Shown here one piece after another: positions 1 to 64,000 of a stretch of 64,000 nucleotides of DNA; position 1 is the stretch's first letter, and each line of letters begins with the position of its first letter. Source of the stretch: Phenylobacterium sp. GTDB taxonomy: Bacteria > Pseudomonadota > Alphaproteobacteria > Caulobacterales > Caulobacteraceae. Under the pieces are notes generated by a model. It did no database searches, had not been told where the DNA came from, and saw only the letters and a list, made by a program, of their open reading frames with translations. Made by a program: the position numbers and the translations under genes. The stretch is from the NCBI RefSeq assembly GCF_025351295.1, contig NZ_JANXWD010000003.1:1-64000 (forward strand). Reading direction: 5' to 3'.

Positions 1-142
1 CGCCGGGGTCGTCCAGCGTCGCAAGCCAGCCGTCGGCCTGCTCGCGGAACATGGCCAGGACCTCGGCGATCACGCCCATGTCGCCGGCCGCGAAGTCCTC
101 AAGATAGGCGAAGTCCATCGCGCCTTCGGATCGGTCGGTCAT
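1..142 (-). CDS. Hpt (histidine phosphotransfer)-like protein, N-terminal part; continues off the left edge
   Basis: Reverse-strand ATG at 142 reads MTDRSEGAMDFAYLEDFAAGDMGVIAEVLAMFREQADGWLATLDDPG, resembling Hpt domain N-termini; open to the window edge; too short for the ORF track. Confidence 0.55.
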   Translation of the reverse strand, partial: MTDRSEGAMDFAYLEDFAAGDMGVIAEVLAMFREQADGWLATLDDPG

Positions 143-241
143 GTCGCAGCGCTCCGCCTGGTCTCAGGTTCATGGACGAGTCGAACGCCCCGCGCCATCA
201 TTGGCGCCCAGGGGCGCTCCGCGCCTGCGGAGACCACGCCC

Positions 242-1861
242 ATGCGCCTGCGTCCCAGCCGCCTGACCGCCTTCGGCGTTTGCCTGATCGTCACCACGAT
301 CGGCCTGGCGTTCTGGACCCACGGGCCCTGGGCCTGGTGGCTGGCGGGCGTGGGCGGGGCCCTGAGCCTGCTGGGGGTGCTGGACCTGGTCCAGCCGACC
401 CATTCCATCCAGCGCAACTATCCGGTGATCGGCCACGTTCGCTGGCTGGCCGAGACGATCCGCCCGGAGCTGCGCCAGTATCTGTTCGAGGCCGACGAGG
501 ACGCGGCGCCCTTCTCCCGCAGCCAGCGGTCGCTGGTCTACATGCGCGCCAAGGGCGAGGCCGGCGAGCGGCCGTTCGGCACCCTGCTGGACGTCTATCG
601 CAACGGCTATGAGTTCATCGGCCATTCGACCCGGCCGGTCCCGGCGGCCGACCCGGCCAGCTTCCGGATCGCCATCGGCGGACCGCAGTGCGCCCGACCC
701 TACTCCGCCTCGGTGTTCAACATCTCGGCCATGAGCTTCGGGGCGCTCAGCGCCAACGCCATCCGGGCGCTGAACCGCGGCGCGGCCAAGGGCGGCTTCT
801 ATCACGACACCGGCGAGGGCAGCATCAGCCCCTACCATCGCGAAGGCGGCGGCGACATCGTCTGGGAACTGGGCAGCGGCTACTTCGGCTGCCGCAACGA
901 GGAGGGCCACTTCGACCCGGACAAGTTCGCCGTCCAGGCCCAGACTGATCAGGTCAGGATGATCGAGATCAAGCTCAGCCAGGGCGCCAAGCCGGGCCAC
1001 GGCGGCGTCCTGCCGGCCCCCAAGGTCTCGGCGGAGATCTCCCAGACCCGCGGCGTGCCCATGGGCCGCGACTGCGTCTCGCCGGCGCGCCACACCGCCT
1101 TCTCCACGCCGCTCGAGATGATGGCGTTCATCACCCAGTTGCGGGAGCTCTCCGGCGGCAAGCCGGTGGGGTTCAAGCTGTGCCTGGGCCACCCGTGGGA
1201 GTTCATGGGCATCGTCAAGGCGATGCTGGAGACTGGCGTGCGGCCGGACTTCATCGTCGTCGACGGCGGCGAAGGCGGCACCGGCGCCGCGCCCACCGAG
1301 TTCAGCGACCACATCGGCGCGCCCATGCGCGAGGGCCTGCTGTTCGTGCACAATACCCTGGTCGGCGCGGGGCTGCGCGACACCCTCAAGCTGGGGGCGG
1401 CCGGCCGGATCGTCAGCGCTTTCGACCTGACCAGCGTGCTGGCCATCGGCGCCGACTGGGCCAATGCGGCGCGGGGCTTCATGTTCGCCCTAGGTTGCGT
1501 GCAGTCGCTGAGCTGCAACACCAACCGCTGCCCGACCGGCGTGGCCACCCAGGACCGGGGCCGGCAGCGGGCCCTGGTGGTCCCCGATAAGGCCGAGCGG
1601 GTGGCCAACTTCCACCGCCTGACCCTGAAGGCCCTGGCCGACATGCTGGCCGCGGCCGGCCTCGAACATCCGGACCAGCTGACGCCCGAGCACATGGTCC
1701 GGCGGGTGAGCCTCACCGAGGTGCGGCAATTCTCGGAGCTGCACACCTTCCTCAAGCCCGGCGTGCTGCTGGACGGCAGCTGCCAGGAAGGGTTCTACCG
1801 CGACAACTGGGCGCGCGCCCTGGCCGACAGCTTCGAAGGCTCGGCGGCGCCGGCGCGATAG
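242..1861 (+). CDS. FMN-binding glutamate synthase-family protein
   Basis: 539 aa; glutamate synthase central/FMN domain motifs (ISAMSFGALSANAIRALNRGA, GEGSISPYH, GGEGGTGAAPTEF, CNTNRCPTGVATQ). Confidence 0.92.
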   Translation: MRLRPSRLTAFGVCLIVTTIGLAFWTHGPWAWWLAGVGGALSLLGVLDLVQPTHSIQRNYPVIGHVRWLAETIRPELRQYLFEADEDAAPFSRSQRSLVYMRAKGEAGERPFGTLLDVYRNGYEFIGHSTRPVPAADPASFRIAIGGPQCARPYSASVFNISAMSFGALSANAIRALNRGAAKGGFYHDTGEGSISPYHREGGGDIVWELGSGYFGCRNEEGHFDPDKFAVQAQTDQVRMIEIKLSQGAKPGHGGVLPAPKVSAEISQTRGVPMGRDCVSPARHTAFSTPLEMMAFITQLRELSGGKPVGFKLCLGHPWEFMGIVKAMLETGVRPDFIVVDGGEGGTGAAPTEFSDHIGAPMREGLLFVHNTLVGAGLRDTLKLGAAGRIVSAFDLTSVLAIGADWANAARGFMFALGCVQSLSCNTNRCPTGVATQDRGRQRALVVPDKAERVANFHRLTLKALADMLAAAGLEHPDQLTPEHMVRRVSLTEVRQFSELHTFLKPGVLLDGSCQEGFYRDNWARALADSFEGSAAPAR

Positions 1862-1907
1862 GCGCACGCTGACGGCCAGGCCGAAGCCTGACCGCCAGCC
1901 GCTTGCG

Positions 1908-2285
1908 TCAGCCCATGCGGTGCAGGGCGCAGAGCTTGTTGCCGTCGGGATCGCGCAGATAGGCGAGGTACATCTTGCCCATCCCGCCTTCGCGCACGCC
2001 CGGAGGATCCTCGCAGCTGGTTCCGCCGTTGGCGACGCCGGCCGCGTGCCACGCGTCGGCCTGCTCGGAGGAGCTGGCGGCGAAGCCGATGGTGCCGCCG
2101 TTCGGCGCGCTGGCCGGCTCGCCGTTGATCGGCTTCGACACCGAGAAGACGCCGGTCGGGGTGCGGTAGAAAATCCGGTGCCCGTCGACCATCGCCGGCG
2201 AGACGCCAAGCGTGCCGAGCAAGACGTCGTAGAACGACTTGGCCCGGTCCAGGTCGTTGGTTCCGATCATGATGTGCGAAAACAT
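1908..2285 (-). CDS. VOC (glyoxalase/bleomycin resistance) family protein
   Basis: MFSHIMIGTNDLDRAKSFYDVLLGTLG...YLRDPDGNKLCALHR; internal ATG chosen within the longer ORF 1908..2351. Confidence 0.88.
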   Translation of the reverse strand: MFSHIMIGTNDLDRAKSFYDVLLGTLGVSPAMVDGHRIFYRTPTGVFSVSKPINGEPASAPNGGTIGFAASSSEQADAWHAAGVANGGTSCEDPPGVREGGMGKMYLAYLRDPDGNKLCALHRMG

Positions 2286-2460
2286 CCTGCTGTTCCTTCC
2301 CTGCTGGCGCCCCGCGAAGCGAGGCATTGCCGTTGACGCCGCTTCTTCCATGGTCCGCGCCCGCGCGGCAAGCCGCTGGGGTCTTGAAATCGGGATGGCG
2401 TCTCGGGATCGTGCGCCCCGGCCATGCTAGAGCCGACGCCCGCGCCCTCACGGAGCCACG

Positions 2461-3888
2461 ATGACATCCCCGGAGCCGTCCGCCTTCTCGATCGTCCAGC
2501 CGGTCTACGAACAGTTCGCCCAGGACCAGCGGATTCCCGGCCTGGTCGCCGGCGTCGTCCACGATGGCCGACTGGTCCACCTCACGACGGTGGGCTTTGC
2601 GGATGTCGAGCGCGAAACGCCGGTCACCGCGGAGACGGGCTTCCGCATCGCCTCCATGACCAAGAACGTGACCGCGCTGGCGGTGCTGATGCTGCGCGAC
2701 GCCGGCGCGGTCCGTCTCGAGGCGCCGGCGGGCGACTATGTGCCGGAGCTGGCGGCGCTGCCGCTGCCAACCCGCGACAGCCGCGCGGTGAGCGTTCGCG
2801 ACCTGCTCAGCCATGTGGCCGGCCTGGTCACCGACGACCCGTGGGGCGACCGGCTGCTGGGCCTCGCCCCGGCCGATTTCACCGCGCTGCTCGCCACAGG
2901 TGGGCTGTTCGCCCAGGCCCCGGAAACCGCCTTCGAATACAGCAACCTCGGCTATGCACTGCTGGGCCGGGTGATCGGAAATGTCACGGGCAGGCCCTAT
3001 CAGGACTGGATCGGGGAGATGCTGCTCGGCCCTCTGGGCATGGCCTCGACCACCTTCGACGTCGACCGGATACCGCAGGCCGCGCGCGCCACCGGCTATC
3101 GGCGGGCGCCGCCGCTGTGGCCGGAGCCGGCCGAGCCGGACGGCGAGTTCGGGGCCATGGGCGGCCTGACTACCAACGCCCTCGACTACGCGCGCTACGT
3201 AGCCTTCCTGCTCGACGCCTGGCCGCCGCGCGACGGTCCCGAGACCGGCCCGGCCCGGCGCGCCAGCATCCGCGAACTGGCGTTGGCCCACGCGATGCCG
3301 GGTCTCGGCGAGGCCCGGCAGGTCGGGGGGGCGGCCGTGCCGGTGGCCAGCGCCTATGGCTATGGCCTAGTCAGTTCCAGCGACGCCCGGCTCGGCCGCT
3401 ATCTGCATCACGCCGGCGGCCTGCCCGGCTACGGCTCGCACGTGCTCCTGGCGCCGGACGCAGGGCTGGGCCTGTTCGCCTTCGCAAACCGCACCTATCC
3501 GAAGGTCAGCCAGGCCAACATCGCGGCAGCCGACGCGCTGCTGGACGCCGGCCTCTGGACGCCGCGCCCGGTCGCGCTGGACCCGCGCCTGGCGACGGTC
3601 TCGCAGGCGGTGGCCACGGCCTACAGGCTGGGCCGGATCGCCGCAGCCGAACCCCATCTGGCGCCCAATCTCCTGCTGGACGTCTTGCCCGCCGACTACG
3701 ACGCGCAACTCGCGGCGCTGAAGCTGCGGCTGGGGGATGGCGCGCTGCTGAGCGTGACGCCGCGCCATGCCCTGGCGGGCCGGTTCGTCCTGGCCTGCGA
3801 GCGCGGCCAGCTGACCGGCGAGCTGATCCTCGCGCCCGGACCGGCCCCGAAAATCCAGAAGCTGACGTTCGATCCGCCCCCCGCGTGA
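2461..3888 (+). CDS. Serine hydrolase, beta-lactamase/class C family
   Basis: 475 aa; SMTK (SxxK) and YSN motifs ([19 protein letters not shown]). Confidence 0.9.
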
Positions 3889-3931
3889 GACGCAGCCTAG
3901 GCGCGGGGCCGCGAGCCCCTACATAGGCCCG

Positions 3932-4927
3932 ATGATCCCGCTCTCCGTGCTCGACCTCTCCCCCATCGTCCAGGGCGGCAGCCCGGGCCAGTCGCTGCGC
4001 GCCAGCCGTGACCTTGCCCGCGCCGCCGAACGGCTGGGCTACGGGCGCTACTGGCTGGCCGAGCACCACAACATGACCGGCATCGCCAGCGCCGCCACCG
4101 CGGTCGCCTTGGCCTTCGTCGGCGACGGCACCTCGACCATCCGTCTGGGCTCAGGCGGCGTCATGCTGCCCAACCACGCCCCGCTGATCATCGCCGAACA
4201 GTTCGGGACGCTGGAGGCGCTCTACCCCGGCCGCATCGACCTGGGCGTCGGCCGCGCGCCCGGCACGGACCAGGTCACGGCGCGCGCGCTCCGCCGCAAC
4301 CTGGCGGGCGGCGTCGACCAGTTTCCGCACGACGTCCTGGAGCTGATGGCCTTCCTCAGGGACGCCCAGCCCGGCCAGTCCGTCCGCGCCGTCCCAGGGG
4401 CGGGTTCGAACGTGCCGGTGTGGATCCTAGGGTCCAGCCTGTATGGCGCGCAGCTCGCCGCGGCCCTGGGACTGCCGTTCGCCTTCGCCTCGCACTTCGC
4501 GCCGCAGATGCTGGACCAGGCGGCCGCGATCTATCGCGAGCAGTTCACCCCGTCGGACTATCGCGCCCGGCCACACCTGATGCTGGGCCTGAATGTCGTG
4601 GCGGGCGAGACCGACGCCGAGGCCCGGCTGCTGTTCAGCTCGCTGCAGCAGGCCTTCATCAACCTCCACGCCGGACGGCCCGGTCCGCTGCCGCCGCCCC
4701 GCGAAGATTCCGATGGCCAACTGGCGGCCATCACCGGGCCGGGCTCACCGCTGTCAAAGGCGGTGGTCGGCGGGCCGGAGACGGTGCGCGCGGGCCTCGC
4801 GGACTTCGTCGCCCGCCACCGGCCCGACGAGATCATCGTCACCGCCCAGATCTTCGACCAGGGCCAACGCATCCGTTCCCTCGAGATCGTCGCCCAGGCC
4901 CGCGACGCGCTGGCGCTCGCCGCCTGA
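3932..4927 (+). CDS. LLM-class flavin-dependent oxidoreductase
   Basis: 331 aa luciferase-like monooxygenase fold ([46 protein letters not shown]). Confidence 0.92.
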
Positions 4928-4990
4928 CCGCGCCCGGCCCCGCGGTGCGCCGGCTCCGCCTTGGAGCTGCCGCTCGGCGCCAGGTCGACG

Positions 4991-5400
4991 CTATACGTCC
5001 TCCGCGGCGACCAGGCCCGCCGCTTCCAGCACCTGGCGCATCGGCGCGAGGCCCGCGCCATAGCGCCGCCAGCGACCCAAGGAAGTGCTGTAGAGCAGCT
5101 GGCGCACCTGGACCGAGCTGGCGGTCGCCACCGGGGCCGTGTTCTCGTGGAAGGCCAGGCAGCGGTCTTCCCAGGCCAGGCCGCAGAAGCTCAGCAGGCG
5201 GGCGGTCTGCGCCGCCTGGTCGGCGACCACATCCTCGTAGGCGACCTCCAGGAAGCGGTCCGCGGGAAGCACCCCGCGCCAGTGCGCCATCAGCCGGTCG
5301 AAGCCCACGTAGTAGCGGGCCGCATCCGCCGGCGTGGCCGCGGGGCCGACGTCCACGACCTCAATTCGACTTGCCGGCCCTGCGATGCCGATGCGCCGCC
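4991..5400 (-). pseudogene. C-terminal remnant of a sulfotransferase-family protein
   Basis: [33 protein letters not shown]...[19 protein letters not shown]...[15 protein letters not shown] matches sulfotransferase C-termini; no N-terminal PAPS-binding region upstream in any frame. Confidence 0.65.
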
Positions 5401-5701
5401 AGCGCGGCGATCGCCTGGCCGGGAAAACGCCGGGGCCCGACAACCTGCAACAGCTCACGGAGAAACCTCAGGACCCCAGCCATCGCCATGACCTTCCGCG
5501 CCAGATCGACTTCGCCAGCGACCCAGTGAACCCAAGTCGGGCCGCAAGTCCCGCCCTCCGCGCGAGGCGATCACGCTTTTGCGGCGCGACGCCGCGTATT
5601 TTGGCGGGCCGGCCCGGGGCGGCGCAGATTGTGGGCGCAGGCGCTGACGACATGTCCCGCCTCGGCCGCTTTGGGCGGCGGCATCGGCCTCGGGGCGGGC
5701 T

Positions 5702-6559
5702 CTATTTCGCCCACCGCCGTTCGAAGTCCCAGACCTCTTCGAAGCCGATCAGGCCGCAGAATTCCTTGAAGTCGAAGATCGGCAGGTCGGCGTAGCTGCC
5801 GGTGGTCTTCAGCGCCCGCAGGCCGTCGCGCATGGCCGCGGCGGCCACCAGGCTGGTCATCGACGGGTAGATGGCGAAGGCATAGCCGATCTCCTCCAGC
5901 ACCTTGGCCGGCAGGACAGGGGTCAGCCCGCCATCGGCCATGTTGGCCATCAGCGGCGTGTCGAACGCCGCACAGGCCTGGCGCATTTCCGTTTCCGAGG
6001 TGAGCGCCTCGGGGAACAGGATGTCGGCGCCGGCCCTGGCGTAGGCCTCCGAGCGCCGCAGCGCGCCGTCCAGCCCCTCGCTCTGCCGCGCGTCCGTGCG
6101 CGCGGCGATCAGGAAGTGGCGGCTGTCCTGCCGGGCGGCGACGGCGACCTTGATCTTCTCGACCATGTCCTCCAGCGGGATCAGCCGCTTGAAGGGCGTG
6201 TGGCCGCACTTCTTGGGAAATTCCTGGTCCTCCAGCTGGATGACGGTGACGCCGGCGGCTTCATAACCCCGCACGGTATGGTGGACGTTGAGCAGGCCAC
6301 CGTAGCCGGTGTCGGCGTCGGCGATCACCGCGGCGTTGCTGGTCTTCACAAGCGTCGACATGCGGTCGAGCATCTGGGTGTAGGTGGCGATACCGGCGTC
6401 CGGCAGCCCCAGGCTGGAGGCCGTCAGCCAGTAGCCGGTGCCATAGACCACGTCGAAGCCCACCTGGTTGGCGACCACCGTGGAGATCATGTCCTGCAGG
6501 CCGGGTGCGACGAAGAACTCTCCGCGATCCAGCTTCTCCCGGACGATGGGGTTGGCCAT
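5702..6559 (-). CDS. Isocitrate lyase/PEP mutase superfamily protein (oxaloacetate decarboxylase / substituted-malate lyase-like)
   Basis: 285 aa; DADTGYGG, QLEDQEFPKKCGH, ARTDARQSEGLDGALRRSEAYARAGADILFPEA. Confidence 0.9.
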   Translation of the reverse strand: MANPIVREKLDRGEFFVAPGLQDMISTVVANQVGFDVVYGTGYWLTASSLGLPDAGIATYTQMLDRMSTLVKTSNAAVIADADTGYGGLLNVHHTVRGYEAAGVTVIQLEDQEFPKKCGHTPFKRLIPLEDMVEKIKVAVAARQDSRHFLIAARTDARQSEGLDGALRRSEAYARAGADILFPEALTSETEMRQACAAFDTPLMANMADGGLTPVLPAKVLEEIGYAFAIYPSMTSLVAAAAMRDGLRALKTTGSYADLPIFDFKEFCGLIGFEEVWDFERRWAK

Positions 6560-6569
6560 GTCGGTCTCC

Positions 6570-7175
6570 TCAATACAGCCAGGGCGTGGCGGCGCGGCGG
6601 CTGGCCTCGTAGGCGTCGAGCGCCGGGCCGCTGCGGTTCAGGATGATGTCGATCTCGCCCCAGCCGTTGAGCAGGGCCTCGCGACGCCACGGCGCGGTCT
6701 CGAAGGCGATGACCGGTCCGGCCTGCCGCAGCACCTGGCCCGCGGCCAGGTCCACGGTGAGCGGCGCACCGGCCTCGGCGTCGGCCAGCAGCCGCGCCAG
6801 ATCCGCCGGGCTGACGATCACCGGCAGGATTCCGTTCTTGAAACAGTTGGCGTGGAAGATCTCGCCGAAGCTGGTCGACACCACCACCCGGAAGCCCGCG
6901 TCGCGGAGCGCCCAGCAGGCCTGTTCGCGACTGGAGCCGCAGCCGAAATTGTCCCCCGCCACGAGGATCTCGGCCGTCCGGTAACGCGGCTGGTTCAGCA
7001 CGAAGTCCGGGTCGGGGGCGCCGCCTGGCCCCGCGCGCCACTCGTAGAAAACGTAGCGGCCCAGGCCCCGCTTCCCGGTGATCAGCAGGAAGCGGGCCGG
7101 GAAGATGCTGTCCGTGTCCACGTTGGCGGCCGGCATCGGCGCGGCGAGGCCCGTGAGGGTTTCGAACCGCTCCAT
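6570..7175 (-). CDS. leuD: LeuD-like small subunit of an aconitase-family hydro-lyase
   Basis: 201 aa from ATG at 7175: MERFETLTGLAAPMPAANVDTDSIFPARFL...GDNFGCGSSREQACWALRDAGFRVVVSTSFGEIFHANCFKNGILP. Gene symbol by homology only. Confidence 0.9.
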   Translation of the reverse strand: MERFETLTGLAAPMPAANVDTDSIFPARFLLITGKRGLGRYVFYEWRAGPGGAPDPDFVLNQPRYRTAEILVAGDNFGCGSSREQACWALRDAGFRVVVSTSFGEIFHANCFKNGILPVIVSPADLARLLADAEAGAPLTVDLAAGQVLRQAGPVIAFETAPWRREALLNGWGEIDIILNRSGPALDAYEASRRAATPWLY

Positions 7176-7177
7176 GG

Positions 7178-8584
7178 TCAGGCCGCCGTTCCACGGACAT
7201 CCACGATCCGGCCGGCCAGGGCCGCCGCCGCCGCCATGGCCGGACTCATCAGATGCGTCCGCGCCCCGATGCCCTGGCGCCCCTCGAAGTTGCGGTTGGA
7301 TGTGGAGGCGCAGCGCTTGCCGGGCTCGAGCCGGTCGTTGTTCATGGCGACGCATAGCGAGCAGCCCGGCTCGCGCCATTCGAAGCCGGCGTCGAAGAAG
7401 ATCCGGTCCAGCCCCTCGGCCTCCGCCTGCCGCTTCACCGCGCCGGAGCCAGGCACCACGATGGCGGTGACACCGGCGGCGACGCGCCCGCGGCGCGCCA
7501 CCTCGGCCGCGGCCCTGAGGTCCTCGATCCGCCCGTTGGTGCACGACCCGATGAAGGCGTTGTCGATCGCCAGCCCGATCAGCGGCTGACCCGGCCGCAG
7601 CCCCATATAGTCCAGCGCGCGGGCGATCTTGCGCGCTTCGGCCTCGCTGGCGGCGGTCGCAGGGTCCGGAGCCGTGCCGGTCACAGGCGCCGACTGGTCG
7701 GGACTGGTCCCCCAGGTGACGCGCGGGGCGATGGCGGCGGCGTCGATCTCGACCATGCGGTCGAACACCGCGTCCTGATCGCTGGTCAGGGTCCGCCAGT
7801 GAGCCAGGGCCGCGCCCCAGGCCTCGCCCGCCGGCGCCATGGGCCGGCCGGCGATGTAGGCGAAGGTGGTCTCGTCCGGCGCGATCAGGCCGACCCTCGC
7901 GCCCGCTTCGATGCTCATGTTGCAAAGCGTCATGCGGCCTTCCATGGAGAGGGACCGCACGGCCTCGCCGGCATATTCGATGGCGTAGCCGACGCCGCCC
8001 GTGACGCCGAGCGCGGCGACCACGCTGAGGGTCAGGTCCTTGGCCGTCACGCCCAGGCCCAGACGGCCGCAGACGTTGACCCGCAAGGTCCGGGCGCGGG
8101 CCTGACGCAGGCTCTGCGCAGCCAGGACGCACTCGCACTCGCTGGCGCCGATCCCAAAGGCCAGCGCGCCGAACGCCCCGTGCGTGGAGGTATGGCTGTC
8201 GCCGCAGACCAGGGTCATGCCCGGCAGGGTGAAGCCCAGCTCTGGGCCGATGACGTGGACGATGCCCTGGCGGGGATCGGTCAGCGGCAGGTGGGCTATG
8301 CCGAAGGCCTCGGCGTTGACGGCCAGCAGCGCCACCTGCTCGCGCGCCAGCGGATCGGCGATCGGGCGGTCCCGGTCGCGGGTCGGCACCGCATGGTCGG
8401 CGACCGCGAGGTGCGTCTCCGGACGGCGGACGCGGCGGCCGGCGGCGCGCAGGCCCTCGAAGGCCTGCGGACTGGACACCTCATGGATCAGGGAGCGGTC
8501 GATGTAGAGCAGGCTGACGCCCTCGTCGTAGGCTTCCACCTCGTGGGCGGCCCACAGCTTCTCGTAGAGGGTCCGTCCGGTCAT
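7178..8584 (-). CDS. leuC: LeuC-like large subunit of an aconitase-family hydro-lyase
   Basis: 468 aa; [57 protein letters not shown] (Fe-S cysteines). Confidence 0.93.
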
Positions 8585-8588
8585 GGTC

Positions 8589-10208
8589 CTAGCCCTCCGG
8601 CACGCCGTCGCCGGGACGGACCCGCAGGTGGTCGATCACCCGCCCCAGCAGGTCCGCGCAGTCGGGGCCCTGGACATAGGCTCGGAACAGGCGGTCCAGG
8701 CGGGCCACGTCCGGGCTGTCCGACCCGCGTACACGCACGGGGGCGCCGGCGCCGGGCGGCACGTCATAGAGTTGCAGGTCGCGCAGCTGAAACCAGGCCG
8801 AGGTCAGGTGCGCGCCGTCCCAGCGCGGCGCTTCGGCGCGCAGCAGGGGCGCCGTCGGCAAGATTGCCCCCGGCGCCATCCAGGCCAGGGGCTCCAGGTA
8901 TTCGACCGGCGGCCCACCGCGCGCGTGCGCCCACACCCTGGCAACGACGGCGCTGGCGCCCTCGCCCGCCAGGCTCGACGGTTCGAGCGCCAGATGCGCC
9001 AGCGCCGCCTCAAGGACAGCCACGACGCCGTCCAGCCCTGTCCCAGCGTCAGCGAGCGGGTCCGACGCGCCGCATCCGGGCGGGCTGATGACCACCACCA
9101 GGTCTTCGGGGTGCGCCGCGGCCTGGGCGGCGGCCAGGGCCTCCACGTCACCGGGCAGGCCCGGCAGGACGACCCGGACAGGACCCGTGGCGCGTCCCGT
9201 CATCCGCATGTGCAGCCACCCCTCGCCGACCGGAACGAACCGCGCCCCGGGTCGCGTCTGGGCCCCCGGCGGAGGTCCGGGCGCCGCGGCGTCGGGCGCG
9301 CGCCCCTTGGCAACGCCGTGGCGGATCGCTCCGGACCAGGCCGCCGCCGACTCGTCCAGCCAGACGATGTCCCAGCCCGGGCCTGGTTCCAGCCGGTCGA
9401 GATGGTCGGCGATGAGATCCGTCGGGCGGGCCATCACCGTCACGGGCGGCTTCAGGTCGCGCAGCACGGCGTTGGGCTGGAAGGCGGCGGCGCGGATATA
9501 GGCCTTGGCGTAGTGCGGGCCGGACTGAACGAAGCCCAGGGCGCTGCGCTGCAGCGGCTCCAGGTCCGATGGCGCGCGGCGCAGCCGCCGGGCCGGCGTG
9601 CGCTCGTACCAGGGAAACCAAGTGGAGTGGTCCTTGACCCGGGACCAGAGCCCCATGACGTGCCGACCGTCCCAGTCGGGGAGGTAGGGCGCGAGGTAGC
9701 GGGTGCGGAAGTCCTCCACCTCATCGTCGGTAAAGGCCGAAAGCCCGTCGAGGACCAGGGCGCTGACCCGGCCAGGCTCGCGCCGCGCGAACGCCGTGGC
9801 CAGGGCCGCGCCGGTGTGGGCGCCGTAGAACGCGGCCGTCCGGGCGCCCAGGGCGTCCAGGGTCGCGGCGATGGCGTCCAGGAACGCGTCCATCGCGGGA
9901 GCGTCGCCGAGCAGCGGGTCCGACAGTCCGTAGCCCGGCGTGTCCGGCGCAACGACCCGGTAGCGGCCGGCCAGCGCGTCGATCACCGGCAGCAAGGACA
10001 GGGATGATCGAGGCGATTCATGCAGCGCCAGCACCAGCGGGCCCTGGCCGGCGGCGCGATAGTGGAGGTCCCCATGGGGCAGGCGCAGATAGCCCCGTTC
10101 AACGGGCCGTGCGGCGGGATATCTGGGCTGCAGCACGGGGCGCAGGCTCTCCTCAAGGCTGACGGGCGCCCCCGCAAGGGAGCGCCCGACGGACCTTCGA
10201 TAGCGCAT
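8589..10208 (-). CDS. Tandem alpha/beta-hydrolase-like protein with noncanonical nucleophile elbow
   Basis: 539 aa; N-terminal domain [12 protein letters not shown]...[16 protein letters not shown]...[14 protein letters not shown]-terminal half has a second degenerate hydrolase-like fold ([11 protein letters not shown]...[15 protein letters not shown]...[11 protein letters not shown]). Confidence 0.8.
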
Positions 10209-10214
10209 CGACTG

Positions 10215-12602
10215 TCAGAACTGCAGCGCCAACCGAACCCCGTATTGGCGAGGCTTCTTGGCCGTTCCCGCCACCGTCTGCTGACCGGCGATGTTCTGCG
10301 AAAAGCCGCCCAGGGTCGGATAGGAAGCCGCCGAGGCCGCCAGCCGCCCGTCGGTGACCCGCGTCGAGCGCGTCGTGTCGTCGTTGTTGGTGGCGTTGCG
10401 GACGAAACCCTCAAGCGTCCAGTTCTCGTACTGCACACCGACCCGGGCATTGATCGTGCTGTGGGCGGGCACCCAGGACTGGTCCCATTCCTCGTTGTAG
10501 ACCTTGCTTTGATACTCCCAGTCGCCGCGAACGTAGAGCGTCAGGTCCGAGGTCACGTGGTGGGTGTAGTCGCCGGAGAACGAGGTCTGCAGCGCCGGCG
10601 TGCCTTCCTGCTGCTTGCCATGCACCGAGCGGCAGTTCAGCCCGGTCTGGACCCCGGTCAGGGCCGCGTAGGGCGCCGAGCAGAAGGCAATATACTTCGC
10701 CTTGCCGTAACCCACCGTGGCGCGCAGCTGGAGGTCGTCGGTCACCGCGGCATTGGCCTCCGCCTCGAAGCCATCGACCTTGGAATGGACGCCCGGCAGG
10801 AAGATCGACGCGAACCCGGTCGGCGTGCCCGCCACCGGCGTCGTCTGGGCAAGCTGCTCGTTCTTGAAGTCCATGTGGAAGACGGCGGCGTTGACCGTCA
10901 GCCGCCCGTCGAGCCAGGTCGACTTCACGCCCGCCTCATAATCCTTCAGCTTCTCCTCGTCGTATGAATACGGAATGTTGTTCGCGGCGGCCTGCGCCGG
11001 CGTGATCGGCTGGAAGCCCCCAGGATTGTTGCCGACAGAATAGAGCGCGTAGAACTGAAGGTTTGGATTGACTTTATACTGGATGTTGAAGCGCGGCAGG
11101 AACGAATTGTAGGTGGCATTGAACCTGGTGAGGCGGGTGCCCAACGTCGCGAGCGCCGTCGAATAGCTTCTGGTCTCGATCTTCTCGTGTTGATAGCGCG
11201 CTTCACCACTGATCGTGATGTGGTCGTTCACATCGAAATAGATCCCGCCGAAGACCGAATTGTCCGTGGCCGGATTCAGGAACGATCCGCCATAGCCGCT
11301 CGAGAAGAAGATCGGGACCCCGCCCAGCGTGGACAGGAAGGCGTGTCCGTCGACCTTGGAATAGTTGTACCCCAGCGTGTAGCGGATCCGCTGATCCTGG
11401 GGCGAGGTCACACGGAACTCCGCCTGGGTGTCCTTCTCCCCCAGGGCGTAGTTGAAGAAGCTCGATGCGAAGTTGTTGCTGGTCGGAACGCCCAACCCAT
11501 TCGGAACGACCACCGGGCTGGTCCCCGATAGGTAGAAATTGCCGTCCAGTTGCTCGTGGAAGGCCTCATGGGTCTTGCCGACATAGCCGCTGACCGTGTG
11601 GTTCAGGACATGCCACTCATAGGCCACCGAGAACCGGTCCTGCTCGTGGCGGATCCCCGGATTGGTGAGCGCCGTCGTCGGAAGGCCCCAGCTCGGCGCC
11701 GAGAAGTTATAGTGGACCGGGCCGTTGAAATAGTAACCGAAGGTCTGCGGCTGGCCGGAGACCAGGGCGCGGGGCATTGAGACCCGCGAATTGGGATCGG
11801 CATAGAGGACCGGCGGAATGTGATCGCTGTCTTCGACGTGCGCGTAGTAGACCTTGATCTTGATGTCGCTGGTCGGCGTCCACACCGTCTTTGAGGAAAT
11901 CGACTTCGTCGACTGATCTCCCAGGTGATAGCCATCGGTCGTGTGCCACTTGTTCGGACCGGTAAAGGAATATTCCCGGAACGTGATCTGCTCAAACAGC
12001 ACGTCCTTGATGATCGGCGCAGAGATGAAGCCGGTATAGTCGTGCTCGCCCTCGGTGGCCTGGACCAGATCGATCTTGCCGGTGAGCTCGTTGCCCGGAT
12101 CGCGGGTGATGAAGTTCACCGCGCCGACGAAGGTGGCGCGTCCGAAGTAGGCGCTCTGAGGTCCCTTGAGGACTTCGATCCGCTCCAGGTTGGCCAGTGG
12201 AATACTGGCGTAGTCACCGGGGCTGTACTGGCCGTCGATGAACACCGACGCCTTGGAGGGGCCGGCGGTGCCGGTGGAGAAGTTGCGGATCTGCAGCTTG
12301 TTGCCGCCGTTGCGGCCGCCCGAGGTGCCGAAGTAGACGCCCGGCGTCACGGTCGCGAGATCGAAGATCGACTTGATCTCGAGCTTTTCGATAGACTTGG
12401 CGGTGAGCGCTGAAACCGTAAGCGGAACGTCCTGCAGCTTCTCTTCCTGCTTGCGGGCCGTGACCACGACTTCTTCCAACGTGCCGGAGTTGGCGGCGTC
12501 CGCCGCCGCCGCCGCGGCGCCACTGGCCCAGCCAATACCCGAGAGCATGGTCGCCGTGCAGAGTAGAGCCCTGGTGTGTCGACGCGAAATCTTCTTCAGC
12601 AC
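10215..12602 (-). CDS. TonB-dependent outer-membrane receptor
   Basis: Signal peptide plus TonB box/plug (EEVVVTARKQEEKLQDVPLTVSALTAKSIEKLEIKSIFDLATVTPGV) and C-terminal beta-barrel ending in F (YGVRLALQF). GTG start at 12602 preferred over ORF-track 12692. Confidence 0.93.
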   Translation of the reverse strand: MLKKISRRHTRALLCTATMLSGIGWASGAAAAAADAANSGTLEEVVVTARKQEEKLQDVPLTVSALTAKSIEKLEIKSIFDLATVTPGVYFGTSGGRNGGNKLQIRNFSTGTAGPSKASVFIDGQYSPGDYASIPLANLERIEVLKGPQSAYFGRATFVGAVNFITRDPGNELTGKIDLVQATEGEHDYTGFISAPIIKDVLFEQITFREYSFTGPNKWHTTDGYHLGDQSTKSISSKTVWTPTSDIKIKVYYAHVEDSDHIPPVLYADPNSRVSMPRALVSGQPQTFGYYFNGPVHYNFSAPSWGLPTTALTNPGIRHEQDRFSVAYEWHVLNHTVSGYVGKTHEAFHEQLDGNFYLSGTSPVVVPNGLGVPTSNNFASSFFNYALGEKDTQAEFRVTSPQDQRIRYTLGYNYSKVDGHAFLSTLGGVPIFFSSGYGGSFLNPATDNSVFGGIYFDVNDHITISGEARYQHEKIETRSYSTALATLGTRLTRFNATYNSFLPRFNIQYKVNPNLQFYALYSVGNNPGGFQPITPAQAAANNIPYSYDEEKLKDYEAGVKSTWLDGRLTVNAAVFHMDFKNEQLAQTTPVAGTPTGFASIFLPGVHSKVDGFEAEANAAVTDDLQLRATVGYGKAKYIAFCSAPYAALTGVQTGLNCRSVHGKQQEGTPALQTSFSGDYTHHVTSDLTLYVRGDWEYQSKVYNEEWDQSWVPAHSTINARVGVQYENWTLEGFVRNATNNDDTTRSTRVTDGRLAASAASYPTLGGFSQNIAGQQTVAGTAKKPRQYGVRLALQF

Positions 12603-12658
12603 TGGAATTCCCCTTATCCCGTCTTGCGTAGCCGCAGGTTCAGGGACCGGGGTTCGGC

Positions 12659-12705
12659 AGTCAATATGCGAGAATATGACTTTATGATGCATGTATGTGC
12701 ATCAT
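12659..12705 (-). promoter_or_regulatory. Candidate regulatory region of the TonB receptor gene: inverted repeat ATGATGCA-TGTATG-TGCATCAT (12684-12705) near TTGACT (12659-12664, minus strand)
   Basis: 8-bp arms with a 6-nt spacer read directly; TTGACT read on the minus strand; the -10 is weak. Confidence 0.5.
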
Positions 12706-13037
12706 GGGTAGTCGGCCAGCCGAAATCTGACCGCACTGGCGTGCCGTAAATCTACATTTGTTTTAATATATCAATAGTTTATGATTCATCGGTCGAAATC
12801 GGCGACATTGGGGCGCAAATCCGTCGCGCCGGGATTTCATGACGATGCGCCAGAATGATGGAAAGTGTGTCTCTGGCGCCGCTAACAGTTTTCGCGCGCC
12901 GGCCTGTTGAAACTTGCTTTGATGCGGGCTTTGAACGTCTCGAACGGGGATAGCACACGAAGGTCCGCACCGTTGCGACGATGTCCGCTTCGCCAAATTC
13001 TACCCGCGGCCGTTCGTCGAAGACCGCAAGAGGGTTC

Positions 13038-13823
13038 ATGTCCGAGGAAGCCAACGCCACGATCAAGTCCGTCGCTCGGGTCTTTCAGGTGCTGGAGCTG
13101 TTCGAAAAGCTGCGCGAGCCGCTCACCTCGATCCGGGTCGGCCGCAGCCTGGACTATCCCGCCTCCAGCGCGCTGGCCCTGCTGAAGAGCATGGTGGCGC
13201 TGGGTTATCTGTCGTTCGACCGGATCGACCGCACCTATTTCCCGACCATGCGCCTGCCGCTGATGAGCCAGTGGGTGGAGAGTGCGGTCCACAGCGGCGA
13301 CGGCAGCCTGATCGCCATGGTCGGGGAGTTGATCCGCGCGACCGGCGAGTCGGTCTCGATCAGCTGCCAAAACGACCTGCACATGCAGTTCGTCCACATC
13401 GAACAGGGGCCGCAGCACATCACGGTGAACCTGTCCGCTGGCACCCTGGCGCCCCTCTTCCGCTCCAGCATCGGCCTGGCCGCGCTGACCATGCGGCCAA
13501 ACGACGAAATCCTGCGGCTGGCGGCCCGCCAGAACAAGGCCTCGAAGGGCAAGGAGGCCGCCCTGGACCCGGGGGCGACCCTGGAGCTGGTGGAGGGCAT
13601 CCGCCGCCGCGGCTGGTTCGCAGGCTACGACATGTACATCGAGGGCGTGGGCGCGATTTCCTGGGTGCTGCCGACGCGCGACGGGCGGCGCAACATGGTG
13701 CTGGCCATCTCCGGCCCGACCGAGCGGATCCGGCGCAACGAGGCCCAGATCGTCGTCGCGGTCACGCCGATCCTGCAGGCCCATGGTTTTGCAAGTCAGG
13801 AGCGTCCGAAGCGCTCGGCCTGA
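13038..13823 (+). CDS. IclR-family transcriptional regulator
   Basis: MSEEANATIKSVARVFQVLELFEKLREPLTSIRVGRSLDYPASSALALLKSMVALGYLSFD; internal ATG preferred to 12981. Confidence 0.85.
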   Translation: MSEEANATIKSVARVFQVLELFEKLREPLTSIRVGRSLDYPASSALALLKSMVALGYLSFDRIDRTYFPTMRLPLMSQWVESAVHSGDGSLIAMVGELIRATGESVSISCQNDLHMQFVHIEQGPQHITVNLSAGTLAPLFRSSIGLAALTMRPNDEILRLAARQNKASKGKEAALDPGATLELVEGIRRRGWFAGYDMYIEGVGAISWVLPTRDGRRNMVLAISGPTERIRRNEAQIVVAVTPILQAHGFASQERPKRSA

Positions 13824-13844
13824 GCTGTCGGCGGCCGGCGCGGG

Positions 13845-14963
13845 TCAGGGCGTCACGATCTGGCGGATGGCCCCGCCACTGGCCAGCTCGTCCATCAGCC
13901 GGTTGATCTCCGACAGCGGGCTCACCGAGGTCAGCAGCCGGTCGACCGGCAAGCGGCCGGCCCGCCACAGCGCGATATAGCGCGGCACGTCGCGCGACGG
14001 GATCGAGGAGCCCATGTAGCTGCCCGCCAGCGTTTTGCCGTCGCCGACCAGGGACACGGCGGGAATGCTCAGCATCTCGGCCGGATTGGGGAGGCCGACG
14101 GTCACGGTGCGGCCGCCGCGCTTGGTGGCCCGGTAGGCCTGGACCAGCACCTCGGCCTTGCCGGCCGTCTCGATGGCTACATCGACGCCGCCGCCGGGGA
14201 CCGCGGCGATGGCGGCCGCCGCTTCGGACGGGTCGACCGCCACCGTGGCGCCGAGCTCAAGGGCGAGCTGACGCTTCCAGGGAAACGGGTCGATGGCGAC
14301 GATGGGCTCCGCGCCAGCCACCATCGCCCCCAGCAGCGAAGACAGGCCAACCCCGCCCAAGCCATAGATCGCGACGCTCTCGCCGGGCCGGACCATGGCG
14401 GTGTTGAGCACGGCGCCGACGCCGGTCAGGACCGCGCAGCCGAACAGCGCCGCGATCTCGGGGGCGATGTCCCCAGGGACCTTCACGGCCGAGCGCTCGT
14501 CGATGACGGCATGGGTGGCGAAGGCCGACACGCCCAGATGGTGGAAGACCTCGCCGCTGCCCTCGCGCAGCCGGTGGCCGCCGCGCAGCATGCGGCCCGC
14601 GCCGTTGGCCTGGGCGGCCGGAGCGCAAAGGAAGCCGTGCCCCGAACCGCACGACGCGCAGTGGCCGCAAGCCGGCAGGAAGGCCAGGACCACGCGGTCG
14701 CCGGCCTCGAAGCGGCTCTTCGGATCGCCGGCCCGCATCACCGTCGCCGCGGCCTCGTGGCCCAGCGCCATCGGCATCGGCCGCGGCCGGTCGCCGTTCA
14801 CCACGGACAGATCCGAATGGCAGATGCCGGCCGCGTCGATCCGGACCAGCAGTTCGCCGTGCTGCGGCTCGCCCAGGTCGACCTGGGCCAGGCGGAGCGG
14901 TCGGGTTTCGGCGTAGGGGCCCGGATCGCCGATCCGGTCGAGTATGGCGGCGGTGATCTGCAT
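13845..14963 (-). CDS. Zinc-dependent alcohol dehydrogenase family protein
   Basis: 372 aa MDR family: GICHSDLSVVNGD, GHEAAATV, CGHCASCGSGHGFLC, YGLGGVGLSSLLGA. Confidence 0.93.
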   Translation of the reverse strand: MQITAAILDRIGDPGPYAETRPLRLAQVDLGEPQHGELLVRIDAAGICHSDLSVVNGDRPRPMPMALGHEAAATVMRAGDPKSRFEAGDRVVLAFLPACGHCASCGSGHGFLCAPAAQANGAGRMLRGGHRLREGSGEVFHHLGVSAFATHAVIDERSAVKVPGDIAPEIAALFGCAVLTGVGAVLNTAMVRPGESVAIYGLGGVGLSSLLGAMVAGAEPIVAIDPFPWKRQLALELGATVAVDPSEAAAAIAAVPGGGVDVAIETAGKAEVLVQAYRATKRGGRTVTVGLPNPAEMLSIPAVSLVGDGKTLAGSYMGSSIPSRDVPRYIALWRAGRLPVDRLLTSVSPLSEINRLMDELASGGAIRQIVTP

Positions 14964-14978
14964 GGGAGGTCCTGGGGA

Positions 14979-16388
14979 TCAGGCGTTCGCCGCGGCCTGG
15001 GCTTCGGCCTCCGCGGCGGTGCGGAAGGGCCGGAGCAGCAGGGCGAAGGCCAGGGCCGCGATGACCGCGCTGCCCGCGCCGACAATGGCGGCCGAGACGC
15101 CGACCGCGGCCTTGTCGTGGAACACATAGTCGGTCAGGGCCCCGGTGATCAGCGGTCCGGCGGTGAGGCCGACCAGGTTCACCAGCACCAGGTAGAGCGC
15201 CGAGACCGTCGCCCGCATCCGGTTGGGGGTGATCAGCTGCAGCGACGCCGGCGCCGCGCCATAGGCGAAGGCGCCGAAGAACAGCACGACCGCCAGGGCG
15301 GCCACCGCCAGCGGCAGGGTCGGCATCAGCGGGAAGGCGATCACCGGGACCAGCACCAGCAGGGCGGCGAGCCGTCCGGTCCGGATGGTCGCGTCGATGC
15401 GCCCCCCGGCCTGTATCCGGTCACAGAACAGACTGCCCGAAACGATCCCGGCCGTGGCGAAGACCAGCATCGTCACCCCGACGATATAGGCGCCTTCGGA
15501 GGGGCTCACGCCGAAATGCCGCGACAGGTAGGGCCGCGCCCACAGCAGGGCCACGTTGAACGGCACGCCCAGGAACGAGAAACCCGCCGTGATCAGACCA
15601 TAGGCCACGCGGTGACGCCCGATGTGCGTCCAGGCGCTGGCCCAATTCTCGGCGAAGCCCGCGGAGGTCTTCTCGGCCAAGACGGCGGAGGTCGCCTCGG
15701 CGGCCTTCAGCCGGCGCAGCGGCTCGCGCATCGTCGTCGCCAGCGCGGCGACCAGCAGTCCGGGCAACCCGACCAGGAAGAACACCAGCTGCCAGGATCG
15801 CACCTCGCCCAGCACCGGCACGACCACCGACGGCCGCGCGCCGATCAGGCCCACCACCGCGCCCCCGCCCAGGATCGCGAGACCGGATCCAAGGTAGATG
15901 CCGATGGTGTAGACGCCCATGGCCAGGCTGCGCCGCTGGGGCGGGAAACAGTCGGCGATCAGGGAATAGCCGGCGGGGGAGAGGCCAGCTTCCCCGATCC
16001 CCACGCCGATGCGCGCGACGAACAGCTGGCCGAAGGTGCGGGTCACGCCGCAGACCGCGGTCATCAGGCTCCACAGCGCGATACTGCCGGCGATCAGCCA
16101 CTTGCGGTTCGACCGGTCCGCCAGATAGCCCAGCGGGACGCCCAGGGTGACGTAGAAGATCACGAAGGCGAAGCCGTGCAGCAGGCCCAGCTGGGTGTCG
16201 TTGATGTGTAGGTCGGCCTGGATCGGCTCGACCAGGATGGTCAGGATCGAACGGTCGACATAGCCGAAGGTGTAAGCCAGCAGCAGGACGCCCACGGTGT
16301 ACCAGGCGGTGCTCGGACGCGGCCATCCGTCGGCGACGGAGGCGGTCAGGACGCCCGGGCAGGCGGCTTCCTGCGCGGCGTGGCTCAT
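14979..16388 (-). CDS. MFS transporter
   Basis: 469 aa; multiple TM segments, LGYLADRSNRKWLI motif. Confidence 0.92.
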   Translation of the reverse strand: MSHAAQEAACPGVLTASVADGWPRPSTAWYTVGVLLLAYTFGYVDRSILTILVEPIQADLHINDTQLGLLHGFAFVIFYVTLGVPLGYLADRSNRKWLIAGSIALWSLMTAVCGVTRTFGQLFVARIGVGIGEAGLSPAGYSLIADCFPPQRRSLAMGVYTIGIYLGSGLAILGGGAVVGLIGARPSVVVPVLGEVRSWQLVFFLVGLPGLLVAALATTMREPLRRLKAAEATSAVLAEKTSAGFAENWASAWTHIGRHRVAYGLITAGFSFLGVPFNVALLWARPYLSRHFGVSPSEGAYIVGVTMLVFATAGIVSGSLFCDRIQAGGRIDATIRTGRLAALLVLVPVIAFPLMPTLPLAVAALAVVLFFGAFAYGAAPASLQLITPNRMRATVSALYLVLVNLVGLTAGPLITGALTDYVFHDKAAVGVSAAIVGAGSAVIAALAFALLLRPFRTAAEAEAQAAANA

Positions 16389-17176
16389 GTCACGACCTTC
16401 CAGCTGGGCGGCCGCTTTTCACGGAAGGCGGTGTAGCCCTCCCGACCATAGGGCTCGGATCGCATGTACCGGGCAAAGGTGCTCAGTTCGAGCGCGACCG
16501 CGTCGGCCAGGGTGAGGTCGGCCGCCTGCTGCAGCACGGACTTGCTGGCCGCCAGAACGGCGCGCGGCTTGTCGATGAGGGTGCGCAGGAAGGCGTGCGA
16601 CTCCTCGAGCAGCTGGGCGCGGGGCACGGACCGGATGGCCAGGCCATAGTCCACGGCTTCCTGTCCGCGCAGGAAGCGGGCGCTCCAGATCAGCGCCTTG
16701 GCCTTCTGGTCGCCGACCTTGCGTTTCAGGCGCGTGGTCACCGCGGCGGGCAGCACGCCGGAGTCGGTGTGCGCGTCGCCGAAGTCGGCCTCGTCGGCGA
16801 CGATGACGAAGTCGCAGCCCAGGGCGAACTCGAACCCGCCGGCGCGGGTGACGCCGTTGATCGCCGCCAGGGTCGGGACCGGCAGCGCCTCGAGGCGGGC
16901 GATGATGCCGGCGACCCGGGCGACCGTGGCGTTGAAGAAGTCGAGGTCGGCGAAGGCGCGGTCCAGCAGGTCGAGGTCCAGGCCCACGCAGAAGGCGCGG
17001 TCGCCCGCCCCGGTCAGGATCAGGGCGCGAAGGGCCGCGTCGCCCTCTGCGTCCGTCAGCACCGACTCCAACTCGTCCAGGCGTTGCTCGGTGATCGCGT
17101 TCAGCCGTTCGGGGGTGTCGAAGGTGACCACGCCGATGCCGCCGGCCGTCTCGTAGCGCAGGGAGCTGTAGGTCAT
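16385..17176 (-). CDS. Enoyl-CoA hydratase/isomerase family protein
   Basis: MTYSSLRYETAGGIGVVTFDTPERLNAI...RAFCVGLDLDLLD...LPVPTLAAINGVTRAGGFEFALGCDFVIVADEADF; ATGA overlap with the upstream gene. Confidence 0.9.
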   Translation of the reverse strand: MTYSSLRYETAGGIGVVTFDTPERLNAITEQRLDELESVLTDAEGDAALRALILTGAGDRAFCVGLDLDLLDRAFADLDFFNATVARVAGIIARLEALPVPTLAAINGVTRAGGFEFALGCDFVIVADEADFGDAHTDSGVLPAAVTTRLKRKVGDQKAKALIWSARFLRGQEAVDYGLAIRSVPRAQLLEESHAFLRTLIDKPRAVLAASKSVLQQAADLTLADAVALELSTFARYMRSEPYGREGYTAFREKRPPSWKVVT

Positions 17177-18720
17177 GTCGTGGGGGCCTTTTCCGCGTGC
17201 AGGTCGCGCAGGGCGGTCTTCAGCACCTTGCCGTTGGCGTTGCGCGGCAGGGCGGCGATGGAGGTGAAGGTCTTCGGCAGCTTGTAGGGCGCCAGCCGGT
17301 CGCGGCAGAAAGCCAGTAGATCCTCGGCCGAGGCGGTCTGCCCGTCCGCGAAGATCAGATAGGCCACGAGCTGCTCGCCCCAGCGGGGGTCCTCGGCCCC
17401 GATCACCGCCGATTCGCGGACCGCCGGATGACCGTCCAGGACCGTCTCGATCTCGCGGGGATAGACGTTCATGCCGCCGGTGATCACCATGTCCTTCTTG
17501 CGGTCGACGATGTAGATGAAGCCCTCCTCGTCGCGCACCGCCATGTCGCCCACGCTGACGAAGCCGTCGCGCAGGGTCTCCTGGGTCTGCTCCGCTTTTC
17601 CCCAGTAGCCGTTGAACAGGTAGGGCGAGCTCGAGAACAGTTCGCCGACCTCGCCGGGATCGACCTCGCGGCCATCGTCGTCCAGCAGCCGCACGCTGTT
17701 GCCCACGAACGGCAGTCCGACGCACTTGACCTTCCGCAGCTGATCCGGCGGCCGCAGGTTGGTCACCACGCCGGCCTCGGTCGAGCCGTAGGTCTCGTGC
17801 AGCAGGCCGTCGCCGAAGTACTCGACGATCCGCGCCTTGGCGGACTGCGACAGCGGCGCCGCGTTGGCCACGATGCCGCGCAGGCGGTTGCCGCGCAGGC
17901 GCTCGATCAGCTTCGGTTCCAGGCCGAAGATGCCGTGATAGTGGGTGGGCACGGTGAACAGGCCGGTGACCTCGCCGCCGTGGATCGCGCGCAGGACGGC
18001 CTCGGGGTCGAAGCGGCTCATGATCTGCGCCGTACCGCCCAGGAAGATCGCGGCGAAGGCATAGGCGAACCCGGCGCCGTGGCACATCGGCGAGATGGCC
18101 AGGAAGTGATCCTCCGGCGAGTAGATGCCGTATTCCGCGGCATAGGCCAGGAAGCCCAGGGTCCGGGACCGGTGGGAGAGCATCACGCCCTTGGGCCGGC
18201 CGGTGGTGCCCGAGGTGTAGGGGATCGAGAACGTGGCCCACTCCTCGACGGGCGGCGGCTCGAACCGGTCCGACGCCTGGGCCTTCAGCGCCTCGTACTC
18301 CGCGCCCAGCCAGACGATGCGCTCGACGGTCTCAAGACGATCCCGGGCGATGCTGTCCTCGCAGTCCGGGTGGACGAACAGCACCCGGGCCTTGGCGTCG
18401 TTCAGGATGTCGGCGAGTTCCGGGGCGGTCAGCCGGGGATTGGGGGTCGCGAGCGCGGCGCCGACGTCCGAAACCCCGGCGGCGATCTCCAGATATTCCA
18501 TGCAGTTGGGCGCGACGATCGCGGCGTTGTCGCCGGGCCCCAGCCCGATCGCGCGCGCCAGGTTGGCGATGCGGTTCACATTGGCCACGACCGTCGAATA
18601 GGCCCGCCGTTCGGCGCCCATGATCAGCGCCGTCTTCCCGGGCGCTCGCGCGGCCGCCGCCCGCAGACCACTGGAGAGAGTCAGATGGCGGAACGTGGCC
18701 GGGAGCGGCGCTGGGCTCAC
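17173..18720 (-). CDS. Acyl-CoA synthetase (AMP-dependent synthetase/ligase family)
   Basis: GTG start at 18720; YTSGTTGRPKGVMLSHR, ETYGSTEAG, IVDRKKDMVITGGMNVYPREIE, PYKLPKTF, NGKVLKTALRDL. Confidence 0.93.
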   Translation of the reverse strand: MSPAPLPATFRHLTLSSGLRAAAARAPGKTALIMGAERRAYSTVVANVNRIANLARAIGLGPGDNAAIVAPNCMEYLEIAAGVSDVGAALATPNPRLTAPELADILNDAKARVLFVHPDCEDSIARDRLETVERIVWLGAEYEALKAQASDRFEPPPVEEWATFSIPYTSGTTGRPKGVMLSHRSRTLGFLAYAAEYGIYSPEDHFLAISPMCHGAGFAYAFAAIFLGGTAQIMSRFDPEAVLRAIHGGEVTGLFTVPTHYHGIFGLEPKLIERLRGNRLRGIVANAAPLSQSAKARIVEYFGDGLLHETYGSTEAGVVTNLRPPDQLRKVKCVGLPFVGNSVRLLDDDGREVDPGEVGELFSSSPYLFNGYWGKAEQTQETLRDGFVSVGDMAVRDEEGFIYIVDRKKDMVITGGMNVYPREIETVLDGHPAVRESAVIGAEDPRWGEQLVAYLIFADGQTASAEDLLAFCRDRLAPYKLPKTFTSIAALPRNANGKVLKTALRDLHAEKAPTT

Positions 18721-19592
18721 AGGCCGAACACCTTCACGGCGTTGCCGCGCATGACCAGGTCGTAGGACGCGGGCCGCAGCCCGTGGTCGCGCATTTCGCG
18801 GACCGCCCGCTCGGGGTCGATGACCGGCCAGTCGGTGCCGAACAGCACCTTGTGGGCGCCGTAGGAGTCCATGTAGCGCACCAGGGTCGCCGGCAAGTGC
18901 TTGGGCGCGTAGGCGTCGATGCCGATGAAGACGTTCTCGTGCTTCCAGGCCATGGCGATCATCTCGTCGGTCCACGGCACGCCGACGTGGATGCCGATCA
19001 GCTTCAGATCGGGGAAGTCGATGGCGATCTGGTCCAGCAGGATCGGCCGCGCCACGCTGGGGAGGCGCACGGTCTTCTGGTAGATCAGGTTCTGGCCCAC
19101 CTGCATCATGATGGGCACGCCCAGTTCCACGCAGCGGGCGTAGTAGGGGTAGTAGAGCGCCGCATCCGGGGCCAGCTTGAACCAGTGCGGATAGAGGTGG
19201 GCCCCGACGAAGCCCAGGTCCCTCACCGCGTGGTCCAGTTCCTTCAGGCCCGCAACGCCGCGGAAGGGATCGACGCCGGCCAGGCCGGAGAAGCGGTCCG
19301 GATGCTTGCGGCACCATTGGGCGACCTGTTCGTAGGGGATCTCGAACGAACCGCGCATGTCGCGGTCGCCGGCGCGCACCGCGATCAGTAGCGACCGCTC
19401 GATGCCGGCGCGGTCCATCTTCTTCAGATAGTCGTCGATCGAGACGCCGGTCTTCATATGCTCCGCCATCCGCACCTGGGTGGTGAAGCTGGCGTCGAAG
19501 CCGGTCTGATGGTTGGCGACCTCGTGCGGCGTGAACAGGTTGACGACGATGTCGATCGCGCCGGTTCCCGATGCGGGAGCTTGGGAGGTCAT
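18717..19592 (-). CDS. Amidohydrolase family (amidohydro_2) protein
   Basis: 291 aa; GVHIGVPWTDEMIAMAWKHENVFIGIDAYAPKHLP...KVLFGTDWPVIDPERA. Confidence 0.88.
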   Translation of the reverse strand: MTSQAPASGTGAIDIVVNLFTPHEVANHQTGFDASFTTQVRMAEHMKTGVSIDDYLKKMDRAGIERSLLIAVRAGDRDMRGSFEIPYEQVAQWCRKHPDRFSGLAGVDPFRGVAGLKELDHAVRDLGFVGAHLYPHWFKLAPDAALYYPYYARCVELGVPIMMQVGQNLIYQKTVRLPSVARPILLDQIAIDFPDLKLIGIHVGVPWTDEMIAMAWKHENVFIGIDAYAPKHLPATLVRYMDSYGAHKVLFGTDWPVIDPERAVREMRDHGLRPASYDLVMRGNAVKVFGL

Positions 19593-21241
19593 TGGCCGGC
19601 CGGACCCCAGGACCGCGCGTCCGCAGGATCGCCCTTGCCCAGGTACTTCGCCACCACCGGGTAGGCGTAGACCGGCCGCGCGGTGTCGTAATAGTCGCGC
19701 GCCAGGGGGTGGCGGCCGAACTTCGAATAGGTCAGCCCGTAGTCCTCAAGACCCCGCGGCGTGGTCGGATAGGGCTTCACGGGCCGGTAGGCGATGACCT
19801 GGTCGGGCGCCTGGCCCTTCTCGACCCAGCCCTCGAGCGCGGTGATCCAGTCGATCTCGCCGCCGCCTTCGCCGCCGCGGCAATGGTTGATCGCCGGGGG
19901 CATGAAGAAGCGGAAGAACTGGCGGGTCGCGGCCTCGCCGCCGTTGGCCCGCTGGGCGGCCTGATAGTACTCGATCGACGCCTGGGCCGGGATGTTGTTG
20001 TCGTTCCAGCCGTGGAACAGGATCAGCTTGCCGCCTGCCCAGCGGAACCGGGAGAGGTCCGGATTGACCGGGTTCTGGATCACCCCCGGCATGTCAAGGC
20101 GCGCCGGATCGCGGTCATAGTCGAAATCGGTAAGACGGTAGGACCCGCCGGGCGATCGTTCGAACCCCATGAAGCCGGTGATCGAGGTTCCGTTCGGCCA
20201 GTGCTGACGGCCGTCGGCGCCGATGAACAGGGCCCATTGCTCTTCCGAGCCCCAGGGCATTCCGAAATACAGCTTCTCGCCCTTGGAATTGCGCGCGCCG
20301 TCGTGGAATTTCTGGACGACGTCGGCCTGTTCGCGCGTCAGGCAGAAGCCGGTCGCGGCCCCCGGCTTGCAGACGATCGTCTTCGGATCGAAGGCGCACG
20401 TCAGCGGGTTCTGAATCAGCCCGTCCTTAAGGCCGTCGATCTGGTCGCAGGCGCTCAGGACCGCCTTGTGCAGGTCCGGCAGCATCTCCCGGGTGAGAAT
20501 GCTGCGGCCGTCGCGCCCGGTGTTCACCAGGTTGTTCCATTCGAGGAAATAGGGCGTGTCCCCGATCTCGTCGTAGACCGGCGCCCCGGACAGGATGCCA
20601 TTGAAGTCGGTGGGGAACCGCTGAGCCTCGATCAGGGCCTGACGCCCCCCGGTCGAGCAGCCGACGAAGTAGTTGTAGCTGGCGGCGCGGCCGTAATAGT
20701 CGGCGACGATCTCCTTGGCGACCACCGCCGTCAGATGGGTCGCGCGGTAAGCGAAATCCGTCTGACCCTGCGGATTGTTGTAGGCGAACAGCCAGCCCGA
20801 ACCCTTGTGGCCCATGTCCGTGGTGACCACGGCGTAGTTGCGCACCAGGGCCTGGTCGATCCGGTCCTCCAGGTAGTTCCCGCAGGGACCGCCGCAGCCG
20901 CCCATCATGAACTTGCCGTTCCAGGCCCGGGTCGGCATGCGCAGGAGAAAGCCGATGGTGGGGGCGATCGTGCCCTCCACGCGGCAGATCTCCGGAAGAT
21001 CGTCGTCGGCGACGCCGTGCGTCCCGCCCGCCGGGATGACACGGGCCGAATTGATGCCGGTGGGGGCGTCGCGCAGCACGGCGTATTTCGCCGCTGCGGC
21101 TTCGCCCTGCAGGGCCAGGCAGCGCTCTACCGCCGTCGTCGCCATCGCCTTCGTGGCCGCGGGGAACGGTTGCGCATAGGCGCCTGGCGCGACCCCGGTG
21201 AAGCACGCCAAGGCGCCTGCGATGCGTCCAACCGTCCTCAT
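19589..21241 (-). CDS. Tannase/feruloyl esterase family protein (copy 1)
   Basis: Signal peptide from ATG at 21241 (MRTVGRIAGALACFTGVAPGAYAQ), GCSTGGRQALIEAQRFP nucleophile, C-terminal PPAINHCRGG. Confidence 0.92.
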   Translation of the reverse strand: MRTVGRIAGALACFTGVAPGAYAQPFPAATKAMATTAVERCLALQGEAAAAKYAVLRDAPTGINSARVIPAGGTHGVADDDLPEICRVEGTIAPTIGFLLRMPTRAWNGKFMMGGCGGPCGNYLEDRIDQALVRNYAVVTTDMGHKGSGWLFAYNNPQGQTDFAYRATHLTAVVAKEIVADYYGRAASYNYFVGCSTGGRQALIEAQRFPTDFNGILSGAPVYDEIGDTPYFLEWNNLVNTGRDGRSILTREMLPDLHKAVLSACDQIDGLKDGLIQNPLTCAFDPKTIVCKPGAATGFCLTREQADVVQKFHDGARNSKGEKLYFGMPWGSEEQWALFIGADGRQHWPNGTSITGFMGFERSPGGSYRLTDFDYDRDPARLDMPGVIQNPVNPDLSRFRWAGGKLILFHGWNDNNIPAQASIEYYQAAQRANGGEAATRQFFRFFMPPAINHCRGGEGGGEIDWITALEGWVEKGQAPDQVIAYRPVKPYPTTPRGLEDYGLTYSKFGRHPLARDYYDTARPVYAYPVVAKYLGKGDPADARSWGPAGQ

Positions 21242-21266
21242 GACACCTCCAGCGCGGCCGGACGGC

Positions 21267-21295
21267 ACTAGACTTCCGGCCATCTGCGTTGTCAA
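21267..21295 (-). promoter_or_regulatory. Predicted promoter of the tannase operon: TTGACA (21290-21295) N17 TCTAGT (21267-21272), minus strand
   Basis: -35 consensus with exact 17-bp spacer, then a GGAGG Shine-Dalgarno before ATG 21241. Confidence 0.55.
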
Positions 21296-21299
21296 TATT

Positions 21300-21341
21300 A
21301 TGCATAAATGTGTATTTCACATGCATCTATGTGTCTTTGTC
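21300..21341. promoter_or_regulatory. Two direct copies of a 21-bp motif (ATGCATaaATGTGTatTTcaC / ATGCATctATGTGTctTTgtC) in the divergent promoter
   Basis: Repeats start at 21300 and 21321; 16/21 positions identical; they lie just upstream of the tannase -35. Confidence 0.55.
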
Positions 21342-21531
21342 AGTTGGTGTTCGGTGCGTTCGATGTTCGCCTGGGGGCGAGACGGAGGGCTCGCTTCCGG
21401 AGAGCAAGGTCTGTGGGCGGCGCATACCTCCCCGACACATCCGCACTCCCATCGCGTCCCGACTTGGGGCTCGCTGTTCGATGACGCGCCAGCGGGCCTC
21501 TCGCGCCCGCCCGCGCCACTAGGAGATCAAG

Positions 21532-23580
21532 ATGGCTTTTCGGCTTGGCGTCGACGTCGGCGGCACCTTCACCGACCTGCTGCTGCTGAACCCGGAGACG
21601 GGCGAGTTCTGGCGCAACAAGACGCCCTCGACACCCCACGATTCCTCGGAGGGCGTCCTGAACGGCGTGAACGCCATTTGCGGGATGGCGGGCGTCGACG
21701 CCGCGGAGATCGAGGTGTTCCTGCACGGGACCACGGTGGCCACCAACGCGGTTCTCGAGGGCAAGGGCGCCACGGTCGGGCTCGTCACCACCGAGGGCTA
21801 CCGGCAGGTGATGCAGATCGCCCGCTCGCTGGTTCCGGGCGGCCTGGCGGCCTGGATCGTGTGGCCGAAGCCCGAGCCGCTGGCGAAGCTGGAGAACACC
21901 GTCGAGATCAAGGGTCGTCTTGACGCGCAGGGTCGCGAGATCCGTCCCCTCGATGAGGCCGACATCCGGCGCCAGCTGCAGGCGCTGAAGGCGCTGGGGG
22001 TGGAGGCCATCACCGTCTCGCTGATGAACGCCTACCTGAACGGCGCCCACGAGCGGCGGGTGGCCGAACTGGCCGCCGAGATCCTGCCCGAGGTTCCGGT
22101 CTCGCTGTCGCACGTCGTCCTGCCGGAGATGCAGGAGTATGAGCGCACCCTGACAACGGTCGCCAACGCCGCCGTGCGGCCGGTGGTCGGCCGCTATGTC
22201 CGCAACCTGCGAAACCGTCTGCGAGACCTGGGCATGCAGGGCCGGATCGCCCTGCTCCGCTCCGACGGGGGGCTGATGTCGTCCGAGAAATCGGAAGAGC
22301 ATCCGGTGTCGCTGCTGATGTCGGGTCCCGCCGGCGGCGTCACCGGCGCCCTGTGGGTGGCGAAGAACGCGGGCTTGAAGAACATCCTGACCCTCGACGT
22401 GGGCGGCACGTCCACCGATGTCGCCCTGATCGAGAATGGCGAGCCGCGTCGCGTGCGCACCACCGACGTGGGCCACCTGACCGTCCGCGCCTCATCGCTG
22501 GATGTGAAGACGGTCGGGGCCGGCGGCGGCTCGATCGCCAAGGTGCCGGAGCTGACCCGGGCGCTGCGGGTCGGGCCGGAATCGGCCGGCGCCATGCCCG
22601 GCCCCGCCGCCTACGGCCACGGCGGCGTGCAGCCGACGGTGACCGACGCCAACGTGGTGCTGGGCTATCTGCCGGAGAACCTGCTGGGCGGAACGTTCAA
22701 GCTGGATCGGGCGGCGGCCAAGACGGCCGTTCAAACGGTGGCCGACGCCCTGGGCGTCGATCTCTACGAGGCGGCGCGCGGCATCATCGACATCGTCAAC
22801 GAGAACATGTTCGGCGCCCTGCGGATGATCTCGGTCCAGCAGGGCTACGACCCCCGGGATTTCGCCCTGATGGGTTTCGGCGGGGCCGGGCCGCTGCACG
22901 TCAACGCGGTGGCCAAGCTGATGGGCTCCTGGCCGGCCGTCTCGCCAGTTTCTCCCGGAGTGCTCTGCGCGCTGGGCGACGCCACCACCCGGATGCGGAC
23001 CGAAACCGCGCGCTCCTACTCGCGGCGCAAGTCCGCCGCCTCCGACGCCGAGGTGCTGGCGACCTTCGGCGACATGGCCCGGCAGATCCAGGGCGAGCTG
23101 CTCGCCGACGGCGTCGCCGAGGCGGACATCAGCATGACCTACGAGATCGACGTCCGCTATCACGGCCAGGCCTTCGAGGTGCCGATGGCGGTGTCGCTGG
23201 ACGGGTTCGCCGACGACGGCCTGACCCGCCTGGCCGCGGCGTTCGACGAGGAGCACCGGCGGCTGTTCACCTTCAACATGGACGCCGAGCACGAGTTCGT
23301 GAACCTGCGCGCCGTCGCCATGGGCCAGGTTCAGGAGATCCCCGCGCTCAAGATCGAGGCGGGCGACGGCGACCCCATCGCCGCCAAGCTGCGGGACCAC
23401 GAGGTCTGGGTCGACGGCGGGTTCCGCAAGGCGGTGATCTACGACCGGGCCCGGCTGCGCGCCGGCGACCGGATCCCCGGGCCAGCGATCGTCACCGAAA
23501 TGGACTCCACGACCCTGGTGCTGCCCGACTGCCTCGCGCTCGTCGACGCCTTCGGGACCATCCTGATCAATCCCGTCTGA
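21532..23580 (+). CDS. hyuA: Hydantoinase/oxoprolinase family protein, subunit A (HyuA)
   Basis: 682 aa; MAFRLGVDVGGTFTDLLLL, LHGTTVATNAVLEGKG, LTLDVGGTSTDVALIENGEP, GGGSIAKV. Confidence 0.92.
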   Translation: MAFRLGVDVGGTFTDLLLLNPETGEFWRNKTPSTPHDSSEGVLNGVNAICGMAGVDAAEIEVFLHGTTVATNAVLEGKGATVGLVTTEGYRQVMQIARSLVPGGLAAWIVWPKPEPLAKLENTVEIKGRLDAQGREIRPLDEADIRRQLQALKALGVEAITVSLMNAYLNGAHERRVAELAAEILPEVPVSLSHVVLPEMQEYERTLTTVANAAVRPVVGRYVRNLRNRLRDLGMQGRIALLRSDGGLMSSEKSEEHPVSLLMSGPAGGVTGALWVAKNAGLKNILTLDVGGTSTDVALIENGEPRRVRTTDVGHLTVRASSLDVKTVGAGGGSIAKVPELTRALRVGPESAGAMPGPAAYGHGGVQPTVTDANVVLGYLPENLLGGTFKLDRAAAKTAVQTVADALGVDLYEAARGIIDIVNENMFGALRMISVQQGYDPRDFALMGFGGAGPLHVNAVAKLMGSWPAVSPVSPGVLCALGDATTRMRTETARSYSRRKSAASDAEVLATFGDMARQIQGELLADGVAEADISMTYEIDVRYHGQAFEVPMAVSLDGFADDGLTRLAAAFDEEHRRLFTFNMDAEHEFVNLRAVAMGQVQEIPALKIEAGDGDPIAAKLRDHEVWVDGGFRKAVIYDRARLRAGDRIPGPAIVTEMDSTTLVLPDCLALVDAFGTILINPV

Positions 23581-23591
23581 GGACCTTCGCC

Positions 23592-25475
23592 ATGCCCGCC
23601 CGCATCCTCGAGACCAACCCCGCCCCGTTCGAACCGCGCACGGTCGATCCCGTCACCCTGGACATCATCGAGAACGCGCTGCGCAACGCCCGCGTCGAGA
23701 TGGACGCCACGCTGTTCCGCACCGCGCTGTCGCCCGGCATCCGCGAACAGGGCGACGCCTTCCCGCTGATCGCCGAGCGCACCGGCAAGATGGTGGTGGG
23801 CCAGTTCGGCTCGTTCATCGACGGGTTCCTGCGCAACTTCGACGGCCAGATCGAGGACGGCGACGTCATCCTGCTCAACGACCCCTATTCCGTGGAAGGC
23901 GCGATCAGCCACAACAACGATGTCCTCTCGATCATGCCGATCTACCGGGGCGGCCGGCTGATCGCCTGGTCGGCGATGTTCGGGCACATGACCGACGTGG
24001 GCGGCAAGGTCCCGGGCAGCCTGCCGACCGACGCCAGCTCGATCTTCGAGGAGGGGTTCCGGATTCCGCCGGTGAAGCTCTACCGCAGGGGCGAACTGCA
24101 GTCGGACATCATCAAGATCGCCGCCCACCAGTCGCGGATGCCGGAGTGGTTCAAGGCCGACCTGCACGCTATCGTCGCCTCGTGCCGGGTGGCCAGCCGC
24201 CGGGTCGTGGAGCTGTGCGAACGGTTCGGAGACGACAACATGGTCGCCGCCATGGACGACCTGCTGGACCGCAACCACCGCGCGATGGGCCATCTGATCC
24301 AGAGCGCGATCGGCGAGGCGCCGGTCTATTTCGAGGACTATGTCTGCGACGACGGGCGCGGTGCGGGCCCGTTCAAGATAAAGTGCGCGATGTGGCGTGA
24401 AGGGGAGAAGGTGATTCTGGACTTCGAGGGCACCGATCCGCAGTCGGACTCCTCGATAAATTTCTACTTGAACGAGAATATGTTCAAGATGTTCTTCGGC
24501 ATCTACATGGTCATGGTCTTTGACCCGCAGGTTATGTTCAACGACGGCTTCTACGATCTCGTCGATGTGCGCATCCCGGAGGGCAGCCTGCTGAAGCCGA
24601 AGTTCCCGGCGGCGCTCTCATGCCGCACCCACGCCCTGGGTCGTATCTTCGACGTGCTGGGCGCGCTGCTGGGCCAGAAGACGCCGGAGTTCCTGTGTGC
24701 GGCGGGGTTCTCCTCCAGCCCGCACCTGATGTTCTCGGGCTTCGACAAGACCGGCGAGTGGTTCCAGCTGTTCCAGATCGGGTTCGGCGGCATTCCCGGC
24801 CGGCCGTTCGGCGACGGCGCCGACGGCCACTCGCTGTGGCCGGGCTTCACCAACGTCCCCAACGAGTTCCTGGAACGCTACTTCCCGATGATCATCGAGC
24901 GCTATGAGAGCGTGGCCGACAGCGGCGGCGCCGGGCGCTATCGGGGCGGCAACGGGATCCACATGACCTACCGGTTCACCGAGTCCGGCACGATCGCCAT
25001 CCATGACGACCGCTGGTTCATACCGCCGTGGGGCGTGAACGGCGGCGAACCGGGCAAGCGCTCATGGAAACTGCTGGTGCGGGCCAATGGCGAACAGACC
25101 TACCTGCCCTCCAAGTGCGACAGCATCCGCGTCGACAAGGACGACCTGCTGCACTTCGTGACCTGGGGCGGTGGCGGCTGGGGCGACCCGCTGGCCCGCG
25201 AACCCGACCTCGTGGGCCTGGAGATCCGGCGCGGCCTGGTCAGCGTCGAGGGCGCCCGCGCCTACGGCGTGGTCACCGACGAAAAGGGCCTCGTCGACAT
25301 GGCCGCCACCGAGGCACTGCGGGCGCAGATCCGCGCCGACCGCGGGCCCCTGCCGATCTTCAACCGCGGTCCCGACATCGAGGAGTTGCGCGCCCGGTGC
25401 GAGGCCGAGACCGGCCTTCCCGCGCCGCGCGCGCCGGTCTGGCGTCAGGCCGCCATGCCGCTCGCCGCGGAATAG
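23592..25475 (+). CDS. hyuB: Hydantoinase B/oxoprolinase family protein, subunit B (HyuB)
   Basis: 627 aa from ATG 23592; VDPVTLDIIENALRNARVEMDATLFRTALSPGIREQGDAFPLI, GHMTDVGG, TWGGGGWGDPLAREPDLV. Confidence 0.92.
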   Translation: MPARILETNPAPFEPRTVDPVTLDIIENALRNARVEMDATLFRTALSPGIREQGDAFPLIAERTGKMVVGQFGSFIDGFLRNFDGQIEDGDVILLNDPYSVEGAISHNNDVLSIMPIYRGGRLIAWSAMFGHMTDVGGKVPGSLPTDASSIFEEGFRIPPVKLYRRGELQSDIIKIAAHQSRMPEWFKADLHAIVASCRVASRRVVELCERFGDDNMVAAMDDLLDRNHRAMGHLIQSAIGEAPVYFEDYVCDDGRGAGPFKIKCAMWREGEKVILDFEGTDPQSDSSINFYLNENMFKMFFGIYMVMVFDPQVMFNDGFYDLVDVRIPEGSLLKPKFPAALSCRTHALGRIFDVLGALLGQKTPEFLCAAGFSSSPHLMFSGFDKTGEWFQLFQIGFGGIPGRPFGDGADGHSLWPGFTNVPNEFLERYFPMIIERYESVADSGGAGRYRGGNGIHMTYRFTESGTIAIHDDRWFIPPWGVNGGEPGKRSWKLLVRANGEQTYLPSKCDSIRVDKDDLLHFVTWGGGGWGDPLAREPDLVGLEIRRGLVSVEGARAYGVVTDEKGLVDMAATEALRAQIRADRGPLPIFNRGPDIEELRARCEAETGLPAPRAPVWRQAAMPLAAE

Positions 25476-25482
25476 CCGGCGC

Positions 25483-26103
25483 ATGGGCGACCTGACGCAG
25501 GACTACGAGAACGCCGGCTTCGGCGGCCGCCTGGCGTTTGGCGAGCGGCCGGCGCTGCTGGTGGTCGACGTGGTGCGGGCCTACACCGACCCGACCTCGC
25601 CCCTTTACGCGGGGGTGGAGGCGGCGCTCGCCAGCAACATCCGCCTGATCACCGTCTGTCGCGACCGCGGCGTCCCGGTGATCTACACCCGCGTCCTCTA
25701 CCAGGCCGGCGGCGTGGACGGCGGCATGTTCTACCGCAAGGTCCCGGCGTTGCGCGCCTATCTGGACGGCTCGCCGCTGGGCAGTTTCTGCGAAGGGATC
25801 GAGCCGACCGCCGACGAGATCGTGGTCACCAAGCAGTACGCCTCGGCGTTCTTCGGGACGAGCCTGGCGGCCACGCTGCGGGCGCTGGGTTTGGACACCG
25901 TCGTGATCGGCGGGTTCTCGACCTCGGGCTGCGTTCGCGCCAGCGCCCTGGACGCCCTGCAGAACGGCTTCATCCCCTTTGTGGTGCGCGAGGCCTGCGG
26001 CGACCGCGACAGCCGCCCCCACGAGGCCAGCCTCTTCGATCTGCAGGCCAAGTACGCCGAGGTGGTCTCCGAGGCGGAGGCGATGCGCCTGCTCGGTGGG
26101 TAA
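25483..26103 (+). CDS. Isochorismatase-family cysteine hydrolase (N-carbamoylsarcosine amidase-like)
   Basis: MGDLTQDYENAGFGGRLAFGERPALLVVDVVRAYTDP...VTKQYASAFFGTSLAATLRALGLDTVVIGGFSTSGCVRASALDALQNGF. Confidence 0.9.
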   Translation: MGDLTQDYENAGFGGRLAFGERPALLVVDVVRAYTDPTSPLYAGVEAALASNIRLITVCRDRGVPVIYTRVLYQAGGVDGGMFYRKVPALRAYLDGSPLGSFCEGIEPTADEIVVTKQYASAFFGTSLAATLRALGLDTVVIGGFSTSGCVRASALDALQNGFIPFVVREACGDRDSRPHEASLFDLQAKYAEVVSEAEAMRLLGG

Positions 26104-26149
26104 GGCCCGATCCGCCACGCCGGCGACGCGAACCGCGGCCGTTGGAAGG

Positions 26150-26779
26150 TCAAGCCGGGGCCGCGAGCGCCTTGAGATGGCGACGGAGGTGATCGCGCAC
26201 CTTGGCCTTCGTGAACTGGGCCGGCGTCAGCAGCGCGTGCAGGCCGAGACCATCCACCAGCGCGAGCAGAAACCTTGCCTCCTGCTCGGCATCGAGCGGG
26301 CGCTGAAACACCCCCGCGCGGCGCATGTCCTGAAGCGTCCCCTGCAGCCACCCCACGATCACCTGGCTTCGACGGGCCTCGTCTTCGGCGAGCTGCGATT
26401 CATTCAACGCGGCGACGGTGAAGTTCAGGAAACCACGCCACAGCACCCGCCGATCGGCATCGTGAGGGAGAATTGCCAGAATATCGTCGACCAGTTCATC
26501 GACCGACCGCGGAACCGGCGCGTCGCCGAACTTGGCCATGAGGTCGTCGTTCAACCAGTCCAGGACGAACCGCACGAGTTGCACCTTGTCTCTGAAATAG
26601 TGCGTCAGGACACCCGTCGAACATCCCATCTCCGCGGCGATGGCCCTCATGGACATGCCGTCGAGGCCCGCTTGGGCGATGACCGCCAGGGCGGCGCGTG
26701 CGACGTCAGACCGCCTCGCGTCCTGCTTCAGGCGAACCGGATCGCCGGCGCGTTTGATGTCCGAAGCCTTGGTAGCCAA
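26150..26779 (-). CDS. TetR-family transcriptional regulator
   Basis: 209 aa; RRSDVARAALAVIAQAGLDGMSMRAIAAEMGCSTGVLTHYFRDKVQLV. Confidence 0.9.
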   Translation of the reverse strand: MATKASDIKRAGDPVRLKQDARRSDVARAALAVIAQAGLDGMSMRAIAAEMGCSTGVLTHYFRDKVQLVRFVLDWLNDDLMAKFGDAPVPRSVDELVDDILAILPHDADRRVLWRGFLNFTVAALNESQLAEDEARRSQVIVGWLQGTLQDMRRAGVFQRPLDAEQEARFLLALVDGLGLHALLTPAQFTKAKVRDHLRRHLKALAAPA

Positions 26780-26907
26780 ACGGTAACCTCGGGTTGACGC
26801 TTATCTCGAGCCTGGCGCGGCGATACCGGTCGAGCGCCAACGCCGCAACAGTCGTTTTGACAAACCGAAGGCAGCGCCGCGCTGGCAGAGAGACACCCGC
26901 GCCTCGC

Positions 26908-26936
26908 TTGACATTAACACAACAGTTGTAATGCAA
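26908..26936 (+). promoter_or_regulatory. Candidate Rieske-oxygenase promoter with TetR-type operator (TTGACA at 26908-26913; palindrome ACAAC-A-GTTGT at 26919-26929)
   Basis: Palindrome read directly, downstream of a consensus -35 in the divergent tetR/oxygenase intergenic region. Confidence 0.5.
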
Positions 26937-26987
26937 ATCTGGTTCGTGGTCACGGATTTGCGGTGACGCGAAGACCGGAGAGCGGAT

Positions 26988-28088
26988 TTGAAAGCCAATC
27001 GATCGCCGGCTCCAGAGGCGGCGAGATATCTGCTCCCGCCCGAGGCCTACACGTCACAGGCTTGGTTTGACCGGGAACAGGCGACTCTGTTCGCGCGGAA
27101 CTGGCAGTTTGCCTGCATGGACGACGAGGCGGCCGGGCTTGGGGCCTACGTCACCCTGGACGCGGGCCGAGAGCCGCTGGTGATCGTTCGCGGGCACGAC
27201 GGCGTCCTGCGATGCTTCTACAACCTGTGCCGGCATCGTGGGGTGCGCCTGCTCGAGGGGACTGGCCGCCTCGAGAGCGGGATCAGCTGCTTCTACCATC
27301 GGTGGCAGTACAGTCTTGAAGGCAGCCTCAAGGCGTTGCCGCAGCCCGAACAGTTTCCCGGGTTATGTCGTGACGAGCTCGGGCTGCAGGCCGCTTCCCT
27401 GCAAGTCTGGAACGGCATGGTCTTCGTCAATCCCCTGCCGGACGCTCCGCCTCTGCTGAACTGGCTCGGTGCGATGGCCGACCACATGGACCCGTGGCGG
27501 CCGGGCGAGCTGATCCCGATCGAGCATCGGCGCATGACAATCCGCGCCAACTGGAAGCTGTTCATCGAGAACCATATCGACGGCTACCACCTCTGGTACC
27601 TGCACGCGGACTCAGTGAGGGGACTTGACCATCCGAAGCAGACCTGGCGGCCGGTGGGCCCGCATTGGGCGTTCTACGAACCTCCCCTCGAACCGGGAGT
27701 TTCCCCGGACCGACAGCAATTCGGGACGCCGATAATCGAGGGTTTCGACGAGACGCGCTTCGGTTCGACCGTCTGGTGGGTCATGCCCAACCTCGCCGGC
27801 GCGGCCGGAGCCACATTCTGGTCCGCCATCCGCATCATCCCGATCTCGCCAGGCGAGACGGCGCTTGAAATCAGAACGCGGATCGGTGGCCTGCCGGATC
27901 AGCCGGGTTCAGGCGGCGGGCTGGATCAGATCGTGGACGAGGACGTCCGCGCCGTGGAATCGATCCAGCGGGCAATGTCATCCGCGGCCTTCCGGGTCGG
28001 CCCGCTTTCGAATGATTTCGAGCGTTCAATACAGACGTTTCACAAGAACATTCTGCGGTTGATGGAAACTGGTCGGCGCGAAGTTTGA
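26988..28088 (+). CDS. Aromatic ring-hydroxylating (Rieske) dioxygenase alpha subunit-like
   Basis: 366 aa, TTG start; Rieske CRHRGVRLLEGTGRLESGISCFYHRW and mononuclear Fe motif ENHIDGYHLWYLH. Confidence 0.92.
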   Translation: MKANRSPAPEAARYLLPPEAYTSQAWFDREQATLFARNWQFACMDDEAAGLGAYVTLDAGREPLVIVRGHDGVLRCFYNLCRHRGVRLLEGTGRLESGISCFYHRWQYSLEGSLKALPQPEQFPGLCRDELGLQAASLQVWNGMVFVNPLPDAPPLLNWLGAMADHMDPWRPGELIPIEHRRMTIRANWKLFIENHIDGYHLWYLHADSVRGLDHPKQTWRPVGPHWAFYEPPLEPGVSPDRQQFGTPIIEGFDETRFGSTVWWVMPNLAGAAGATFWSAIRIIPISPGETALEIRTRIGGLPDQPGSGGGLDQIVDEDVRAVESIQRAMSSAAFRVGPLSNDFERSIQTFHKNILRLMETGRREV

Positions 28089-28507
28089 ACTGCGGTCCAA
28101 GCCGAAGATCGCCATCCTGAGGCTTCGCGACCGTACGCGTACATCGTCCCGCCTGGCCACGTCACCGGCGCCGGGAAGACCAGCCGGAACCCTCCGACCC
28201 AGCCCTCCCGGCGCCAGGGCGCGTCCTCGGCCGGAGGGGAGGATCGGCCGCGAACCAGCCCGGATCGACACAAACCTCCCTGGACGGGGCCTGGCGAGAT
28301 GCCCGCCGCCGTACGTCCCTTCGCGATCCACGTCCTACGCTAGGGGCGGCGCGACATCGACGGAATCGACCTTTCCGCACGCGCAGGCGCCGCCAACTCA
28401 TAGCGGCGAGCGGCGGGTATTACGGCGGCGCATAGGAGGCGGAGAGATCGGAACTGGCCGCCCGGCCGCGCCACCACCACAGTCAGGCTCGCGAAGCGGA
28501 GCGCGCC

Positions 28508-29128
28508 ATGATCACTCTCTTCACCGGCCCGACCGGCAATGGCTACCGGGCGTCGATCCTGCTGGAAGAACTCGGGTTGGCCTATGTGGCGCGGGCCATC
28601 GACCTGCAGGCGGGCGCCGCCAGGCCGGCCGCGTTCCTGGCCGCCAGCCCCCTGGGCAAGATCCCGGCGATCGTCGACGACGACACCGCCGATGGCGCGC
28701 CGATCGCCCTGGCCGAGAGCCTGGCGATCGCCCTTTATCTCGTGGAGAAGACCGGCCGGCTATCGCCCGCCACCCCCGCCAAGCGGGCGCGGGCCTGGGA
28801 ATGGGCGGCCATCGTGGCCTCCGGATTCGGCGCGGCGTTTCCAGGGATATTCTTCGCCCGCCAGCTGGACGAGGCCAGCCATGGCAAGGTGATCGCCCGG
28901 CATTTCGAGGAGCTGGATCGCGGCTTCGCAGCCATGGATTCGAACCTCGCGGCCAGGCCCTTCCTGGCGGGCGACTCGTTCAGCTTCGCCGACGCCCTGG
29001 CGGCGCCACTTCTGCCGACCGCCCGGGCCTTTGGCGTTGATCTCTCACGGTTCCCCAACGTCGAACGCTGGGGCCAGGTCGTCCACGCACGGCCGGCGGT
29101 GCAGCGCGGCATGGCGGTCAAGGGCTGA
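28508..29128 (+). CDS. Glutathione S-transferase family protein
   Basis: 206 aa; MITLFTGPTGNGYRASILLEELGLAY, GKIPAIVDDD, GDSFSFADALAAP. Confidence 0.92.
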   Translation: MITLFTGPTGNGYRASILLEELGLAYVARAIDLQAGAARPAAFLAASPLGKIPAIVDDDTADGAPIALAESLAIALYLVEKTGRLSPATPAKRARAWEWAAIVASGFGAAFPGIFFARQLDEASHGKVIARHFEELDRGFAAMDSNLAARPFLAGDSFSFADALAAPLLPTARAFGVDLSRFPNVERWGQVVHARPAVQRGMAVKG

Positions 29129-30719
29129 CGGGCGGCGACGTCGCCACCCAGCTTGACGCCAGGTTCGGATCGCCGCGACCGGCGTAGACGGCCCGCCTGG
29201 GATAGGCGAAGTGCGGCCGGCTGAACGCGACCTGGTCGGGACGCACGAGCTTGAAGTCGATGCGGAAAAAGTCCAGCGGCGACCCCGGCCTGGGATGGAT
29301 GCCGATCAGCGGGTCGGGCGCCTCGCGCCGCTCCACCCAGGCTTCGAGCGCGGCCAGGTAGTCGATGCCGTAAGCGCCCTCCCCGCCGCTGCAATGGTTC
29401 ATCCCCGGGACCATGAAGAAGCGGAAGAACCCCGTGGTCGCCTCCGGGCCGCCCATCGTGCGCGTCGCCAGTTCGTAATAGTCGACCGCGTTCAACGGCA
29501 CGATCGACTGGTCGGCCCAGCCCTGCGCCATGATCAGCTTGCCGCCAGCGGCCTTGAACTTGCGCAGGTCCGGGTTGGAGGCGGAGTAGATCGCTTCCAT
29601 CAGCCCCACGCGCTTCGGGTCGCGGTCGAAATCGAAGTCGGTGATCTGCCAGCTCGGTCCCGGGTCGGGGGAAAAGCCCATGTAGCGCCAGAGCTCGGCC
29701 TGCATGTCGGCGTAGATCGCCGGCGCGCCGTCCTTGGAGATATAGGGGCCGATCCAGTTCAGCTCCGAACCGGGCATGGCGCCGCCGGTGTAGAGGGCGC
29801 GGCCCTTGGAATCGTGGGGGCCGGCGTAGATCTTGCGCCCCACCGCCACCTGCGGCCCGGTCAGGCAGTCGGCGCGATCGGGGCCGGCGCACTGCAGGAC
29901 GCCCGGGTCGAAGTGGCAGGCCCGCGGGTCGCCGATCACGCCATCGGCCGCCCCGTCCGTCAGGTCGCAGGCCTTGATCGCTGCGGCGTGCAACAGGGGA
30001 ACCTTCGCCGCCGTGAGGATCTCGCCGCCGTCGGGGGCCCGATTGACCACCGTCGACCAGACCAGCTGGATGCTGGCGCCCGTCTCGTCGAGCACGGGGG
30101 CGATGGCCACGATGCCGTCGAAGTCGTCCGGGAACCTCTGGGCCTCGACCATGCCCTGCCGCCCGCCGGTGGAGCAGGCCATGAAGTAGCTGTAGCGCGG
30201 CGCCTGGCCGTAGAAGGCCGCGGTGATCGCCTTGCCCGCGAGGGTCGAGACATGGGTGGCGCGGTAGCCGAAATCGACCTCGGCCTGCAGGTTGTTGTAG
30301 GCCCATTTGCCGTCATACATCGTCGAGCGGTGGCCCATGTCGCTGTGCAGGCAGGCATAGCCGTCGCGGATGTGCTGGGGACAGGCCAGGTCCATCGCCA
30401 CCGACCCGCAGAACCCGCCGCAACCTCGGACGATGTACTTGCCGTTCCAGTTCTGGACCGGCAGCCACAGCCCGAAGCCGACGCTGGGCGCAACATAGCC
30501 CTCGATCGCGCAATAGGCCGGCCGCCCGGCCGTGGCGGCCACATAGTCGGCCTTGAGGATGTGGGTGGGCGCATCGAGCAGGTTGGAGAACGCACCCCCC
30601 GCCAGGGCGGCGCAGCGCGCAGCGGGATCGGCGGGCGGCCTACCGTCCATGGCGGCGGCCGGGCTGGCCAGCCCCAGCGTCGCGAACAGGATCATCAGCA
30701 CCGTCAGCCGACCGATCAT
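29118..30719 (-). CDS. Tannase/feruloyl esterase family protein (copy 2)
   Basis: From ATG 30719: signal peptide MIGRLTVLMILFATLGLASPAAAM; ACSTGGRQGMVEAQRFP; VPGMNHCSGGEG. Confidence 0.9.
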   Translation of the reverse strand: MIGRLTVLMILFATLGLASPAAAMDGRPPADPAARCAALAGGAFSNLLDAPTHILKADYVAATAGRPAYCAIEGYVAPSVGFGLWLPVQNWNGKYIVRGCGGFCGSVAMDLACPQHIRDGYACLHSDMGHRSTMYDGKWAYNNLQAEVDFGYRATHVSTLAGKAITAAFYGQAPRYSYFMACSTGGRQGMVEAQRFPDDFDGIVAIAPVLDETGASIQLVWSTVVNRAPDGGEILTAAKVPLLHAAAIKACDLTDGAADGVIGDPRACHFDPGVLQCAGPDRADCLTGPQVAVGRKIYAGPHDSKGRALYTGGAMPGSELNWIGPYISKDGAPAIYADMQAELWRYMGFSPDPGPSWQITDFDFDRDPKRVGLMEAIYSASNPDLRKFKAAGGKLIMAQGWADQSIVPLNAVDYYELATRTMGGPEATTGFFRFFMVPGMNHCSGGEGAYGIDYLAALEAWVERREAPDPLIGIHPRPGSPLDFFRIDFKLVRPDQVAFSRPHFAYPRRAVYAGRGDPNLASSWVATSPPVSP

Positions 30720-30926
30720 CGCCGGATCTCCCAACCCCAGGGTCGCGCGGGAACGCCCTGGCCGGAGCGCCGCAGGAGACGCTACCGCGGCGACCCGGCC
30801 GTCCGCAGTGACAGAAGGTGCGGCTCGCATGCGGCGCGCGCATGGCCTCGACGCGCGCCGCCTGCCCGCAGGGTCACCCTCTATGAGTATTCCGCGATTC
30901 TGCCCGTTCCCGGCCGTGACTAAGCC

Positions 30927-31901
30927 TTGGCCTGCGCCCCCTCGCCCCACGGCCGGTCGGCGCCATGCGTCAAGGGAGTCGGGCTTTTGGAGAACTGGGT
31001 CGCCCTGGAGAACCTGGCGGGCATCGGTCGCGTCACCTGTGGGTGGAAGCGACCGGAACTGTCGCTCGACGCGGTTCGCCCGTACTGGCGCGACGCGCAC
31101 AGTCCGGCCATCGCCCGGCGCCACGGGGTCTACGAATATCGGCACTACGCGCTCGACCCGGTGGAGCCGGACCTGTTCGCCGCGATCGAGGGCGTCGAGC
31201 GCGCGCCGCCCGCCGACCAGCAGCTGATGTGGCTATCGGACGTCCGCTACCGCGACCAGGCCGGCCTCGACGCCTTCGGCGCCTCGCCCGGGCCGCAGGT
31301 CAAGGCGCAGATCCTGGCCGACATCGAGATGATCGTCGACAAGAGCACGACCTATCTGGTGCTCGGCGACAACGGCCGCACGCTGGTCGACAGTTCAGGC
31401 GATCCCGCCCCGGCCGGGCCGGCGGCGCACAGCTACGGCGTGTTCCTGAAGCAGCGGGGCGACGAGGCGGGCTTCCGCGCCCATGTCAGGGCGATGGCGG
31501 CGCGATGGGCGGCGGGTCCGGGTGTCCGCCGGCTGCGCCTGAACCTGTTCGAGGTTCCCGACATGGACGCCGAGCGCAAGGCCGGTTATCCCGTCAAGAC
31601 CCATCCCCCGGAGATGCAGTACCAGGCCTGGATCGACCTGGCCCTGGCCGGTCCCGAGGCGGCGCGCGGCCTGATGTCGCCGGCGGACGGGCTGGATCAC
31701 GCCGGCCACCTGCGGGCCGTGCACGCCTATCCGGCCCCGGCCGTCTACACCTTCAACTGCGCGGGTCGCCCGACCCTGGCCGGGTTGCGGGGCTATCCTG
31801 CCATGGCGGCGATCCGCGGACTGGACGCCGGGCACCAGCGCGACCCGGGCCTGCTCCGGTGGATGTACGGCGACGTCGCCCCGCTGGAAGGCGTCCGGTG
31901 A
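30927..31901 (+). CDS. EthD/dimeric alpha-beta barrel-like protein, apparently with two repeats
   Basis: ELSLDAVRPYWRDAHSPAIARRHGVYEYRHY... and second half HSYGVFLKQRGDEAGFRAHVRAMAARWAAGPGVRRLRLNLFEV. True start uncertain. Confidence 0.65.
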   Translation: MACAPSPHGRSAPCVKGVGLLENWVALENLAGIGRVTCGWKRPELSLDAVRPYWRDAHSPAIARRHGVYEYRHYALDPVEPDLFAAIEGVERAPPADQQLMWLSDVRYRDQAGLDAFGASPGPQVKAQILADIEMIVDKSTTYLVLGDNGRTLVDSSGDPAPAGPAAHSYGVFLKQRGDEAGFRAHVRAMAARWAAGPGVRRLRLNLFEVPDMDAERKAGYPVKTHPPEMQYQAWIDLALAGPEAARGLMSPADGLDHAGHLRAVHAYPAPAVYTFNCAGRPTLAGLRGYPAMAAIRGLDAGHQRDPGLLRWMYGDVAPLEGVR

Positions 31902-33262
31902 CGGCGACGGTCTCCGCGCGGCTCGCCGGCTTCCTGCGCGCGCAGTGCGACGCCGGACCGCCGCCTGAGGTGCTGCACGAGGCCGCCCGCCTGCTGATTA
32001 ACCAGCTGAAGGCCTCGGTGGGCGCGATGGGTCACCCCGCGGTGGCCATCCTGCATGACTGGGCCAGAAGCTTCCCGGTCCCGGACGCCTCGGCGCGCAT
32101 CCTGTGGTTCGGGGACGCCGCGGGGCCGGAACAGGCCGCCGTCGTCAACGGCGCCCTCTTCGAGGTGCTGGACTTCAACGAGACCTACATCCCATGTTTC
32201 ATGCACGCGGTCTCGGGCGTGCTGCCCTCAGTGCTGGCCGCCGCGGAGATCGGCGGGCAGAGCGGCGCCGACGTGGTCAAGGCCCTGGCGCTCGGCATCG
32301 AGGCCGAGCTGGCCTGCGCGGCTATGCTGATGCCGACCGGCTATTTCCGAGGGTTCATTCCCGGCGGCCTGACAGGCGCCATCGGCGGCGCGGCGGCCTG
32401 CAGCCTGCTGCTGGGCCTGGACGAGACCCGGACGCGCAACGCCATCGGCCTGGCGATGAACAGCGGCATGGGCTTCTACCAGTCGGCCGGCAGCATGGCC
32501 CTGCCCTACGTCATGGGCATGACCGCCCGCAACGGCTTCACGATCGCCCAGCTCGCCGCCCGCGGCATGGACGCGCCAGCCGCCGCCTTCGAAGGCGACA
32601 AGGGCATGCTCAGCGCCTATTCCGACGAGCCGGCGGCCAAGATCGACACGGTCATGGACGGGCTGGGCGGCGACTGGCGGATCCTGGGCCAGAGCTACAA
32701 GACCGTTCCCACCGAGACCATCACCCACGGCCCCATCGAGTGCGTCCTGGCGCTGCTGAAACGGGCCGGCGGTCGCACCCCTGAGACGCTCACCTTCAAG
32801 GTGGCGCCCATCGTGGTGAAGATCGCCGAGGAACGCGCCGCGCGATTTGGCGCGCCGACCACGGACCTGGAGGCGCGGTTCGATCTCAAGCACTGCGCCG
32901 CCGCGGCGTGGCGGCGGGGCCGCTTCACCCTGGCCGAGATGAACGAGGCGGCCTTCCGCGACGCCGATATCCTGGACCTGCGGGCGCGCACGGTGCTGGA
33001 GGCTGACGAGACCCAGGCGACGTTCGACGGCGCGGGTCTGGAGGTGCGCTACGCCGACGGGTCGAGCGACAGCATCTTCATCCCGAATTTCCGCGGCACG
33101 CCCGGCAATCCGATGTCCGACCTGGAGCTCTCGGAGGTCTTCCGGGTGTCGGCCGAGGGTGTACTGAGCGGCGATCGCAGCCAGGCCGTGCTGGATGCCG
33201 CCTGGGACCTGCCGCGGGCCGCCGATATCCACACCCTCATGTCGCTCGCCTCAGTCCGCTAG
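31898..33262 (+). CDS. MmgE/PrpD family protein
   Basis: GTG start at 31898 (GTGA overlap with upstream stop); HEAARLLINQLKASVGAMGHPAVAI, NGALFEVLDFNETYIPCFMHAVSGVLPSVLAAAE, GFYQSAGSM, YKTVPTETITHGPIE. Confidence 0.9.
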   Translation: MTATVSARLAGFLRAQCDAGPPPEVLHEAARLLINQLKASVGAMGHPAVAILHDWARSFPVPDASARILWFGDAAGPEQAAVVNGALFEVLDFNETYIPCFMHAVSGVLPSVLAAAEIGGQSGADVVKALALGIEAELACAAMLMPTGYFRGFIPGGLTGAIGGAAACSLLLGLDETRTRNAIGLAMNSGMGFYQSAGSMALPYVMGMTARNGFTIAQLAARGMDAPAAAFEGDKGMLSAYSDEPAAKIDTVMDGLGGDWRILGQSYKTVPTETITHGPIECVLALLKRAGGRTPETLTFKVAPIVVKIAEERAARFGAPTTDLEARFDLKHCAAAAWRRGRFTLAEMNEAAFRDADILDLRARTVLEADETQATFDGAGLEVRYADGSSDSIFIPNFRGTPGNPMSDLELSEVFRVSAEGVLSGDRSQAVLDAAWDLPRAADIHTLMSLASVR

Positions 33263-33288
33263 CCGCCGCCCACCGGAGCCAGACCGCC

Positions 33289-34098
33289 ATGCCGCTCGTC
33301 AACCTCCAGGCCGCCGGTGAGACCATCTGGTTCAAGACCACCGGCTCGGGCCCGCCGCTGCTGCAGATCCACGGCTCGGCGTTCGGCCACCGCAACTTCG
33401 AGAAGATGACGCCGCTGATGGCCGAGCACTTCGCGGTGATCGACTTCGACCTGCCCGGATACGGCGAGAGCCAGGGCAGGCCGCGCGACAGCATGGAGGG
33501 CATCGCCGACCAGGTGTTCGAATTCATGCACGCGGCGGGGCTGGGCAAGGTCAACCTGCACGGCACCTCCTTCGGCGCGATGATCGGCCTGACCCTGGCG
33601 GCGCGGCATCCGGAGGTCATCGAGCATCTGGTGCTCAGCTGCTTCCTGGCGCGCTACGACAACGCCGCGCGGCAGATGCGGGCCACCTGGAAACGCGCGG
33701 CCCTGGAGAGCGGAATGGAAGCCGTCGCCGACCTGACCTCGGTGGCGGGGTTCGCGCGCGGGTTCTACGACCGGCCGGGCGCCGAGGCGCAACTGGCCGC
33801 CATGCGCGTAGCCTTCTCGAAGAATACGCCCCAGGCCTTCATCGCCGGCACCGAGACCATCGAGCGCACCGATCTCAGCGCGTACGCGCCGCAGGTCACC
33901 GCGCCGACCCTGCTGCTGGCCGGCCAGGAGGACAACATGACCCCGTTCAAGCCGGCCGACAGTGGCGTCGGCTTCTCGCAGATCGAGACCCTGATGCCGA
34001 CCGCCCGCCTCACCGTGCTGCCGGAATGCGGGCACTATCTGGTGATCGAACAGCCCGAGCTGGCGGCCGAGGCGATCGTGGCCTTCATCGGACGCTAG
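33289..34098 (+). CDS. Alpha/beta hydrolase (canonical GTSFG nucleophile elbow)
   Basis: 269 aa; PLLQIHGSAFGHRNFEKM, NLHGTSFGAMIGL, LPECGHYLVIEQPE. Confidence 0.92.
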   Translation: MPLVNLQAAGETIWFKTTGSGPPLLQIHGSAFGHRNFEKMTPLMAEHFAVIDFDLPGYGESQGRPRDSMEGIADQVFEFMHAAGLGKVNLHGTSFGAMIGLTLAARHPEVIEHLVLSCFLARYDNAARQMRATWKRAALESGMEAVADLTSVAGFARGFYDRPGAEAQLAAMRVAFSKNTPQAFIAGTETIERTDLSAYAPQVTAPTLLLAGQEDNMTPFKPADSGVGFSQIETLMPTARLTVLPECGHYLVIEQPELAAEAIVAFIGR

Positions 34099-35383
34099 CC
34101 CCGGCCAGCAGGGGGCCGATGGCCGCCGCCGCGGCCAGGACGGCCCGGTCGGCGAACCTGGGCCCCGTCAGGGTCAGGCCCAGGGCCAGGCCCGCCGGCC
34201 CGCGCCCGGCCGGCACGTTCACGGCCGGCGTGTGCAGCAGGGTCCAGAGGCCGTTGAACACGAACGAGCCGGTCTGGTGCAGGCCAAGGGGCGCCTCGCC
34301 CACCACGCTGGGGGTCAGGATCGCGTCGAATCCGGCGGCGATCGCATCGAAGACCGGACGTGCGGCGGCGGCGGCGTCATAGGCGGCGCACAGGTCCGCG
34401 ACGGTCAGCCCGTCGCGCGCCTCCACATAGCCTCTCAGGTCCTCGTGCAGCGCCTGGCCGTGCGCCCGGTACTCGGCCAGGAAGGCCGTGCGCCCTTCCA
34501 TCCGCATGATCGCCTGGTGAGCGCGCGGCAGGTCGTCGAAGGCGGGGGGCAGATCGAGGTCCTCGACGTGCGCGCCGGCGGCCTTCAGCCGTTCGCCGGA
34601 CCGGGCGAACAGGGCCTGGACCGACGGCTCGGCCGACGCCCAGCTCGGCGATCTGCAGAGCCCGATCCGCGCGCCTCTCAGACAGAGCGGCGGCTGGGGC
34701 TGGGTTGGGGCCGGGTGCGGGTCGAAGACCTCGAACAGCAGCGCCAGGTCATCCGCCGAGCGGGCGAACCATCCGACGGTGTCGAGGCTGGGGGCGAACG
34801 GGCGGACGCCCTCGCGACTGACCAGGCCCCAGGTGGGCTTGAAGCCATAGACGCCGCAGTAGGCCGCGGGGCGCAGGATCGACCCGCCGGTCTGGGTGCC
34901 CAGCGCCAGGGGCACATGACCGTCGGCCACCGCCGCGGCCGAGCCGCTGGACGAGCCGCCCGGCGTGCGCGCGAGGTCGTGCGGATTGCGGGTCAGCGCC
35001 TTGGCCCCCGTCGCGGCGAACTCGACGGTGTCGGTCTTGCCGAAGACTACCGCCCCGGCCGACCGCAGGACGCTGACACAGGCCGCGTCCAGGCGCGGGA
35101 AGGAGTCGCGATAGAGTGGCGAGTTGTGCCGGGTCGGCATGTCGTGCGTCAGGATCACGTCCTTGATCCCGACGGGGATGCCGCCCAGCGGCCGCACGCG
35201 TCCGTCCAGATCGCAGGCCAGCGCCTGGGCCAGCACAACCGCGGGCTCGAGATGGGCCCAGGCCTTGACCTCGCCGTCCCGGATCCGGACGCGCTCCAGG
35301 CAGGCCCGGTTCAGCGCCTCGGCCGTGAGCTCGCCACGGCCCATCCGGGCCAGCGCCTCGGTGGCGGTGAGGGGTTGCGTCAT
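34085..35383 (-). CDS. Amidase (amidase signature family)
   Basis: GGIPVGIKDVILTHDMPT, LARTPGGSSSGSAAAVADGHVPLALGTQTGGSILRPAAYCGVYGFKPT; internal ATG (MTQPL) preferred. Confidence 0.93.
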   Translation of the reverse strand: MTQPLTATEALARMGRGELTAEALNRACLERVRIRDGEVKAWAHLEPAVVLAQALACDLDGRVRPLGGIPVGIKDVILTHDMPTRHNSPLYRDSFPRLDAACVSVLRSAGAVVFGKTDTVEFAATGAKALTRNPHDLARTPGGSSSGSAAAVADGHVPLALGTQTGGSILRPAAYCGVYGFKPTWGLVSREGVRPFAPSLDTVGWFARSADDLALLFEVFDPHPAPTQPQPPLCLRGARIGLCRSPSWASAEPSVQALFARSGERLKAAGAHVEDLDLPPAFDDLPRAHQAIMRMEGRTAFLAEYRAHGQALHEDLRGYVEARDGLTVADLCAAYDAAAAARPVFDAIAAGFDAILTPSVVGEAPLGLHQTGSFVFNGLWTLLHTPAVNVPAGRGPAGLALGLTLTGPRFADRAVLAAAAAIGPLLAGASVR

Positions 35384-35592
35384 CCCGGCTCCTTCAACCT
35401 GGACCCAGACTATCAAGGCGGCGGGCCGGCCGGTACGGCTGGCTCGTCATAGGCTTTGACGCGCGGGGTATAGCCGCCGCGCTCGCCTTGCGCCGCGCGC
35501 ATGGGCCTATGACCATTTCCGGGTTCATGTCCGGTGGCGGCGCCCTTACGGATAGGACTTCAGCCGGGGTCGTCCCGGCGACGGGCCAGGTC

Positions 35593-36384
35593 ATGAGTGA
35601 GAGCAGATCGTATCCGGCGGGCGACTTCGACGCCCTCGCGGCCTACCGCCGGATGTTCGCGACCGCGCAGGATGGCGTGGCGGCCTGGTGGTATTTCGGA
35701 ACCGCCTTCGCCGAGCTTCCGGGCCATCTGAGCCTGCCGGTGATCCAGGCCGAGACCCTGATGATCTACAAGACCACCACCCTTTCGGCCGACGCCTTCC
35801 GCATGGACTGGTGGGAGATCGGCTACATGCGCGATCTGGCGACCGGCGAGATCGCCCGGTCCTGGACCAACCCGATCACCGGCGCCACCGTCGCCGCGCC
35901 GCAGAAGTTCGAGGAAGGTCCCGCCCACTTCCTGATCGCCCGCAACGGCGCCGGGCTGAAGCTGGAGCTCACCCAGGCGCACGCCCGCATCGAGCGGGTC
36001 GACGTCGAGTTCTCGGAATCGGACGGCCGGGTCCTACTGGAACAGACCGAACGCAAGGTCCGCGGCTTCCCGTTGCCCGACGGCACCATGCCCAGCCTGG
36101 ACTCCGCCGACGTGAGCTCGGCGCGGACCACGCTCTCGATCCAGTCGGCCCGCGGCGACCTGCAGCAGTCGAGCGCGCCCTGTTCGGGGGCCTATGACTT
36201 CGAACTGCGCAAGCCGCCCGGCTGGATGGGTTTCGGCGATCGTCCCGGGTCGGCGATCACCCGCGGCGCCATGGTCAAGGCCCCGATGAACGCGCCGTTG
36301 AACCCGAGCGCCTGGCGCCGCCTGCAGCAGCTCTTCCCGGACTGCTTCGACGGCGACGAGGTGCGGCCCCGGTGGCCGGCGTAG
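35593..36384 (+). CDS. DUF1838-like protein (no signal peptide evident)
   Basis: MSESRSYPAGDFDALAAYRRMFATAQDGVAAWWYFGTAFAELPGH...; ORF is open from 35488; family call from memory of DUF1838 architecture. Confidence 0.6.
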   Translation: MSESRSYPAGDFDALAAYRRMFATAQDGVAAWWYFGTAFAELPGHLSLPVIQAETLMIYKTTTLSADAFRMDWWEIGYMRDLATGEIARSWTNPITGATVAAPQKFEEGPAHFLIARNGAGLKLELTQAHARIERVDVEFSESDGRVLLEQTERKVRGFPLPDGTMPSLDSADVSSARTTLSIQSARGDLQQSSAPCSGAYDFELRKPPGWMGFGDRPGSAITRGAMVKAPMNAPLNPSAWRRLQQLFPDCFDGDEVRPRWPA

Positions 36385-37202
36385 AGCGCATGTCGCGGGC
36401 CAGGCCAGCCAGACGCGACCTGCTGGGCCTGATCCCCGTCAGCCTGGCCCTGTGCGCGTCGGCGCTGGTGTCGGCGCCGGCCGCGGCGGCCCAGACCCCA
36501 GGCCTGCGGACCTGGCTCAAGCTCGTCGCCGACCTGGACGGCCGGACCGTGTTTTCCGTGACCGAGGGCATGGTCTGGGGTTTCAAGCCCCAGGCCGACG
36601 ACCTGACCGCGGCGCAGTTCGCCCGGCGGCTCTATGGCTACCGAAGCCTGCTTGCCCGCAAGGTGGAGACCACGCCGGACGGCCTGCGCCTGCGGACCAA
36701 GGGCTGGAGCTTCTACCTCGACGCCGACAGCGGCGAGCCAGTGTCCGAGTTGCTCAATCCCTACACCGGCCTGAAGGTGACCTGTCCGCCCCTGTCGGGC
36801 CCAGCGTCGAGCGTCACCTATGGCGGACCGGTGGCCACCGGCGCCGGTCCGGACCTGACGATGCGGCGGATCGGCGACCACGCCTGGATCGGCGTCGACC
36901 GGATCTCCCGCTTCAAGCCGTCCGACACCACCTGGTTCAAGCTCGAGGCCGACCTCACGACCTACGCCTGCAGGACGGCGGACCTGGACAACCCCGCAAA
37001 CAGCCACATCCCCAGCACCTGGTCGCACAGCCTGACGGCCGAATGGCAGACCTGGATGCGGATGCATGGCGAGCCGGGCCACATCCTATTCAACGGCGCG
37101 GGCGTGGCGCTGCGCGGCCCCGAGCAGATCGGCACCGACCTGCGGCGCGCCATCGACCGCGGCTTTCCGGGCGCCCTGGCCGAGACTCTCGCCTGGGGCT
37201 GA
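36372..37202 (+). CDS. DUF1838-like protein with Tat/Sec-type signal
   Basis: RRDLLGLIPVSLALCASALVSAPAAAAQ export signal; TWLKLVADLDGRTVFSVTEGMVWGFKP...LNPYTGLKVTCPPL. Confidence 0.6.
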   Translation: MAGVERMSRARPARRDLLGLIPVSLALCASALVSAPAAAAQTPGLRTWLKLVADLDGRTVFSVTEGMVWGFKPQADDLTAAQFARRLYGYRSLLARKVETTPDGLRLRTKGWSFYLDADSGEPVSELLNPYTGLKVTCPPLSGPASSVTYGGPVATGAGPDLTMRRIGDHAWIGVDRISRFKPSDTTWFKLEADLTTYACRTADLDNPANSHIPSTWSHSLTAEWQTWMRMHGEPGHILFNGAGVALRGPEQIGTDLRRAIDRGFPGALAETLAWG

Positions 37203-37294
37203 CGCTATGCGGCCCGCACATAGGCGGTTGCGGATTTGAGACTACCGGGGCGGGGGCGCAGACCCCAAGCTGATGGCCGCGGCTGGAGGCTTCC

Positions 37295-38155
37295 ATGAGC
37301 GAGACGATCGCAAGACCCGACACCCAGGACCTGATGGTCCCCGGCCCCATCGGCCGTCTGGCGGTGCGCACCAAGGGCCTCGCGGCCCGGCCGGCCCAGG
37401 TGGTGGTGATGGTCCAGGGTTCCAACCTCACCGGCCAGGCGATCTTCGACCTCTCCTTTCCGGGCGGGAAGGACTACTCGCTGATGGACGCCATCGTCGG
37501 CCTTGGCTACGGCGCGGTCACCTTCTCCGTACGCGGCTACGGCAATTCAGAGGCTCCGGAGGACGGCTTCAGCGTCACCACCGAGGCGGCCATGGAGGAC
37601 CTGGACGCGGTGATGGACTGGGTCGCCGCCCAGGGCTATCGCCGCCCGCACCTGCTGGGGTTCTCCTGGGGCGGCCGGATCGCCGGGCGCTATGTGGAGA
37701 CCCACGGCGAGCGGGTGGACCGGCTGGTGCTCTACGACCCGGCGCGCGGCGGCGGAAACCTGGTCCTGCCGGCCCCCACCGAGCCGTGGTGGACCAACAC
37801 CTACCAGCATTACAATGAAAAGCTGGAGCCGGACTTCACCGATCCGGCGGTGCGCCACGCCATCGGCCAGCTGGTCAGCACGACCGAAGCCCGCTCCCCG
37901 AACGGCATCCGCCTGGAGAACGCGCGGCCCTTCCCCGCCATCGATCCCAGCCGGATCCAGCGACCGACCCTGCTGATCTATGGTGTGGAGGCCGCCAAGG
38001 CCAACTACATGCAGGGCGGGGTCCCGCGCGGCCAGTTCTTCGAGGACCTGGCGACCGACGACAAGGCCTTGGTGATCATCCCGGGGGGCGGCGATTTCGC
38101 CCATTTCCAGCAGTCCCGCTACCGCCTCTACAAGGCGATCGGCGACTTCCTGTAG
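37295..38155 (+). CDS. Alpha/beta hydrolase (canonical GFSWG nucleophile elbow)
   Basis: 286 aa; RPHLLGFSWGGRIAGRYVETHGERVDRLVLYDPA. Confidence 0.9.
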   Translation: MSETIARPDTQDLMVPGPIGRLAVRTKGLAARPAQVVVMVQGSNLTGQAIFDLSFPGGKDYSLMDAIVGLGYGAVTFSVRGYGNSEAPEDGFSVTTEAAMEDLDAVMDWVAAQGYRRPHLLGFSWGGRIAGRYVETHGERVDRLVLYDPARGGGNLVLPAPTEPWWTNTYQHYNEKLEPDFTDPAVRHAIGQLVSTTEARSPNGIRLENARPFPAIDPSRIQRPTLLIYGVEAAKANYMQGGVPRGQFFEDLATDDKALVIIPGGGDFAHFQQSRYRLYKAIGDFL

Positions 38156-38172
38156 GCGCCCCCGGCGCGGCG

Positions 38173-39285
38173 CTAATCCCGGATGGCGCCGAAGAAGCTG
38201 ATCGGCGGCAGCTGGCCCTTGAGGTAGACCGGCTCGCGCTCGGCGGTGAAATAGCGCTCGGGCGCAAACCCGGCCTCGGCCACGGCCTTGGGATAGTCCA
38301 GCGCCTTGAAGCCCCCCGAGAACGGCTCGTTGGCATTCATACCGAACCAGCTGGTGCGCATCTGTACGAATGGGTCGTCGATCGGCGGCATGCCGCCATC
38401 CATCAGCATCACGCCGCCCGGCGCGAGCAGGCGATGGGCTTCCTTGAACAGCGCGCGGATCACCGGAACGGGGCATTCGTGGGTGACCAGCATCGAGGCC
38501 ACCAGGTCGAAGTGGCCGTCCGGGAAGTCCGTGTGCGCGCCGTCCTGCTGGCTGAAGTGCGCCGCGATCCCGAGCGATTCCGCGCGGGCGTGGGCGTGGC
38601 GCACCTGCGGCGCGCCGACATCGATCCCGTGCACCTCGGCGTCCGGGAAGTATTCCTTCCACGGCAGGGTCGTGAACCCCGGGCCGCAGCCCACGTCCAG
38701 GATGCGGCGCGGCTTGAGCTCCGGAAACCGCTCCCGGATCACCTCGGCCTGCGCCACGCCCAGTCCATCGTTGCGGGGCCCCAGGCCTCCGAACGCGAAT
38801 ACATAGACACCGCGGTCGTAGAGGGCGCCGGCATAGACATCGTCGTCGGACAGCTCAGTATGGAAATTGCCGGGCATGACGTGGATGTCGACGGCGTCGA
38901 TGTAGCGCGGGATCTCAAGATCCGGATTGAGCCGCAGCGTCCCGCGATCCGCGGGCCTGGGCCGGGCGTTGCCGTTCAGGGTGTCGAGCTGGCGCTCGAT
39001 GCTCTCGCCCACGGTGTCCCAGACCAGCTCCTGAGCCGCGCGTCCCACCACGTCCGAGCCCCGGAAATAGAAACTGCTGTCGGTCAGCCGCTTGACCTCC
39101 TGCGGCGAGGCCGGCGGCCGGCCGTAGCGTGCCTCGAAGGCCGGGAGCAGCTGGCGGTAGTAGACGTCGTTCGCGCCCGGGAAGAGGTCAGTCGTGAACA
39201 TCTTGCGCAGCGACGAACAGAAGTCCTGCCGCGCCAGTTCGTCATGGGTGGCGCTGGGGAGAGCGGCGTGCGGTTCCTGGAACAT
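38173..39285 (-). CDS. Class I SAM-dependent methyltransferase
   Basis: ILDVGCGPGFTTLPWKEYFPDAEVHGIDVGAPQVRHA (motif I) with an N-terminal extension; 370 aa. Confidence 0.9.
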   Translation of the reverse strand: MFQEPHAALPSATHDELARQDFCSSLRKMFTTDLFPGANDVYYRQLLPAFEARYGRPPASPQEVKRLTDSSFYFRGSDVVGRAAQELVWDTVGESIERQLDTLNGNARPRPADRGTLRLNPDLEIPRYIDAVDIHVMPGNFHTELSDDDVYAGALYDRGVYVFAFGGLGPRNDGLGVAQAEVIRERFPELKPRRILDVGCGPGFTTLPWKEYFPDAEVHGIDVGAPQVRHAHARAESLGIAAHFSQQDGAHTDFPDGHFDLVASMLVTHECPVPVIRALFKEAHRLLAPGGVMLMDGGMPPIDDPFVQMRTSWFGMNANEPFSGGFKALDYPKAVAEAGFAPERYFTAEREPVYLKGQLPPISFFGAIRD

Positions 39286-39307
39286 GCGGCTTATCCTTCA
39301 GCTGAAC

Positions 39308-39727
39308 CTATGGGAGGGCGAGGAGCCCCTGGGCCTCGATCGCGGCCACGATGATCGCGTGGTCCACATCCGGCAGGCCGCCCGAGACCGCGGCGCCGGC
39401 GACGATCACGCCGGCCCTGTCGGTGACCACGACGCCGCCGCCGAGCGGGGCGAAGCGTCCGCCGGTAGCGCCGGATATGGCCGCCGTCGCCTGGTCGGTG
39501 AACAGCGGCGTCAGAGCCAGGGTCGCGCGGTTGAAGCCCAGGGCGGTGACCGCCTTGGCGATGGCTGTGTCCACCCCGAAGATGCCCTGGCCGTCGGTGC
39601 GCATCGCGACGCGGACATGGCCGCCCGGGTCGGTGACCACGACGGAAATCTTCGTGACGCCCCGCGCCTCGGCCTCCGCCAGAGCGCCCTGCGCCAGCTT
39701 GAGGGCCTCAGCCAGCGTGATCGACAT
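39308..39727 (-). CDS. Heme-binding protein / GlcG-HbpS family
   Basis: MSITLAEALKLAQGALAEAEARGVTKISVVVTDPGGHVRVAMRTDG...GGRFAPLGGGVVVTDRAGVIVAGAAVSG. Confidence 0.9.
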   Translation of the reverse strand: MSITLAEALKLAQGALAEAEARGVTKISVVVTDPGGHVRVAMRTDGQGIFGVDTAIAKAVTALGFNRATLALTPLFTDQATAAISGATGGRFAPLGGGVVVTDRAGVIVAGAAVSGGLPDVDHAIIVAAIEAQGLLALP

Positions 39728-40097
39728 GGGCGATCTCCGGTTTGCGTCCATCGAGCGCCGCTTCGCGCTCCTCGGTGATCGCGCGCAGCACCCGGCTCAG
39801 CATCGCCTGGCGCTGGGCGTCACGCGCCACGCCGCGGGCGTCGTCGGGGACATAGGCTTCGACGGCGGCGGTCGACGGCGACGTTCCACCGTCCAGCAGC
39901 GCCTCGTGGGTGTCGACCCGGGCGCGCAGCGCCGAGACCTCGGACATCAACGCCACGAACATGACCATCATCCGGTCGAGGTCGCCGGGCTGCAGATAGG
40001 CCGGACGGTCGACGCCCCGGGCCCAGCGACGCCGCGGGCGCCGCGCGCCGTCGGTCTGCGCCGGCGGCGGGGCCGCAAAGGGGATATCGTCGGCCAT
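39708..40097 (-). CDS. Hypothetical protein, 129 aa
   Basis: Open frame overlapping the downstream GlcG-like gene by 20 bp; MADDIPFAAPPPAQTDGARRPRRRW...PGDLDRMMVMFVALMSEVSALRARVDTHEALL. Confidence 0.6.
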   Translation of the reverse strand: MADDIPFAAPPPAQTDGARRPRRRWARGVDRPAYLQPGDLDRMMVMFVALMSEVSALRARVDTHEALLDGGTSPSTAAVEAYVPDDARGVARDAQRQAMLSRVLRAITEEREAALDGRKPEIAHVDHAG

Positions 40098-40288
40098 CGG
40101 GACCTCCGTCGAGCCTGCTGCTCAATCGACCCGAACGGTACGCCGGCCCGGGGAGCGCGCAACGACGGCGACGTCCGTTACCCGCTATTCGGTTATTCGA
40201 GATCACCGGATGCCGGTTAAGTCGCCGCAAGCGATTTGCCGTTCGCGGCCGCTTGGGGGACGTTGCGGGGGCTAGACGAGGTGAGCAG

Positions 40289-41911
40289 ATGGCCCTGAAG
40301 CGGAAATCGGCGCTCAACGCCGCCGAACCGGACATCGTCGCCGCCCTGACCGCGGTCGCCGGCGCCGAGGCGCTGCGGACCAGCGAGGCCGAGCGCACCT
40401 TCTTCTCCACCGACATCGCCGGCCGCGGCGAGACCGCCGACGCGGTGGTGCGCGTGAGCGATACCGACACCCTGGCGCAGGTCGTGGCCACCGCGACGCG
40501 CATGGGCTGGATCGTCGTGCCGCGCGGCGGGGGGTTCTCCTACACCGGCGGCTATACGCCGGAGACCCGGCGCTCGGTCATCGTCGACCTGCGCGGCCTG
40601 GACCGGGTCGTCGAGATCAACGCTCGCGACATGTACGTCGTCGTCGAGGCCGGCTGCACCTGGCAGAACCTCTATGAGCGCTTGAGGGCCGCTGGTTTCC
40701 GAACCCCGTATTTCGGGCCGATGTCGGGGGCCAACGCCACCGTCGGAGGCGCCCTTTCGCAAGGCAGCTTCTTCCTGGGCTCCAACCAGTATGGGTCACT
40801 GGCTGACTCGGTCCTGGCGCTGGAGATCGTGCTGGCGGACGGCACGGTGATGCGGACAGGGTCGTGGGGCTCCAGCGAGGGCGCCGCGCCGTTCTTCCGG
40901 CAATACGGCCCCGACCTGACCGGCCTGTTCCTGAACGACACCGGCGCCATGGGGTTCAAGAGCCGGGCTGTCCTGCGCCTCATTCCCTTCCCGACCCACC
41001 AAGCCTATGCGAGCTTCGCGTTCACCACCCATCAGGCGGCGCTGGCCGCCGTGTCGGCGATCGGGCGGACCGGACTGGCCGCCGAGTGCTACTGCTGGGA
41101 CCCCTTCTTCGTCCGCCTGATGGCGGCCAACGCCAGCACCGGGCTCAGGGAAGATTTGAGCCTGCTGCTGAACGTGGTGAAAGGTGGGTCCAATCTGCTG
41201 GACGGCCTGATCGGGGCCGTGCGAATCGCGATGGCCGGCAGGGCGGTTTTTCGGGGCGACACCTGGTTGATGCATCTGGCGATCGACGACGTGTCGGCCG
41301 CGGGGGCGGCGGAGAAGCTCAAGCTGCTGCGCGCCATTGCCGGCAAGGCCGGCGGGCGCGAGGTTGCGCCCACGGCGCCCAGGACCCTGCGGGGGACGCC
41401 GTTCACCGACTTCAACACGGCCGAGCGGCGCCTCCCGCGGCGCAGCCTGCCCGTTCACGGCGTCTGCAGCCATTCGGCCGCCGCGCAGGTGGCGGATGAG
41501 GTCTACGCCTGTCTGGCGGCCAACCGGACCGAGATGGAGCGGCTGGGCGTCAATTGCGGCACGATCTTCCTGGCGGTTGGCGGCCAGGCGGTCACGGTCG
41601 AGCCGCTGCTGTCGTGGGACGACGCGGAGCACTTCCTGCACAACCGGGTGGAGGAGACCAGCGACCTCGCCGCGCTGGCGACCTACGACGACCGGCCCGA
41701 GGCGACCCGCCTGGCCTTCGAACTGCGCCAGGCGTTCAAGGCTATCTTTCGCCGCCACGGCTGCGCCCATGTGCAGATCGGCCGCGCCTATCCCTGGGCG
41801 GAGACCCGGGACCCTGCCGTGCTGCGGCTGATCGAGGGGTTCAAGGACGCGGTCGACCCGCGGCGCGTGGTCAATCGCGGATCGCTGGGTTTCGGCGGGC
41901 CGGCGCATTGA
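40289..41911 (+). CDS. FAD-binding (VAO/PCMH-type) oxidoreductase
   Basis: PRGGGFSYTGGYTPETRRSVIVDLRGLDRVVEINARDMYVVVEAGCTWQNLYERLRAAGFRTPYFGPMSGANATVGGALSQG. Confidence 0.92.
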   Translation: MALKRKSALNAAEPDIVAALTAVAGAEALRTSEAERTFFSTDIAGRGETADAVVRVSDTDTLAQVVATATRMGWIVVPRGGGFSYTGGYTPETRRSVIVDLRGLDRVVEINARDMYVVVEAGCTWQNLYERLRAAGFRTPYFGPMSGANATVGGALSQGSFFLGSNQYGSLADSVLALEIVLADGTVMRTGSWGSSEGAAPFFRQYGPDLTGLFLNDTGAMGFKSRAVLRLIPFPTHQAYASFAFTTHQAALAAVSAIGRTGLAAECYCWDPFFVRLMAANASTGLREDLSLLLNVVKGGSNLLDGLIGAVRIAMAGRAVFRGDTWLMHLAIDDVSAAGAAEKLKLLRAIAGKAGGREVAPTAPRTLRGTPFTDFNTAERRLPRRSLPVHGVCSHSAAAQVADEVYACLAANRTEMERLGVNCGTIFLAVGGQAVTVEPLLSWDDAEHFLHNRVEETSDLAALATYDDRPEATRLAFELRQAFKAIFRRHGCAHVQIGRAYPWAETRDPAVLRLIEGFKDAVDPRRVVNRGSLGFGGPAH

Positions 41912-43659
41912 GACTTCGCCGGCGTTTCCTGCAGGTCGGGTCGCGACGCGTCCACTATCTGCGCGCCGGCGGCGGCCCGCCCGCGGTCATGGTCCATTCG
42001 TCACCCGCCAACGCCTGGTTCCTGCGCCCGGAGATCGAGCGGCTGTCGCGGGACTACACCGTCTTCGCCTTCGACACGCCGGGCTTCGGGCTGTCGCAGG
42101 CGCTGCCGCTGGAAGACATGCTGGTGGCCGACCTCGCAGACGCCCTGGATGAGACGCTGACGGCGATCGGCATGCCGCCCTGCCCGGTGTTCGGCTCGCA
42201 CAGCGGCGCGGCCATCGCCCTCGAGTTCGGCGTCAGGCATCCCGAGCGGGTGACCGGCCTGGTGCTCGACGGCGTGCCGGCCTTCAGCGACGCGGAATGT
42301 GCGGCGCTGTTCGAGGACTATTTCCACAAGTTTCCGGTGAGCGACCTTGGCGGACACTATTCCGACGTCTGGACCCGGTTCCGCGACCAGGCGGCCTGGT
42401 TTCCCTGGAGCGCACGGGCGCCCCAGAGCCTCAATGGCTACGACCTCAGCCGGCCGGACGCGACCCACCTGTGGGTGTCGATGTATTTCGAGGCGGCGGA
42501 CACCTACATCCCCGCCTATCGCGCGGCCAGCCACTATGGCGCGCGCGCCCTGGCCGCGGCCGCCGAGCTGGATCGCCCGGCGATCTACACCGCCACCGAC
42601 ACCGACATGCTGTTCCCGCATCTGGCGCGGCTGCCGCCCTTGAAGCCGGGGCAGGAGATCCGGCGGATCGGGACCTCGCTGCCGGCCAAGCATGACCTGA
42701 TCGCCGAGGGCTTCGCCCGGTTCGGCAGCCCGCACCCGCCGCCTGACGACTGCGACGGCGTGGGCGACGCCGCCGCCGTGGCCCGCCAGTTCCTCGACGG
42801 CGAAGACGGTCGCCAGGTTCACATCCGCTATGCCGGCCGCCGCGCACATCCGGCCGTGCTGCTGCTGCATGACGGTCCCGGATCGGCCGAGGCGTTCGAG
42901 CCGCTGATGGCGGCGCTGAGCGACCGCTATTTCGTGATCGCGCCGGATCTGCCGGGGGCCGGGGAGTCCGATCCGTTCCAGGGCGGACCGCCGGCGCTGG
43001 GCCAGTTCGCCGGCGAGGCGGCGTGGTTGCTGCAGGCCCTGGGCGCTCCGCCGGCGCAGGTCTACGGCCTGGGCTTCGGCGCCTCGGTCGCGGTCGAGCT
43101 GGGGCGCAGCCGGCCGGACCTGGTGGCGGGTGTCGTCCTGGGCGGCCTGCTGGCGGCCGATGCCCTGGAACGCGCCCGGCTGGCGGCCGACTACACGCCG
43201 GACATCGCCGTCGAGCCGGATGGCGCCCACTGGTATCGCACCTGGCTGATGCTGCGCGACGGCCTCGTCTGGTGGCCCTGGTACGACCGACGGCAAGCCG
43301 CCCAACGCGCCGCCGCCGGGGACTTCGGAGCGGCGCGCCTACACCGCCGCACGATGGACGTGATGCGCCGCCGCGAAACCTACGGCCACCTGGCGCAGGC
43401 GGCGCTTGGCTTCGATGCGATGGCCGCCCTGGCGAGCCTCAGGGTTCCCGTCTGCCGGCTGTCCGGCGCGCCGACGCCGCTCGACGCCTTCGATGGATGG
43501 CTCGCCACCCACGCGCCGCAGCTGCCCGCCCGGCCGGCCGGGGTCGGCGCCGGCGAGGCGGACGCCCTGGCGAAAGCCTTCGATCACCTGCACCTGCTCG
43601 CAAAGACAACAGAGGGGCTATCATGCGAACCACCGCGCGCGCACTCACCGTCGGCCTAG
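41908..43659 (+). CDS. Tandem alpha/beta-hydrolase-like protein; N-terminal elbow GSHSG, C-terminal elbow GLGFG
   Basis: TTG start overlapping the upstream TGA (TTGA). Two consecutive folds: VMVHSSPANAW..FDTPGFGLSQ..VFGSHSGAAIALEFG and VLLLHDGPGSAEAFEPL..APDLPGAGESDP..VYGLGFGASVAVELG. Confidence 0.85.
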   Translation: MRLRRRFLQVGSRRVHYLRAGGGPPAVMVHSSPANAWFLRPEIERLSRDYTVFAFDTPGFGLSQALPLEDMLVADLADALDETLTAIGMPPCPVFGSHSGAAIALEFGVRHPERVTGLVLDGVPAFSDAECAALFEDYFHKFPVSDLGGHYSDVWTRFRDQAAWFPWSARAPQSLNGYDLSRPDATHLWVSMYFEAADTYIPAYRAASHYGARALAAAAELDRPAIYTATDTDMLFPHLARLPPLKPGQEIRRIGTSLPAKHDLIAEGFARFGSPHPPPDDCDGVGDAAAVARQFLDGEDGRQVHIRYAGRRAHPAVLLLHDGPGSAEAFEPLMAALSDRYFVIAPDLPGAGESDPFQGGPPALGQFAGEAAWLLQALGAPPAQVYGLGFGASVAVELGRSRPDLVAGVVLGGLLAADALERARLAADYTPDIAVEPDGAHWYRTWLMLRDGLVWWPWYDRRQAAQRAAAGDFGAARLHRRTMDVMRRRETYGHLAQAALGFDAMAALASLRVPVCRLSGAPTPLDAFDGWLATHAPQLPARPAGVGAGEADALAKAFDHLHLLAKTTEGLSCEPPRAHSPSA

Positions 43660-44117
43660 TCTCGTCGGCCGCCCTCCTCGCGGCGAACGCGTCGACCGCG
43701 GCGGCGGCGGTCTGCCCGCCCACCACGGTCTTCAACACCGGGCTCAAGCAGCTGGATGGCTATCGGGTGTTCACCGGCCCGGACGGCGACTCCCAGGTCG
43801 AGCCGCTGCATATCGAAGCCAGGCAGGTCCCGCTGCTGAAGACCGGCAAGCTGCTGGGGATGATCGAACTGCCGAACTCGCCCAAGCGCGGCGCGGAGAT
43901 CGTGATCGGCCCGCCCGACGTGGACCTGCCCATGCACGCCGCCCCCTACCGCGAGATGTTCATCCTGCTGGGCGGTTCGGTCACCTTCCAGACCGCCAAG
44001 TTCAAGGCGGAGATGAAGCCCGGCTCGGTGTTGCTGTTCGAGGATGTGGACGCCAAGACCGGCCACGGTGGCCGCACCGGGCCCTGCGGCTACATATCCC
44101 TGTCGATCGCCCCCTGA
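43623..44117 (+). CDS. Secreted cupin-like protein
   Basis: Signal peptide MRTTARALTVGLVSSAALLAANASTAAAA; cupin pattern LPMHAAPYREMFILLGGSVTF...KPGSVLLFEDVDAKTGHGGR. Confidence 0.75.
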   Translation: MRTTARALTVGLVSSAALLAANASTAAAAVCPPTTVFNTGLKQLDGYRVFTGPDGDSQVEPLHIEARQVPLLKTGKLLGMIELPNSPKRGAEIVIGPPDVDLPMHAAPYREMFILLGGSVTFQTAKFKAEMKPGSVLLFEDVDAKTGHGGRTGPCGYISLSIAP

Positions 44118-44150
44118 CCGCGCCACGCCGGGCTCCGCCTGCCGTGACGC

Positions 44151-45530
44151 TCAGGCGGCGCACTCGACCTTGTCGAGGCGGTCCTCGTCGAGGTTGTAGG
44201 CCATCAGCGCGCACATGCCGGCAAGCGTGATCACCGCCGGCACCCAGGCCATGATGAAGCGGATCGCCGCCAGCGCGCTCTCGGGCTGGACCACCGTCGG
44301 GCCGCGCGACTGGACATAACCCGACGCGCCCAGCATCGCCCCGACCGCCGCCACCCCGATGGCGCCCGACAGCTTCTCGACCGTCGTGTAGAGGGCCGCG
44401 AAGATCCCTTCCCGACGCAGTCCGGTGCGGCGGAAGTCGTACTCCATGGTGTCGGGCAGCATCGACTGGCCCATCCGGATGACACCCGCGCCACTGACGC
44501 CGATGAACACGCCTCGCAGATAGACCAGCCCCAGCGGCTCGCCATGACCGGCGAACTGCCAGCTCATCCAGGCCGGGACGGCGATCGCCAGCGCGATCAT
44601 GAAGGTCCACTTCTTCCCGATCCGCCGGCTGAGCATCAGCCACAGCGCCGGCGTGGCCAGCATCATCCCGGACTGGCAGAGGAAATAGGCGCCCAGCACA
44701 CTGTTGGGCGCCCCCATGATCCGCTGAAAGAAGAAGGGGAAGATCGCCTGGGTCCCCAGCGACATCAGGGTGATGAACTTGACCAGCACCAGGATCACGA
44801 ATGGCCGGTTCGACAGGCCCGAGGAGAGCTGCTCGGCGAAGCTGTGATGCGAGACCATCCGCACGGTCGTGGGCGCCCGCGCCGTGCCGATGAAGGTGAC
44901 GATCCCAGCCCCGATGACGATGGGCGCGAAGAGGCCCGCCATGGCGGCGTAGGCGGCCGGGCCGCCGCCGAACAGGTCCAGGAGCACCGGCCCCAGGACC
45001 GTGGCGATCATGATCGACAGGCCTACGGCGTAGACCCGCCAGCTCATCAGCTCGGTGCGCTCGTGATAGGTGCGGGTCATCTCGCCCGGCATGGCCATGT
45101 AGGGGATGTTGAAGACGCTGTAGGCCGTCGCGTAGAACAGCAGGGCCAGGGTCATGTAGACGAGCCGCGAAGAGCCGCTGGCGAAACTGGGCGCGGCGAA
45201 GATCGCAACGATGGAGATCGCCAGCAGGATTGCGCCGCCGATCAGGTAGGGCCGGCGCCGCCCCCAGCGACTGTTGGTCCGGTCGCTGATAACGCCCATG
45301 CCGACATCGCCGAACACGTCGTAGAGCTTGGAGATGGCGATCAATGAGGCTGCCACGCCGGCCGCCAGTCCGTAGACGTCGGTCAGATAGCGCAGCAGCA
45401 GGGCGTTGGTGGCCGACAGCACCGTGACCGGGCCCAGGGTCCCGATGCCCCAGGCGATCATCATCGGCCGGGTGAGCGGCTGGGCCTTCCGTGCCTCCGC
45501 GGCGCCGGCGTCGACAGTCGTGGTGGTCAT
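44151..45530 (-). CDS. MFS transporter, GPH (glycoside-pentoside-hexuronide) cation symporter-like
   Basis: 459 aa; KLYDVFGDVGMGVISDRTNSRWGRRRPYLIGGAILLAI. Confidence 0.88.
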   Translation of the reverse strand: MTTTTVDAGAAEARKAQPLTRPMMIAWGIGTLGPVTVLSATNALLLRYLTDVYGLAAGVAASLIAISKLYDVFGDVGMGVISDRTNSRWGRRRPYLIGGAILLAISIVAIFAAPSFASGSSRLVYMTLALLFYATAYSVFNIPYMAMPGEMTRTYHERTELMSWRVYAVGLSIMIATVLGPVLLDLFGGGPAAYAAMAGLFAPIVIGAGIVTFIGTARAPTTVRMVSHHSFAEQLSSGLSNRPFVILVLVKFITLMSLGTQAIFPFFFQRIMGAPNSVLGAYFLCQSGMMLATPALWLMLSRRIGKKWTFMIALAIAVPAWMSWQFAGHGEPLGLVYLRGVFIGVSGAGVIRMGQSMLPDTMEYDFRRTGLRREGIFAALYTTVEKLSGAIGVAAVGAMLGASGYVQSRGPTVVQPESALAAIRFIMAWVPAVITLAGMCALMAYNLDEDRLDKVECAA

Positions 45531-45621
45531 TCCTGGACTCGGCCTGAACTGCGGGTCACCTGGAGGCTAAGGTCGGGATTCGTCCAACGCCAATGTGCTC
45601 TGGGTCCAATCCTATGCGTGC

Positions 45622-45637
45622 AAGGTCGCTGGACCTT
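45622..45637. promoter_or_regulatory. Inverted repeat AAGGTC-GCTG-GACCTT in the divergent MFS/IclR intergenic region
   Basis: Perfect 6-bp arms with 4-nt spacer, just upstream of the probable TTG start of the IclR gene. Confidence 0.4.
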
Positions 45638-45701
45638 CCGGGCCGGGCGCGCAAATCCTGGGCCCTGGCGCGGCGGGCCGTGGCGTTGGGGGGAGACCGG
45701 A

Positions 45702-46478
45702 TTGGCGGCGTCACGCGGCGACCTGGAGCTGACCTCCCTCAAGCGCGGCCTGCGCGCGCTGATCATGCTGACCCGCCGGCGGATGATGACCATCTCGGAA
45801 GCCGCGCGGCAGCTGGGCCTGCCGCGGACCACGGCCGAGCGCATCATGGTGACGCTGGAGCGGGAACAGTTCCTGGTCCGCGACCCGGACACCAAGCTCT
45901 ATTCCCTGGCGCCCCGGGTGTCGGCCCTGGCCGGGGCGTTCTCGTCGGAAGACCGGATGATCCACGTCGCGCGGCCGATCCTATTCGACAAGACCCGGGA
46001 AATCGGCTGGCCGCTGGCGATCGCGACATCGCTGGGCGACCAGATGAGCGTGCGCATCACCACCGATCCGGCCACCTCGCTCGGTCTGCACAAGCGCCAC
46101 GTGGGCAGCGAGATCGCGATCGCCGCGTCCAGCAGCGGGATCGTGCTGCTGGCCTTCCTCGCTGACGCCGAGCGGGAGGAGAAGATCGCGATGCTGGCGC
46201 AGAGCCGCGACCCCGCCCAGGCGTTGGCCCGCGACCGGCGCGCCCTGGACGGCTATCTCGCCGCCGCGCGGCGCGACGGCTACAGCATCGGTCCCGACCT
46301 GGGCAAAGAGCGCGCGCTCAGCGTGCCGCTGTTCGACCACGGCCGCATCCGCGGCGTCCTTCTGATGATGTACATCGCCCGCGGCATCCCCGCGGACGCC
46401 CTCCAGACGCGCTTCGTCGGCGAACTGAAAGCGCTGGCGACCGTGATCGAGACCGCCGCGTTCGACATGTCCGACTGA
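45702..46478 (+). CDS. IclR-family transcriptional regulator
   Basis: SLKRGLRALIMLTRRRMMTISEAARQLGLPRTTAERIMVTLEREQFLVRDPDTKLYSLAPRV; TTG at 45702 after GGGGGGAGA proposed as start (ORF open from 45618). Confidence 0.85.
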   Translation: MAASRGDLELTSLKRGLRALIMLTRRRMMTISEAARQLGLPRTTAERIMVTLEREQFLVRDPDTKLYSLAPRVSALAGAFSSEDRMIHVARPILFDKTREIGWPLAIATSLGDQMSVRITTDPATSLGLHKRHVGSEIAIAASSSGIVLLAFLADAEREEKIAMLAQSRDPAQALARDRRALDGYLAAARRDGYSIGPDLGKERALSVPLFDHGRIRGVLLMMYIARGIPADALQTRFVGELKALATVIETAAFDMSD

Positions 46479-46488
46479 AGCCGATGGT

Positions 46489-47430
46489 TCAGTGGCCGAA
46501 GTGCTTGCGGATTCGGGCCAGCAGGTCGTTGCGATGGCGGGTGGCGAAGCCCAGTTGGCGGGTGACGATGCCGATGTCGGTCTGCTCGGCGGGGGCCTCG
46601 CAATCCAGGAACACCAGTTCGCCGCTGTCGATCTCGCGCAGCGCCACGTCGGGCGGAAGGACCGCCAGCAGGTCGGTCGAGGCGATGGACTGCTGGATCA
46701 GCGGCATGGAGTCGGTCTTCACCACCTGCACCGGCGCGTTCAGCCCGCGGGAGAAGAAATAGCCGATGAAGCTGCGCTGGAACCCCTCGCTGGTCAGCGT
46801 CGCCCATCGCGCGGCGGCGAGCTGCTCCGGCATGATCTCGCCCTGGCGCTGGGCCAGGGGATGAGACGTCCGGGCGACCACCCGGGAGTGATGTTCACGC
46901 AGCCGCTCGATAACGATGTCCGGGTCATCGTCGATCTGGCCGAGGAGACCGAATACGAAATCGATCGATCCGACCTTCAGATCGGCGATCAGGTCGAGAT
47001 AGCCGCCGGACTTCACGCTGATCCGGATGCCGGGATAGCTGGTGTTCAGATCGGCCAGGATCTGGGGAATGAAATAGTAGCTGTAGTTCTGGGTGACGCC
47101 GAAGTTGACCTCTCCGACCTCGCCCGCCTGAATGGAGCGGATCTCGTCGGCGCAGCGGGCCAGTTCGTTCATGACGATTCGCGCGTGCGGCAGGACCGCG
47201 AGGCCGAAGACCGTCGGCTCCACGCCCTTCGGCTTGCGCAGGAGGAGCTGCACGCCCAGCCGGTCCTCCAGGGCGCCGATGCTGCGGCTGAGCCCGGATT
47301 GCGAAATATTGCACTCGTCGGCCGCCCTCAGCAGGTTGCCGCATTCGACGGCAGCGATCAGGTGCTTGAGCTGCTGCACTTCCAAGGTGGGTCCCCCGGG
47401 GGAGTGACCCGATGTGCGTGCGAGATTCAC
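46489..47430 (-). CDS. LysR-family transcriptional regulator
   Basis: LEVQQLKHLIAAVECGNLLRAADECNISQSGLSRSIGALEDRLGVQLLLRKPKGVEPT. Confidence 0.92.
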   Translation of the reverse strand: MNLARTSGHSPGGPTLEVQQLKHLIAAVECGNLLRAADECNISQSGLSRSIGALEDRLGVQLLLRKPKGVEPTVFGLAVLPHARIVMNELARCADEIRSIQAGEVGEVNFGVTQNYSYYFIPQILADLNTSYPGIRISVKSGGYLDLIADLKVGSIDFVFGLLGQIDDDPDIVIERLREHHSRVVARTSHPLAQRQGEIMPEQLAAARWATLTSEGFQRSFIGYFFSRGLNAPVQVVKTDSMPLIQQSIASTDLLAVLPPDVALREIDSGELVFLDCEAPAEQTDIGIVTRQLGFATRHRNDLLARIRKHFGH

Positions 47431-47530
47431 GCGGCCCGCCCCGCTGTCACGATACCGTCTTGGGGGGGCATGGCAACTCGCGCCGCGGGGTCGGCGTGAC
47501 GCGGCCGGGGCCGATGCCCTCAGGCCGCCG

Positions 47531-48349
47531 CTAGGGGGCGGCCGGCGCCCTCAGGAATTCGTCCATGATCGTGGCCAGTTCGTCCGCCGCCACGTCGAAG
47601 ATGCCGTTCTCCAGATGCGGCATCTCCAGCAGCCGGCCGTTGGCGAGCGCGCCGGCGGCGCGGCGCGAGGCTTCGGCCAGGTGGTTGCGTGGGTTGATCA
47701 CCAGGGTCGGCTGCCGCACGCCGCCGAAGCAGTCGGCCACATCGAAGGTAAAGGCCGCCTCGTGGGCCCACCATCCCCGCGGGTAGGCGCGAAGCTCGTC
47801 GACGAAGTTGTCGAACCCGCGCGCCAGGCTGACGCCGGGCGCGCGGCGGGTGATGAAATAGTCCCACCGGTGCTGGAACTGCGCGAAATCCTCGCTGAGC
47901 CACGTCGGTTCGGCGAGCCGGACGCGCCAGGCCTCGCGCTCGGCGCCCAGGAAGTAGGGCACGCCGATCAGGATCAGCCGCGACACCTTGTCGGGACGCT
48001 GCCGGGCCAGCTCCGCCGCCACCAGGGCCCCGGTGTGATAGCCGAACAGGTCGACGCTGCCCGCCTCCGCCTCGTCGAAGGCCACCGCGATGGCGCGTGC
48101 GTAGCCCTCGATCGGCATCGGCTGCGGCGGGGGATCCGAGGCCCCGTAGCCCGGCGCATCGACCGCCACCACCCGCCGTCGCGGCGCCATAGCCTCTAGA
48201 AAGGGCGTGAAGCTGCGTCCCGAATAGGCCGTGGCGTGCAGACACCACAGGGGTCGCCCCCCGCTGCCTTCAAGAAGGATGCCGCCTTCGAGAAGGTGAA
48301 TCTGCTGTCCCGGCGGGCCGACATAGCGACCGGCAAGCCCGGCGTTCAC
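47531..48349 (-). CDS. Alpha/beta-hydrolase-like protein with GYHTG elbow
   Basis: 272 aa; PLWCLHATAYSGRSFTPFLEAM, VAVDAPGYGASDPP, VDLFGYHTGALVAAELARQRPDKVSRLILIGVPYF. Confidence 0.85.
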   Translation of the reverse strand: MNAGLAGRYVGPPGQQIHLLEGGILLEGSGGRPLWCLHATAYSGRSFTPFLEAMAPRRRVVAVDAPGYGASDPPPQPMPIEGYARAIAVAFDEAEAGSVDLFGYHTGALVAAELARQRPDKVSRLILIGVPYFLGAEREAWRVRLAEPTWLSEDFAQFQHRWDYFITRRAPGVSLARGFDNFVDELRAYPRGWWAHEAAFTFDVADCFGGVRQPTLVINPRNHLAEASRRAAGALANGRLLEMPHLENGIFDVAADELATIMDEFLRAPAAP

Positions 48350-48553
48350 GGGCGGGCCACGCTCAAGGCCGCGTGGGGACCTGCACGGTCATTGATCTCG
48401 AGGTTCGCGGAACGCGGCATGCCTACCGCCTAACAGCGCGCCCGACGCCCAGGCATCCGGTTTAAGTCATAGGCCGGCGCCGAAAAATCATGCCGGATCG
48501 CCGTGCTCCACGAGCAATCTAGCCGTGGGCAGGCCTGCCCACGCGTCGGGTTT

Positions 48554-48576
48554 CCCAGCCGCCGGCGGCGGCTGGG
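48554..48576. repeat. Perfect 10-bp hairpin CCCAGCCGCC-GGC-GGCGGCTGGG in the leader of tannase copy 3
   Basis: Read directly; no T-tract follows on either strand. Confidence 0.6.
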
Positions 48577-48631
48577 CATGGCGACAATGGGTCGAGGCGG
48601 AACCGCCGACGGTCAGAACAGGGGCGCGCGC

Positions 48632-50320
48632 ATGCATCGGAACCAGGTCTCGTCGTCCCGTTCGGCGCCGGTCATGGCGGCGCGAACGCTGGGCGCCCTG
48701 CTCGCCTCGGCGGCCGTGCTCGGTCCGGCGGTCGGTTGGGCCCAGACCACCCCGCCAGCCCCCAAGCCGGCGCCGGCGGCGGACGCGGCTTGTGCGGCGT
48801 TGCGGCCGACCCAGACGTTCTCGGACGTGGCCAACCGGCTGGCGCAGATCCCCGATGCGCCGACCAGCATCGTGTCGGCGCGGATCGTTCCGGCCGAGCG
48901 GGGCCTGCCGGAATACTGCCGCGTCGAAGGCCAGATCGCCCCCACCATCGGGTTCCTGCTGAAGCTGCCGACCAGCGGCTGGAACGGCAAGCTGATGATG
49001 GGCGGCTGCGGCGGGCCCTGCGGCCAGTACCTCAGCGACCGGCTCGATCCCGCCTTCGCGCGGCGCTACGCGGTGGTCTCGACCGATATGGGGCACAAGG
49101 GAATCGGCTGGGCGTTCGCCTACCAGAACCTGCAGGGGCAGATCGACTTCGGGTCGCGCGCCACCCACCTCACCGCCGTCGCGGCCAAGGAGATCATCGA
49201 CCTCTACTACGCCCGGCCCGCCAGCCTGGCCTACTTCAACGGCTGCTCGACCGGCGGCCGCCAGGGCATGGTGGAGGCCCAGCGGTTCCCCGAAGACTTC
49301 AACGGCATCATCGCCGGCGCTCCGCCCTATTTCGAGACCGGCGACACGCCGTTGTTCCTGTCCTGGGGCGCACGGGCGAACCTGGACGCGGACGGCAAGC
49401 CGATCCTGGACGCTGCCAAGCTGCCGCTGATCCATGAGGCGGTCCTGGCGGCGTGCGATCCCGGCAAGGGCGCGAAGGGCGGCATGCTGCTCAATCCGGC
49501 TGCCTGCGCCTGGGACCCGGCGTCGCTGGCCTGCAAGCCCGGCCAGGCGGCCGACGCCTGCCTCTCGGCGGCCGAGGTCGGGGTGGTGCGGAAGATCTAT
49601 GCCGGAGCGACGAACGCGAAGGGCCGCGCCCTCTACTTCGGCATGCCGCGCGGATCGGAACTGAACTGGGCCCCGGGCTTCGTCAACAGCGAGGGCCGAC
49701 CTGGGGACTATCTCTCCGGGTTCGGCGGCGCCGGCAATTCGCTGATGACCTACGGCGCGTTCTTCTATTCGCCGGGCCCGAAATATTCCGAACGCGACTT
49801 CGACTACGACCGCGACGTGCCTCGCCTGGCGGTCATCGAGGCGCTGTACAACGCCCAGAATCCCGATCTTCGCGCCTTCCGCGACGCGGGCGGCAAGCTG
49901 ATCCTGTACCATGGCTGGAACGACAACCAGATTCCGGCCGGCGCCAGCGTCGACTACTACGAAACCGCGACCCGCACCGCCGGCGGACCGGCGGCGACCC
50001 GCGCGTTCTTCCGGCTGTTCCTGCTGCCGGGCGTAGGCCACTGCCGCGGCGGTCCCGGCGGCAGCGAGGTGGACTGGATCTCCGCGCTCGAAGGCTGGGT
50101 CGAGAAGGGCGTCGCGCCGGACCAGGTGGTCGCCAATCGGATGAAGACCGAGCCCTTCCCCACGGTCGAGGTGGCGCCGGGCGAGACGGTCATCCAGTTT
50201 CCGCGCCATCCCCTCGACCCGTCGACGGTGACCAGTTCGCGGGTGGTGCTCGCCTATGCCGTGAGCCCGCCGCCGGCCGGGACGGCGACCGCGAAGCCCG
50301 CCAAGGGCGCGGCGCGTTGA
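48632..50320 (+). CDS. Tannase/feruloyl esterase family protein (copy 3)
   Basis: From ATG 48632: signal region; RVEGQIAPTIGFLLKLPTSGWNGKLMMGGCGGPCG, GCSTGGRQGMVEAQRFP, PGVGHCRGGPGG. Confidence 0.92.
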   Translation: MHRNQVSSSRSAPVMAARTLGALLASAAVLGPAVGWAQTTPPAPKPAPAADAACAALRPTQTFSDVANRLAQIPDAPTSIVSARIVPAERGLPEYCRVEGQIAPTIGFLLKLPTSGWNGKLMMGGCGGPCGQYLSDRLDPAFARRYAVVSTDMGHKGIGWAFAYQNLQGQIDFGSRATHLTAVAAKEIIDLYYARPASLAYFNGCSTGGRQGMVEAQRFPEDFNGIIAGAPPYFETGDTPLFLSWGARANLDADGKPILDAAKLPLIHEAVLAACDPGKGAKGGMLLNPAACAWDPASLACKPGQAADACLSAAEVGVVRKIYAGATNAKGRALYFGMPRGSELNWAPGFVNSEGRPGDYLSGFGGAGNSLMTYGAFFYSPGPKYSERDFDYDRDVPRLAVIEALYNAQNPDLRAFRDAGGKLILYHGWNDNQIPAGASVDYYETATRTAGGPAATRAFFRLFLLPGVGHCRGGPGGSEVDWISALEGWVEKGVAPDQVVANRMKTEPFPTVEVAPGETVIQFPRHPLDPSTVTSSRVVLAYAVSPPPAGTATAKPAKGAAR

Positions 50321-52143
50321 ACCGGCTCGTGACGGCCCTGAGGCTGCTGGCGGCGATCCTCGGCGGCCTGCTGGCCAGCGCGGCGTCCGCCGCGCCCGCG
50401 CCGCGCGACATCAACATCCAGATCATCGGGCTGCCGTCCGATCCTCCGGGGCGAACGCTGCTGGCGCCCGGCGGCGGGCGCGACCTGTCGCCGGCCATCC
50501 TGTTCACGCCCGCCGCCGGCCCGAATGTCTACGGCCCGGCGATCGTCATGCTGTCCACCGGCCCCGGGTCGAACCCCGGCCGCAGCGACGAGCCGTCGCG
50601 GTTCGCCGCCGAGCGCCTGGCACGGCGCGGCTACACTGTGCTCAGCCTCTATTCCCACCTGGAACGCGGCTATCCGCTGAACCGCTTCGAACAAACGCGC
50701 TACGACATCTCCGCGGCGCTGGACCTGCTGGAACGCATGGGGTTCGAGGACCTGGTGCTGGCCGGCCGCGGCTACGGCGCCATCGCGGCCGCCAACTACC
50801 TGGCTGAATCGGACGACGCCGCCCTGGCCACGCCCGATCGCCGGCGGGTGCGCGCCGCGGTGCTCATCGACCCGCTGACCGACGTGCGCGCCTTCGTGAG
50901 CTCCGGACTCTCAGGCCCCGACTACGACGCCAAGGTCGCCCAGGCGCGGGTGGACGTGGCGGCCGGGCGGGGGCTGATCCCCGGCGTGGTCGAGCCCGGC
51001 TACCATCCGCCCGAGCACGACGCGCCCTGGGTGGTCGCCGGCCGCTATGCGATGCCGGCCGAGGCGTTCCTGAACTATTTCGGGCCGGAGGCGCAGGCCC
51101 GCAACCTCTCCGCCCTGTCGCGGATTCCGATCCCCACACTGGGCCTGGTCAGCGCCGGCGATCCCTCGTCGTCGACCACGGTGCTGAAGGACCTGAAGCC
51201 GGCCAGGCCGGGGACGTTGGCGATCCAGTCAGAGCCGGCGGGCGACTTCGACACGCCCGCCGTGCAGGACCGGCTGACCGACGACCTGGCGGCCTGGCTG
51301 GCGAAACAGGGCCTGGGCGTGCGCCCGGCGGTCCGGACCAGCTTCGCCAGCATCCGGGCGGCGGACGGCCAGATCTTCACCGGCGTCCTCTACGCGCCCA
51401 TGGACGGCGGCAAGGACCGGCCGGCGTTCATCCTGCACCACGGGCTCAGCGAGGATACGATCCACTCCTCGACCCACTGGCTCGGCTGGCGGCTGGCCCA
51501 GGCGGGCTACGCCTCGCTGTCGGTGGCCAACCATTCCAGCGGCGTGACCGGCGCGACCATGACCGGCACCCTGGCGGAGGTGGCCGACGACACCGGCCGA
51601 TGGGCCGACTGGCTCGCCGCGCAGGGCTATCCCAGGCTGATCCTGCAGGGCCATTCCAACGGCGGGGTCCTGATCTCGAACTACATGAGCCTGACCCACG
51701 ACCGGCGCGTGGTCGGCATGGTCTACATGGCCCCCACCCTCGACACGCCGCGGTTCGCCCGCGAGACCCTGGGCGCGGCCGTCTATGCCCAGCAGGTGGA
51801 CGAGGCCAAGGCGGCGATCGCCCGCGGCGAAGGCGACACCCACCTGATGACCCAGGACAAGCTGCGCTTCGCCCGGCGGTTCCTGGACACCTCCGGGCCG
51901 GACTCGCGCGCCACCCATACCGAGCGGATCAAGGAGTTCGATACGCCGATGCTGGTGATCGCCGGCGCTGCGGACCCGCTGATGACCCGCGACCCGACGT
52001 TCATCGAGAGCTTCGTAAGGAACCATCCCGGACCGTCAGAGGTCCATTGGTACGAGGGCGGCAGCCACGGGATGAAGGAATCCAAGGACCGCGTGCGCGA
52101 CGACATCGTGGCCTGGACGCGCAAGATGTTCGGGGCGCGCTGA
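50317..52143 (+). CDS. Tandem alpha/beta-hydrolase protein: degenerate N-terminal domain (GRGYG), canonical C-terminal domain (GHSNG); exported
   Basis: TTG start overlapping upstream TGA; signal peptide LNRLVTALRLLAAILGGLLASAASAAPA; VLAGRGYGAIAAANYLAES and ILQGHSNGGVLISNYMS. Confidence 0.82.
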   Translation: MNRLVTALRLLAAILGGLLASAASAAPAPRDINIQIIGLPSDPPGRTLLAPGGGRDLSPAILFTPAAGPNVYGPAIVMLSTGPGSNPGRSDEPSRFAAERLARRGYTVLSLYSHLERGYPLNRFEQTRYDISAALDLLERMGFEDLVLAGRGYGAIAAANYLAESDDAALATPDRRRVRAAVLIDPLTDVRAFVSSGLSGPDYDAKVAQARVDVAAGRGLIPGVVEPGYHPPEHDAPWVVAGRYAMPAEAFLNYFGPEAQARNLSALSRIPIPTLGLVSAGDPSSSTTVLKDLKPARPGTLAIQSEPAGDFDTPAVQDRLTDDLAAWLAKQGLGVRPAVRTSFASIRAADGQIFTGVLYAPMDGGKDRPAFILHHGLSEDTIHSSTHWLGWRLAQAGYASLSVANHSSGVTGATMTGTLAEVADDTGRWADWLAAQGYPRLILQGHSNGGVLISNYMSLTHDRRVVGMVYMAPTLDTPRFARETLGAAVYAQQVDEAKAAIARGEGDTHLMTQDKLRFARRFLDTSGPDSRATHTERIKEFDTPMLVIAGAADPLMTRDPTFIESFVRNHPGPSEVHWYEGGSHGMKESKDRVRDDIVAWTRKMFGAR

Positions 52144-52180
52144 GCCGGTCGGACCGCGGTCGCTGGGACGGGATCGTCGG

Positions 52181-52975
52181 ATGACGCGCGACGCGACGGG
52201 AGACTTGCAGTCCTTGAGCCGGGGGCTCGCCGCGCTCACCGCCCTCAACGAGCGCGGCCCGCTCTCGCTCGGCGACCTCAGCGCAATGCTGGCCCTGCCG
52301 CGCACGACCACCCGGCGGATCCTGACCACCCTGGTTGCCGAGAACTGCTGCCTGCGGCTGCCGAGCAGCCGGCTCTACGCCCTCGCCCCGGGGGTGCAAC
52401 GCCTGACCGGCGGCTACAGCGTCATCGACCGGATCACGGCGGCCTGCGTGCAGGTGCTGCCGGTGCTCAGCCAGGAGACCGGCTGGCCCGCCAGCCTGGC
52501 GATCCCGGACGGCCTGGTTATGCGGGTGCGGGTCTCGACGGATTTCGCCAGTCCGTTCGCCCTGGCCCGCATGCGCCCCGGCTACACCGCGCCCCAGGTC
52601 GAGACCACCACCGGCCTGCTCTACCTGGCCTCCCTGGACGCCGCGGAGGCCGCCCGGCGGCTGGACGAGATCTATGCCGCGGCCTGGCGTTCACCCCTGC
52701 GGTTCGCGCGCGACGAGGTCGAGCGCCTGATGGCGCGCGCGCGCCGCGACCACGCCCTGGTGCTGCAGCGACGCTTTCCCGAGGCCAGTCTCGGGGTCCC
52801 GCTCCGGATCGGCGGCCGGGTCGAAGGCGGCCTGGTCCTGCGCTATGTGCGCTCCGCCGTGCCGCTGGCCGAGGCGCGGTCGCGGCTGCTGCCGCGCCTG
52901 CGCGACGCCGCCGCGAGCGTGATCGCCTACGTCGCCGATCAGGCCGCGCGCAACGGCGCCGTGACCGGGTCGTAG
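52181..52975 (+). CDS. IclR-family transcriptional regulator
   Basis: LQSLSRGLAALTALNERGPLSLGDLSAMLALPRTTTRRILTTLVAENCCLRLPSSRLYALAPGV. Confidence 0.9.
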   Translation: MTRDATGDLQSLSRGLAALTALNERGPLSLGDLSAMLALPRTTTRRILTTLVAENCCLRLPSSRLYALAPGVQRLTGGYSVIDRITAACVQVLPVLSQETGWPASLAIPDGLVMRVRVSTDFASPFALARMRPGYTAPQVETTTGLLYLASLDAAEAARRLDEIYAAAWRSPLRFARDEVERLMARARRDHALVLQRRFPEASLGVPLRIGGRVEGGLVLRYVRSAVPLAEARSRLLPRLRDAAASVIAYVADQAARNGAVTGS

Positions 52976-54123
52976 TCGAAGAACGTGCGGTCGCTGGCTG
53001 GCGAGGCGGCGGGGTCGTAGTTGTCCGGATCTCGGCTCTGCAGCAGTTCGCCTTGCCGCACGGACTGGCGGAACACCTCCGCCGTCCTCGGCTTTCGCAC
53101 CGCCTCGTAAAGGTCCAGGGCCGCGGTGGGCTCGGCCTCCAGCGCCAGCGCGCGCGCCAGCACCATGGCGTCCTCGATCGCCATCGCCGCGCCCAGCCCC
53201 AGGAACGGCAGCATCGGGTGCGCTGCGTCGCCCAGCAGGGTCACGCCGCCGTCGCGCCAGACCGCCAGCGGCTCGCGATGGAACAGGCCCCAACGCCGCA
53301 GCGTCTCGGCCGGCGCCTGCGCCAGCAGGCCGGTCACGTCGCGGTGCCAGCCCTCGAACAGGCCCCGCAACTCGGCGGGATCGCCGCGAACCGACCAGCC
53401 CTCCTCGAACCAGCTTTCACTCCGGGCCAGGGCGACGCAGTTGACGATCCGCCCGCGGCGCAGGGTGTAGCGGTTGATCACACGGCCGGGCCCGAAATAG
53501 ACCGCGGCGCGGCCGGCGCCCATGAACGGGGCGGCGGCCTCCCAGGGGGCCAGGAACCGCCACGCCACCTGGCCGGTGAACAGCGGCGGCGTCGGATCGA
53601 ACATGACTTCGCGCACGGTGGAGCGCAGGCCGTCCGCGCCGATCAGCAGGTCGGCCTCGGCCCGGGTTCCGTCCGAGAACGCCAGCCGCACGCCGTCCCC
53701 GCGCGGTTCGATGCCGACCAGCTGGCGCGACAGCGAGAGGTCGCCCGTGGTCCGACCGTAGGCCTCCGCCAGGATGGCGTGGAGATCGGCGCGGAGGATC
53801 TGGCGGCCGACAATCTCCGGCGTATCCTGCGTCCCGTCCGAGCGGTCGTACTCGCCGGCCAGCCGTTCGCCGGTCCGGTAGTGGAGGAACGGGATGGTGG
53901 CGCTAAGCGAGGCCGCGCCGCGCACGGCGTCCAGCACCCCCGCTTCGCGCAAGGTCGCCTGCGCCCCCTTGCTCAGGGTCAGCCCCGCGCCGACCTCGCC
54001 CAGGCGTCGCGCCTGTTCGTGGACATGGACCGGATAGCCTTGATTGGCGAGGAGCAAGCCGGCGGTCAGGCCGCCGATGCCGGCGCCGACGATGGCCACC
54101 CTGGGTTTCGAGGACCCGGCCAT
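52939..54123 (-). CDS. FAD-dependent aromatic monooxygenase (salicylate hydroxylase-like)
   Basis: RVAIVGAGIGGLTAGLLLANQGYPVHVHEQARRLGEVGAGL, GADGLRSTVRE, VTLLGDAAHPMLPFLGLGAAMAIEDAMVLARAL. Confidence 0.92.
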   Translation of the reverse strand: MAGSSKPRVAIVGAGIGGLTAGLLLANQGYPVHVHEQARRLGEVGAGLTLSKGAQATLREAGVLDAVRGAASLSATIPFLHYRTGERLAGEYDRSDGTQDTPEIVGRQILRADLHAILAEAYGRTTGDLSLSRQLVGIEPRGDGVRLAFSDGTRAEADLLIGADGLRSTVREVMFDPTPPLFTGQVAWRFLAPWEAAAPFMGAGRAAVYFGPGRVINRYTLRRGRIVNCVALARSESWFEEGWSVRGDPAELRGLFEGWHRDVTGLLAQAPAETLRRWGLFHREPLAVWRDGGVTLLGDAAHPMLPFLGLGAAMAIEDAMVLARALALEAEPTAALDLYEAVRKPRTAEVFRQSVRQGELLQSRDPDNYDPAASPASDRTFFDYDPVTAPLRAA

Positions 54124-54124
54124 C

Positions 54125-55639
54125 TCAGGCCCGCGGTCCAACGTTGATGCTGATCGCCTTGGTCTTCAGATAGGGCTCCAGCCCTTCGCGCCCCAGCTCG
54201 CGGCCCCAGCCTGACTGGCGGTTGCCGCCGAACGGCGTCTCCGGGCTCATCGCGGCGTGATAGTTGACCGCCACCTGGCCGGAGTCGACGCCATGCGCGA
54301 CCCGCAGGGCGCGGCGAATGTCGCGGGTCCAGACCGACCCGGAGAGCCCGTAGACCGTCGAATTGACCTCGCGCAGCAGGTCCGCCTCGTCGCGGAACCG
54401 GATCATCGACAGCACCGGCCCGAAGATCTCCTCCTGGGCGATGCGCATGTCCGCGCGCACCTCGGTGAACAGCACGGGTCGGATGAAATGGCCCGGGGAT
54501 GGCGCCGCCTCGCCGCCGACCAGCATGGTGGCGCCGTCCTCTTCCAGCCCGATCCGGACATAGTCCTCGATCCGCGCTTTCTGCCGCGCGGAGATCACCG
54601 GACCGATCACCGACCCCGGCGCCAGGCCGTCGCCCAGCGACAGGTTGCGGGCGACCTCGGCGACGCCCGCGGCCACCTCGTCATACACGTCGTCGTGCAC
54701 GAACAGGCGCGTGCCGGCCATGCACGCCTGGCCCGACACGAAGAAGCAGGCCATCGCCACGGCCGGGATCGCCTCCGCCAGGTCGGCGTCCGGGAAGACG
54801 ATCACCGGCGACTTGCCGCCCAGCTCCAGGGTCACGCGCTTCAGATTGCTGGCCGCCGCCGCCTGCGCAATGCTGCGCCCGACCCGGGTGGAGCCGGTGA
54901 AGGCGATCTTGTCGATCCCCGGATGGGAGGCCATGGCGGCCCCCACGTCGTCGCCATGACCGTGCAGCAGGTTGAAGGTCCCCGGTGGCGCGCCGGCCTC
55001 CAGCATGAGTTCGCCGAAAAACCTCCCGACCAGGGGCGCCAGCTCCGCGGTCTTCAGGACGATGGCGCAGCCCGCGGCCAGCGCGGGCGCGACCTTCATG
55101 GCCATCATCCCGGCGGGCGCGTTCCAGGGCACGATGGCGCCGACGACGCCGATCGGCTCGCGCAACGTGGCCACCACGAAGTCGTGGTCGACGCGACTGC
55201 CCACCGCCGGCGTGAACGCCTCGCCCGAGATCTTGGTGGCCCAGCCGGCGTAGTAACGGAACAGCTCGGCGCCCAGCAGCCGCACCACCGGCGTCGACGA
55301 GGCCAGCGGAGTGCCGTTGTCGATGGTCATGATCTCGCCGATCAGGTCGGCGTCGCGGTCGAGCAGTTCGGCCATCCGCAGGAGCACCCGAGCGCGCTCG
55401 CGCCCGTGCATACGGCCCCAGGTCGTCTCGAAGGCGCAGCGCGCCGCGGCCACGGCGCGGTCCAGGTCCTCGATGGAGGCGGCGGCGATCTCAGCGATCC
55501 GCTCCTCTCGCCCCGGGTTCTCGACATCGATGCGGCGGGCGGACGATCCTTCCAGCCACCGGTCGCCGATCAGCAGCTTCTGCGGGCGCGCGAGCCAGGC
55601 TTTCGCCGCGTCGCTGTAGTCTGGTCGTACAGGATGCAT
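54125..55639 (-). CDS. Aldehyde dehydrogenase family protein
   Basis: VTLELGGKSPVIVFPDADLAEAIPAVAMACFFVSGQACMAGTRLFVHDDVYDE, FTGSTRVGRSIAQ, SMIRFRDEADLLREVNSTVYGLSGSVWT; internal ATG preferred (ORF open to 55693). Confidence 0.93.
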   Translation of the reverse strand: MHPVRPDYSDAAKAWLARPQKLLIGDRWLEGSSARRIDVENPGREERIAEIAAASIEDLDRAVAAARCAFETTWGRMHGRERARVLLRMAELLDRDADLIGEIMTIDNGTPLASSTPVVRLLGAELFRYYAGWATKISGEAFTPAVGSRVDHDFVVATLREPIGVVGAIVPWNAPAGMMAMKVAPALAAGCAIVLKTAELAPLVGRFFGELMLEAGAPPGTFNLLHGHGDDVGAAMASHPGIDKIAFTGSTRVGRSIAQAAAASNLKRVTLELGGKSPVIVFPDADLAEAIPAVAMACFFVSGQACMAGTRLFVHDDVYDEVAAGVAEVARNLSLGDGLAPGSVIGPVISARQKARIEDYVRIGLEEDGATMLVGGEAAPSPGHFIRPVLFTEVRADMRIAQEEIFGPVLSMIRFRDEADLLREVNSTVYGLSGSVWTRDIRRALRVAHGVDSGQVAVNYHAAMSPETPFGGNRQSGWGRELGREGLEPYLKTKAISINVGPRA

Positions 55640-55756
55640 CGCTCGCTCCGGCTCCCCGATGGCGTCCAGCTTGTCGCTCATCCAGTAGGGCAAGCGGCGG
55701 CGGCCGCTGAGCGTGGATTTTCACTTCGTCCGATTACCGGACGTCTGGAGAAACCG

Positions 55757-55801
55757 GTAGAAATCTGGCGCCGGGAGATCTGGCGCGGAGAGATCTGGCG
55801 C
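55757..55801. repeat. Three tandem ~15-bp units (consensus GGnAGAnATCTGGCGC-like)
   Basis: gtagaaatctggcgc / cgggagatctggcgc / ggagagatctggcgc read directly. Confidence 0.75.
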
Positions 55802-55849
55802 GACGGCGGACACACCGCTCACGGGGGACGCGCCCCCGAACGTATCCTC

Positions 55850-56215
55850 ACCGCCCCTGCCACCGCACGCGAAGCGGCTGCGCAGCGGAAAGAGCGTGAG
55901 GCGCGCCGGCGATATGCACCGTCATCGGCTCGCCGCGATCCAGGGTGACCTGCACGAACTGTTCGATGGCGTCGATCGCGATCCGCAGGTGGCGGCCCTG
56001 CCACTGAACCGGAAAGGCCAGGCTGGACCACGCGCGCGGCAACCGCGGATCCAGGCCAAGGCCATCGCGCCGCAAGGTCAGGCCCGCAAACCCGAACACA
56101 GACATCAACCAGAGGCCGCCCAGGGCCGCGATGTGGACGCCGCCGGCGATTGCCACATGGGTGTCGCCAAGGTCGATGGCGGCGGTGCCTCGGAAGTGTT
56201 CGAGCAGGGTCGGGA
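55850..56215 (-). pseudogene. C-terminal remnant of a GH65-type glycoside phosphorylase/hydrolase
   Basis: HFRGTAAIDLGDTHVAIAGGVHIAALGGLWLMSVFGFAGLTLRRDGLGLDPRLPRAWSSLAFPVQWQGRHLRIAID resembles GH65 catalytic end plus C-terminal domain; no upstream catalytic region. Confidence 0.65.
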
Positions 56216-57183
56216 CGCGATGGCGATCGCGCGCAGGCCCTGCTCGGCCAGGCCTTGAACCCGTGCCAGCACCGCCGCGCGATCGGGCGCTTCCATGGCG
56301 GCGATCGTGTCGCGGAGGCGAGAGGAGACGCATTGGGCGACAACGGCCTCGGGTGCGCCCTTGACGACGAGCACGTCACCCTCGGGGCCGTTGGCAAGGA
56401 CCGATCCCAGCCGGCGGCTGAAATCGAAGGCGTGCCGGTAGGCCAGGGTCCAGCCCGACGCCGCGTCCGGCACGCCGGCGATCATGGCGGTGTCGAGCGC
56501 GCCGCGGTCGCCGCCCAGGATGGCCGCGATGGCGCCAGCCGGGAGGGGCGGGGGTTGGCCAGGCCCGAGGCGTCCAGGCTCTGCGCAAGGCTGATTTCCG
56601 CGGACGTGAGCGTCCCGGTCTTGTCCGTGCAGAGCACGGTCATGGCGCCCAGGTCGTGGATCGAGGCGAGGCGTTTGACGATGACCTTGCGCCTGGCCAT
56701 TCGCAGAGCGCCGCGCAACAGCGTGACCGTGGTGATCATCGGCAGGAGTTCGGGCGTCAGTCCGACGGCGAGCGCGACCGCGAACAGCAGCGACTGGAGG
56801 ATCGGACGCCCGAATGCCAGGTGCGCCGCGAAGACCACCAGCACCAGGGCGATCGTCAGCCGTGCGGTGAGCAGGCCATAGGCGCGGAGGTCGCGCTGGT
56901 AGGGCGAGATCTCCTCGGCCTGAGCCAGGGCGGAGGCCGCCGCACCGAACAGGGTTGCGGCTCCGGTGCTGACGACCAGAGCGATGACCTCGCCGGTCTG
57001 GGCGACCGCGCCGCGAAAGACCGCATTGGAGGCCTCCCCGGCAGTGAGCCCGGTCACGAGGCCGGGCTGCTTTTCCACCGGATAGGGCTCTCCGGTCAGC
57101 GCCGCCTCGTTCGCGGTGAACGCGGTCGCGCTCAGCAGCAACGCGTCCGCCGGAACGATGTCTCCGGCGCGCACACGGATCGG
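56215..57183 (-). pseudogene. Internal remnant of a P-type cation-transporting ATPase, frameshifted
   Basis: RAGDIVPADALLLSATAFTANEAALTGEPYPVEKQ, GLTPELLPMITTVTLLRGALRMARRKVIVKRLASIHDLGAMTVLCTDKTGTLT, then VLANGPEGDVLVVKGAPEAVVAQC in another frame; N- and C-terminal parts missing. Confidence 0.8.
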
Positions 57184-57431
57184 CTATGCCCCCGCTCTTC
57201 CCTACTCGGCGCGCAGACCCCCAGGACAGTCGTTGATCGGCTGAGCCCGCCCTTGGCAGCGTTATGGGTAGTTTCCGAGGCTGCCGACCCCGGTGCTCGG
57301 CCCCCTAGAACCGACGGGTCGTATCGCTGGGTTTCTCGCTCAGCTCACGCCGGACGCCCGAGCGGAGTCCGAAGCCGTCGCCTCGGCCCGGCCGCCCGTC
57401 TCACCTCAACTCTCTTCCCGGACCCAAGGTC

Positions 57432-57930
57432 ATGAACAACCCTCATCCGACGCGGTCGTCCACAGCGCTCTTCGAAAGGGTGACGGTGGGCGCTTTCGAT
57501 CTTGCCAACCGCATGGTGATGGCGCCGCTGACGCGAAACCGTGCGGGGCCGGGACTGGTCCCCGGCGCGTTCGCGGCGGAATATTATGGTCAGCGCGCAT
57601 CTGCGGGCCTGATCATCGCCGAGGCCACCCAGGTCTCGGCGCAGGCGCAGGGCTATTCCGACACGCCAGGCTGCTACAGCGACGCCCAGGTGAGGGGATG
57701 GCGCAAGGTGACGGACGCGGTCCATGCCCAGGACGGGACCATCGTCCTGCAGCTCTGGCACACGGGTCGGGTCTCGCACACGACCTTCCAGATGGACGGC
57801 CAGGCGCCGGTCGGGCCGTCGGCCATCCGGGCCAACACGCAGACCTTCATCGCCGGACAGGGCTTCGTCGACGTCTCAATGCCGCGCGCGCTGGACCTGA
57901 CGGACATACCCGGCATCGTCGAAGGGGCAG
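57432..57930 (+). pseudogene. N-terminal fragment of an Old Yellow Enzyme-family NADH:flavin oxidoreductase
   Basis: LFERVTVGAFDLANRMVMAPLTRNRAGPGLVPGAFAAEYYGQRASAGLIIAEATQVSAQAQGYSDTPG...QLWHTGRVSH; homology stops at about DIPGIVEG. Confidence 0.8.
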
Positions 57931-58010
57931 CCTGTTGTGGACGCCGTGGCGGCTGTGGCCTCGGCGCTTGTCCACCCGGGAATTTCGGGGGCGTTCGTCC
58001 ACCGGAAGAA

Positions 58011-58086
<76 letters not shown>

Positions 58087-58388
58087 GCCCCGGCTCCGAT
58101 GACCCCGGGAGGTCTCGACGGCGAGGGCGCGGAAAATACGCAAAATCGCGGGCTTGGCAAGGCGCGTCGCACGATGGTGCGGCGGAGGTGTCCACGGCGG
58201 GCGCTTGACACGGACACGCCCGCCGCAGACGTCACGCATACGGACTGCACGGCCCGCCGCGAAACCAAGCGGAGCCTCGCCCGGATCGGCGGCGGAAACG
58301 ACCTCTCGAAACCGAGGGGTTGACCGCGGCGATTCCCGAGTGGCGCGCAGTTTGCTAGGGTCGCCTGGGGGGCGCCCGAAGTGGGACC

Positions 58389-59117
58389 ATGCTGAAGCGC
58401 GCGATGGACATCGCCGAGGCCGCGCTCGCGGCCGCGTCGCCGCAGGCGGCGAGCGAAGGCTTCTTCGCGGCCCTGACCGACATCGGTGCATCCTATCTGC
58501 AGACCCGGCTCTATCGCCGCCCGCTGACCCCGCTGACCTCGGCGGCGCATTTCGCGGCCGGCGGCATCGTCTCGCGGGTCGCGCCCGAGAGCTGGCGCGA
58601 GGGCAGCCCGGCGTTCGACTACGTCTGTTTCGAAAACAACCCCCTGCTGGAAGCCATCCGCGGCGGGATGACCCGCTACCGGTTCAGCGACTTCGCCCCG
58701 CGCGAGGTGTCCGGCTATGGCAGCTACTGGGAGGCGATGAGCGAGGCCGGGATCGCCGACGCGGTCTGCGCCACCTCCTATGGCCGCCACCGGACCATCG
58801 CCTCGCTGCACCTGGGCTTCCGGGACCCGGACCTGTCGCCCGAGGACGCCCTGGCGATCCAGCTGGCCGGGCTGATGCTGACCGAGCGGCTGATGACCTT
58901 CGCCGCCCCGCCCGGCGCCGACGAGGTGCGCCTGACCCACCGCGAGCGCGACGCCCTGGCCTGGGTGGCCGAGGGCAAGTCGGACTGGGAGATCTCGGTG
59001 ATCCTGGGGTGCGCCGAGACCACCGTGCGGTTCCACGTCGACAACGCGCGCCGCAAGCTGGGCGCGGTCAATCGGGCCCAGGCCGTGGCCCGGCTGGCAG
59101 CGGCGCGCCTGCTCTGA
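58389..59117 (+). CDS. LuxR-family regulator with autoinducer-binding-like N-terminal domain
   Basis: 242 aa; C-terminal LTHRERDALAWVAEGKSDWEISVILGCAETTVRFHVDNARRKLGAVNRAQAVARLA. Confidence 0.88.
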   Translation: MLKRAMDIAEAALAAASPQAASEGFFAALTDIGASYLQTRLYRRPLTPLTSAAHFAAGGIVSRVAPESWREGSPAFDYVCFENNPLLEAIRGGMTRYRFSDFAPREVSGYGSYWEAMSEAGIADAVCATSYGRHRTIASLHLGFRDPDLSPEDALAIQLAGLMLTERLMTFAAPPGADEVRLTHRERDALAWVAEGKSDWEISVILGCAETTVRFHVDNARRKLGAVNRAQAVARLAAARLL

Positions 59118-59200
59118 GGCCAGCGCTCGCCTGAGGGGCGCACGGCCTTGACCGTGGCGTATCGACGTTGGATCACTTCGCCAGGGTTGAGGACGAGACC

Positions 59201-59650
59201 ATGCGCAGATCTATCGTGGGCATCGCCGTGGCGATCGCCGCCATGGCTGGCGCGGCGCGGGCCGCCGACTATGTGGTGGTGAAATCCACCGATCCGGACA
59301 TCAAGGCCGGCCTGGCGCTGAACGGCGGCCAGAAGGTCGCCCTGGGCGCCGGCAAGACCCTGACGCTGATCGCGGCGGCCGGCGACGTGACCACCCTCAA
59401 GGGCGGCCCCTCGGGCGCGACGACGCCGGCGCGGCGGACCGCGGCCGCCGACGTCGGCAAGCTGGAGTCCCTGCGCACCCTGATCGATCCGCCGCCGCCC
59501 GGCCGGACCTTCGGCGGCCGCCGTGGCGGCGTCTGCCCCGACCCGACCACCCTGAAGACCCTGGACGATATCCTGGCGGTGCAGGCGGACGGCTGCGCGT
59601 CGGCCGCCCGGCAGGCCCTGGACGCCCTGGCGGGCTCCGCCGCGCACTAG
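59201..59650 (+). CDS. Small secreted hypothetical protein
   Basis: 149 aa; signal peptide MRRSIVGIAVAIAAMAGAARA; two Cys near the C-terminus. Confidence 0.7.
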   Translation: MRRSIVGIAVAIAAMAGAARAADYVVVKSTDPDIKAGLALNGGQKVALGAGKTLTLIAAAGDVTTLKGGPSGATTPARRTAAADVGKLESLRTLIDPPPPGRTFGGRRGGVCPDPTTLKTLDDILAVQADGCASAARQALDALAGSAAH

Positions 59651-61227
59651 GGGCCGGTGTAGAGCTCGCCCAGCGCCATGGCCGCCTGGCCGTGGGCCTG
59701 GTCCAGCGCGTCATGCACGGCGCCGGCGGCGATCTCGGCCTCGCGCTTGCCGTTGATGCGGTTGAGCGCGGCCCGGAGCGCCGTCGGGGCCGCGGGCGTC
59801 GCCACCGCCACCACATTGTCGACGCCGAACGGCGGCGCGGCGCGGGTGCGGGCCATCACGGTCCGGGCCTCGCCAGCCGCCATCCGGCCGTCGCCGTCCC
59901 CGTCCAGCGGGTAGAGCATCTGCACAGTGCCGTCGCCGGCCAGGTTGAAGGCGGTCAGGTAGACGGCCGCGCCCTTGTGGGTCACCGCCAGGTCGACGTT
60001 CTCGCCCGACTTGTAGAGCTGGCCCCTGGGCCGCGGGCCGATATCGACCTTGAGCTGCCGTTCGTTGGCGGAGCCCGCCAGCTCGCCGATCACCCGTCGC
60101 TTGACGATCACCCCGGCCAGGGCCTCGGCGCTGGTCAGGTTCTCCGCCACCCGGTCGCCTCGGGAATCGGTGACCCAGCCCTCCTTGGCCGACCAGGTCA
60201 GATCCGGGACGCCGCGCGGGATCGAGGCCCAGGGCCCCTTGCCGCCCAGCAAGTCGGCGGCCTCCTGGTCGGCGGCCTTCACCTCGATGGGCCGGTCCTG
60301 CGGCGGCGGCGCCTTCAGCGGCTGGAAGACCACGCTGCGCTCGTTGCGGGCCGGGACGAAGGTCGAGGCCCACTGCTGGGTGCTGGAGAGCTCGCGCGTG
60401 CGGGTCTCCAGGCTGGCGGCCAACTCGGCCAGGGACAGCTTGCCGTCGTCATCCAGGTCGGCGGCCAGGTGGCCGTTGGGGCGGCGATCCTTGAGCGTCC
60501 CCTCCAGGGCGTAGGTCAGCAGCCCGCGCGACGGAGAGTCGCCCCGCGGCAGCGGCCCCTCCAGAGCGAACTGGTTGTCCTGGGCCGCGCCCACATAGAC
60601 CAGGTTCGGCGGATCGCCGGCCGGCGCCACCGCGGCCGGGTCCGGCGGCCCGGGCGGCAGGGGGATGGCCATGGCGTTGGGCATGGCCTGGCGGGCCTTG
60701 AAGGCGCTCTTGACGGTGATCGAGCGGTTCATCGTGCCGCTGTGGCAGGCGTCGGCGATCTGCAGCAGATTGACCGTGGTCGGGAAGAAGTTGACCAGCC
60801 AGCCGTGCAGGTCGTCGTCGACGATGAACTGCTGCGGGTCCGGGTTGGCCGCCTTGAAGCCGCCCAGCACCAGGAACTCGTCCATGCCGTCGGTCTCGCT
60901 GGGATCGGCGCTGCGCGCCTGGGCCCCGTGGCCGGCGAAGTAGAAAATCACCCAGTCGCCCGGCTTCGCCCGCTTGCCCAGCGCCTCCAGCGCGCCGCGG
61001 ATATTGGCGCGGGTGGCCTGGCCGTCGCGCAGGGAGACGACGTCCGTGGCCCCCTCGCCCTTCAGCAGCGCCATCAGGGCCGCGGCGTCGTTGGGCGTGC
61101 CCTCCAGCGAAGGGATCGGGGCCGTGTACTGGGAGACCGCCACCACTAGGGCGCGGATCTCGGCCGTCGCGGGCGCCGCGATCCAGACCAGGGCCGCCGC
61201 CGCCAGTCCCGCGATCGCTCTGCGCAT
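59647..61227 (-). CDS. Exported caspase-family (peptidase C14) protein with DUF4384-like domain and two EF-hand-type loops
   Basis: Signal peptide; p20-like YFAGHGAQ (His) and IADACHSG (Cys); DLDDDGKLSLAE and DGDGDGRMAAGE; YKSGENVDLAVTHKGAAVYLTAFNLAGDGTVQMLYP. Confidence 0.88.
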   Translation of the reverse strand: MRRAIAGLAAAALVWIAAPATAEIRALVVAVSQYTAPIPSLEGTPNDAAALMALLKGEGATDVVSLRDGQATRANIRGALEALGKRAKPGDWVIFYFAGHGAQARSADPSETDGMDEFLVLGGFKAANPDPQQFIVDDDLHGWLVNFFPTTVNLLQIADACHSGTMNRSITVKSAFKARQAMPNAMAIPLPPGPPDPAAVAPAGDPPNLVYVGAAQDNQFALEGPLPRGDSPSRGLLTYALEGTLKDRRPNGHLAADLDDDGKLSLAELAASLETRTRELSSTQQWASTFVPARNERSVVFQPLKAPPPQDRPIEVKAADQEAADLLGGKGPWASIPRGVPDLTWSAKEGWVTDSRGDRVAENLTSAEALAGVIVKRRVIGELAGSANERQLKVDIGPRPRGQLYKSGENVDLAVTHKGAAVYLTAFNLAGDGTVQMLYPLDGDGDGRMAAGEARTVMARTRAAPPFGVDNVVAVATPAAPTALRAALNRINGKREAEIAAGAVHDALDQAHGQAAMALGELYTGP

Positions 61228-61435
61228 GTCGCCACCTCTCGAAAGCCGCCGCCAACTAATGACCGCGCCGCCGCCCACCACAAGCCGGGCGCTCAGGGAT
61301 TTCTACGGACGCGACGTCGTGCCGGAGGCGGCGCGCCTGCGCCGGCCGGTCGCGCGAGGGTTGGCGCAGGTTCGTGGTAGGGGGTAGTAGGGCGCGCCGC
61401 GGATCGGCGGCAGGCACAAGGATACGGTTCGGCGC

Positions 61436-62809
61436 ATGAGCGCGTCCCAGGCGGAACAGATCGCCGGCGTCCGGCCGATCCTGCGGCGGGTGATCGGCAA
61501 CGCCGGCCTGCTGCTGGGCGGACGCACGGTGAACGCGGTCCTGGGCCTGGCCTATATGGCGATCGCCGCCCGCGCCCTGGGCGCCGCCGAGCTGGGCGCC
61601 CTGGTGCTGATCCAGGCTTTCGCCCAGTTCCTCGGCGAGGTGGTGAAGTTCCAGTCCTGGCAGACGATCCTGCACTACGGCGCGCGGCCGCTGGCCGAGG
61701 GCCGCAAGGCGGACTTCCAGCAGGTGCTGCGTTTCACCCTGATCCTGGACCTGGCCAGCACGGCGATCGGGATCGCGGTGGGGATCGCCGGCTCCCTGCT
61801 GTTCGCGGGCCGGCTGGGCTGGACGACCCACCAGGCCCCCGCCGCCGCCCTGTTCATGTTCACCATCGCCTTCATGGTCTCGGCCACGCCGCTGGGCCTG
61901 CTCAGGCTGTTCGACCGGTTCGACGTGATGGCGCGGCAGGCCGCGCTGATCGCCTTTCTGCGGCTGGTGGGCAGCGGCGTGGCGCTGGCGCTGCACGCGC
62001 CCATGCAGGGCTTCCTGCTGGCTTGGGCGGCGGGCACCGTCGGCAGCTGGCTGTACCTCGCAGGCGGCGCGTTCGGCGAGCTGCGCAGGCGCGGGCTGCT
62101 GGAAGGGTTCTCCTGGCGCGGACCGCTGGCGTCGGGCCTGCCGGGCGTCTGGCGCTTCGCCTGGAACACCAATCTGTCGGCGACGCTGGACGTCGCCTTC
62201 ACCCATGTCGCCACCCTGATGGTCGGCGGCCTGGTGGGCCCGTCGCAGGCGGCGTTCTGGCGGGTGGGCCGGCAGGTGGCCGACGCCATGGCCAAGCCGG
62301 CCAAGCTGCTGACCCCGGCGCTCTATCCCGAGCTGGCGCGGCTGCGGGCCGATGGCCGCGACCACGCCATGTGGCGGCTGGCGCGCAACGTGGGCCTGCT
62401 GGCCGGCGGGGTCGGCCTGGTGCTGCTGGCGGCCAGCGCCGTCATCGGGCCGTGGCTGCTGACGCTCACGCTGGGCAAAGCGTTCGCCCCGGCCGCCGCG
62501 GTGATGACCTGGCAGGTGGCCGCCGCGGTGATCGGAATCTTCGCCCTGCCGCTGGAGCCGATGCTGATTTCCCTGGGCAAGCCGGGGGCGGCCGTGCGGG
62601 TACGATTGGGGGTCAGCGCCGCCTTCCTGGGCGTCCTGGCCTTCCTCGTGACCCGGTTCGGCCTTATAGGCGCAGGCGCGGGCCTGGTGGGCGCGGCCAG
62701 CGCCCTTGCCCTGGGCATGCTGTGGTTCATCCTCAGAGAGAATGGGAATCGGCCGGCGGCGACCCTGCCGGCCCCGGCGCCCATTGAACGACTGGAAGGC
62801 GAAGTTTGA
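61436..62809 (+). CDS. Lipopolysaccharide/oligosaccharide flippase-like membrane protein (MATE/MOP superfamily)
   Basis: 457 aa; many TM helices; ILRRVIGNAGLLLGGRTVNAVLGLAYMAIAARALGAAELGALVLIQAF. Confidence 0.88.
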   Translation: MSASQAEQIAGVRPILRRVIGNAGLLLGGRTVNAVLGLAYMAIAARALGAAELGALVLIQAFAQFLGEVVKFQSWQTILHYGARPLAEGRKADFQQVLRFTLILDLASTAIGIAVGIAGSLLFAGRLGWTTHQAPAAALFMFTIAFMVSATPLGLLRLFDRFDVMARQAALIAFLRLVGSGVALALHAPMQGFLLAWAAGTVGSWLYLAGGAFGELRRRGLLEGFSWRGPLASGLPGVWRFAWNTNLSATLDVAFTHVATLMVGGLVGPSQAAFWRVGRQVADAMAKPAKLLTPALYPELARLRADGRDHAMWRLARNVGLLAGGVGLVLLAASAVIGPWLLTLTLGKAFAPAAAVMTWQVAAAVIGIFALPLEPMLISLGKPGAAVRVRLGVSAAFLGVLAFLVTRFGLIGAGAGLVGAASALALGMLWFILRENGNRPAATLPAPAPIERLEGEV

Positions 62810-64000
62810 TCCTGACCCCGACCGCTCCGGACCGCCCGTTCCGCGTGGACGGCTTCGCGACCCTGACCGACGCCCTGGACTTCGCCGCCGGCGGGCCGAC
62901 CGGCGTCAACCTCTACGGCCTGCGCGGCGAGCTGAACGCCGTGGTCCCCTATGCGGAGCTGCGTGAGCGCGCCCGGGCCTTGGCCGTGCGCCTGCTCGCC
63001 GCCGGGCTGACGCCACTGGACCGGGTCGGCCTGGTGGCCGACACCGACCTCGATTTCATCACCACCTTCTTCGCCTGCCAGTACGCCCGCCTGACGCCCG
63101 CGCCCCTGCCGTTGCCGGCCCCGCTTGGCGGGCGCGAGGCCTATGTGGAACAGATCGGCCGCATGCTGGGCTCGGCCAAGGCCGCCGCCGTGTTCGGCCC
63201 CGAGAGCCTGCTGCCCTGGCTGCAGGAGGCCGCCGCCGCCAGCGGCGTCGGCGTCGCGATGTCGATCACCGCCCTGCCGGACGCGCCGCCCGCCGACCTG
63301 CCGCCGCCGGGCGCGGACGATCCCTGCTACGTCCAGTTCTCCTCGGGCAGCACGCGCAATCCGACCGGCGTGCTCTGCACCCACCGCGCCCTGATGGCCA
63401 ACGCCATGGCGATCACCAAACACGGGCTGAGGGTGGTCCCGGAGGACCGGGCGCTGTCGTGGCTGCCGCTCTACCACGACATGGGGCTGGTGGGCTTCCT
63501 GCTGAGCCCGATGGCCGTGCAGATGAGCATCGACCTGCTGCCCACAGGGGCCTTCGTGCGCCGGCCGCTGATGTGGCTGGACCTGATCTCCAAGAACCGG
63601 GCGACGATCTCCTACAGCCCCAGCTTCGGCTACGACCTGTGCGCCCGGCGGGGCGACGGCACGCGCGAGGGCCTGGACCTCTCGGCTTGGCGGATCGCCG
63701 GCTGCGGCGGCGACATGGTCCGCCCGGCGCCCCTGCTGAGCTTCGCCGAGCGCTATGCGGCGGCGGGCTTCAGCGCCAAGGCCTTCGTGCCCAGCTACGG
63801 CATGGCCGAGGCCACCCTGGCGCTGACCATGGCGCCGCTGGGCCAGGGCCTGCGCTTCGACACCGTCGACGTCGACCGGATGGAGCGCGACGGGCGCGTC
63901 AAGACGGCCTCAGGCGCCCGCAGCCGCCCGTTCGTCCGCTGCGGTCCAGTGCTGCCGGCGCATGAGCTGGAGGTCCGCGACCCGGCCGGCGCGCGGGCGC
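62806..64000 (+). CDS. Fatty acyl-AMP ligase (FAAL-type adenylate-forming enzyme), runs off right edge
   Basis: TTG start in TTGA overlap; frame reads MILTPTAPDRPFRVDGFATLTDALDF...YVQFSSGSTRNPTGVLCTHRALMANAMAI...LSWLPLYHDMGLVGFLLSP...FVPSYGMAEATLALTMAP; not in the supplied ORF list. Confidence 0.92.
   Translation, partial: MILTPTAPDRPFRVDGFATLTDALDFAAGGPTGVNLYGLRGELNAVVPYAELRERARALAVRLLAAGLTPLDRVGLVADTDLDFITTFFACQYARLTPAPLPLPAPLGGREAYVEQIGRMLGSAKAAAVFGPESLLPWLQEAAAASGVGVAMSITALPDAPPADLPPPGADDPCYVQFSSGSTRNPTGVLCTHRALMANAMAITKHGLRVVPEDRALSWLPLYHDMGLVGFLLSPMAVQMSIDLLPTGAFVRRPLMWLDLISKNRATISYSPSFGYDLCARRGDGTREGLDLSAWRIAGCGGDMVRPAPLLSFAERYAAAGFSAKAFVPSYGMAEATLALTMAPLGQGLRFDTVDVDRMERDGRVKTASGARSRPFVRCGPVLPAHELEVRDPAGARA

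Follow-up and report, generated by a model that had tools for sequence, protein, structure and literature searches.

We describe a family of alpha/beta-hydrolase-fold (ABH) proteins in which the nucleophile of the elbow (Ser, Cys or Asp), treated as diagnostic in one of the best-studied enzyme folds, is replaced by His. The replacement is a family trait: using a profile rebuilt after masking of the elbow and acid columns, to avoid circularity, we found His at the nucleophile column in 167 of the 187 domains with scores of 150 bits or higher, Ser in one, and Asp or Cys in none; because loci were picked by similarity to His-elbow seeds, this fraction describes this family and not ABH proteins at large. 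Three members, designated P1, P2 and P3, are encoded in the window, the whole 64,000-nucleotide stretch of Phenylobacterium sp. DNA that was analysed. The conservation of His at the usual Ser site suggests a chemistry different from that of related hydrolases on a very common fold. We propose, with a probability of about 0.5, that the elbow His and the acid after strand beta7 would constitute a nucleophile-free general base acting on the products of partner oxidases, with paired domains in P2 and P3 and a weak or divergent version in P1.

The elbow in the three window proteins

P1 (47531..48349, minus strand) is a single-domain His-elbow protein of 272 aa, with a GTG start and a Pfam match to Abhydrolase_1 (6.7e-12); its elbow, GYHTG (48029..48043, minus strand), comprises residues 103-107 and has His105 at the nucleophile position. 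P2 (8589..10208, minus strand; 539 aa) and P3 (41908..43659, plus strand; about 583 aa) extend beyond what the first-pass annotation had seen, each consisting of two fused abhydrolase domains. P2 combines an N-terminal domain with the elbow GAHTG (9810..9824, minus strand), containing His131, and a degenerate C-terminal domain with the elbow GEGAS (8952..8966, minus strand), where Gly occupies the nucleophile position. In P3, whose TTG start was deduced from an ortholog (see below) and from its overlap with the preceding gene, the N-terminal elbow is GSHSG (42193..42207, plus strand; position assigned by alignment), which is kept in the ortholog, and the C-terminal elbow is GLGFG (43066..43080, plus strand), with Gly at the nucleophile position and reading GVGFG in the ortholog. 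No elbow of these proteins thus has Ser, Cys or Asp at its third position. The three His elbows, which the first-pass annotation had located correctly, are in frame within long ORFs matching Abhydrolase_1, and the loops that it described as preserved are indeed present, as LHATA, LHESP and VHSSP after beta3 and as DAPGYG, DTPGYG and DTPGFG. The window also contains, as had been noted, ordinary Ser proteins, with GTSFG at 33562 and GFSWG at 37658. A Pfam Ndr match to P3 (5.4e-7) is located on its His domain and is a superfamily cross-match.

AlphaFold2 models built with family alignments for P1 (pLDDT 94.4, pTM 0.93) and P2 (pLDDT 83, pTM 0.86) show the eight-stranded ABH fold with its beta5-elbow-helix C arrangement, in agreement with Foldseek and with Pfam matches above cut-off. 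In P1, beta5 spans residues 99-104 and helix C starts at residue 106, indicating that His105 is the elbow residue; in P2, beta5 (125-130) is followed by His131 and then by a helix (132-143). The profile-PDB alignment places the His column on the Ser of Est1, so that models and alignment give a positive answer to the question, raised earlier, whether His superposes on the nucleophile. They also rule out the contrary possibility that had been raised, a shifted elbow with a Ser nucleophile elsewhere, as no conventional Ser elbow occurs at any other place. Foldseek retrieved canonical ABH enzymes only, many of them at TM 0.7-0.8. There is no solved chain within the family, the best profile matches to the PDB being generic esterases near 1e-25, and no NCBIfam equivalog (BchO, PcaD, BioH and others) scored above its curated cut-off (for example, 81.9 against 172.6 for BchO).

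The remaining triad residues, whose retention had been left as a question, are kept only in part. An acid follows beta7 in the N-terminal domains of P2 (Asp264) and P3, P1 having Asn at this site, and the catalytic His after beta8 is absent from P1 and from both N-terminal domains. The beta7 region of P1 is R221-N222-H223-L224 (47678..47689, minus strand); the acid site is Ser in its ortholog, and a conserved His follows in both (RNHL and NSHL). P1 is therefore without the beta7 acid as well as the post-beta8 His.

Conservation and subfamilies

The proportion of His at the nucleophile column also disposes of the concern that homologs might mostly have Ser. The other non-His elbow residues among the 187 domains were Ala, Gly, Trp, Gln, Asn, Lys and Phe, and the non-His domains were mostly C-terminal halves of tandem proteins. 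Several positions distinguished His domains from non-His relatives: Thr or Ser adjacent to the elbow His (164/167 vs 8/35), His18 (158/167 vs 20/35), His38 (162/167 vs 25/35), Asp or Glu after beta7 (158/167 vs 17/35) and the post-beta8 His (45/167, about a quarter, vs 0/35), although these contrasts are not phylogenetically independent because there are few elbow changes on the tree. The post-beta8 loop is deleted in many His domains, and a cap motif (Gly155, His157 and Trp162) occurs at about equal frequency in both sets. Joint loss of the acid and the elbow His was not significant (about seven elbow changes, with three to four supported independent pairs), these events being too few to tell whether the two were lost together independently of phylogeny.

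We found one close relative of P1, 68% identical, in an alphaproteobacterial MAG (locus L086; JANYET010000013.1). Its neighbors are of the same kind as in the window: a P3 ortholog, a cupin-like protein, MFS, LysR, tannase, IclR, an FAD monooxygenase and ALDH. GYHTG is kept in this P1 ortholog, and all aligned relatives in the His clade have His. Comparison with the L086 orthologs yielded dN/dS values of about 0.28 for P1 and 0.32 for P3, and both genes are under purifying selection. The first-pass annotation had viewed the three proteins as a distinct subfamily rather than decay; conservation and a dN/dS of about 0.3 exclude decay or pseudogenes, and His as a family trait stands, but the three proteins do not form one subfamily.

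Indeed, the tree assigns the three loci to two subfamilies. P1 lies within a starred clade of 47 rows with GYHTG, GFHTG and GDHTG types, and the N-terminal domains of P2 and P3 belong to another starred set of 60 rows; P1 groups with single-domain or His-His tandem proteins, whereas P2 and P3 are a His domain plus a Gly-elbow domain. In a quick tree with moderate support, the degenerate C-terminal domains mostly cluster beside GTHTG single-domain proteins, while the His-His tandems of one alphaproteobacterial family (f31, see below) fall inside the P1-type clade, indicating that the tandem architecture probably arose at least twice. The motif W.R.[KR]D...WFPW, which had been noticed in two members, is present in P2 and P3 and absent from P1. 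It had been suggested as a mark of GxH[ST]G homologs, a role that we discard, since its RD...P[WFY] core also occurs in 21 of 31 degenerate C-terminal domains without His; it is a cap motif found in both His and non-His domains.

Two of the degenerate C-terminal domains have Ser elbows, ATSFA (L007:19968-21689) and GASVG (L146:3939-5651), and sit inside a clade of Gly, Trp and Gln elbows; TomTYG65, very similar to pJE1 in this region, has Gly (ATGFA) where the pJE1 domain has Ser. The window itself encodes a further tandem abhydrolase-like protein (50374-52143, plus strand), with GRGYG (Gly at the nucleophile position) in its first half and a canonical GHSNG in its second, which is the only half matched by Pfam.

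A candidate active site and its alternatives

In the proposed mechanism, the catalytic His would in effect have been relocated to the nucleophile elbow, where it would hydrogen-bond the beta7 acid to form a His-Asp dyad serving as general base and acid, and no covalent acyl-enzyme would be formed. Proton abstraction could then lead to C-C cleavage, hydration or isomerization of substrates that would probably be products of a partner flavin oxidase, in pathways degrading aromatics or other complex natural compounds; in P2 and P3, one His domain would be coupled with a degenerate partner domain. The elbow side chain lies near the usual place of the triad His, from which we infer that it is geometrically reasonable for the elbow imidazole to reach the beta7 acid. 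This geometry, together with the conserved pair of elbow His and beta7 acid and with nucleophile-free precedents among ABH proteins, favors the general-base reading. Asn or Ser at the acid position means that a His-acid dyad as stated does not apply to P1, whose activity is less certain with the acid lost; the active-dyad reading is thus weaker for P1 than for P2 and P3, and P1 would be a divergent or weak version.

The precedents are the cofactor-free dioxygenases HOD, QDO and AqdC, which work without a nucleophile through a His-Asp dyad whose His lies on the post-beta8 loop, and in which the elbow Ser is dispensable, AqdC having Ala at the elbow (PMC10548524), and the methylketone synthase MKS1, a non-hydrolytic ABH-fold enzyme without the canonical triad that relies on a His base and a neighboring Thr (PMC10548524). 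Our proposal shares with the dioxygenases, whose characteristic reaction is the O2-dependent cleavage of 3-hydroxy-4-quinolones, a nucleophile-free His-acid pair in the same fold, but with the conserved His located on the elbow; a dyad His on the post-beta8 loop was not found in the His domains of the window proteins. Unlike MKS1, with its one His base plus Thr, the family has His on the elbow and keeps the beta7 Asp or Glu in most members. Canonical Ser hydrolases (Est1, 6eb3; aryl esterase, 1va4; enol-lactonase, 2xua) have the same fold and elbow geometry, the LH.SP.S-type loop after beta3, the D.PG.G.S motif and, as in most members, the beta7 acid, whereas the family differs from them in the elbow His, in the frequent absence of the post-beta8 His and in matching only generic Pfam models above cut-off. 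Proteins of the NDRG family (Pfam Ndr) have Gly at the nucleophile position, as do the second domains of P2 and P3, although the degenerate domains described here are fused to a His domain.

That these folds are catalytically dead and serve to bind ligands, as chaperones or as sensors, their His being a binding residue, seems unlikely to us for the family, although it is the strongest rival for P1, where beta7 acid and post-beta8 His are both missing; degenerate C-terminal domains with Gly, Trp, Gln or Ala elbows are, moreover, common. Against it, the His-Thr pair is absolutely conserved and the acid nearly so in deeply diverged His domains, the genes lie in metabolic operons, and P1 and P3 are under purifying selection. 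The near invariance of the adjacent Thr or Ser in His domains, and its loss from most non-His domains, would also fit hydrolases using this Thr (GxH-T-G) as the nucleophile and the elbow His as its base. We consider this improbable, because the residue following the nucleophile normally contributes to the oxyanion hole through its backbone NH and is the first of helix C, making it a poor nucleophile site, and because locus L075 has Ala there.

A metal site formed by His105 of the elbow, His38 and possibly His18 plus the beta7 acid would account for the far higher conservation of His18, His38 and Asp222 in His than in non-His domains. Yet ordinary Ser members, too, have His38 (in the LH.SP or HG loop) and an H-Y in beta2, neither of which binds metal in them, and His38 is kept in 25 of the 35 non-His domains, so that we give this explanation very little weight. 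Lowest in our ranking is a covalent role for the elbow His itself, replacing Ser through an acyl-imidazole intermediate: His does take the nucleophile's place in an elbow that is ordinary in other respects, but the literature searched offers no precedent for this in the fold, and the post-beta8 base that would activate His or water is often absent.

Returning to the general-base reading, we tentatively suggest, at somewhat less than even odds, a large undescribed family in which the triad His is relocated to the elbow and forms a nucleophile-free His-Asp site, with up to 73 domains per genome in one alphaproteobacterial family and frequent coupling to flavin oxidases. The fold is known, but we found no library entry, and no open paper among those searched, for a broad family that regularly has a His elbow together with rearranged acid and base residues; likewise, searches of the open literature, a scope outside which most subscription journals fall, returned nothing on a GxH[ST]G-type motif or a Ser-to-His replacement in this fold. 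Annotation pipelines label such proteins 'hydrolase', which may mislead. If active, they would provide a new active-site layout and a directly testable set of catabolic enzymes.

Distribution and genomic context

Whole-genome searches detected relatives in 30 of 385 Alphaproteobacteria genomes, in 13 of 399 Pseudomonadota genomes, where several of the weakest matches are ordinary Ser proteins, and in 6 of 321 genomes of another proteobacterial class; a Streptomyces plasmid carries a relative with GHHTG. The family is thus spread over several groups of Proteobacteria and also present in Streptomyces, keeping the elbow His with the rest of the triad reorganized. In the alphaproteobacterial family f31, all ten genomes searched contain 9-73 His-elbow-type domains each, a very large lineage-specific expansion. 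Its loci (L040-L050 and L133-L149; genomes G307, G177, G482, G405 and G1188-G1193) hold many two-domain proteins in arrays, which adjoin flavin monooxygenases, including group-D and luciferase-like ones; GC content is 31% at one locus and 62-66% at others.

Outside f31, the commonest neighbor is a VAO/PCMH-type FAD_binding_4 oxidoreductase, found at 13 of 41 family loci; with 5-12 VAO-type genes per genome, chance would place one in a few percent of 10-kb stretches, a level estimated from gene counts and not from a control experiment. The VAO-type gene is often directly adjacent to the His-elbow gene and on the same strand, as in the window, where it lies directly upstream of P3 (40253..41911, plus strand; PF01565, 2.7e-33). 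Directly after P3 is a gene for a small cupin-like protein (43656-44117, plus strand) that has no Pfam match and whose product is probably secreted; in L086, a counterpart likewise adjoins the P3 ortholog.

The window is a catabolic region, encoding LeuC (aconitase family), a PEP-mutase/ICL-type lyase, hydantoinase A/B, an isochorismatase, a Rieske oxygenase, an amidohydrolase, a TonB receptor, MFS and IclR regulators. Three tannase/feruloyl-esterase-family genes occur within 31 kb (19589-21295, minus strand; 29118-31145, minus strand; 48503-50320, plus strand), which suggests a polyphenol or aryl-ester catabolic island. Overlapping modules are found on related plasmid loci of Sphingomonas JE1, Sphingobium TomTYG65, Azospirillum lipoferum and Comamonas. 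Our literature search found nothing on plasmid pJE1. The loci on pJE1 (L007) and pTomTYG65b (L008), and in part L083 and L085, have a common catabolic module, comprising LeuCD, a PEP-mutase/ICL lyase, an isochorismatase, two polysaccharide-deacetylase-like proteins, HMG-CoA lyase and hydantoinases. Speculatively, it could encode a route that yields an alkylmalate by way of a substituted maleimide or maleamate; its starting compound might be a pyrrole-type pigment, a REDY/HapK-like protein being encoded near this module.
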